A stretch of DNA of 30,874 nt from positions 1 through 30,874 of IMG/VR virus record IMGVR_UViG_3300028666_000087; one strand, 5' to 3'. The position numbers were made by a program, and so were the translations under genes. Below the pieces are notes generated by a model. It ran no database searches, had not been told where the DNA came from, and saw nothing but the letters and a program-made list of their open reading frames with translations. Each line of letters starts with the position of its first letter. Position 1 is the stretch's first letter. This document shows, piece by piece, positions 1 through 30,874 of this stretch. Origin of the DNA: a virus.

Positions 1-284
1 GTCAAATCAGTAAATTTACTAGTAAGAAATTTTTTACCATTTATTTCTGTTCCTTCAATAAAATTAACCCTTACTGCATTACTACTCTCACCAATATTAT
101 TTCCATTGCCTTCAGTTGTCAAAACAGTTCTAGCTTTTTTACTAGTACTTAATTCAACTGAGATTGTTAAATCTTCAAGTGGTACTGAAATATTGGAAAT
201 AGAACTCTGTCCATCAAAAGCATTTGGATCAACCAAGACTGTTTTATTTGAACGACATCCAATTCCATTATTATTATTGTCCAT
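1..284 (-). CDS. Hypothetical phage structural protein, N-terminal part (runs off left edge)
   Basis: A minus-strand frame opens with ATG at 284 and stays open for 94 codons to the edge of the window; an in-frame stop at 312-314 lies just upstream. The product starts MDNNNNGIGCRSNKTVLVDP and continues with alternating Ser/Thr- and Val/Ile-rich stretches, as in beta-rich structural proteins. It follows the gp53-like gene and tnpB in the same direction, so a baseplate role is likely from position, but I recognise no family. No Shine-Dalgarno is visible. The only plus-strand frame here (106-288) is its antisense shadow. Confidence 0.7.
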   Translation of the reverse strand, partial: MDNNNNGIGCRSNKTVLVDPNAFDGQSSISNISVPLEDLTISVELSTSKKARTVLTTEGNGNNIGESSNAVRVNFIEGTEINGKKFLTSKFTDL

Positions 285-329
285 ATAGTAATTTGTGATT
301 TTGTACTTCTGTTATATGATTCCGTATTT

Positions 330-450
330 TCATACATTTTTTTCCTAATTCATCAAAACAATTATGTTTCTCCAAAGGCTTAAATTTGGGTGAATCCAAC
401 CCTATTTTATTTCTATTATTCGTTTACCTTCATTTCTAATATTAATAGCA
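330..450 (-). ncRNA. Possible omega RNA / right end of the tnpB element
   Basis: TnpB nucleases use a guide RNA made from the 3' end of tnpB and the element end just after it. Here the sequence after the tnpB stop holds a small hairpin (388-402, GGGT/ACCC stem) and a conserved-looking stretch AAGCCTTTGGAGAAAC in the sense strand. I cannot fix the right end or the guide boundary from one copy. The coordinates are approximate and the call is inferred from the known layout of IS200/IS605 tnpB genes. Confidence 0.3.
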
Positions 451-1520
451 GCATTAAAATCTCTATCATGTGTTGTACCACATTTTTCACATTTCCATAT
501 TCTATCAGATAATTTTAGATTAGTATTTTTAATATTACAAACGTTACACAATTTAGATGATGGAAACCATTGATTTATTTCTATTATATCTCTATCGTAC
601 CAAATTGCTTTATATTTAAGTATCTGCTTAAATCTAAATAATGATAATTCTTGAATACTTTTTGCCAGATTATTATTTTTCATCATATTACTAATACTCA
701 ATGTTTCTATTACAATCACTTGATTTTCGTTCAGTAATGTATTTGAAATATTATGAAGGTAATTTTCTTTTATATTATTTAACCTATTATAAAATTTAGC
801 AAGTTTTATTCTAGCTTTTTCTCTGTTTTTTCCACCTTTATTTTTATTAGATATTTTATGATGTAGCTTTTTTAATTTCTTTTCATTATTTCGTCTAATT
901 TTAATGTTTTCATATTTTTTGCCATTACTATCAACGATAAAATCTTTAATACCTAGATCAATACCAATAACTTCATTAATATTTAATAAAGTTTTATCAT
1001 TTTCTCTATCTATAAGTATACTAAAATAAACTTCTCCACTTTTATTTTTTGTTAATGTACCTGATTTTATCAAAAATCTATTTTTGTTCAAAAAAATTTC
1101 ATCTTTTTTTGAACATTTAAAATGAATGTTTTTAAGTTGTCTAATTATATTTATTCGATTACCATATATTCCACCAATTGCATCAACTGGAAACCTACAT
1201 GTTTGATTACCATGTTTAGTTTTAAACTTTGGAAAACCACAACCATTTTTAAAAAATGATTTATATGCTGACTCTAGGTTAATTAGTGATTGTTGTAAAA
1301 CTTTAGAATGAGATTCTTTTAACCATTCATTCTCTAGTTTTAGATGAACTAATTTTTTACCTAATTCACTAAATGAAACTGTTTCTTTATTAGTGTTATA
1401 TTTCTCTATTTTATAAGCTAATAAATTATTATAAACAAATCGACATGAACCAACAAGTCTACTAATGTATTCTTCTTGTTCTTTTGATGGATACAATCTT
1501 ATTTTTATAGCTTTTAACAT
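402..1520 (-). CDS. tnpB: TnpB, RNA-guided nuclease of the IS200/IS605 (IS1341-type) family
   Basis: 372 aa, full length for TnpB. The N-terminal helix-turn-helix-like OrfB start (LYPSKEQE, GSCRFVYNNLLA) is followed by a RuvC-like domain with all three acidic residues: D188 in GIDLGIKDF, E272 in VIVIETL and D354 in HDRDFNAAINI. A zinc ribbon uses C325, C328, C344 and C347. Spacing is close to that of the active ISDra2 TnpB, so it is probably functional. TnpB cuts DNA beside a short TAM motif, guided by an RNA from its own 3' end, which favours retention or spread of the element. No TnpA transposase gene is present here. It lies between the gp53-like gene and the partial gene at the left edge, in the same orientation, and breaks neither. 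Confidence 0.95.
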   Translation of the reverse strand: MLKAIKIRLYPSKEQEEYISRLVGSCRFVYNNLLAYKIEKYNTNKETVSFSELGKKLVHLKLENEWLKESHSKVLQQSLINLESAYKSFFKNGCGFPKFKTKHGNQTCRFPVDAIGGIYGNRINIIRQLKNIHFKCSKKDEIFLNKNRFLIKSGTLTKNKSGEVYFSILIDRENDKTLLNINEVIGIDLGIKDFIVDSNGKKYENIKIRRNNEKKLKKLHHKISNKNKGGKNREKARIKLAKFYNRLNNIKENYLHNISNTLLNENQVIVIETLSISNMMKNNNLAKSIQELSLFRFKQILKYKAIWYDRDIIEINQWFPSSKLCNVCNIKNTNLKLSDRIWKCEKCGTTHDRDFNAAINIRNEGKRIIEIK

Positions 1521-1529
1521 AATATTAAA

Positions 1530-1566
1530 ATAGTATATAAATACTATACACTAATAAATATATCAA
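1530..1566 (-). mobile_element. Candidate left end of the tnpB element with TTGAT TAM
   Basis: Read in the tnpB sense, TTGAT (1566 to 1562) comes first; this is the TAM reported for ISDra2. It is followed by ATATTTATTA and then a perfect hairpin, ATAGTAT-TTAT-ATACTAT (1530-1547), placed as the subterminal hairpin of an IS200/IS605 left end would be. In the AT-rich setting both could be chance. The matching right end was not located. Confidence 0.35.
1552..1561 (-). promoter_or_regulatory. ATATTTATTA motif upstream of tnpB (candidate late promoter)
   Basis: Sense-strand ATATTTATTA, 34 bases before the tnpB ATG measured from the ATATTTA core. The same motif precedes most virion genes in this window. 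A host-type TAATTTTG box (1571 to 1564) overlaps it upstream, but it lacks a TTG 20 bp further up. Confidence 0.4.
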
Positions 1567-1595
1567 AATTATAGAAAAACTAAATAGTTTAAAAA

Positions 1596-1916
1596 TTATT
1601 GACCATATAATAATTTATGGTTAGTAATTTCAGAAATATACCTTGAAATAGCACTATCAAAAGGAAAGGGTATTCTTAATGATGTCATATCTGGTATATT
1701 GAATTCCAACCCACCAAATTCTGGATTAGCTAATAGAATGAGCCAACCACTATATGGGTTATTATAATATTGATTGCTTAGTTTGTCAAGTCTAGTCAAT
1801 CCTTTTTTATAGATTGCTTGTTTATCACCCGATAACTCTGGAATTGTTATTCCTGGAAGTGGTTTTATTTCCCCATTTTCCTTGAAAGTTTTATATCTAT
1901 CGAAATAGCTCGGCAT
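1596..1916 (-). CDS. Small baseplate wedge protein, T4 gp53-like
   Basis: 106 aa. The segment SNQYYNNPYSGWLILLANPEFGG (residues about 48-70), followed by a short loop and LRIPFPF, matches the pattern of gp53-like baseplate wedge proteins: Tyr-rich, N-P-x-x-W, hydrophobic, AN-P, then a closing RIP motif. In T4, gp53 joins wedges during baseplate assembly. The gene lies at the end of the tape measure and baseplate run, which fits. Its first 20 bases are overlapped by the 3' end of the HNH nuclease gene, probably because the nuclease inserted just in front of it. The call rests on a short motif, so it is tentative. Confidence 0.55.
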   Translation of the reverse strand: MPSYFDRYKTFKENGEIKPLPGITIPELSGDKQAIYKKGLTRLDKLSNQYYNNPYSGWLILLANPEFGGLEFNIPDMTSLRIPFPFDSAISRYISEITNHKLLYGQ

Positions 1917-2559
1917 TTTGTATGAAATTAATTCTTTTTGTTATTCTGTTTTTATAACTACATAATGGCTGTAAATTAGTATAATGATTCAATTTAATTA
2001 TATCATCATCTGTTTCAGCTGTTGAGAGTGGAATAATGTGGTCAATATCCCATGTCTTATTAGTTTCAAGTATGCCATCCTTTGGGTTACCATAATTACT
2101 CCAATTCATCCATGATTCAAATTTAGATTCTAAATGTTGTTTAAATTCATCTGTTGAACAACCTAGAATTTCAACACTTTTTTGGTTTTTCTTAATGCCT
2201 TTGTATTTTAATGAATTTTTAATTAATGTTCTTACATTTTCTTTCACTTTAAAATTAGGATTATTATCTCTTCGTTTTTTATTTCTAATATTTATTTTAT
2301 CTCTATTTATACTAGCATAATTTTTTTGATAATCTTTGTTTAATTCTAAAAATTTATTATAATCTTTTTTTAGTTTATCTAAGTTATTTTTTCTCCAAGT
2401 TTTATTTGTTTCTTTTGCTTTATTTTTGTCAATATTATATAATTTAGAACATGATTTACATTCATTTCTATACCCATCCTTTGATACCTTTCTGATATTA
2501 AAATTAGATATTTCTTTTTCTAAACCACATTTTTTACATGTTTTATAATAAGTAGCCAT
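1897..2559 (-). CDS. Free-standing HNH homing endonuclease
   Basis: 220 aa. The N-terminus has a CxxC...CxxC zinc-binding module (C8, C11, C34, C37). A basic coiled middle follows (residues 40-125), then an HNH core: D173-H174 in WDIDHIIPLS, H192 and N195 in LNHYTNLQPLC, and N204. The gene begins 2 bases after the stop of the 1310-aa gene and runs 20 bases into the gp53-like gene, so it was inserted without an intron between two virion genes. It shares the block ILGCSxxEFK, WMNW, WDIDH, NLQPLCS with the HNH protein at 11055-11651, making the two paralogous. Its last residues (NAELFR) come from reading into the neighbour's start. Confidence 0.88.
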   Translation of the reverse strand: MATYYKTCKKCGLEKEISNFNIRKVSKDGYRNECKSCSKLYNIDKNKAKETNKTWRKNNLDKLKKDYNKFLELNKDYQKNYASINRDKINIRNKKRRDNNPNFKVKENVRTLIKNSLKYKGIKKNQKSVEILGCSTDEFKQHLESKFESWMNWSNYGNPKDGILETNKTWDIDHIIPLSTAETDDDIIKLNHYTNLQPLCSYKNRITKRINFIQNAELFR

Positions 2560-2561
2560 GA

Positions 2562-5500
2562 TTATTGAGTATTAGTATAATTAAATGATATTGTCTTAGG
2601 TATAGAGCCAAATTTAGCTGTAATGAAATATTGTTTATCATCAATTAATCCTAATGCACCAACATTAAAATTTAAGTTCTGTGCTAAATCAACTTGATTA
2701 AGAGTACCAATACCAAGTTCATTATTTGTGATATTATCAGTAATATAAGCTCTAAAATCAGCTTCTTTTGATAATGATGTACTTCCATCAATTGTAAATC
2801 TCAAATTTATATCACCATTTACCATTCTTTCAGCTACAGCTAATGATATTCGATCAACATCGTTTTCGCTTGCACTAGGTGCCTGTGTCTGTGAACCCTC
2901 ACTAGATGTTGTATTGTCATTAGATGCAACTTGATCTTGTGATGGAGTATTATTTGCAATAGTATTGCTATCTGATAATTTGCCAAAAGCAAAAGCATTT
3001 ACATTACCATCATAATCATCATTGATCAGATTCTTGATTGAATATCCAGAGCCATTTGATTTTGCAATATAATCAGCTCTAGCATCATAAACATGTGTAT
3101 TTGCATAATAATTAAATGAAAGCGCATTTTGTAATTTATTTATCGGACCAGCAAGTGTTGATCCACCAATAAATTTAAATGAAATAGTTACATTAGCTAT
3201 CATTGGTTGAACACCAACGCCTTCTGGGTTAAGGTCCCAAACCAATGGTTCATAATCAATTGAAAGACTATCAATGATTATTTTTGTATTATAAAAATCT
3301 CCAATTCGTAATATACAAACTGGTGGTCTACCAAATGCTAGATTATTCGCACCTTGTGTTTCAAGTGTTGGTCCTTGTCTAGTACATTGTTGCAAGAAAG
3401 TAAGTCTTGAATTCAATCCTTCTGGTGTAGTAGAATGGAAAGCAGGGTGAAAGTATTTTATTTTTTCTCTGAATTTATCAAAGATAAAATTATCAGTTTG
3501 ATTTAATTTTTCAAAATAATCGCATTCACTATAAAATCTGTTTGTGATACTTGTATTTACAGTAATATTATTATTTGCTGGTGGGGTTACAGGGTCTGGT
3601 GTTATTTCACTAGCAGCTAATTGATTGTCGAAAATAAATTCGACATTTGTTCTTCTATCTGTCTTACATGAAATAGTATCAACTGGTCCATCAACAACAC
3701 AACTACTCTCGCTAGATGTTAATGCAATATTTGTTCTTGCTTTAATTCTTGAATTCTTATAATTATCATCCTTTCCAGAATATAAATTAGCTTTCAAATA
3801 TGTTACCATACTTTCAGTTCTACTATTAGCTAAAATTTCATTATAACTAGCATTACCTTGTGGACTAGCATATGAAGTAACATTAACAACACAGTGTGGA
3901 CACTTAGTATCTAAATATGTTGCTAGAGCTGAAATATATGCTGGATCAGTTATACCACTATAACTAGTTCCATCAATTGTTGTTGGATTTTTCCAACCAT
4001 TTAAACCATAATTTTCATTATCAGTCCAAGATGATTGACTTGTTACACCACCAACAAAAGAACCAATACTAAAACCAGATGTATAGACATCATAATCAAT
4101 TTTATCTGAAGGCGTTGAACCACTTAATCCACTTTCATATCCGTCAGAAAAAATAATATCCATATCAAATGAATCATTTGCATAATAAAAATCAAATGCA
4201 TCTGGTGGCGTTTCAGGAACTAGGGTTTTTGTTTGTGTCTGTGTTATATTTTTAGAAACAATTTCACTAATTTCAGATACGGTTAATTTATCAACAAATC
4301 TTTGTGATGGGTCTATACAACCAGCAAAGAATGAAGCAACATAATGATCATCAGGTCCATTGCTACCTTTAAATGAATTAACATAACTAGGATGATCAAC
4401 AATTATTTGAAAAGATAAATTTCCACCTCTTTCTGTATTGTTATATGTGTATACTGGCTCACCTCTACCAATAAAATTATTAGATTCCCAATTTGGTGTT
4501 GATGTTTCACTGAATTGAATGTTATAAGGAGGGAACCACATGATTCTACCTCTTTTTCCTGATATCAAATCTCCTGGACCTTGTTCACATGGTATTAAAT
4601 CATTAACCTTATCAAACCAAGCTAAATTTTCCAATGATAACATATATTTCTTAGGATCATCAACTGCATCAGTTGAATATGGGGATACTTTCACAAATCC
4701 ATTATCATCCAACACTGATTCACCATAAAATTGATGTCTGTATGGGTATACTTCATCTAAACCTTTATTTCTAACTAATTTAGATACTTGATCATATCTA
4801 TCTCTTGTTGTCCAACTTCTGCAATATGTTTCATCAGCTGTTTTAAATACAGAACCCCAGTGTCCATCCTCACTAAAACTGTTTTTAGACATCACTGCGC
4901 TACCTTTAGAGATTCCTAGACCAACTACTGCCGTTTGTATTTGACTGGCCTCAGAAACGCTCATATCGCCTTTAGCGGTCACTATATTCAACATTCCATT
5001 AGTGTTGAATAATAATTGAGTTTTTGCCAATAGAGTTTTTCTATCACCAACAAATGGTTGATAGTCTGGAATTGAATTTACATTACCACCTAGATTGGTT
5101 CCCCAAGAAAATGTTGGTGTTTTTATATTTGATTCACTAAAGCTTTCTAAAAATTGACTTGAGAAATCTTTAAAGCCATATTTATCAATCATTGCAGATC
5201 GATTATAACTTATTTCTGGTATTGGTCCTAATCCAGTTGTTATGAAGTTATAAATTATACCATCAGCATCACTGAAAGCATAGACATTTGGATTGATTGC
5301 TTTTTCACCTTTATTGTTCTTAAAACCTGGAGCGTATCCACTTCTAAAATGTGAAGTTTCTGGATTATCATGTACAGTTGTACCATTTATATTAGCAAAC
5401 ATATTGGCAATCAAAGCAGTTACTTGCCCTTTACCAGTATTTAAAATCATGCTATTTGCACGTTCAATATTTGAAGAATCACTTTCAGATAAAAAGATAG

Positions 5501-6494
5501 AGCCAGCATCATTCAAATAACTCTTAGGTAATGTAAATCCAAGTATTCTTGCTGTATAATCAGCTACTCGTCCACCATTACTTGAAGGAACAGTAATTTT
5601 ATAGTTTGGTCTGAATCCAGCAAGTGTACCATTTTTAACCAAGCTCAATAAATTATCTTGAACATTTAAAGACCCTAAAATATCTTGTTCAACATTGAAT
5701 GCAGCATTATTTGCCAATGCCAATGCTAATTGTTGACCACCTATTAATCCTAATTTTGTATCATTAATCAATCCTGTTGCTCCTAATACTCTACCAGCTA
5801 GACTTGCTCTAATATCAAAATTTGGTACAACACCACCTTGAGATACACCTAAGCCTTGACCATTTAAAATACTACCAATAACATTTGATGCTTGAATGCT
5901 TCCACTATCACCAATATTTAATGTACCATATGTATCTAGATATCCATTTATTTGTTGATTGAATCCTGGAGGTTGTAATGAAATCCAATCAGCTACGTCA
6001 ACTTGACTATCAGTTGATAAATATAAATTTCTTAGTGTTGCATCTTTTCTATAATTAGCAGTAACTGTTTTACCCATTAAACCATAATTGAAGACATCTT
6101 CATTTGAAGAAGTTGGATATGAATCAATACCTTGTGGAAATTGAGTATTCCCGAATGGACCTTGTGTTGTTGTAATATTATCAACAGTTAATAATGAAGG
6201 TGAATTTGGATCAGTATTCTTAAATCTATTTTGAAGAATGGCTGTATCATAACGTAATAACCCTTCTGTCTCCAATGGTAAACCAAATGGTATTGTATTT
6301 GCATTTGAGTTGATGGATGTATCTAATACTGGTTCACCAATTCTAGGACTACCATTTAATGAAGTTGATATGGTAGGATAAACTGGTAATAAATTCTTAT
6401 TTAAAAGAAAATCTCTAATACCATAAGAAACTGCAATATCGTTGATATTGTTCTTTGTACTTGGTGTTGGTGACGAAGTATTATAAAATGCCAT
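2562..6494 (-). CDS. Large baseplate/tail protein with embedded OmpA-like domain
   Basis: 1310 aa. The first 600 residues are unrecognised. Around 640-700 lie MWFPPYNIQF and GRGEPVYTYNNTERGGNLSF, a pattern seen in large tail and baseplate proteins of tailed phages. Residues about 770-955 look like an OmpA-type peptidoglycan-associated domain: FYYANDSFD opening strand, SYASPQG, YNEILANSRTESMVTYL helix with Arg, and closing strand RRTNVEFIF. The SYASPQG signature is close to the Bacteroidetes OmpA form GYASPEG. Near 1060-1120, VWDLNPEGVGVQPMIANV and QNALSFNYYAN form another phage structural block. A Ser/Asn/Gln linker and a beta-sandwich-like tail end the protein. It lies directly after the tape measure, the usual place for baseplate hub parts. 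The OmpA-like part may grip peptidoglycan during penetration; that is inference. Confidence 0.75.
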   Translation of the reverse strand: MAFYNTSSPTPSTKNNINDIAVSYGIRDFLLNKNLLPVYPTISTSLNGSPRIGEPVLDTSINSNANTIPFGLPLETEGLLRYDTAILQNRFKNTDPNSPSLLTVDNITTTQGPFGNTQFPQGIDSYPTSSNEDVFNYGLMGKTVTANYRKDATLRNLYLSTDSQVDVADWISLQPPGFNQQINGYLDTYGTLNIGDSGSIQASNVIGSILNGQGLGVSQGGVVPNFDIRASLAGRVLGATGLINDTKLGLIGGQQLALALANNAAFNVEQDILGSLNVQDNLLSLVKNGTLAGFRPNYKITVPSSNGGRVADYTARILGFTLPKSYLNDAGSIFLSESDSSNIERANSMILNTGKGQVTALIANMFANINGTTVHDNPETSHFRSGYAPGFKNNKGEKAINPNVYAFSDADGIIYNFITTGLGPIPEISYNRSAMIDKYGFKDFSSQFLESFSESNIKTPTFSWGTNLGGNVNSIPDYQPFVGDRKTLLAKTQLLFNTNGMLNIVTAKGDMSVSEASQIQTAVVGLGISKGSAVMSKNSFSEDGHWGSVFKTADETYCRSWTTRDRYDQVSKLVRNKGLDEVYPYRHQFYGESVLDDNGFVKVSPYSTDAVDDPKKYMLSLENLAWFDKVNDLIPCEQGPGDLISGKRGRIMWFPPYNIQFSETSTPNWESNNFIGRGEPVYTYNNTERGGNLSFQIIVDHPSYVNSFKGSNGPDDHYVASFFAGCIDPSQRFVDKLTVSEISEIVSKNITQTQTKTLVPETPPDAFDFYYANDSFDMDIIFSDGYESGLSGSTPSDKIDYDVYTSGFSIGSFVGGVTSQSSWTDNENYGLNGWKNPTTIDGTSYSGITDPAYISALATYLDTKCPHCVVNVTSYASPQGNASYNEILANSRTESMVTYLKANLYSGKDDNYKNSRIKARTNIALTSSESSCVVDGPVDTISCKTDRRTNVEFIFDNQLAASEITPDPVTPPANNNITVNTSITNRFYSECDYFEKLNQTDNFIFDKFREKIKYFHPAFHSTTPEGLNSRLTFLQQCTRQGPTLETQGANNLAFGRPPVCILRIGDFYNTKIIIDSLSIDYEPLVWDLNPEGVGVQPMIANVTISFKFIGGSTLAGPINKLQNALSFNYYANTHVYDARADYIAKSNGSGYSIKNLINDDYDGNVNAFAFGKLSDSNTIANNTPSQDQVASNDNTTSSEGSQTQAPSASENDVDRISLAVAERMVNGDINLRFTIDGSTSLSKEADFRAYITDNITNNELGIGTLNQVDLAQNLNFNVGALGLIDDKQYFITAKFGSIPKTISFNYTNTQ

Positions 6495-6506
6495 TATCTT
6501 ATTTAT

Positions 6507-6516
6507 TAATAAATAT
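6507..6516 (-). promoter_or_regulatory. ATATTTATTA motif upstream of the 1310-aa gene
   Basis: Sense-strand ATATTTATTA with 15 bases between the ATATTTA core and the ATG. It follows the hairpin and T-run at 6570-6650, giving the order hairpin, motif, gene that is also seen before the 383-aa and gp26-like genes. Confidence 0.45.
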
Positions 6517-6569
6517 TAAGATAATCAATTTTACTTAAAAATAAAGATCAAGTATTTTATATGAAAATA

Positions 6570-6776
6570 AGTTAAAAATAAAAAGAATCATATTCATCTG
6601 ATGCAGACCTTGAGATAAGCATTCTCAAGACTCAGAATAAATAGATTCTTTCTATAGTAAAGGGTTATTAAAGGTCTTATAAAGACATAATTTCTAGCAA
6701 AATTTAAATGGAATTATTTATAACTTTTATTATATTCTTATTTAAAACATTTATATTAGAAATAGATAATATTTTT
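6570..6776 (-). ncRNA. Candidate small RNA in the tape measure/baseplate gap
   Basis: The 367 bases between the tape measure gene and the 1310-aa gene hold no convincing protein gene. On the minus strand a host-type promoter (6813-6783) would start a transcript near 6776. About 125 bases later comes a long hairpin (6650-6583), then a T-rich run (6582-6570). The predicted RNA is about 200 nt. The longest reading frame inside is 16 codons, starting in the hairpin loop. Whether it acts in trans, regulates the downstream gene, or only ends transcription cannot be told from sequence. Confidence 0.45.
6583..6650 (-). terminator. Long hairpin followed by T-run (terminator or RNA structure)
   Basis: Minus strand, 68 bases: outer 7-bp stem AAGAATC/GATTCTT, then TATT/AATA, TCTGA/TCAGA, and an inner 7-bp stem CTTGAGA/TCTCAAG around a 7-base loop ATGCTTA. 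The sense strand then reads TTTTATTTTTAAC. The stem is AT-rich for a classical terminator but long. A second small hairpin GTCTT-ATA-AAGAC lies at 6674-6686. Confidence 0.55.
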
Positions 6777-6782
6777 ATAATG

Positions 6783-6813
6783 CAAAATTACGGTTTTTTA
6801 ACCACAATGTCAA
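6783..6813 (-). promoter_or_regulatory. Bacteroidetes-type promoter for the candidate small RNA
   Basis: TTG (6813-6811), 20 bp, then TAATTTTG (6790-6783), matching TTG...TAnnTTTG. Transcription would run into the hairpin at 6650-6583. Confidence 0.5.
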
Positions 6814-6861
6814 GTCATCTCTACAAATACTTTGTATCAAACTGATTATCAACCAAATAAT

Positions 6862-9279
6862 TTATGGTTTCTGTACTTGATTTTGAACTGTCTTACTTTC
6901 AACTTGAATCAATTTGGTTATTTGTCTTATAAATTGAGGGTCTTTCAACAAATCAACTGAAATACTACCTCCACCTGGAGTTGTTACCGTTAATTGACCA
7001 TTAATATTTAAATCACCAAATTCATGTTTGATAACATTACTCTGTGAATTAGATACTGCTTTAGCAACTGGACCAGTGTTTTTAGTTGTTAAGAAGCTAT
7101 CAGCATCATCAATTGGTCTAATCATACCTTGAGCTAATATACTTCTTTTTGTTCCTCCTTGTTGATTGATTTGATCAACAAGACTTGGTGATATACCATC
7201 ATTTACTTTATCACCATACATTTCATCACCAATAACCTTACCAGCTGTTCCACCTAAAAATGATCCACCAAGAGCACCAGCTATTGGTACAATATAAGAT
7301 AAACCACCTGTTTCTGGTGCTAAAGCAGTTGCACCAGCCCAACCAAGTCCACCACCAAGTATTCCACCAATCATACCAGTAGTATCTCCTTCTTTTGTGT
7401 CTTGATTACCAAGACTTTTAGAAATACTAGCACCTGTTGAGATACCTAAATAAGTTCCAGCGGCTACACCAATTAATGGACCAGCTATACCAGCGAATTG
7501 CTTAGCCATCATTGCAATGGCACTTCCCGTTCCACCACCTAATGTACCTATATTAAATCCTTGAGCTAATGCTAATCCATTCATTACCCAACCAGCTTTT
7601 TCCATCATCCAACCTAAACCTTTAGTTGCTAAATAACCAATTGCTGTTGCTAATGGATTATCAATCAATATACCAGCAAATTTTGAAATCCAATCACCAA
7701 CCATTCCAGCAAATTTTTCAATCTTCTCACCCCATTTTCCATCTGTGAATTTTTTCACAAGTCCTTTTATTTTAGGTAATAAACCAGTATTAATTGAATC
7801 TATTAATGGTAATAATAATACTTTAAACATATTAATAGTATTGGTCAAAGCATCATCAAAATTGATAGCTGCTTGTGCTTGTTCTTCCATGGATTTTTTC
7901 TCATTCATCTGTGTTTGAAGAGTTTTATAATCCATTTGTGTTAATTGTTTTAAGAACTTAGGTTTACCATCTACTATTATAGATGCTGTCCCGTTTTTAT
8001 CAAATGTAGCAGTATTTGCAATAAATTCTTTTTCTTCATCACTCATATTAAAAGATATTTGACTCTTAATCTCTTTAAGTTTAAATGCATTTTTACCAGC
8101 AGTGACTAAATCATCATATGCAATACCTGTTTGTTCAGCAACTTGTTTCAACCTAGACATTTCCATTGTTGACATTTGAATACTTCCATCCTTAGCAAAT
8201 TTAGCTGATGCAGCAGCAGCATTACCAATCTCCTCAGTTAACCCTTCCATATCATTACGAGCCATATACATCAAATGGAATGGATCAGCCATCTTAGCCC
8301 ATTCACCACCCAATACTTGCAATTGAGCAGACATATTAACTGCACCTTCAACATCCCATAACTTATCAGCAAACCCAGTAGCAAATTGCATATCAATACC
8401 TAATTTACTTACAGTTTCAGCCATCTTAGCTAATCCTTTAATACCACCCTTAAAGTTATAACTGTTAAGCAACTTCATATTACCAGATATATTTTTAATA
8501 ACCTTAGATGAATTAAGCCCCATTTTATGTGAATCAGTAACTGCTTGATCAAGATAATCACGTGTGTTTTTAGCCGATAGTCCTTGTTGATCCATATCAG
8601 CTACCATTTTAGCTGTTCCATCAGAACCCAAGCCAGTTGCTGCTGCTATTTGCGTAACAGCTTTAAGTCCATCTTGTGATAAAATAACATTTCGACCTAA
8701 TTCATCTGAATAATCACCTTGCATCTTAGTCAAATCCTCAAGACTAATACCTAGTTGAGTTGAATATTTTGCTCCATCTCTCATACCACTAGTAAATCCA
8801 ATACTCTGTTTGGATAATATACCCATTGTAAGAGCAGTCTTTTTCATGGACTTATCCATTTCAAATAAACCAAGACCCTTTATCTTTCCGTATCCTTGTT
8901 CAATTAAATCAGGAAGACTGGATAGTGTTTTAAGCATGGTAGCACCAACCTTGGCCATAACCATATTGGTTTTATTAGCTGATTTAAGATTATCATCTAA
9001 TGCCTTACCTTGTGCTTCTAATTCTTTTGTTTGTTTTTGTAGAATTATTAAGATATCATTTTGATTCTTTTCTTCTACCACATCACCTTTAGCTCTTGCA
9101 GCTGCTATCTTATCCCTAACCTTAGCTTCAATCTTTATATTACTAGCTATTGTTTCATTGATTGCTTTAGCTTGCTTTAAACCATTAAGATATCCTTCAA
9201 GACTAGAAGTAACAGCAGCTTGCTGTTTAGCTTGTTCTTTTAAAAGTTCTATTGCTTCTCTTATTTCCTTGTTAGTCAT
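6862..9279 (-). CDS. Tail tape measure protein
   Basis: 805 aa. The first 110 residues are charged and helical (coiled-coil-like; repeated EAIELLKEQAKQQ-type pattern). A long alpha-helical middle follows. Residues about 545-685 hold several Gly/Ala-rich hydrophobic segments (WMMEKAGWVMNGLALAQGF; IAGPLIGVAAGTYLG; IGGILGGGLGWAGA; IAGALGGSFLGGTAG) typical of tape measures, which sit in the tube lumen, set tail length and may help DNA cross the inner membrane. The C-terminus is a small beta-like tail ending VQNQVQKP. The gene starts 8 bases after the 497-aa gene, so they are co-transcribed, and it comes before the baseplate genes. Family is recognised by composition and position rather than by a motif. 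Confidence 0.85.
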   Translation of the reverse strand: MTNKEIREAIELLKEQAKQQAAVTSSLEGYLNGLKQAKAINETIASNIKIEAKVRDKIAAARAKGDVVEEKNQNDILIILQKQTKELEAQGKALDDNLKSANKTNMVMAKVGATMLKTLSSLPDLIEQGYGKIKGLGLFEMDKSMKKTALTMGILSKQSIGFTSGMRDGAKYSTQLGISLEDLTKMQGDYSDELGRNVILSQDGLKAVTQIAAATGLGSDGTAKMVADMDQQGLSAKNTRDYLDQAVTDSHKMGLNSSKVIKNISGNMKLLNSYNFKGGIKGLAKMAETVSKLGIDMQFATGFADKLWDVEGAVNMSAQLQVLGGEWAKMADPFHLMYMARNDMEGLTEEIGNAAAASAKFAKDGSIQMSTMEMSRLKQVAEQTGIAYDDLVTAGKNAFKLKEIKSQISFNMSDEEKEFIANTATFDKNGTASIIVDGKPKFLKQLTQMDYKTLQTQMNEKKSMEEQAQAAINFDDALTNTINMFKVLLLPLIDSINTGLLPKIKGLVKKFTDGKWGEKIEKFAGMVGDWISKFAGILIDNPLATAIGYLATKGLGWMMEKAGWVMNGLALAQGFNIGTLGGGTGSAIAMMAKQFAGIAGPLIGVAAGTYLGISTGASISKSLGNQDTKEGDTTGMIGGILGGGLGWAGATALAPETGGLSYIVPIAGALGGSFLGGTAGKVIGDEMYGDKVNDGISPSLVDQINQQGGTKRSILAQGMIRPIDDADSFLTTKNTGPVAKAVSNSQSNVIKHEFGDLNINGQLTVTTPGGGSISVDLLKDPQFIRQITKLIQVESKTVQNQVQKP

Positions 9280-9287
9280 TGATCAAT

Positions 9288-10781
9288 TTATTTCTTTGGT
9301 TCTGTTGTTTGAGTAGGCTTTTTCTCTTCAGGTTTTGGTTGTATTGGTCGATAACCTGGAGATTCCTTTCTTAGTATTTTGAATTTAACATGTTCTTTTT
9401 CGAATTTAGTTACCTTAGTTCCTTTTTTTACAATTAAAATTATATTACAAATAAATCCATCCTCAATCTTGCTCAAACGCTTAAGCAATTCAATTCTATA
9501 TTGCACTGATTGATCTTTATTCTTACTTGATAATGAAACGTTCTCACCTAATTCTTGTTTATTAACAATCACCTCGTAACCTTCATTATTCAACGCATCA
9601 AAAGTGTAGTTTAATTTTTTATTATCCTTATTATAAGAAATGCTTATATTATCAATTGGTTTTATTCTAATCTCTTTATCTTCGTTAAATTCAGCTTCTA
9701 ATTTTTCAGTATTTTTCTTTCTTGTATAAGCATTGATAATTTCAAGTGTTGGTCCAATACCTTTTCCTGTTGCTTCTTTTCCTTTTAATTCAGCAATAAA
9801 TAAATTCCAAAGACTTGGTTGTTGAAAAAAAGCATCTTTTAAATTTTGATCACTCAATATGTAATCCAAAGCTTTTTTTCCTTCAGCTTTTAATCCTTCC
9901 ATGTCTTGTGTTTCATCTTCTTTTTCATGTTCTTCAGTTGATTTACAACTTGGTGTTGCTGAAACACCCATGATACCATTAATCCAAATCTTAGATGTTT
10001 TATCACCAGCATTTGCTTTAACCAATAAATTGAATGTTCGTCCACCATCACTTGTCTTCACAATATCCTTATTCAATTCAAAAAGATTTTCTTCTTGTTT
10101 ATTTGGTTGATCATCATTTATTGCATCTGGTGTTCCTTGTATTGACATGATAAAAGAATCCCATTTCTTCAATTCAGCAATCTTAGTTTCACTTGTTAAT
10201 TCTAGTGTAAATAAACCTTGGCTTCTTGATAAACAACAAAACATTAATTCTTCTTTATTGGACATATTAAGTTTAAGTCCTTTATCTTCGTTAAGCTGAT
10301 TTAGGATAATACCCAAATTATTATTGATCTCATCAATGAATACTTGATTATCTTTATTTTTACCTTGATCATTAGGATCGATTGGTTTAGGTTCATCAAC
10401 TTTATCAATTACTTTACCATTTCTAATTACTTCAATGTTTTTTATACCTGAAATATTTATTGGTTTCCATAATTTAATATCACCTAATTTGTCTTTTTCT
10501 TTTATCTTATGAACCCTTCTCAATTCTAGACCATTACCTTCTAAAGAATTATAGGTTAAGAAAAATCGATAATTAATATTAGTACTTCCAGCATCGATAT
10601 TATCCATTTGGACCTGTCCTTGAAATACTTTGACAATTTTGAAGGTATTGGTTGAATTTTTGAAATCAATTTTAACCACATCTCCAACTTGTAATTTATT
10701 AATTACATTAGGAAATTTTGTCTCATTAATATAGGTTTTTAATCTATTAAACTGTTGTTCATTTAGGACTAACTTTTTCAT
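9288..10781 (-). CDS. Unknown virion-associated protein with N-terminal KLVLNEQQ leader
   Basis: 497 aa, no family recognised. The start MKKLVLNEQQFNRLKTYINE resembles that of the 383-aa protein (MTKIKITGKQYNTIVLHEQQ), suggesting a shared short N-terminal signal. Residues 20-75 read like a small beta-barrel (VGDVVKIDFKN, FKIVKVFQGQVQM). The centre is Lys/Glu-rich with no membrane segment. Residues about 390-475 look like Ig-type beta strands, and the tail is Pro/Lys-rich (PKPEEKKPTQTTEPKK). It sits directly upstream of the tape measure and is transcribed with it, so a tail or tape-measure-associated role is plausible but unproven. A late-type motif lies just upstream. Confidence 0.75.
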   Translation of the reverse strand: MKKLVLNEQQFNRLKTYINETKFPNVINKLQVGDVVKIDFKNSTNTFKIVKVFQGQVQMDNIDAGSTNINYRFFLTYNSLEGNGLELRRVHKIKEKDKLGDIKLWKPINISGIKNIEVIRNGKVIDKVDEPKPIDPNDQGKNKDNQVFIDEINNNLGIILNQLNEDKGLKLNMSNKEELMFCCLSRSQGLFTLELTSETKIAELKKWDSFIMSIQGTPDAINDDQPNKQEENLFELNKDIVKTSDGGRTFNLLVKANAGDKTSKIWINGIMGVSATPSCKSTEEHEKEDETQDMEGLKAEGKKALDYILSDQNLKDAFFQQPSLWNLFIAELKGKEATGKGIGPTLEIINAYTRKKNTEKLEAEFNEDKEIRIKPIDNISISYNKDNKKLNYTFDALNNEGYEVIVNKQELGENVSLSSKNKDQSVQYRIELLKRLSKIEDGFICNIILIVKKGTKVTKFEKEHVKFKILRKESPGYRPIQPKPEEKKPTQTTEPKK

Positions 10782-10793
10782 TGAAATCTTTCT

Positions 10794-10802
10794 TATAAAT
10801 AT
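10794..10802 (-). promoter_or_regulatory. ATATTTATA motif upstream of the 497-aa gene
   Basis: Sense-strand ATATTTATA, 14 bases between the ATATTTA core and the ATG of the 497-aa gene; candidate late promoter for the 497-aa and tape measure genes. Confidence 0.45.
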
Positions 10803-10807
10803 AAGAA

Positions 10808-10838
10808 CTGCTGTTTTTAAGTAAATTAATTATTTTTG
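10808..10838 (+). promoter_or_regulatory. Weak Bacteroidetes-type promoter for the RHH-HNH pair
   Basis: CTG (10808-10810, one mismatch to TTG), 20 bp, TATTTTTG (10831-10838). The RHH gene starts 46 bases later, a longer leader than for the other promoters of this type here. Confidence 0.35.
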
Positions 10839-10884
10839 TCCGACTTTTGCTGTACAAAATGATATTTATTAGTATATTGATATT

Positions 10885-11058
10885 ATGAGTAGAAATAGAT
10901 TAAAACCAGAAATGCTTAAGATCAAGTTAAGCATCAGAATCAACCCAGAATTATCCAAAATTATTACTGATTTAGAATCAAACAAGTCCAAATATATTGA
11001 ATATTTGATATATAAAGATTTAAAGGATAAAGGATTAATAAATGAAATGATGTTATGA
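10885..11058 (+). CDS. Small ribbon-helix-helix-like DNA-binding protein
   Basis: 57 aa, starting MSRNRLKPEMLKIKLSIRIN. The segment KIKLSIRINPELSKIITDLE followed by SKYIEYLIYKDL has the Arc/CopG ribbon-helix-helix pattern: a basic alternating beta strand, then two amphipathic helices. Its stop overlaps the start of the HNH gene (ATGA, 11055-11058), so the two are translationally coupled. It lies on the plus strand within a minus-strand virion module, next to the divergent 497-aa gene, whose late-type motif is under 100 bases away. It may repress its own nuclease gene or the neighbouring late promoter; that is inference. Confidence 0.7.
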   Translation: MSRNRLKPEMLKIKLSIRINPELSKIITDLESNKSKYIEYLIYKDLKDKGLINEMML

Positions 11059-11651
11059 GAACACCTAAATATAAAACTGAAGAAGAACGAAATGAAGCTA
11101 AACGTATAAATCGAAAGAAATATCGTGATGCTAATAAAGATAAGGTTAAAGAACAAATTAAAAATTGGCATGAAAATAATCCAGATAAAGCAAAGAAATA
11201 TGCTAAAAATTGGGCTACTTTAAATCCAGAAAAACGTAAAATATCTTATAAAAAATGTTTTAATAAGTCAATGACTAAAATAAAAATACGCACATATCGA
11301 AAGAATAAATTTAAAAATGATCCGCTTTATAAATTAACAACTAATATCAGATCAAGTATTAGTCAATCATTTAAAAGAGCTAATAAAAATAAAACATTAA
11401 AAACTGAACAAATACTTGGATGTTCATTCGAGGAATTTAAATTACATTTAGAAAACCAGTTCCAGCCTTGGATGAATTGGGATAATAAGGGCAAATATAA
11501 TGGTGAATTGAATTATGGTTGGGATATTGACCATTATATTCCATTGTCTACTGCAAAAACAGAGGAAAATATAATTCAATTAAATCACTATTCTAACCTC
11601 CAACCATTATGTAGTAAAATTAATCGAGATATTAAAAAAAATAAATTATAA
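11055..11651 (+). CDS. HNH homing endonuclease
   Basis: 198 aa. A Lys-rich N-terminal half (residues 1-110, coiled, DNA-binding type) is followed by the block ILGCSFEEFKLHLE and the HNH core: D159-H160 in WDIDHYIPLS, H178 and N181 in LNHYSNLQPLC, and N190. It lacks the N-terminal CxxC pair of its paralogue at 1897-2559 but shares the whole C-terminal core. It is coupled to the small RHH gene by an ATGA overlap and ends 6 bases inside the convergent tail assembly gene. Homing nucleases of this type promote their own spread between related phages by cutting alleles that lack them. Confidence 0.88.
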   Translation: MRTPKYKTEEERNEAKRINRKKYRDANKDKVKEQIKNWHENNPDKAKKYAKNWATLNPEKRKISYKKCFNKSMTKIKIRTYRKNKFKNDPLYKLTTNIRSSISQSFKRANKNKTLKTEQILGCSFEEFKLHLENQFQPWMNWDNKGKYNGELNYGWDIDHYIPLSTAKTEENIIQLNHYSNLQPLCSKINRDIKKNKL

Positions 11652-11885
11652 ATCACCCCTCTTCATCCTATTCTTCAATGCATCTCCACTAACCCTTGAT
11701 TGGCGATTCCCCTTACTATTATTTGATTTGGTTTTCTCTTGTTGCTTTTCAATATGTTCTTGCTCTTGTTGTTTAGATTTCATTAATAAACTCAAATGAA
11801 AGCGTCTTTCATATACAGGAAGAGCCATAACATCACTATGAGTAAACCCTTTTAGGTGTTGTGTACAAATATGAACCTCTTCCAA
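11646..11885 (-). CDS. Small tail assembly protein, probably made by +1 frameshift from the gp26-like gene
   Basis: 79 aa from a TTG at 11885, but the same frame is open and coding-like up to a stop at 11949-11951 (FFGLTSSYKASLLEEV precedes the TTG). It has the pattern GFTHSDVMALPVYERRFHL (residues 13-31 from the TTG), which I associate with a small protein near gp26 in T4-like phages: GGFT-x-DVYxMPVxLRRFY. A Gln/Glu/Lys-rich helix and a basic tail follow. No ATG and no ribosome binding site support an internal start. The upstream gp26-like gene ends inside this frame and crosses a T7 run at the joint. Function is inferred from position upstream of the tape measure. Confidence 0.7.
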   Translation of the reverse strand: MEEVHICTQHLKGFTHSDVMALPVYERRFHLSLLMKSKQQEQEHIEKQQEKTKSNNSKGNRQSRVSGDALKNRMKRGDL

Positions 11886-11901
11886 TAAGGAAGCTTTATA
11901 A

Positions 11902-13173
11902 CTAGAAGTTAGGCCAAAAAAACTTGACGTTAAGTGGAAGAAAGGTTTTTACGGACCCACCTCCAGGAGTCCTTACCTCGATATTCAAGTCAATTCCGCT
12001 TTCGATCTTCTCAATATAATTGGTAAAGTCTTTAGCATCACGAATTCTTATTGAATTCGCAAATTCTCTGATGACATTTCTATCTCTGGTCCCATTCACT
12101 TCAATAATTGTTTTTTCCATCGTATATGTTGTTGAATTATTGACTGGAACACCATCTGCTTTTTCTTTTTCAATCATCTTTTCAATATCATCAACATCAC
12201 CACATGTTAAAAGCTTAAATTTCACACTAGCTTTTGATAATGAAAATTTAAAATCGAATAATCCTTCTTGATCTGGTTCAGCACCTAGATTTTTTGTTTT
12301 AAGTTCATTAAGATTCACTTCAGTTTCAAAAGGCACACCTTTTTCATCCAATAATGTAACTGGATACATTTCACCATAACCAGTAGCTCTTAACCAAATC
12401 ATAATAGCATTTCTATCACCAACATGTAGATTTTTATATCTTAAATCTGGCTCAAGCATTTTTCTATTCATAAGAATTTCTAAGAATTCACCACTTTGTA
12501 ATAAATTAGGACTTGTTAAGATATTTTCATCAGCTGTTGTCATAAAAGAGACTCTAACATTCGCTCTTTTATTTGGATATAACTTACCTTCTGAAGGTAA
12601 TGGAATCACATCAAATGGAGAATTGTAATTTGGTTGACTCAACTCGATAATATAAGGATTAATATTTGATGGATTTTGACCATAGTTATTTCCCAATCCA
12701 TTATTTGATGGAGGTTGTGTTGGTGGAACATTATTGTTCATGTTGTTATTTTGTTGCATATTTTGGTTTGAATTTGAATAATCATTTTTTCTAATTGTTG
12801 CATTCTCAGCTTGTTTTTGATAATTCTGAATTTGAGACCTATTCTTTTCTAATTGTTCATCACGAAGTCTCATTTGATCTTCTGATTTTTGATACATTTC
12901 ATTTACGTTATAACCTGATTTTGGTGTTTCAGCTAATGAAGGGTCTTGAACAACACCAGTTTCATCACGTTGTTTCATTTGATCTTCTGTTCGTCTCTTC
13001 ATCATTGTTACAGCATCTATATGACCATTTGGTGTATCATCTGGTGCAATAGCATTAGTATAAACTTCATTTGTTACGACTTTTTTTTCAGCCTCATAAG
13101 CTAATATCTTAGCTTGTTCATTTGCATTTGCCATTTGTTCTTGTGTTGGAAACACACTAGGTTTTTTATCCAT
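11902..13173 (-). CDS. T4 gp26-like baseplate hub protein
   Basis: 423 aa. Residues 1-125 are charged and helical. Residues 125-175 are an Asn/Gln/Pro linker (NNNMNNNVPPTQPPSNNG). From about 185 onward the protein follows the T4 baseplate gp26-like pattern: IPLPSEGKLYP, VRVSFMTTADENILTSPNLL, MLEPDLRYKNLHVGDRNAIMIWLRATGYGEMYPV, ending LNVKFFWPNF. In T4, gp26 is part of the baseplate hub. The long N-terminal extension is unusual. Near the stop the sense strand has AAG TTT TTT TGG, a run where a +1 shift would join this protein to the next frame and give a product of about 508 aa. A hairpin and a late-type motif lie upstream. Confidence 0.8.
   Translation of the reverse strand: MDKKPSVFPTQEQMANANEQAKILAYEAEKKVVTNEVYTNAIAPDDTPNGHIDAVTMMKRRTEDQMKQRDETGVVQDPSLAETPKSGYNVNEMYQKSEDQMRLRDEQLEKNRSQIQNYQKQAENATIRKNDYSNSNQNMQQNNNMNNNVPPTQPPSNNGLGNNYGQNPSNINPYIIELSQPNYNSPFDVIPLPSEGKLYPNKRANVRVSFMTTADENILTSPNLLQSGEFLEILMNRKMLEPDLRYKNLHVGDRNAIMIWLRATGYGEMYPVTLLDEKGVPFETEVNLNELKTKNLGAEPDQEGLFDFKFSLSKASVKFKLLTCGDVDDIEKMIEKEKADGVPVNNSTTYTMEKTIIEVNGTRDRNVIREFANSIRIRDAKDFTNYIEKIESGIDLNIEVRTPGGGSVKTFLPLNVKFFWPNF
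11913..11924 (-). promoter_or_regulatory. Candidate +1 frameshift site (T7 run)
   Basis: Sense strand AAG TTT TTT TGG, with the T7 run at 11922-11916. A Phe-tRNA on TTT in the P site can re-pair one base forward on TTT. The +1 frame then continues GGC CTA ACT into the tail assembly frame, while frame 0 stops three codons after the TGG. Confidence 0.5.
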
Positions 13174-13203
13174 TTTAAAACGTTTGAATTTTTGTTATAG
13201 CTT

Positions 13204-13214
13204 TAAATAAATAT
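13204..13214 (-). promoter_or_regulatory. ATATTTATTTA motif upstream of the gp26-like gene
   Basis: Sense-strand ATATTTATTTA, 34 bases between the ATATTTA core and the ATG. It follows the hairpin at 13272-13311. Confidence 0.45.
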
Positions 13215-13271
13215 AGGTGAATAAGTTTTTTTGTAAATACCACTAAATATAACGACTTATTGGTAAAAATA

Positions 13272-13311
13272 AAAGGGTTTATAAATGCCTCTCGACATAA
13301 ATAAACCCTTT
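13272..13311 (-). terminator. 11-bp stem-loop between the accessory island and the gp26-like gene
   Basis: AAAGGGTTTAT (13272-13282) pairs perfectly with ATAAACCCTTT (13301-13311). Inside the loop a short ATG/CAT pair extends the symmetry around CCTCTCGA. On the minus strand the stem is followed by TATTTTTACC, so it could end transcription entering from the 14-16 kb region. The plus-strand side has a weaker T-run. Confidence 0.6.
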
Positions 13312-13344
13312 AAATAGTATTTTAACCTTAAATCGTTAAAAAAC

Positions 13345-13375
13345 TTGTTAAATGATAAAATTATATGTATATTTG
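13345..13375 (+). promoter_or_regulatory. Bacteroidetes-type promoter of the three-gene accessory operon
   Basis: TTG (13345-13347), 20 bp, TATATTTG (13368-13375). This places transcription start near 13381 and makes the ATG at 13388 the first usable start. The other strong promoters of this type here also have starts about 12-22 bases after the -7 box. Confidence 0.6.
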
Positions 13376-13387
13376 TACATGTTTTAT

Positions 13388-13531
13388 ATGATTTTAATAG
13401 GATTAGGGTTATTTTTTGGAGGATGTTCTAACCTGTTCGTAGGAGTATGGGATAAATCTTTAAAAAAGATAAATGAAATTATGATGAGTATAGGATTAAT
13501 TTTATTACTATTTTGTTTATTATACCACTAA
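13388..13531 (+). CDS. Small membrane protein (first gene of accessory operon)
   Basis: 47 aa from the ATG at 13388; in-frame ATGs at 13352 and 13379 overlap the promoter and are less likely. The start MILIGLGLFFGGCSNLF is a hydrophobic segment ending in GGC, which could be a membrane span or a poor lipoprotein signal. A short charged stretch (WDKSLKKINE) and a second hydrophobic segment (IGLILLLFCLLYH) follow, so two membrane passes are likely. Its stop touches the next gene's start (TAAATG). Not recognised. Small membrane proteins in phage accessory operons are often involved in superinfection exclusion or toxicity, but nothing here proves that. Confidence 0.6.
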   Translation: MILIGLGLFFGGCSNLFVGVWDKSLKKINEIMMSIGLILLLFCLLYH

Positions 13532-13975
13532 ATGGATGATATTATTATCAAATACATACTAAATAATTTAGGTTGGTCTTGTTATCGTGAATACTATAAT
13601 TCAGACAGTAATTGTAATTTTGTTACTTTTGAAGATAAAATAATTATTAAACATGTATTTGTATTTGAACTCCAAAGAGTTTTTGATATTTCAGAAAATC
13701 ATTCAGTAGAATTAATAAAAAAGACAATTAAAACATATTTTAACATAGATGTATTACATTTCACTATTGATCTCTTATGTCAATTGCCTATTACTGGAAA
13801 GAATGGGTTAAACAGATTAGACAAATATGATTTATCAAACGATTTAGCTAAACAATTTATATCTGAATTAAAGATAAAAAATACTATAAATAATAACTTG
13901 GCAATTCAAGATCGAATTGCCATTCTTCAAAGAAAGTATAAAATACCACGTAAAACATTTATAATCGAAATATGA
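13532..13975 (+). CDS. Hypothetical protein (second gene of accessory operon)
   Basis: 147 aa, starting MDDIIIKYILNNLGWSCYRE. No domain recognised; mixed alpha/beta with no membrane segment and a basic C-terminus (ILQRKYKIPRKTFIIEI). It abuts the small membrane protein gene upstream (TAAATG) and overlaps the 100-aa gene downstream (ATGA, 13972-13975), so the three are one coupled operon. Base composition is as AT-rich as the rest of the window. Confidence 0.7.
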   Translation: MDDIIIKYILNNLGWSCYREYYNSDSNCNFVTFEDKIIIKHVFVFELQRVFDISENHSVELIKKTIKTYFNIDVLHFTIDLLCQLPITGKNGLNRLDKYDLSNDLAKQFISELKIKNTINNNLAIQDRIAILQRKYKIPRKTFIIEI

Positions 13976-14274
13976 ACAAATATATTAAAAATAATGAAAA
14001 CAGACAAACAGCTAGAGAACTATATTTTAATGTGTTTTATATATTTGAACATCATAATTCTTGGATAATAAACTATAAAACAATAAATGAAAATGGTGAA
14101 CTTATATTTGGACAAAAACAGTATAAAGCCACCTTCAACATTGGTCATGAAGTTAATATCAAAAATATGGAAGAAATTGAAATTTTACCTGATTTTGCTT
14201 ATTGGACAGCTAATGCTCCAGAAACCAAATCCACAATAAAAAAAGTAATGAAAAATGGTACTAGACTTATTTAG
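13972..14274 (+). CDS. Hypothetical protein (third gene of accessory operon)
   Basis: 100 aa, not recognised. Aromatic-rich N-terminal half (ELYFNVFYIFEHHNSWIINY) and beta-like strands (QYKATFNIGHEVNI). The end reads IKKVMKNGTRLI. Start overlaps the previous stop. The last 8 bases overlap the convergent 180-aa gene, so the two transcripts would be antisense at their 3' ends. Confidence 0.7.
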   Translation: MNKYIKNNENRQTARELYFNVFYIFEHHNSWIINYKTINENGELIFGQKQYKATFNIGHEVNIKNMEEIEILPDFAYWTANAPETKSTIKKVMKNGTRLI

Positions 14275-14809
14275 TATCTATAATTAAATCGTTACATGTA
14301 AAAATAATTTTATTGATGTTAATCGCATCTTTAAATCTAATACTTTTAATGTGTTTAATAACCGATTCTCTATTCTTAAGTGTTTCTATAGCTATATCGT
14401 CAAGTTTCTTCGAATCTATATCATCAATCATTTCAAATTGTAAAATGTTATAAACTTTCCCATCAATATTTATTGCTTTGTAAGGAAATCTCATAATAAC
14501 TTTATTCTTTTTAAAGTATGCATCTTCTCTACTAGCATTTATTTTACTACGTTTATTTTCAGAATAATGATCCTCATTATCTAACCCATGTATTTCAATT
14601 CTATCTATAAAATAACAAATATTATAATTATTTTTTTTAAAAATGTTGTATTGTTGAAAAATATTATGATATGAAAATAAAATAGCTAAATCTAGCATAT
14701 CTCTAATTTCTTCTGGAAACCCATCAAACCTCTCCTCAATTTCTTTTTTAGAGTAAAAATGTTCAAGTCTATAATTATCGATATCAGTTAAACTTTCTTT
14801 AAATTTCAT
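14267..14809 (-). CDS. Hypothetical accessory protein with its own host-type promoter
   Basis: 180 aa, not recognised. The N-terminal part is acidic and helical (SKKEIEERFDGFPEEIRDMLDLA), the middle is basic and Asn-rich (SENKRSKINASREDAYFKKN), and the C-terminal third is beta/alpha (YKAINIDGKVYNILQFEMID). No membrane segment or signal peptide. It is separated from the virion genes by the nuclease gene upstream and faces the plus-strand operon tail to tail. Its promoter is the host type, not the late motif, which groups it with the accessory genes. Confidence 0.7.
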   Translation of the reverse strand: MKFKESLTDIDNYRLEHFYSKKEIEERFDGFPEEIRDMLDLAILFSYHNIFQQYNIFKKNNYNICYFIDRIEIHGLDNEDHYSENKRSKINASREDAYFKKNKVIMRFPYKAINIDGKVYNILQFEMIDDIDSKKLDDIAIETLKNRESVIKHIKSIRFKDAININKIIFTCNDLIIDTK

Positions 14810-14829
14810 AATTATTATTTTTATTTATA

Positions 14830-14861
14830 CAAAGGTACAAAAAAAATAATTAATTTACAAA
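14830..14861 (-). promoter_or_regulatory. Bacteroidetes-type promoter of the 180-aa gene
   Basis: Minus strand TTTG (14861-14858), 20 bp, TACCTTTG (14837-14830); the ATG follows 20 bases later. The -33 box overlaps the end of the upstream nuclease gene. Confidence 0.6.
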
Positions 14862-15730
14862 TTTAATTCTCGTTTTAATTCCTCAATAACCCATTCTGGT
14901 CTTTGGTTTATATCAGATTCCCAATATCTAAGTAGTTTCATATTATTATCTTTAGCTATTAGGTTTTTCCTAATATCATTACCGATTGATTTAAATTGGA
15001 TTGGATATTTAGGAATTCTATGTGTTGAATTAGGATTACAATGATGAAAATCACCATCTACTTCAATAACTGTATTTTTATCTAAAATTAGGTAATCAAA
15101 AATACATGAACTAACTTGATGTTGATATTTAAAATTAACATTTAATGTTGCTAATAATTCTTCAAATTTGGATTCTAATTTTGTTTTCTTATTTCTATAA
15201 TTATTTTTAATTAAACGTTTAATTAATCTATCAGCTTGTTTATCTCTTTCTTCTTTATTAGACCATCTAATAATAGCTGTTTTACTTAGATTTGCTTTAT
15301 GCTCATCACTTTTCTCAACACCAAATAACTTCTTAGAAATATTTGCACCACGATTTGGATTAGCCATAACCTTATCAATATTCTTTCTCACCCTTTCATC
15401 ATCAATTGTTAATCCATCATTCCATACTTTAAGGTTACCTTCATCATGCATTCTTTTTTGTGTTGCATGAGATTTTTCAAGTGCTGTTTTATTATGCCCC
15501 CAATTATTATTTATTCTAGCAGCATGTCCACGCATATAATCATTATATCCAGCATCAATACCCAAGTATTTTGGCTTATCTCCACAACCACATTTACACT
15601 TAGGTTCAATACCACCTAATATATAATCAACATATGTTTGTTCAGCATTAATCCCATGTTTCTGTCTTCTATGTCTTCTTAATGAATCTAATGATTCAAA
15701 TTCTCTATTACATTCTTTACAAACTATCAT
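14855..15730 (-). CDS. Zinc-finger homing endonuclease with Vsr-like (EDxHD) nuclease domain
   Basis: 291 aa. A C2H2 zinc finger starts the protein (C4, C7, H20, H25), followed by a Cys cluster (CKCGCG, 45-50) and a modular DNA-binding middle with a NUMOD3-like stretch (GVEKSDEHKANLSKT, 137-151). The C-terminal 110 residues resemble the very-short-patch-repair fold used by EDxHD homing nucleases such as I-Bth0305I: E186/E190, FDYLI (D212), IEVDGDFHH (E223, D225, H229), then D252 and R254, and LRYWESDI near the end. It lies just downstream of the tail tube gene in the same direction, consistent with a free-standing homing gene. Confidence 0.82.
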   Translation of the reverse strand: MIVCKECNREFESLDSLRRHRRQKHGINAEQTYVDYILGGIEPKCKCGCGDKPKYLGIDAGYNDYMRGHAARINNNWGHNKTALEKSHATQKRMHDEGNLKVWNDGLTIDDERVRKNIDKVMANPNRGANISKKLFGVEKSDEHKANLSKTAIIRWSNKEERDKQADRLIKRLIKNNYRNKKTKLESKFEELLATLNVNFKYQHQVSSCIFDYLILDKNTVIEVDGDFHHCNPNSTHRIPKYPIQFKSIGNDIRKNLIAKDNNMKLLRYWESDINQRPEWVIEELKRELNL

Positions 15731-15852
15731 AAAATAAAAATTCTTTTAATATAAATGTTATTTAAACAAGTATACTAAAAGAATTTAATAAGTCAAGTAT
15801 TTGACCAACCAATTTTGTTAAATATAATGTAACTACTTGATAACCAGATAGA

Positions 15853-16341
15853 TCAAAACAAGAGTATAGCTCTATCAAATCTTAGTGTTGCTGTAATATC
15901 AGCAATACCATCATCATCCATAGATAAATCACCAAAACCAACGTTTGTTAACATAGTTCCATCTAGTAACCATTTTTCAACAACAACTCCTGTCGGATCA
16001 AGCATTTCAAGTTCAACTGGACGTTTGTAACCAGCAGCATAACCTTGACGACCTGTGATAGATTCAGAATGAAGACGAACCCATTCCATAATTGCTTGTG
16101 ATGCCGATGGACCAATTGGATCACGGAAAGTAACATCAATCGCTTCCCAAGTGAAACGTCCAATAACCCATGTTGATGTGTTAAGGAATGGAATTTCAAC
16201 TTCGTTTTGTGTGATTGAAGGTCTTGATGCAGATGATAACCACCATTGTTGGATACCTAAATCCGCTGGGAAAGTGATCAGCCAACGATTCTTTTTCTTA
16301 GGTTCGTAAGGCAAAGGCATTTTCATTAATAAATCAGCCAT
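15853..16341 (-). CDS. Tail tube protein (T4 gp19-like)
   Basis: 162 aa, the usual length for gp19-like tubes. It starts MADLLMKMPLPYEPKKKNRW and has the tube signature of a basic N-terminal stretch, NRWLITFP, then VEIPFLNTSTWVIGRFTWEAIDVTFRDPIGPSASQ, WVRLHSESITGRQGYAAGYKR, and the closing LTNVGFGDLSMDDDGIADITATLRFD. Rings of this protein stack to form the inner tube driven through the cell envelope when the sheath contracts. The sheath gene lies upstream, separated by the 383-aa gene and the CAP island. It has its own late-type motif and its codon use is more GC-rich than the accessory genes, as expected for an abundant protein. Confidence 0.95.
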   Translation of the reverse strand: MADLLMKMPLPYEPKKKNRWLITFPADLGIQQWWLSSASRPSITQNEVEIPFLNTSTWVIGRFTWEAIDVTFRDPIGPSASQAIMEWVRLHSESITGRQGYAAGYKRPVELEMLDPTGVVVEKWLLDGTMLTNVGFGDLSMDDDGIADITATLRFDRAILLF

Positions 16342-16372
16342 GTTGTGTTTGTTTTAAATGTATTCTTATTTC

Positions 16373-16383
16373 TAAATAAATAT
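16373..16383 (-). promoter_or_regulatory. ATATTTATTTA motif upstream of the tail tube gene
   Basis: Sense-strand ATATTTATTTA, about 35 bases from the ATATTTA core to the ATG. A second copy (ATATTTATA, 16432-16424) sits in the loop of a weak GGG/CCC hairpin further upstream. Confidence 0.45.
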
Positions 16384-16452
16384 CATAAGAATTATTTTTT
16401 TTAAGAAATATTCTCTCTCACCCTATAAATATGGGAGAAACAGAAAATATAC

Positions 16453-16483
16453 TTGTTTATCTAAGTTTTTTTTGGTATCTTTG
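16453..16483 (+). promoter_or_regulatory. Bacteroidetes-type promoter of the 98-aa gene
   Basis: TTG (16453-16455), 20 bp, TATCTTTG (16476-16483); the ATG follows 16 bases later. Confidence 0.65.
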
Positions 16484-16499
16484 TTATTATTAGAGTAAA

Positions 16500-16796
16500 A
16501 TGGGCAAATTATCACTTACAAAAGCAAAGCTTTTAAAGGAATATAAGAGTGAAGTAGATGAAATCGCTGAACTTTTGGATTGGAAAACAACTTTTTCTGG
16601 TGAAGAAGTATGTGGTATCGTTTTTGATATCCTAATCAAACACAAGGTTCAAACCAAATTAACAGCTAAAAAGCTATATAAATTATATTCTAAAAAGGCT
16701 AATAGTTTGAATTTAAGTGATGGTGAATGGGCCAAAAATTATGGTATTCCTGAGATTATCACTATGATTTACAATATATTAGAAGAAAATTCTTAA
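16500..16796 (+). CDS. Hypothetical small accessory protein
   Basis: 98 aa, starting MGKLSLTKAKLLKEYKSEVD. Mostly helical and charged, with no signal or membrane segment. The repeated LTKAKLL / LTAKKLYKLY pattern suggests two similar helical units. No family recognised. It has its own host-type promoter and is followed closely by the CAP gene, which also has one. Both lie on the strand opposite the virion genes, between tube and the 383-aa gene. Confidence 0.7.
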   Translation: MGKLSLTKAKLLKEYKSEVDEIAELLDWKTTFSGEEVCGIVFDILIKHKVQTKLTAKKLYKLYSKKANSLNLSDGEWAKNYGIPEIITMIYNILEENS

Positions 16797-16800
16797 AATG

Positions 16801-16832
16801 TTTGGTATTTAAATATTTTTTACTTACCTTTG
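16801..16832 (+). promoter_or_regulatory. Bacteroidetes-type promoter of the CAP-domain gene
   Basis: TTTG (16801-16804), 20 bp, TACCTTTG (16825-16832). The ATG at 16851 follows 18 bases later. This excludes the in-frame TTG at 16830, which lies inside the promoter, as the start. Confidence 0.7.
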
Positions 16833-16850
16833 TTAGGTAATAAAAACGTT

Positions 16851-17402
16851 ATGAAAAACCTAATCATTGCACTCTTTATCACAGTATCTACCAGCATCTA
16901 CGCTCAAGATACGGAAATGCTTGGGTTTATCAATCAATACAGAAGCTTTAATGGTAAATCAGCATTAGTTTGGTCTTGTGATCTTGCTAAGGTGTCTAAA
17001 ACACAAACAGCTGTCATCATCAAACAAGATAGCCTTAGTCACTCACATGTAACAACTGAAATTGCAACGATGGGTAGCTCCCTGCCCTCAACCAATGACG
17101 AAAAAACCAGATTTATTTGTTTTTTGAAAAGTGTTTTTGGTATTGATTATATCGAACCTGAAAATGATACGGATGTTGTTAAATATGTTAAGCTTTATGC
17201 TATTTACATGTTTGATCAATCACCTAAACACAAAGCAATTTTACTTGGAGACTATAAATCAATTGGATTTGATATCATAACAACTGACATCAAGTTTAAA
17301 TCCAATACAATCAAGATCGGTGATAAAACAATTGAATATAAAAATTTTGTAAGCCACTACGAAGTTAAATTTTATGTAGTGATGAATTTTAAAAGTGAGT
17401 AG
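16851..17402 (+). CDS. Secreted CAP-domain (SCP/PR-1-like) protein
   Basis: 183 aa from the ATG at 16851. The first 19 residues (MKNLIIALFITVSTSIYAQ) form a clear signal peptide with the Bacteroidetes-like YAQ ending. The mature part follows the CAP/SCP pattern: MLGFINQYRSFNGKSALVWS opening helix, L-x-x-VSKTQTAV, a His-containing LSHSHVTTE segment, and QSPKHKAILLGDYKSIGFDI near the end. The second cavity acidic residue of canonical CAP proteins is not obvious. CAP proteins are exported and bind lipids, metals or wall material. In a phage this suggests action in the host periplasm or outside the cell rather than in the virion. Its last 14 bases overlap the convergent 383-aa gene. Confidence 0.78.
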   Translation: MKNLIIALFITVSTSIYAQDTEMLGFINQYRSFNGKSALVWSCDLAKVSKTQTAVIIKQDSLSHSHVTTEIATMGSSLPSTNDEKTRFICFLKSVFGIDYIEPENDTDVVKYVKLYAIYMFDQSPKHKAILLGDYKSIGFDIITTDIKFKSNTIKIGDKTIEYKNFVSHYEVKFYVVMNFKSE

Positions 17403-18540
17403 AACACTTATCAACTACAAATTTTCCAGATTTGTGTGGTTTACAAGTGAACTTTTTGTGTGCAAAATGTACCTTTGTGTGTATCTTACTTGCTTTACCT
17501 TTCGTCTCAATAACCTTAACTAGTTCATATCTGTAATTTTTAATGATTTCTTCTGGTTTTGGTTTTTGGGTCGTATCTTGTTGCTCAAATTCAACAACAA
17601 TTTTAATTTTTACATAACGGAATTGACTTGTTTGTCCTCTCAATGAATCAAGTGTAGTTGGATTAGATGCAGCATTTGAAAATTCTTTTGTACTAACTAC
17701 ATCAGCACCATTATTAGGAATTTCTCTATGTGTAATAGCAGCACCTGAATCTAATTGAGTTAAAAGAGTAGATACACTCTGTGTTCTTAATGAAGCTAAT
17801 TTAATATTTCCAGTAGGGTCCGATTGATTTTGAAACTTGTGAATAACCTCAGCATCTGTTGATGATTCGATGTTAGCACCAATTATTTTACCGCCTTGAC
17901 TTTTGATTGAATCTAGAGTGGATGTTATGATTTGACTACCAGCTGTACTAAGTGTATAACCACCAGTAACAAATAAATTATCACTTCCCAATTCAACTTC
18001 AATAGTATCTCTTACTGTTGTAATATTATTTGTTAACGGAGCTTTTGTTGTATCAGTAGTAACATCTGTTTGCTTTAAAGCATAACCTTGTTTTAACGCT
18101 GTATTTAAAGCTGCTAGGTTATCAACAGCTTTAGTTGTTACTCTATATTTGATATTATTATCAGCAGCTATTTCATTAAATTGACTAATAACTTTGTTGG
18201 CATTTTTTGCCAACAAAGAATCTGGGTCTTGCATTCCTTTTTCTTTAAAAGCAGCAGATAATTCTTTTGTTTTAAGCTCACTATCCAAAGTAGATTTAAT
18301 TTGAGCCATTGTAGAATCATTTTTAACAGCATTTTGAGCTGCAAGTTTATTTGGACCACTAAGACCAACACCTAACATTAATGCAACCCCTAAAACAACC
18401 TCTCTCCAACCTTCTTCCAACAATTCAACACTTGGGTCCAATGATTCAGTAATAAGATCACCAGAAGCATTTAAACGGCTTTGTTGTTCATGTAATACAA
18501 TTGTATTATATTGTTTTCCTGTTATCTTTATTTTAGTCAT
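17389..18540 (-). CDS. Virion protein with internal hydrophobic segment and OmpA-like domain
   Basis: 383 aa. It starts MTKIKITGKQYNTIVLHEQQ, like the 497-aa protein. Residues 47-60 are hydrophobic (VVLGVALMLGVGLSG), followed by NKLAAQNA, which looks like an internal signal or membrane segment. Residues about 185-318 resemble an OmpA-type domain: LFVTGGYTLSTAGSQIITSTLDSI, KIIGANIES, LASLRTQSVSTLLTQL with the conserved Arg at 252, and the closing strand FRYVKIKIVVEF. The C-terminus is basic and Cys/His-containing (HKKFTCKPHKSGKFVVDKCS). It lies between sheath and tube with its own terminator and late-type motif upstream, so tail association is likely; peptidoglycan binding is inferred. Confidence 0.7.
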   Translation of the reverse strand: MTKIKITGKQYNTIVLHEQQSRLNASGDLITESLDPSVELLEEGWREVVLGVALMLGVGLSGPNKLAAQNAVKNDSTMAQIKSTLDSELKTKELSAAFKEKGMQDPDSLLAKNANKVISQFNEIAADNNIKYRVTTKAVDNLAALNTALKQGYALKQTDVTTDTTKAPLTNNITTVRDTIEVELGSDNLFVTGGYTLSTAGSQIITSTLDSIKSQGGKIIGANIESSTDAEVIHKFQNQSDPTGNIKLASLRTQSVSTLLTQLDSGAAITHREIPNNGADVVSTKEFSNAASNPTTLDSLRGQTSQFRYVKIKIVVEFEQQDTTQKPKPEEIIKNYRYELVKVIETKGKASKIHTKVHFAHKKFTCKPHKSGKFVVDKCSTHF

Positions 18541-18553
18541 AACTTGTTTTTAC

Positions 18554-18562
18554 TATAAATAT
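18554..18562 (-). promoter_or_regulatory. ATATTTATA motif upstream of the 383-aa gene
   Basis: Sense-strand ATATTTATA, 15 bases from the ATATTTA core to the ATG. It lies immediately after the sheath terminator, which supports a promoter role. Confidence 0.5.
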
Positions 18563-18573
18563 CGGCATAAAAC

Positions 18574-18595
18574 AAAAAAGCTTCCATTGGAAGCT
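18574..18595 (-). terminator. Rho-independent terminator after the tail sheath gene
   Basis: Minus strand: AGCTTCC-AAT-GGAAGCT (18595-18579), a perfect 7-bp GC-containing stem with a 3-base loop, followed by TTTTTTG. It lies 27 bases beyond the sheath stop and is the clearest terminator in the window. Confidence 0.85.
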
Positions 18596-18621
18596 CTTTG
18601 TTGTTTATAAAATAGTCTCAT

Positions 18622-21474
18622 TTAAATATTATCAAATGATGCACCAGTAGGCATGATAACAAATTCAACTTGAATGAACTCTAAGCTTCTTGTTGGTTTC
18701 AAGAAGATTTGTCCTGTCAATTGATTTCTATCAATATCTTCTGGGTCTTTTGAAAGAACCACACGGAAGTCTGTTAAACCTCTTTCTGTTCTAATGTTAT
18801 CCAAGATTGGATTTACAAGAGCTAAGAATTGGTTTCTAACGATTGTATCGTTTTGTTCGAATAACAATCTGATAGATACAGCAGAAATAAGTTTTCTTGC
18901 TTGTAGTAAAAGTCTTCTAACATTGATTCTGTTAAGAGCAGTTTCTTTAACTTGAAGAGTTTTATTACCCCAAATTTTGATACCATCAGATGTGAAGGTA
19001 GTGATTGGATTAATTCTGTTTTCGTAAAGAGTATCTCTTTCAGCAAGGGTTAATTTTTTTCTAGATTGAATAGCATCTACATCACCACGTTGGATACCAG
19101 CAACAGCATACCAAGGGAATGCAATATTATCAGTCAATGCAATATTTCTTACAACATCTCTTGTTGGTGGAACAAATATCAATACATTGTTTTCAGCATC
19201 ATTGATTTGATTCCAAGGCCAGTAAGTACAAGAATAATTGCTATCATACATATCACTTAAGTTATTGACGACATCATCAACAGTCAATGCATCACCAGCA
19301 CTATCAGTATCTGGAGTTGTCATGATGTATAATGAATCGGCTCTTTCTTGCTCAATCATATCGATGGTTGCTTCAACAAGGTTTGTGTTATCAAAGCTAT
19401 CGATACCTGGAGTAGCAAACACATTAACGTTAACCGCTTCTGGATTTCTGAATGTCCAGATAGCTTCTAAGTATGCGTAATAATCTGAATTGATACCCAA
19501 ATCACCATTAGTAAGTGTTCTGTTTGAGAATGCACCACTAGTTAAACCAGCAGCACCATAAGTTCCATTGATAAGGAAGTTATCAGTATTTGTTCTTCTA
19601 GTATTATAGATATCCCATCCATCAAATCCACCATAAGGTGCAAATGTGAATTTACGAGCATAAATCTTTTCGTAAGGAGTATTTAATAATCCAGCTTCAG
19701 TTCTGAATTCAGCATTACCTGTATCAAATAAGAAGATTGGGCTGTATGTATTACCACTGTTGTCAATAACAACTACTACATTGTCAATTGTAACACCACT
19801 AGCATCAACGTCCATGTGGAAACCATGTGTCATACCAGTCCAGATATTTGGGCTAGTTGTTGTTGGCACACCTTTGTAGTCGAAGAAGTCAGCATCAATA
19901 CCAACTGTTTCTGAAAGTCCTAAATAGAATTTACGTTTATTTTCAAATGTTCCATAAGTTTGTTTGTACATTAACTTAGGATTAACAACACTTGAATTAC
20001 TGTTTGTTTGGTAATCACGAATTGGATAACCTACGAAACCAGCTGGGAATGCATCACTTGTATCAGAAGTATCATCCAATTCAACAAGTACATAAGAAGA
20101 TTTAGAAACATAAACTCCATCAAGCGTACCAATCTTTCTACCAATGAAATTAGCAGAAGTTGGGTCCATTGTACAACGAGTGAAAGCTTCTAAGATAACA
20201 GGTTGTGCATCTGTATCATAGAATGATCTTACTATTACGTCAAATTCTTTTGTATCAGGTTTGATATTAACAATTGAAATTTTAAATTGTTCGTTAGCAG
20301 CATTACCATCAGAGATTGTATTGAATCTGAAAAGTCTCAATACTTTATTACCTCTCAATTCAGAAACCACATAAGGTGTGACAGCTGGTTGATATTGATT
20401 TAGATAATCAGAGTATTTTGTACTGTAATTAACCAAGCTTTGTTTAATACCTCTGATTTTACCATCAGCATTTAAACTTGTAAACATGTGATCAAATATT
20501 TCTTCAACGAATAACGCTGTTTTGCCATCTTGAGCACCTCTACCTAATACCTTAGGTAAATAATTGTTTTGAGTTTTATCCATTGACACTGTATAGTCAA
20601 AAAGACCTTGTAGTGTAGAATTTCCACTCAATGAGAATATACCCAATGGATTAGATGTTGCAGCAGTATAAGCTGGATCAAATTGAACTCCAGTAGCACC
20701 AGTCACTTCAAATGCTGGTAATTGAGTTGATACGTTTACTGTACCTCTTGAACGAAGTAAAGCAACCAATTTATTTTCAACATCAGTATAAGCAGTACCA
20801 GAATAAGTGGTTGTTATACCAGTTGTTGTTCCAGTTGTTGCACTAAGTACTGTAGTAATCGTTTTAACATATAAGTTAAATGATGTACCACTGAATACAT
20901 TACCTGTTTTGATAAATGTTGGTGGAATAGTAACAGAAGTACCAGTTGTAGCAGTTGCTAAGAACGCTAAGCTAGTTGTTAATTGACCGTTACTGATAAG
21001 TGTTTGAACTAATGAATCATTAGATGTGTATGTAAGTGTACCACCTGTTGAAATATAATAGTTAATAAGTGTTGTTGCAGTTGTAGCACCACTATAAGTG
21101 TAGCTACCAGTAGTTGCAGATGTTGATGGGTCTAAAGCACCATCAAGTGTAACACCCCAACCTAAACCAGCATCATAACCAGAAAATCCTAGAACTCTAG
21201 TTACAAATAATTGATTTGATTGTAATAAGTATGATTTTGCGATGTAAGGTAACTCATATAATGGAGCACCAGTGTCTTTTACCTTAGTTGCATTTAAACC
21301 ACCAAAGAAAGATTGAAATTCACCGTAATTGCTGATGAAGATTGGTTGGAAAGCTGGACCAATAGTTGTCTCACCTACCAAACCAAGGGTTGTTACACCA
21401 ACTTGACGTGTGATAAATGTTATGTCTTTTTCTGATGTATAAACACCTGGACTGACGAATACTTGTGTTGCCAT
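18622..21474 (-). CDS. Tail sheath protein (T4 gp18-like)
   Basis: 950 aa, large for a sheath. The start MATQVFVSPGVYTSEKDITF is the standard contractile sheath N-terminus, followed by GLVGETTIGPAF and ISNYGEFQSFFGG. Residues about 110-290 are a Thr/Gly/Ser-rich insertion (TTATTLINYYI, TTVLSATTGTTTGITTTY) that probably forms an outer domain. The C-terminal core is conserved in type: PFAPYGGFDGWDIY, IWTFRNPEAVNV, WPWNQINDAENNVLIFVPPTRDVV, WYAVAGIQRGDVDAI, KLTLAERDTLYENRINPI and the final strand LEFIQVEFVIMPTG. It forms the contractile layer around the tube; the C-terminal strands link subunits. It is a single-gene transcription unit, bounded by a late-type motif and a terminator. Confidence 0.96.
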   Translation of the reverse strand: MATQVFVSPGVYTSEKDITFITRQVGVTTLGLVGETTIGPAFQPIFISNYGEFQSFFGGLNATKVKDTGAPLYELPYIAKSYLLQSNQLFVTRVLGFSGYDAGLGWGVTLDGALDPSTSATTGSYTYSGATTATTLINYYISTGGTLTYTSNDSLVQTLISNGQLTTSLAFLATATTGTSVTIPPTFIKTGNVFSGTSFNLYVKTITTVLSATTGTTTGITTTYSGTAYTDVENKLVALLRSRGTVNVSTQLPAFEVTGATGVQFDPAYTAATSNPLGIFSLSGNSTLQGLFDYTVSMDKTQNNYLPKVLGRGAQDGKTALFVEEIFDHMFTSLNADGKIRGIKQSLVNYSTKYSDYLNQYQPAVTPYVVSELRGNKVLRLFRFNTISDGNAANEQFKISIVNIKPDTKEFDVIVRSFYDTDAQPVILEAFTRCTMDPTSANFIGRKIGTLDGVYVSKSSYVLVELDDTSDTSDAFPAGFVGYPIRDYQTNSNSSVVNPKLMYKQTYGTFENKRKFYLGLSETVGIDADFFDYKGVPTTTSPNIWTGMTHGFHMDVDASGVTIDNVVVVIDNSGNTYSPIFLFDTGNAEFRTEAGLLNTPYEKIYARKFTFAPYGGFDGWDIYNTRRTNTDNFLINGTYGAAGLTSGAFSNRTLTNGDLGINSDYYAYLEAIWTFRNPEAVNVNVFATPGIDSFDNTNLVEATIDMIEQERADSLYIMTTPDTDSAGDALTVDDVVNNLSDMYDSNYSCTYWPWNQINDAENNVLIFVPPTRDVVRNIALTDNIAFPWYAVAGIQRGDVDAIQSRKKLTLAERDTLYENRINPITTFTSDGIKIWGNKTLQVKETALNRINVRRLLLQARKLISAVSIRLLFEQNDTIVRNQFLALVNPILDNIRTERGLTDFRVVLSKDPEDIDRNQLTGQIFLKPTRSLEFIQVEFVIMPTGASFDNI

Positions 21475-21522
21475 ATTTTTCTGTTTTATTTATATTATTC
21501 TTTACTTTATCGTTTTGTTTAT

Positions 21523-21531
21523 TATAAATAT
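21523..21531 (-). promoter_or_regulatory. ATATTTATA motif upstream of the sheath gene
   Basis: Sense-strand ATATTTATA, 50 bases from the ATATTTA core to the sheath ATG, the longest spacing among the copies. Confidence 0.4.
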
Positions 21532-21570
21532 TAAGGTTTTTTCAAAAGTGGTCTACATCAAAAAGATATA

Positions 21571-21602
21571 TTAGAATTAGTAGGTTTTTTTTCATACTTT
21601 TG
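21571..21602 (+). promoter_or_regulatory. Bacteroidetes-type promoter of the small RHH gene
   Basis: TTAG (21571-21574, one mismatch to TTTG), 20 bp, TACTTTTG (21595-21602); the ATG follows 22 bases later. Confidence 0.55.
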
Positions 21603-21624
21603 ACATACTTATAAGAAAATAGGT

Positions 21625-21777
21625 ATGAAAAGGGATAAAAATATAAAGATAACAACCAAAACACATGAATTATTAAAAAAATACTGTGATCAAAATGGTC
21701 TCAAGATGTTTCAATTTGTTGAGAAACTAATTCGTGAATCTTGCTCAACAAAAAAGGATTTATACGGTGAAGAATAA
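21625..21777 (+). CDS. Small ribbon-helix-helix-like DNA-binding protein
   Basis: 50 aa. KNIKITTKTHELLKKYCDQN followed by GLKMFQFVEKLIRE fits the CopG/Arc ribbon-helix-helix pattern: a short basic beta strand, then two helices with a Gly turn. It is a single gene on the plus strand between the divergent sheath gene and the 3' end of the fibre gene, with a host-type promoter. The position, just upstream of the sheath late-type motif, would allow control of late transcription, but no operator is identified. Confidence 0.68.
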   Translation: MKRDKNIKITTKTHELLKKYCDQNGLKMFQFVEKLIRESCSTKKDLYGEE

Positions 21778-21787
21778 ATCAAATTTA

Positions 21788-24700
21788 TTAATTATATCTC
21801 ATTTGTAAATAACTGACTGTTGATGTTACTGAGTTAGCAGCTGTTGTTGCTGTTGTAACTAATCCAATTACATATAAACCATCTGTTGGTAATGCAAAAT
21901 CACTTCCTACTACATTTGTTGTTGTTCCACTTGCTGGTGCGATAATCGAAGTAGTTTGACTACCAGATACAACGGTACCAGCACTAAATGTAATATTAGT
22001 TGCTGTACCACCAGTTACTCTAACTGGATATAAGCCAAAAGTATAACCACCAGTAGGTGCTATGTTATTTGTTGATAAACTTGCTCTGATTCTTAACTTT
22101 GGATTTAAACCATTAATAGCTGGATAATCAGCAGCTACTATATTAATATAAGCAATACCGACACCTCCAGCTGCTGTTGTATTACTTTTAACAGCTGTAT
22201 TAAGTTGTCCTGTTATTAAAAATGTACCAGCAGCTGTAGCTGTTCCTAATAATATACCACCAAATACTAATGTTGTATATCTAGACATTGTAGTATTAAT
22301 ATATGTCATTAAATCAGTAGCACCAGATAAAATAGGAACATCAAATCTTGTTGAGGCTGACGTAACAGTAACTCTTGTATTAGCAGAATTAGTTCCATCA
22401 GTAAAAAATTGAATATTTTTACTAGCAGTAGCGTTTCCAATATATAAATTATTCCCTGTTGAATAAACATAAGCATCATTTGCTATCCCAACAATATCAG
22501 TATAACCAGATGAATTAATCCCCATATCAATAAAATTGATATTTTCATTACCATTATTAGCAGTTGCAACTATATCTGATGATGCACTTGTACCTGAATT
22601 TGAGTTAGTAATATTGAATTGAGCATAATTATTAGTATTTGCTTTAGCAACAATAGTATTAGAATATGCAGTTGCTGCAACCCCATCATCAACTAAAAGT
22701 CTTTCTGTGTTAATTGTATTAAATGCTGTCAAACCAACATCTAATCTAGTTGATGCAGTAACAGTAATAGCTGATATAGTAGTGGCTGTTACTGTGCTTA
22801 AAACTGTTTTTGATGCAACATTTAAATTACTACTATAAAGCGTATTATTAGTTGCTCCTGTTATATTATCACCTAGGACTATTGTACTTGACCCTATTGC
22901 AATACTATTATTTCCATGAACGAATGATGTATCACCTGATGCAATGGATGAATGACCACCAGCATGACTTTTGTCACCTTTTGCAGTTGTATTATCACCT
23001 TCAGAATGACTACTAACACCTAGTGCTGTTGTTTGTGATCCTTCACTATGACTTTGAATCCCAGACGCTATTGAATTACCACCTTCAGCATGTGAATTAG
23101 TTCCAATTGCTGTTGAACCACCACCTTCAGCATGAGATATCAATCCAGATGCAATACTTCCATTACCTTCAGCATGTGAATATAATCCACCAGCTATTGT
23201 TAAATAACCTTCACTATGTGTATAATCATTAAGTGCTGATGTACTAAATCCTTCAGCATGAGCTGTGAATCCAGATGCTGTAGTTGAGTCACCTTCACTA
23301 TGTGAATAAGTTCCTATGGCTGTTGTTTGAAATCCTTCAGCATGACTTGCAGCTCCAATTGCTGTTGTTGGTGTGGCAAATACAAAGTTTGGATCACCAC
23401 CTTCAGCATGACTTGCAGTTCCAAGTGCTAGAGTATTATAGCCTTCAGCATGGGATGTTTGACCACTTGCTGTTCCTGTTCCTTCACCATGTGAATTATC
23501 ACCATATGTAATTGAACTATTTTCAGCATGTGAATATAATCCATTAGCTGTACCAAAATTCTCTGAATGAGAATAATCAGCATTTGCACTTGATGAGCCT
23601 TCAGCATGGGAACTAGCTCCATTTGATACACTTGCATTACCTTCTGCATGTGAGAAGTCACCATTAGCATTTGTACTACCTTCTGCATGACTTGCAGTTC
23701 CAAGTGATAATGAACCTAAACCTTCAGCATGTGAATAGTTTCCTTGTGATGTTGAGTTACTACCTTCAGCATGACTGGTGAATCCTGATGCTGTTGTATT
23801 ATTACCTTCAGCAACTGCATAGTTACCTATAGCATCAATTGCTGTATTATTATTTGCTCTTATTGAAAATGTTCCTGTACTTCCTGATTTCCATGGATCA
23901 GTTGTTGTTCCTGTTGAACTGATTACTGTATTACCAATTGTAAGTGTACTTGAACTAGAAAGAACAATATTATTTGTATAAAGAGTATTTGAACTTGTTC
24001 CAGTCATATTATTTCCCAATACAAATGAATTAATTGTATTAGCACTAATAGCACTATTATTACCCATTATAAATGAGTTTTGACTTCCACCACCAATTCT
24101 TAAACTACTACCCATGGCAAAGCTATCTCTAGAACCTCCATCAATAAGTATATTATCACCAATAGCTAAGCTACCACTTGACATTTGAGATATCGTTACA
24201 CTATCACCAATAGCAACACTTCCAGTTGAAAGACTTAAACCACCAGCAAGATTTATTACTTGTCTTGGTCTTGTATATGGAATATATGGAACTGCTGATC
24301 TTCCTTTGATAACTGTTTTATCATTAACCTTAATTAATTCAACCTTACTAGGCATATTGCTTGTAAGTGTATATTCAATCTTATTTACAATAAAATAATG
24401 ACCACCATCTGAAGTTAATCCATCAACGAATATGCTATCAGAGAATTTGAAATTTTGAATATCAGCTGGACTTAATTTGAAATAAGCTGTAATCAATTTG
24501 CTGTTTTTATCTGCAATTTGATCAAGATATGTTTTCCAATAATTATTGATAAGATTATTATCTGTAATATCTGGAAGTGTATAATATTCATAATTAACTG
24601 TACCAAATGAAATATCTGTATCCCCTGAGAACGGGTGATTTAGCATGCCAAGGTACGGAAATTGATTATAGATATTTCCTTCAAATTGCCAAGTATCTGT

Positions 24701-26563
24701 TGATAATGGTAATAAGTTACCTGAGTTCTTTTGAAGAATTCTTATATTGAAATTGGTTGCACCGAATTGATCGTTGCTATCAACCTTACCAATCTTAGGA
24801 ATAACAAAGTCATTTACAACTTGTGTTGTAATACCAACTGGTACAAATAAGTTTGATTCTAATACTGGAATACTTGGTGTTGGACTGAATATCAAATCAA
24901 TATTCTTATCATCCTTTACAAAGTCATTATCAATTATATAATAGTAATCACCAAATATCTTATTAGTTACTGTTGAATAATCGTTATTATAATAATCACT
25001 ATCATTTTTATAAGAGAAAATAAATCTCTTATTAGTTTGTTCTGATAAAACAACTTCATTAACCTTTTGTGATTCATCTAATAATTTTGACCAATCTTTT
25101 GTTGTACCACCAGAATAATATTGATCTCTTGGTAATATGGTTAAATGTTTTGAATTATTAACATCAGAAACTACATATAAATTATGCATATTTATGATGC
25201 TATTTAAAAATTCAATTTGCTTGATCTTAGATGGAATAAGAAGATCATAATTAAGAACTTGATTTGGAATTGCTTGAGTACTAACTGAATTACTAAAGAA
25301 TGTACCAGATAAATAAATATTGATGGTTGCTGTATAAGCAGTTCCAATACCAGTTAAGTCAGCAGCTTCAACAACAAGATTTGCCCATACAGCCTCTCCT
25401 GGTTGAATATAATAGAAAGGATTTCCTGAATTTGGATTATCACAAGGAGCTGATTCATATGCTTCAATATACTGTACATTTCTTGAAACATGAGGTACAG
25501 TTGTATTTAAAACACTTTGGAATGGTTGTGTACCATTCATATAACCTGATCTGAAGAATCTAGCACCTCTTATAATACCATAAGTAGAACCAAGATTTCC
25601 TGTTGATGCTGATAACATCCAATCTAATTGAACCTTAAATGATTGAATAGAAAGAGTATCAGCTGTATATTTAAATGTACTTGGATTGAATAAGCTACCA
25701 TTATCAAATGCAGGGAATACAGTTGTATTATTAAATTGACCTATTGAATCATAAGTAATACTTAAATTGGCATTTGATTGAGGATTAACTGTACCAGAAA
25801 AACTAACATTCAATTTAGGTTGAACATTAAATTGTTGTCTCTTTGCCCAAGCTTGTGTATTATTGAAATTGGTTGTTCCATTAAATGGAATATATAAATT
25901 CTTAAAATATGTTGAATCAAATAGAGTACTTGAATATGTAAATCCAGCACCACTAAAAATCTTATCAACTATTGTTTTAACTTGAGTAGCTGGATAGAAT
26001 TGATTAACTGTCATACCAGTTCCATTATTCAATTGAGTGATATTCAAATCATATCCATAATCCATCATAGGATAGAAATAAGGTTGACTTGAACCAGTCC
26101 ATGAAGCTGTAATACTTGAATAACTCCAAGTATGATTCAATCCAGAGAAGCTAAGATCAGTTAATTCTCTATCACCAATAGCATCAATAAGGTCCTCAAC
26201 TTCATCAAATACACTTACTTCATAAGTAATGCTCTTTTGATCATCAACGTTGATAGCTGTTAATTGAAGATTACCATTTGTCATTACTGGAATTGTATCC
26301 ACAAGTAATTGACAAGGTGTTTTCTTTCTTGGATCAAATTGAGAATCTGATCCTATTTCAAATAAGAAATTGAAAAGGGTATTGTTGTTTCTTGTACCAG
26401 GAACGGTGAATGATTGAGAAAAGGTTGATTTACGTGTCTTTATGTCCTTAATGTCAGATACAGCAATACTAAGAGTAATTGGTTCTGAATCAAATAAATC
26501 CAGAATACCTACTGCTGTACTACCACTAGTGCCATAAACAAGAATTTCAACGTTTGAATTCAT
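21788..26563 (-). CDS. Long tail fibre/baseplate-anchored adhesin with SHAEG (YadA-head-like) repeats
   Basis: 1591 aa. Residues 1 to about 770 are an anchor-like region with RKSTFSQSFTVPGTRNNNTLFNF near the start, a pattern common to large tail proteins of Bacteroidetes phages. Residues about 775-870 hold repeats such as STGSVAIGDSV and DSFAMGSSL, and residues about 910-1230 hold about 20 copies of a 13-14-residue SHAEG repeat, which folds as a beta-roll in YadA-type trimeric adhesins. Next comes a block SSDIVATANNGNENINFIDMG, then ATASKNIQFFTDG, as in phage fibre shafts, and a 230-residue beta-rich tip ending VSYLQMRYN, probably receptor-binding. Expected to be a trimer. No intramolecular chaperone is obvious. 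Confidence 0.85.
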   Translation of the reverse strand: MNSNVEILVYGTSGSTAVGILDLFDSEPITLSIAVSDIKDIKTRKSTFSQSFTVPGTRNNNTLFNFLFEIGSDSQFDPRKKTPCQLLVDTIPVMTNGNLQLTAINVDDQKSITYEVSVFDEVEDLIDAIGDRELTDLSFSGLNHTWSYSSITASWTGSSQPYFYPMMDYGYDLNITQLNNGTGMTVNQFYPATQVKTIVDKIFSGAGFTYSSTLFDSTYFKNLYIPFNGTTNFNNTQAWAKRQQFNVQPKLNVSFSGTVNPQSNANLSITYDSIGQFNNTTVFPAFDNGSLFNPSTFKYTADTLSIQSFKVQLDWMLSASTGNLGSTYGIIRGARFFRSGYMNGTQPFQSVLNTTVPHVSRNVQYIEAYESAPCDNPNSGNPFYYIQPGEAVWANLVVEAADLTGIGTAYTATINIYLSGTFFSNSVSTQAIPNQVLNYDLLIPSKIKQIEFLNSIINMHNLYVVSDVNNSKHLTILPRDQYYSGGTTKDWSKLLDESQKVNEVVLSEQTNKRFIFSYKNDSDYYNNDYSTVTNKIFGDYYYIIDNDFVKDDKNIDLIFSPTPSIPVLESNLFVPVGITTQVVNDFVIPKIGKVDSNDQFGATNFNIRILQKNSGNLLPLSTDTWQFEGNIYNQFPYLGMLNHPFSGDTDISFGTVNYEYYTLPDITDNNLINNYWKTYLDQIADKNSKLITAYFKLSPADIQNFKFSDSIFVDGLTSDGGHYFIVNKIEYTLTSNMPSKVELIKVNDKTVIKGRSAVPYIPYTRPRQVINLAGGLSLSTGSVAIGDSVTISQMSSGSLAIGDNILIDGGSRDSFAMGSSLRIGGGSQNSFIMGNNSAISANTINSFVLGNNMTGTSSNTLYTNNIVLSSSSTLTIGNTVISSTGTTTDPWKSGSTGTFSIRANNNTAIDAIGNYAVAEGNNTTASGFTSHAEGSNSTSQGNYSHAEGLGSLSLGTASHAEGSTNANGDFSHAEGNASVSNGASSHAEGSSSANADYSHSENFGTANGLYSHAENSSITYGDNSHGEGTGTASGQTSHAEGYNTLALGTASHAEGGDPNFVFATPTTAIGAASHAEGFQTTAIGTYSHSEGDSTTASGFTAHAEGFSTSALNDYTHSEGYLTIAGGLYSHAEGNGSIASGLISHAEGGGSTAIGTNSHAEGGNSIASGIQSHSEGSQTTALGVSSHSEGDNTTAKGDKSHAGGHSSIASGDTSFVHGNNSIAIGSSTIVLGDNITGATNNTLYSSNLNVASKTVLSTVTATTISAITVTASTRLDVGLTAFNTINTERLLVDDGVAATAYSNTIVAKANTNNYAQFNITNSNSGTSASSDIVATANNGNENINFIDMGINSSGYTDIVGIANDAYVYSTGNNLYIGNATASKNIQFFTDGTNSANTRVTVTSASTRFDVPILSGATDLMTYINTTMSRYTTLVFGGILLGTATAAGTFLITGQLNTAVKSNTTAAGGVGIAYINIVAADYPAINGLNPKLRIRASLSTNNIAPTGGYTFGLYPVRVTGGTATNITFSAGTVVSGSQTTSIIAPASGTTTNVVGSDFALPTDGLYVIGLVTTATTAANSVTSTVSYLQMRYN
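22880..23830 (-). repeat. Tandem SHAEG-coding repeats in the fibre gene
   Basis: About 20 imperfect coding units of 39-42 bases, each giving a consensus S-H-A/S-E-G, x4, A-x-G, x2. One unit carries an 8-residue insertion (GDPNFVFATPTTAIGAA). Arrays like this can change copy number by recombination and so vary fibre length. Confidence 0.85.
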
Positions 26564-26575
26564 AAGCTAATTTAT

Positions 26576-26585
26576 TAATAAATAT
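26576..26585 (-). promoter_or_regulatory. ATATTTATTA motif upstream of the fibre gene
   Basis: Sense-strand ATATTTATTA with 15 bases between the ATATTTA core and the ATG, in the 49-base gap after the 480-aa gene. Confidence 0.45.
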
Positions 26586-26612
26586 ATCTTTAAGAAATCT
26601 ATTTACCCAATA

Positions 26613-28055
26613 TTAACTTCTTTGTCCGTTGATTGTAAAGGCTGATTCAAGATTAAATGAATACATGATCATCTTATTATTGATGGTTTTTTGTATTTCA
26701 ACACTTTGTTCAAGTACATTAACTGGAAGACAAGTTCCATCTGGTTGAATAATATTCACAACTGAACTGGTAAGTAATTCCTCCATCCAAGCTGATTCTG
26801 CATCATCCATCCAATTTGAATTAACTGTAAATACATAATTGCCATTTACATCCAATACTGTCTTTTCTCTTGCACCAACTGAATAATTATAATCAAGTCT
26901 CTTCTTGAAATAAGATTTAGTTGTATTAACTGTTTGTCTTGAAACCATATCAAAATTGACATAATCATAACCTCCAAGTCTATTTAAGAATTGAAGTCTT
27001 ACTCCATCATATTTTGAACATCTACCATCAATTAAATATAGTATTGATTCAGATATAAATCCACCACCACCAACTAAAGCAACAGTATATTGATAGTCTC
27101 TTGTTATATTTATTGTATTAGCTGACATACCATTAATATTATAAATTCCAGATGGAATATGAACAATATCATTAGTATTAGGAATTGTTATAGGAATATT
27201 TGTAGTAAGTGTACCACCAGAATTTTGATAAGTAATAACTCTTATAATATTTGCTGTTGTTAAATAGTTAAAGAATGAAAGTGTTCCTCGATTAGTATTT
27301 TTTAAATATACACCGTTTCTTGGCATATTGGTTAAGAATTTCTTACTTCCAGTAGTACCTGTCATGATATAGCTAAGATAATTCCAAGATGGAATTTCAT
27401 CATATTGATTAACACCATTAAATGTATAACCAGTATAACCAGTCAATCCAGAAATGGTTGTAACTCGTCTATCAGAATAAATAGTTGTTCCAGTTTCAGC
27501 TGATGAACCAGTAGCAGATGTAATACTTGTAATTATTTGATATGGATTAGGAACAGCCAATACTGTCCAAGTTCCTGTAAATTGAGGATTTTGAGCTGGA
27601 CTTTGATGTGTAATTGTGATAACATCACCACTTGAATAATAGTGTGGTGTAGAACCAGTAAAACCAATATTAGCTGTAAAGGCTGTATATGGGAAGGTTG
27701 AGAATGCATTACAATAAAAATAATCAGAATAATTCCAATTGTATTGATATTCCTCTCCAAAATTAACCTTATATGAAGTATAATGATTAGTTGAAGCTGT
27801 AATTGTAACTATATTTTGAATATTAGAATCAAATGATAATTTAGATTCAAGAATTCTGGCTGGATTATAAATACAAGTAGTATCAGGTCTTGGAAGCATT
27901 TTTACTGTGCTTAAGATCGTTGAAGCATTAAAAGGTGAATAGAGTTGAAATACATACTTAAATAGACCTTGAGATGTATTTGTAGATTGTACATCAAAGT
28001 ATATAGGATTATAAACTGGAGATATAATCGAAGGAAGAGAATTAAATGTTATCAT
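26613..28055 (-). CDS. Tail/baseplate structural protein, unknown role
   Basis: 480 aa. The start MITFNSLPSIISPVYNPIYF opens a beta-rich protein with long Thr/Ser/Gly strands. The C-terminal third has IDGRCSKYDGVRLQFLNRLGGYDYVNFD, then KKRLDYNYSVGAREKTVLDVNGNY and WMEELLTSSVVNII, a pattern I associate with conserved tail proteins of Bacteroidetes phages. No enzyme motif. It lies directly upstream of the fibre gene, so it may form part of the fibre attachment. Its first 14 bases are overlapped by the GIY-YIG gene, whose product begins with a near copy of this protein's N-terminus. Confidence 0.72.
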   Translation of the reverse strand: MITFNSLPSIISPVYNPIYFDVQSTNTSQGLFKYVFQLYSPFNASTILSTVKMLPRPDTTCIYNPARILESKLSFDSNIQNIVTITASTNHYTSYKVNFGEEYQYNWNYSDYFYCNAFSTFPYTAFTANIGFTGSTPHYYSSGDVITITHQSPAQNPQFTGTWTVLAVPNPYQIITSITSATGSSAETGTTIYSDRRVTTISGLTGYTGYTFNGVNQYDEIPSWNYLSYIMTGTTGSKKFLTNMPRNGVYLKNTNRGTLSFFNYLTTANIIRVITYQNSGGTLTTNIPITIPNTNDIVHIPSGIYNINGMSANTINITRDYQYTVALVGGGGFISESILYLIDGRCSKYDGVRLQFLNRLGGYDYVNFDMVSRQTVNTTKSYFKKRLDYNYSVGAREKTVLDVNGNYVFTVNSNWMDDAESAWMEELLTSSVVNIIQPDGTCLPVNVLEQSVEIQKTINNKMIMYSFNLESAFTINGQRS

Positions 28056-28623
28056 TATTATATCTTTTTAAATTTGCTATTTTAATTTGTGCAATTTTCA
28101 TTCTTAGCTTTTGTTCTTCAGTTCTTTTTTGACCTGTATGTGATAAAGACATTTTTAATTTTGTTTCATCTGAAACGACTCTTTTAGCTAAAAGAGTTTT
28201 CATTTTATTTATTGTTTCTTCTGAATGTTTTTTACCATAAAAAGCATTATTAGCACCTTTGTTTAATTTACTTAATTTCTTTTTAGTTTCATCACTTGTT
28301 ACATTACCACTTTTTCCTTCACCTCCATCTGTCATATTAACAAGTGGTCCTTTACCTTGATCTTTTCGACCTATTCTATTAATCCAATAAATCTCTTTTT
28401 CTAATGCTTGTTCTTCTGTTAATCCTTCTTCAAGCATAATGATATCAAATCCATGTTTATTAACAATATTATGCCACCAATTATTTCTATGTTGTGTTCT
28501 AGTAGCTCTTCTACCATTACCTTTACCAACATAAAATGGAGAACCATCTGTTAATCTTATATGTAAATATATATAAAATACAGGTGATATTAGAGCTGGT
28601 GTACTTATAAAGCTTATTGACAT
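28042..28623 (-). CDS. GIY-YIG homing endonuclease with NUMOD3 repeats
   Basis: 193 aa. GIY-YIG core: FYIY (16-19), FYVGKG (30-35), Arg 38/39, catalytic E77 in LEKEIYWINRIG and N96 in VNMTDGGEG. Two NUMOD3-type DNA-binding motifs follow (SDETKKKLSKLNKG at 110-123; SDETKLKMSLSHTG at 151-164), with a basic C-terminus. The gene starts 2 bases after the 101-aa gene's stop and ends 14 bases inside the 480-aa gene. Its first 16 residues, MSISFISTPALISPVF, are not part of the nuclease fold and closely resemble the first 15 residues of the 480-aa protein, so it seems to have taken over that gene's original start. Confidence 0.93.
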   Translation of the reverse strand: MSISFISTPALISPVFYIYLHIRLTDGSPFYVGKGNGRRATRTQHRNNWWHNIVNKHGFDIIMLEEGLTEEQALEKEIYWINRIGRKDQGKGPLVNMTDGGEGKSGNVTSDETKKKLSKLNKGANNAFYGKKHSEETINKMKTLLAKRVVSDETKLKMSLSHTGQKRTEEQKLRMKIAQIKIANLKRYNNDNI

Positions 28624-28625
28624 TA

Positions 28626-28931
28626 TTATTGTTGTTTTAAATCTTCTATTATATCTTTTTGCATAGCTTTTGCTACAATATTATTTATATCTGGAATTTG
28701 TTTTTTAATCCATTCAGTCCAAAACTTACCATTTTCAAGTTTTTTTATATAGTCTAAAGCTTTGAAATCCAAAGCTACACCATTTCCTTCAACTTTTAAT
28801 GTTACATTAATACTCTGATCCAATTTACCACTTGAATAATGACCATTATTTTTAAGATCATCACGAAGCTTTATAGTTAATACTTCTGAGTATTTCTTTA
28901 AATCTTCCTCCATATGTTTAAATCCAGCCAT
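28626..28931 (-). CDS. Small tail-completion-like protein (HK97 gp10-type, tentative)
   Basis: 101 aa. A helical start (MEEDLKKYSEVLTIKLRDDL) is followed by YSSGKLDQSINVTLKVEGNGVALDFKALDYIKKLENG, which resembles the S-G-x-L-x-x-S-I ... Y-x-x-x-x-E-x-G pattern of HK97 gp10-like tail/neck components. A helical Lys/Asp end closes the protein. In other phages such proteins cap the tail or join it to the head. The motif is short, so this could equally be an unrelated small virion protein. Confidence 0.5.
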   Translation of the reverse strand: MAGFKHMEEDLKKYSEVLTIKLRDDLKNNGHYSSGKLDQSINVTLKVEGNGVALDFKALDYIKKLENGKFWTEWIKKQIPDINNIVAKAMQKDIIEDLKQQ

Positions 28932-28937
28932 ATATTA

Positions 28938-28946
28938 GATAAATAT
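28938..28946 (-). promoter_or_regulatory. ATATTTATC motif upstream of the 101-aa gene
   Basis: Sense-strand ATATTTATC, only 8 bases from the ATATTTA core to the ATG; weaker than the other copies. Confidence 0.3.
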
Positions 28947-28973
28947 ATCTTTTTAGTTTATGTATACCTGTTA

Positions 28974-29402
28974 TTATAAATTGATTGGAACCATAAATTG
29001 ACCTATAAAAAAGGCATTACCAGATGCTGTCCATGTAGTTATTCCATTAAATACAGTTACTGTTATAGTACCATTACCAGCATTAATTCTAGCTAATCCA
29101 GTAGTTGCAGCACCACCATTATTCATAACTCTAACCATAAATTGGTTATTTGTATTTGTTGGTATTTGAATACTCTGTCCAAGTGGAATTGTAAATGTCT
29201 TTGTTGTTGCATTTGAAGTTCCCTCAAAAAAGAAAGAACAGAATAACATATTACCAACTATTTTATAAGCTAAAGCTCCATCAGTTGATAATGATGAGAA
29301 TCCAGTACAATATTTAAGTCCATCAGCAAATCTAGTGCTATCAAATAGAACCACATAATCCTGTGTATTCAAGTCTCCAAATGAATTAAGTCCTCTTTTC
29401 AT
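28974..29402 (-). CDS. Small fibre-like structural protein, paralogue 1
   Basis: 142 aa. It contains YKIVGNMLFCSFFFEGTSNATTKTFTIPLG (residues about 46-75), a beta-strand/GTSNATT/LP pattern that recurs in many phage tail fibre domains and in the next two genes upstream. Beta-rich, no enzyme motif. Begins 3 bases after the stop of paralogue 2, so the genes are co-translated. Probably a fibre tip or decoration subunit; exact site unknown. Confidence 0.7.
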   Translation of the reverse strand: MKRGLNSFGDLNTQDYVVLFDSTRFADGLKYCTGFSSLSTDGALAYKIVGNMLFCSFFFEGTSNATTKTFTIPLGQSIQIPTNTNNQFMVRVMNNGGAATTGLARINAGNGTITVTVFNGITTWTASGNAFFIGQFMVPINL

Positions 29403-29405
29403 AAT

Positions 29406-29834
29406 TTAATAAATCTCATAAAACCCATTTAAATAGGCTTGTTTAGTTGATGATGTTGTCCATACTGCTGATGTAGCTGTTACATTCATAGTTACAGTTG
29501 ATGAATCTGGTGTGCCGAAAAATGCAATAGCAGTTAATATTTGTACACCACCATTTGCTGCTGAACAAGGTACATTTATTGCTAATCCATTACCTGAAGT
29601 ATCAAGAGGGAGTTTTATTGGAATAGGTAAACTAAAAGTAAATGCAGCTGAATTTGATGTACCAGCTATTATAGATTGAAACATAAGTGTCTTACCAATA
29701 ACTTTATATAAAAATACATTAGTTATTGCAGATGCTGTATTGAATCCTGTAAGTGTTGGAACATAAGTAATCCAGTCTCCAACCATTATATTGAGACCAC
29801 CATCATCAGTTCCTTTTGTTAATCCTTTATACAT
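29406..29834 (-). CDS. Small fibre-like structural protein, paralogue 2
   Basis: 142 aa. Opening MYKGLTKGTDDGGLNIMVGDW and WITYVPTLTGFNTAS, then YKVIGKTLMFQSIIAGTSNSAAFTFSLPIPI, the same core as its neighbours. WITYVPTLTG is a frequent entry to this fibre domain. The C-terminal third alternates Val/Thr strands. Spaced 3 bases from each neighbour. Confidence 0.72.
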   Translation of the reverse strand: MYKGLTKGTDDGGLNIMVGDWITYVPTLTGFNTASAITNVFLYKVIGKTLMFQSIIAGTSNSAAFTFSLPIPIKLPLDTSGNGLAINVPCSAANGGVQILTAIAFFGTPDSSTVTMNVTATSAVWTTSSTKQAYLNGFYEIY

Positions 29835-29837
29835 ATA

Positions 29838-30290
29838 TTATTCGTTTGTAAAATAAAAACAATAGGTTGGTGTCGTCACTTGTTTTATACCAGTTGCTGT
29901 CCAATTTCCTGTAGCAGCATAACTGGTAAAGAATCTTATTGTTTTATTAAAAACATCATATAATCCAAGTGCAGCAACTCCACTATTTGTTATTAGTGAT
30001 CCACCTTGATATCTAATATTTGCTGCATTATTTTTTACCACACTAAATGGTAATGGTAATGTAGTTTGTGTCGTAGCTAAATTACTTGTTCCTTGAACTT
30101 TAATATTCAATAAAACTAAAGAACCAATCTTTTTATACTTATACACACTTCGTGTAAATGTACCAGCAGACCATCCAATTTGACTAGCTTGCCAAATAGA
30201 TGCTGGAAAATCTTCCCACTCTGTGAAAAGTTCCATGTTGGGATTCATTAAATTTATCCCATTTAATCCGTGTCCTAATCCTTGTAACAT
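29838..30290 (-). CDS. Small fibre-like structural protein, paralogue 3
   Basis: 150 aa. N-terminus MLQGLGHGLNGINLMNPNME, then WEDFPASIWQASQ, then YKYKKIGSLVLLNIKVQGTSNLATTQTTLPLPF, matching the core of paralogues 1 and 2. The end (GIKQVTTPTYCFYFTNE) is aromatic. The N-terminal 45 residues differ from the others, so the three probably occupy different places or bind different partners. Confidence 0.7.
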   Translation of the reverse strand: MLQGLGHGLNGINLMNPNMELFTEWEDFPASIWQASQIGWSAGTFTRSVYKYKKIGSLVLLNIKVQGTSNLATTQTTLPLPFSVVKNNAANIRYQGGSLITNSGVAALGLYDVFNKTIRFFTSYAATGNWTATGIKQVTTPTYCFYFTNE

Positions 30291-30311
30291 AATTATTAGT
30301 TAATTTATTGA

Positions 30312-30767
30312 TTATTGATAGTGAGCACCCATACATACAACCATACAAGCTTTAGCTGCTGTCATATTGGCTACTGTTGAGACAGCTATTCTATCATTAG
30401 GAGCAAGCTCTACATAACGTTTACCTACATTATCAATTGGTAAACCAACTGATACTGATGCATTTAAACAATCTACCATTAATGTACTAGCTAAGTTACC
30501 TGATGATAATGGTACATTAACTTGAGCAAATGGCATATAGGTTGTACCTAAGCCACCTTTATCTATAAAACAAAATAGATTTACAGCAGCTGTATCGTTA
30601 GTTGATGCAATCATGGAATATACACGTGATCCAGCAGTTGAAGCTGTAAAACATATTACTGTATTAGTTCCACCTGTTAATACACCAGCACTTGCTGCAT
30701 TTAATATACCATAGTCTGTTTTAGGAGTTACTGCGTATACTGGAATTTGATTTGTGTTGAATGACAT
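30312..30767 (-). CDS. Small virion structural protein, unknown
   Basis: 151 aa, starting MSFNTNQIPVYAVTPKTDYG. Ala/Thr/Val-rich beta protein (SAGVLTGGTNTVICFTASTAG; VELAPNDRIAVSTVANMTAA) with several Cys but no CxxC pair. Resembles small phage head- or tail-surface proteins in composition and length. It is 21 bases upstream of the fibre-like cluster. I recognise no family. Confidence 0.6.
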   Translation of the reverse strand: MSFNTNQIPVYAVTPKTDYGILNAASAGVLTGGTNTVICFTASTAGSRVYSMIASTNDTAAVNLFCFIDKGGLGTTYMPFAQVNVPLSSGNLASTLMVDCLNASVSVGLPIDNVGKRYVELAPNDRIAVSTVANMTAAKACMVVCMGAHYQ

Positions 30768-30792
30768 AATTTAATTTTTTTATTTTTATTTG

Positions 30793-30874
30793 TTAGTTAC
30801 CTGTTAAGAATCTAAATGCAGCTATAGTAGGAAAGTCAATATCATTACTTATAATATTAGTTACAGTTATTGTA
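30793..30874 (-). CDS. C-terminal end of an unknown gene (runs off right edge)
   Basis: On the minus strand a frame is open from the window edge to TAA at 30795-30793, encoding a tail that ends NDIDFPTIAAFRFLTGN. Only 27 codons are visible. Direction and position make it the next upstream virion gene. Confidence 0.55.
   Translation of the reverse strand, partial: TITVTNIISNDIDFPTIAAFRFLTGN

Follow-up and report, generated by a model that had tools for sequence, protein, structure and literature searches.

A conserved promoter and easily melted DNA in a tail-gene gap of uncultured phages as a candidate replication origin

The window analyzed here is the whole 30,874-nt stretch of IMG/VR virus record IMGVR_UViG_3300028666_000087, a 30.9-kb fragment of a phage record. 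A gap of 367 bp at positions 6495-6861 separates an 805-aa tape-measure-like gene from a 1310-aa gene, both on the minus strand. The gap and its flanks comprise the following features:

6862..9279, minus strand: P0002, the upstream gene, coding for the 805-aa tape-measure-like protein, named from its size and its place between tail tube and baseplate genes
6842..6853, unstranded: palindrome GTTGATAATCAG, a candidate protein-binding site
6783..6813, minus strand: host-type promoter with a -33 TTG, a 20-nt conserved spacer and the -7 element TAATTTTG; predicted start near 6778
6698..6778, minus strand: A+T-rich transcribed segment, a proposed DNA unwinding element from melting energies and AT/TpA content
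6575..6650, minus strand: long imperfect hairpin and T-run, terminator-like, containing a 16-codon frame; private to the window phage
6498..6547, minus strand: late-type promoter block of the 1310-aa gene, CTTTATTTT...TTAATATTTAT, from motif comparison with relatives
2562..6494, minus strand: P0001, the downstream gene, coding for the 1310-aa tail/baseplate-region protein; its ortholog follows the unit in relatives with enough flank

PHROG and Pfam searches with the tape-measure-like protein returned no match. A previous sequence-only reading described this gap as the only one above 300 bases, which depends on the minimum frame size accepted: when frames down to 50 aa are counted, the second largest gap measures 178 bp, but when only frames of 60 aa or more count, 13174-13531 (358 bp) and 21475-21787 (313 bp) are also frame-free. 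The AT-rich stretch without a gene that it placed after the promoter is present in the gap.

Searches of cultured phages by DNA and protein similarity gave no match to the window, and neither did a search of GTDB genomes for a host link. Relatives were found in IMG/VR, with 60 loci in a first search and 336 confirmed by a later profile search, of which the best 80 were kept. The gap was compared in about 55 relatives with tape-measure proteins mostly 34-50 % identical. L004, L005 and L174 derive from a single near-identical contig and do not count as independent. The tree of tape-measure proteins is deep, with end branches of median 0.27 changes per site. Every relative having both flanking genes also has the gap, usually of 200-400 bp, with a fixed order running from the tape-measure stop to the promoter, the AT-rich body, often a hairpin, the late-type promoter and the next gene.

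The minus-strand host-type promoter was correctly recognized from the sequence and corresponds to TTGACATTGTGGTTAAAAAACCGTAATTTTG at 6783-6813. Under the -5 numbering of the Flavobacterium -7 element (PMC6847099), transcription is predicted to start near 6778, close to the 6776 originally proposed. The window contains six exact TTG-N20-TANNTTTG sites against 1.33 expected, and since these match the Bacteroidota sigma promoter consensus (PMC6847099) they suggest a host in the phylum Bacteroidota. Among the six, only the copy at 6783-6813 has the conserved spacer. This promoter scores 48.8 bits, is the sole window site above 10 bits, and scores 39.5 bits with similar members left out of the scoring. 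The promoter is found in nearly all gaps compared, with near-fixed spacing, a conserved spacer, a consensus of roughly CTTGAC[T/A]NTGTGG-N-AAAAAACCGTANNTTTGNAT and about one such site per genome. Scored by leave-one-out, the spacers of gap promoters mostly reach +9 to +22 bits, compared with a mean of -11.4 bits (sd 9.9, maximum 10.2) for the spacers of 287 host-type promoters elsewhere in these genomes; the exceptions, with low or negative scores, are L018, L029, L033, L043, L048 and L064. The A-tracts of the spacer are in part shared with Flavobacterium promoters generally (PMC6847099). The gap promoter is the best-scoring site in eight of the ten long contigs having any site above 10 bits, and a scan of 2.9 million IMG/VR contigs with the promoter pattern matched 18 contigs, all at the same tail-gene gap wherever flanks permitted checking. 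Roughly one third of relatives have a GTTGATAATCAG-type site 40-62 nt upstream of the promoter.

Downstream of the promoter, the transcribed body has a narrow length range (median 121 nt in relatives) and holds no frame in most members. Comparison of the ~80-120 nt after the promoter among relatives revealed no conserved or alignable sequence, only AT-repeat DNA. What recurs is physical instability. Ranking the 100-bp stretches of each contig by nearest-neighbour energies, we analyzed 17 contigs of 82-369 kb and found the gap body to be the least stable of all in 14 (nine of the first 11 long contigs, then five of six genomes held out); the genomes compared are related, so that these ranks and the site counts below are not independent events. 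The exceptions are G007, where it is third, G010, where it is sixth and the gap is flanked by unknown bases, and G020, where it falls outside the top six. The window's own AT segment is the second least stable 100 bp of its 31 kb. Gap length alone does not explain the melting minimum, because most of these genomes have longer intergenic gaps elsewhere. TpA is the easiest-to-melt step, and the gap body carries 21.7 TpA steps per 80 nt, compared with 16.4 after shuffling and 15.0 in intergenic DNA of the same AT content elsewhere. In the ~3 Mb scanned, host-type promoters that lead into an 80-nt stretch of at least 92 % AT are confined to 11 gap sites and a single site elsewhere, G016:365990, upstream of a short gene.

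The predicted unit is ~217 nt, in line with the transcript of about 200 nt foreseen from the sequence. The 68-base hairpin and T-rich run are present at 6583-6650 and statistically significant: hairpin and T-run together (76 nt) fold at -22.6 kcal/mol with a z of -3.63 and none of 200 shuffles as good, whereas folding of the whole predicted transcript is less significant (z -2.42). The 16-codon frame inside the hairpin, MLISRSASDEYDSFYF, is also there and has no counterpart in the relatives compared. Conservation of the hairpin itself did not hold up, as 4.2 Mb of sequence from relatives contains no homologue of it and it is private to the window phage. The idea that it is a repeated or mobile element was rejected, given no second copy in the same 4.2 Mb. 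About half of the gaps (29 of 52) instead carry an analogous short GC-rich hairpin and T-run, with at least two standard pair types at each stem position; in the other 23 such a terminator was not found, some of these gaps being cut by contig ends. A separate unit of transcription, with a host-type promoter within the late module and a terminator in about half of the gaps, is strongly supported and recurs in many relatives.

That the product of this unit is a small RNA, as the sequence-only reading proposed, fares less well. Such a gene would yield a hairpin-ended RNA of ~90-200 nt acting in trans, either through base pairing or as a sponge for an RNA-binding protein or nuclease with a preference for AU-rich RNA. 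The dedicated promoter, the narrow body length without a frame in most relatives, the intrinsic terminator that many of them keep with many pair types in its stem, and the significant window hairpin all speak for it. However, the body is unalignable AT repeat, the long hairpin of the window is private, the GC-rich terminator was not found in the 23 gaps noted above, and a few relatives have a protein gene in the unit and would make mRNA from the same promoter. The enrichment in TpA is easier to reconcile with DNA melting, given that this step is fragile in RNA. A search against Rfam gave no match above the gathering score, and a tRNA/tmRNA search found nothing. We therefore regard a small RNA gene as rather unlikely.

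The same unit could also act in cis, as a leader in which early transcription with termination or read-through times the 1310-aa protein. It always lies directly upstream of the 1310-aa gene, and the late block of that gene is unusually long. Two motifs, the host type and TATTTATA, are over-represented at gene starts genome-wide (in G004, 70 versus 0.9 expected and 74 versus 11 expected), and the latter, presumably a late promoter, is present in the block before the 1310-aa gene in most relatives. The block is not a mere copy of a general late promoter: its core TATTTATA is general, but in its full 65-bp extent it is close to unique in each genome. Because its own block, downstream of the terminator, contains this late-type motif, the 1310-aa gene does not need the host-type promoter. 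No conserved antiterminator pairing is found, some relatives have a whole other gene in the leader, and a leader leaves unexplained why the segment is the least stable DNA of the genome, all of which makes this reading improbable. The TATTTATA/GATATTTATA motif is also strongly enriched upstream of genes in G002, G004, G006, G007, G009 and G014, and G006 encodes two sigma-factor-like proteins.

Quite improbable, in our judgement, is a non-coding U/A-repeat RNA that would function by composition only, tying up an RNA-binding protein or nuclease of the host in the early stage of infection. Selection would then act on promoter strength and AU content with no sequence conserved.

A minority of relatives carry cargo inside the unit. 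L019, L034, L044 and L048 encode a protein of 162-185 aa that has two UVR (UvrB/UvrC) motifs, whereas L057 has a TnpB-like frame and another relative a nucleotidyltransferase-like frame, the last two named by eye. It is highly improbable that the gap is an ancestral promoter-gene-terminator cassette whose UVR-motif gene was lost in most lineages, as the scatter of its four carriers over the tree might suggest, since a decayed cassette would not retain the genome's most conserved promoter or a melting minimum, and in the gene-bearing G009 and G014 the AT segment is the genome minimum and precedes the gene. Cargo-bearing relatives as a whole are scattered over the tape-measure tree; cargo is optional, and the promoter and unstable segment are not.

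The constant parts of the locus are thus a promoter and extreme DNA instability, which indicates a DNA element. One host-type promoter followed, in syntenic position, by DNA that in most cases melts more easily than any other in the genome makes a DNA replication origin more likely than a regulatory small-RNA gene. By analogy with known phage origins, we give about an even chance to the gap being, in a T4-like Bacteroidota phage, a transcription-primed replication origin that also produces a short terminated RNA. Host RNA polymerase would initiate at the conserved promoter, whose sequence is observed and whose activity is predicted, and would transcribe the segment that by calculation is the easiest-melting DNA of the genome in most relatives. 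As in T4 and T7, the RNA could remain paired with its template as an R-loop, its 3' end priming leading-strand synthesis toward the 1310-aa gene while the opened strand lets in the phage helicase/primase. The hairpin would stop primer transcription short of the 1310-aa gene's late promoter, insulating the late module, and a phage factor may read the conserved spacer and set the timing.

This scheme has close counterparts in T4. The origins oriF and oriG consist of a promoter and an A+T-rich unwinding element of replaceable sequence, with an R-loop priming the leading strand, and oriE apparently depends on an early promoter (PMC3016281). Like oriF (ori uvsY) and oriG (ori34), the gap has one promoter and then, within ~100 bp, a proposed A+T-rich unwinding element whose sequence is free to vary, is sited near baseplate or tail genes, and belongs to a phage group with T4-type replication and recombination proteins. 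These proteins are found mostly in the relative G006, which encodes a gp32-type SSB, a UvsX-like recombinase, a DnaB/gp41-type helicase, a primase, SbcCD and a ligase; the window fragment holds none. In nine genomes the distance from the gap downstream to a DnaB-type helicase gene is ~17-21 kb. Unlike the T4 origins with their MotA-dependent middle promoter, the gap has a promoter of host sigma type, for which reason we do not file it with oriF and oriG even though it may work like oriF. It also differs from oriF in mostly lacking a gene where T4 has the uvsY transcript, in often having a terminator, and in usually being the melting minimum of its genome, which oriF is not in T4. With oriE the gap shares an early (host-type) promoter in a baseplate late region, and small frames, repEA and repEB, lie near oriE; in T4 the transcript is antisense to gene 5 and there are iterons, whereas in the gap it is sense and no iterons are seen. 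The stable small RNAs rnaC and rnaD of T4 are likewise short non-coding phage transcripts, but they lie in a tRNA cluster and the gap body consists of unconserved AT repeats with its own promoter.

Applied to T7, the stability calculation placed the four least stable 60-bp sites just after phiOL, phi1.1B (the primary origin), phi6.5 and phiOR; we take phiOL, phi6.5 and phiOR to be origins too. The T7 primary origin (phi1.1A/B and an A+T-rich stretch) resembles the gap in that a promoter runs straight into DNA ranking among the least stable of the genome, but it relies on a phage RNA polymerase with its own promoters and on other replication proteins. In T4 only oriA ranks high (3rd-9th), and oriE, oriF and oriG are unexceptional. 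The melting-minimum method therefore supports an origin without proving one.

Several points weigh against an origin. Hybrids rich in rU:dA are weak, instability is a weak guide to origins in T4, the window segment is only second in 31 kb, and G007, G010 and G020 are not rank 1. Neither GC skew nor third-position skew switches at the gap; both track gene strand and are uninformative. The segment at G016 (L268) 365990, the second least stable site of its 369-kb contig, has a further promoter and a 103-aa gene behind it and is a possible second origin.

We know of no mapped replication origin for this large phage group, and our literature search turned up no closely similar phage RNA or origin. 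A promoter and a melting minimum at one syntenic place offer a concrete, testable origin candidate for a group in which no cultured relative was found among the collections searched. They also provide a rule for other uncultured phages, namely to look for a near-unique promoter whose spacer is conserved and behind which the DNA of the genome is at its least stable. They further caution against taking every orphan promoter-terminator unit of a phage for a small-RNA gene.

The remainder of the window holds several further elements. A TnpB/IS605 OrfB-type protein (Pfam OrfB_IS605, Cas12f1-like TNB) is encoded at 402-1520 on the minus strand, and a 106-aa gene at 1596-1916, which has no family match, is unusually conserved as DNA (up to 85 % identity) in many relatives. 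A 96-bp inverted pair, 79 % identical, joins 1957-2052 in an endonuclease-VII-like gene (1897-2559) with 11520-11615 in a plus-strand gene (11055-11651). Likely homing/HNH-type endonucleases stand amid structural genes at 14855-15730, with a C2H2 zinc finger and a DUF559 domain, and at 28042-28623, both on the minus strand, and the 1591-aa protein at 21788-26563 has internal repeats at 23000-23810.
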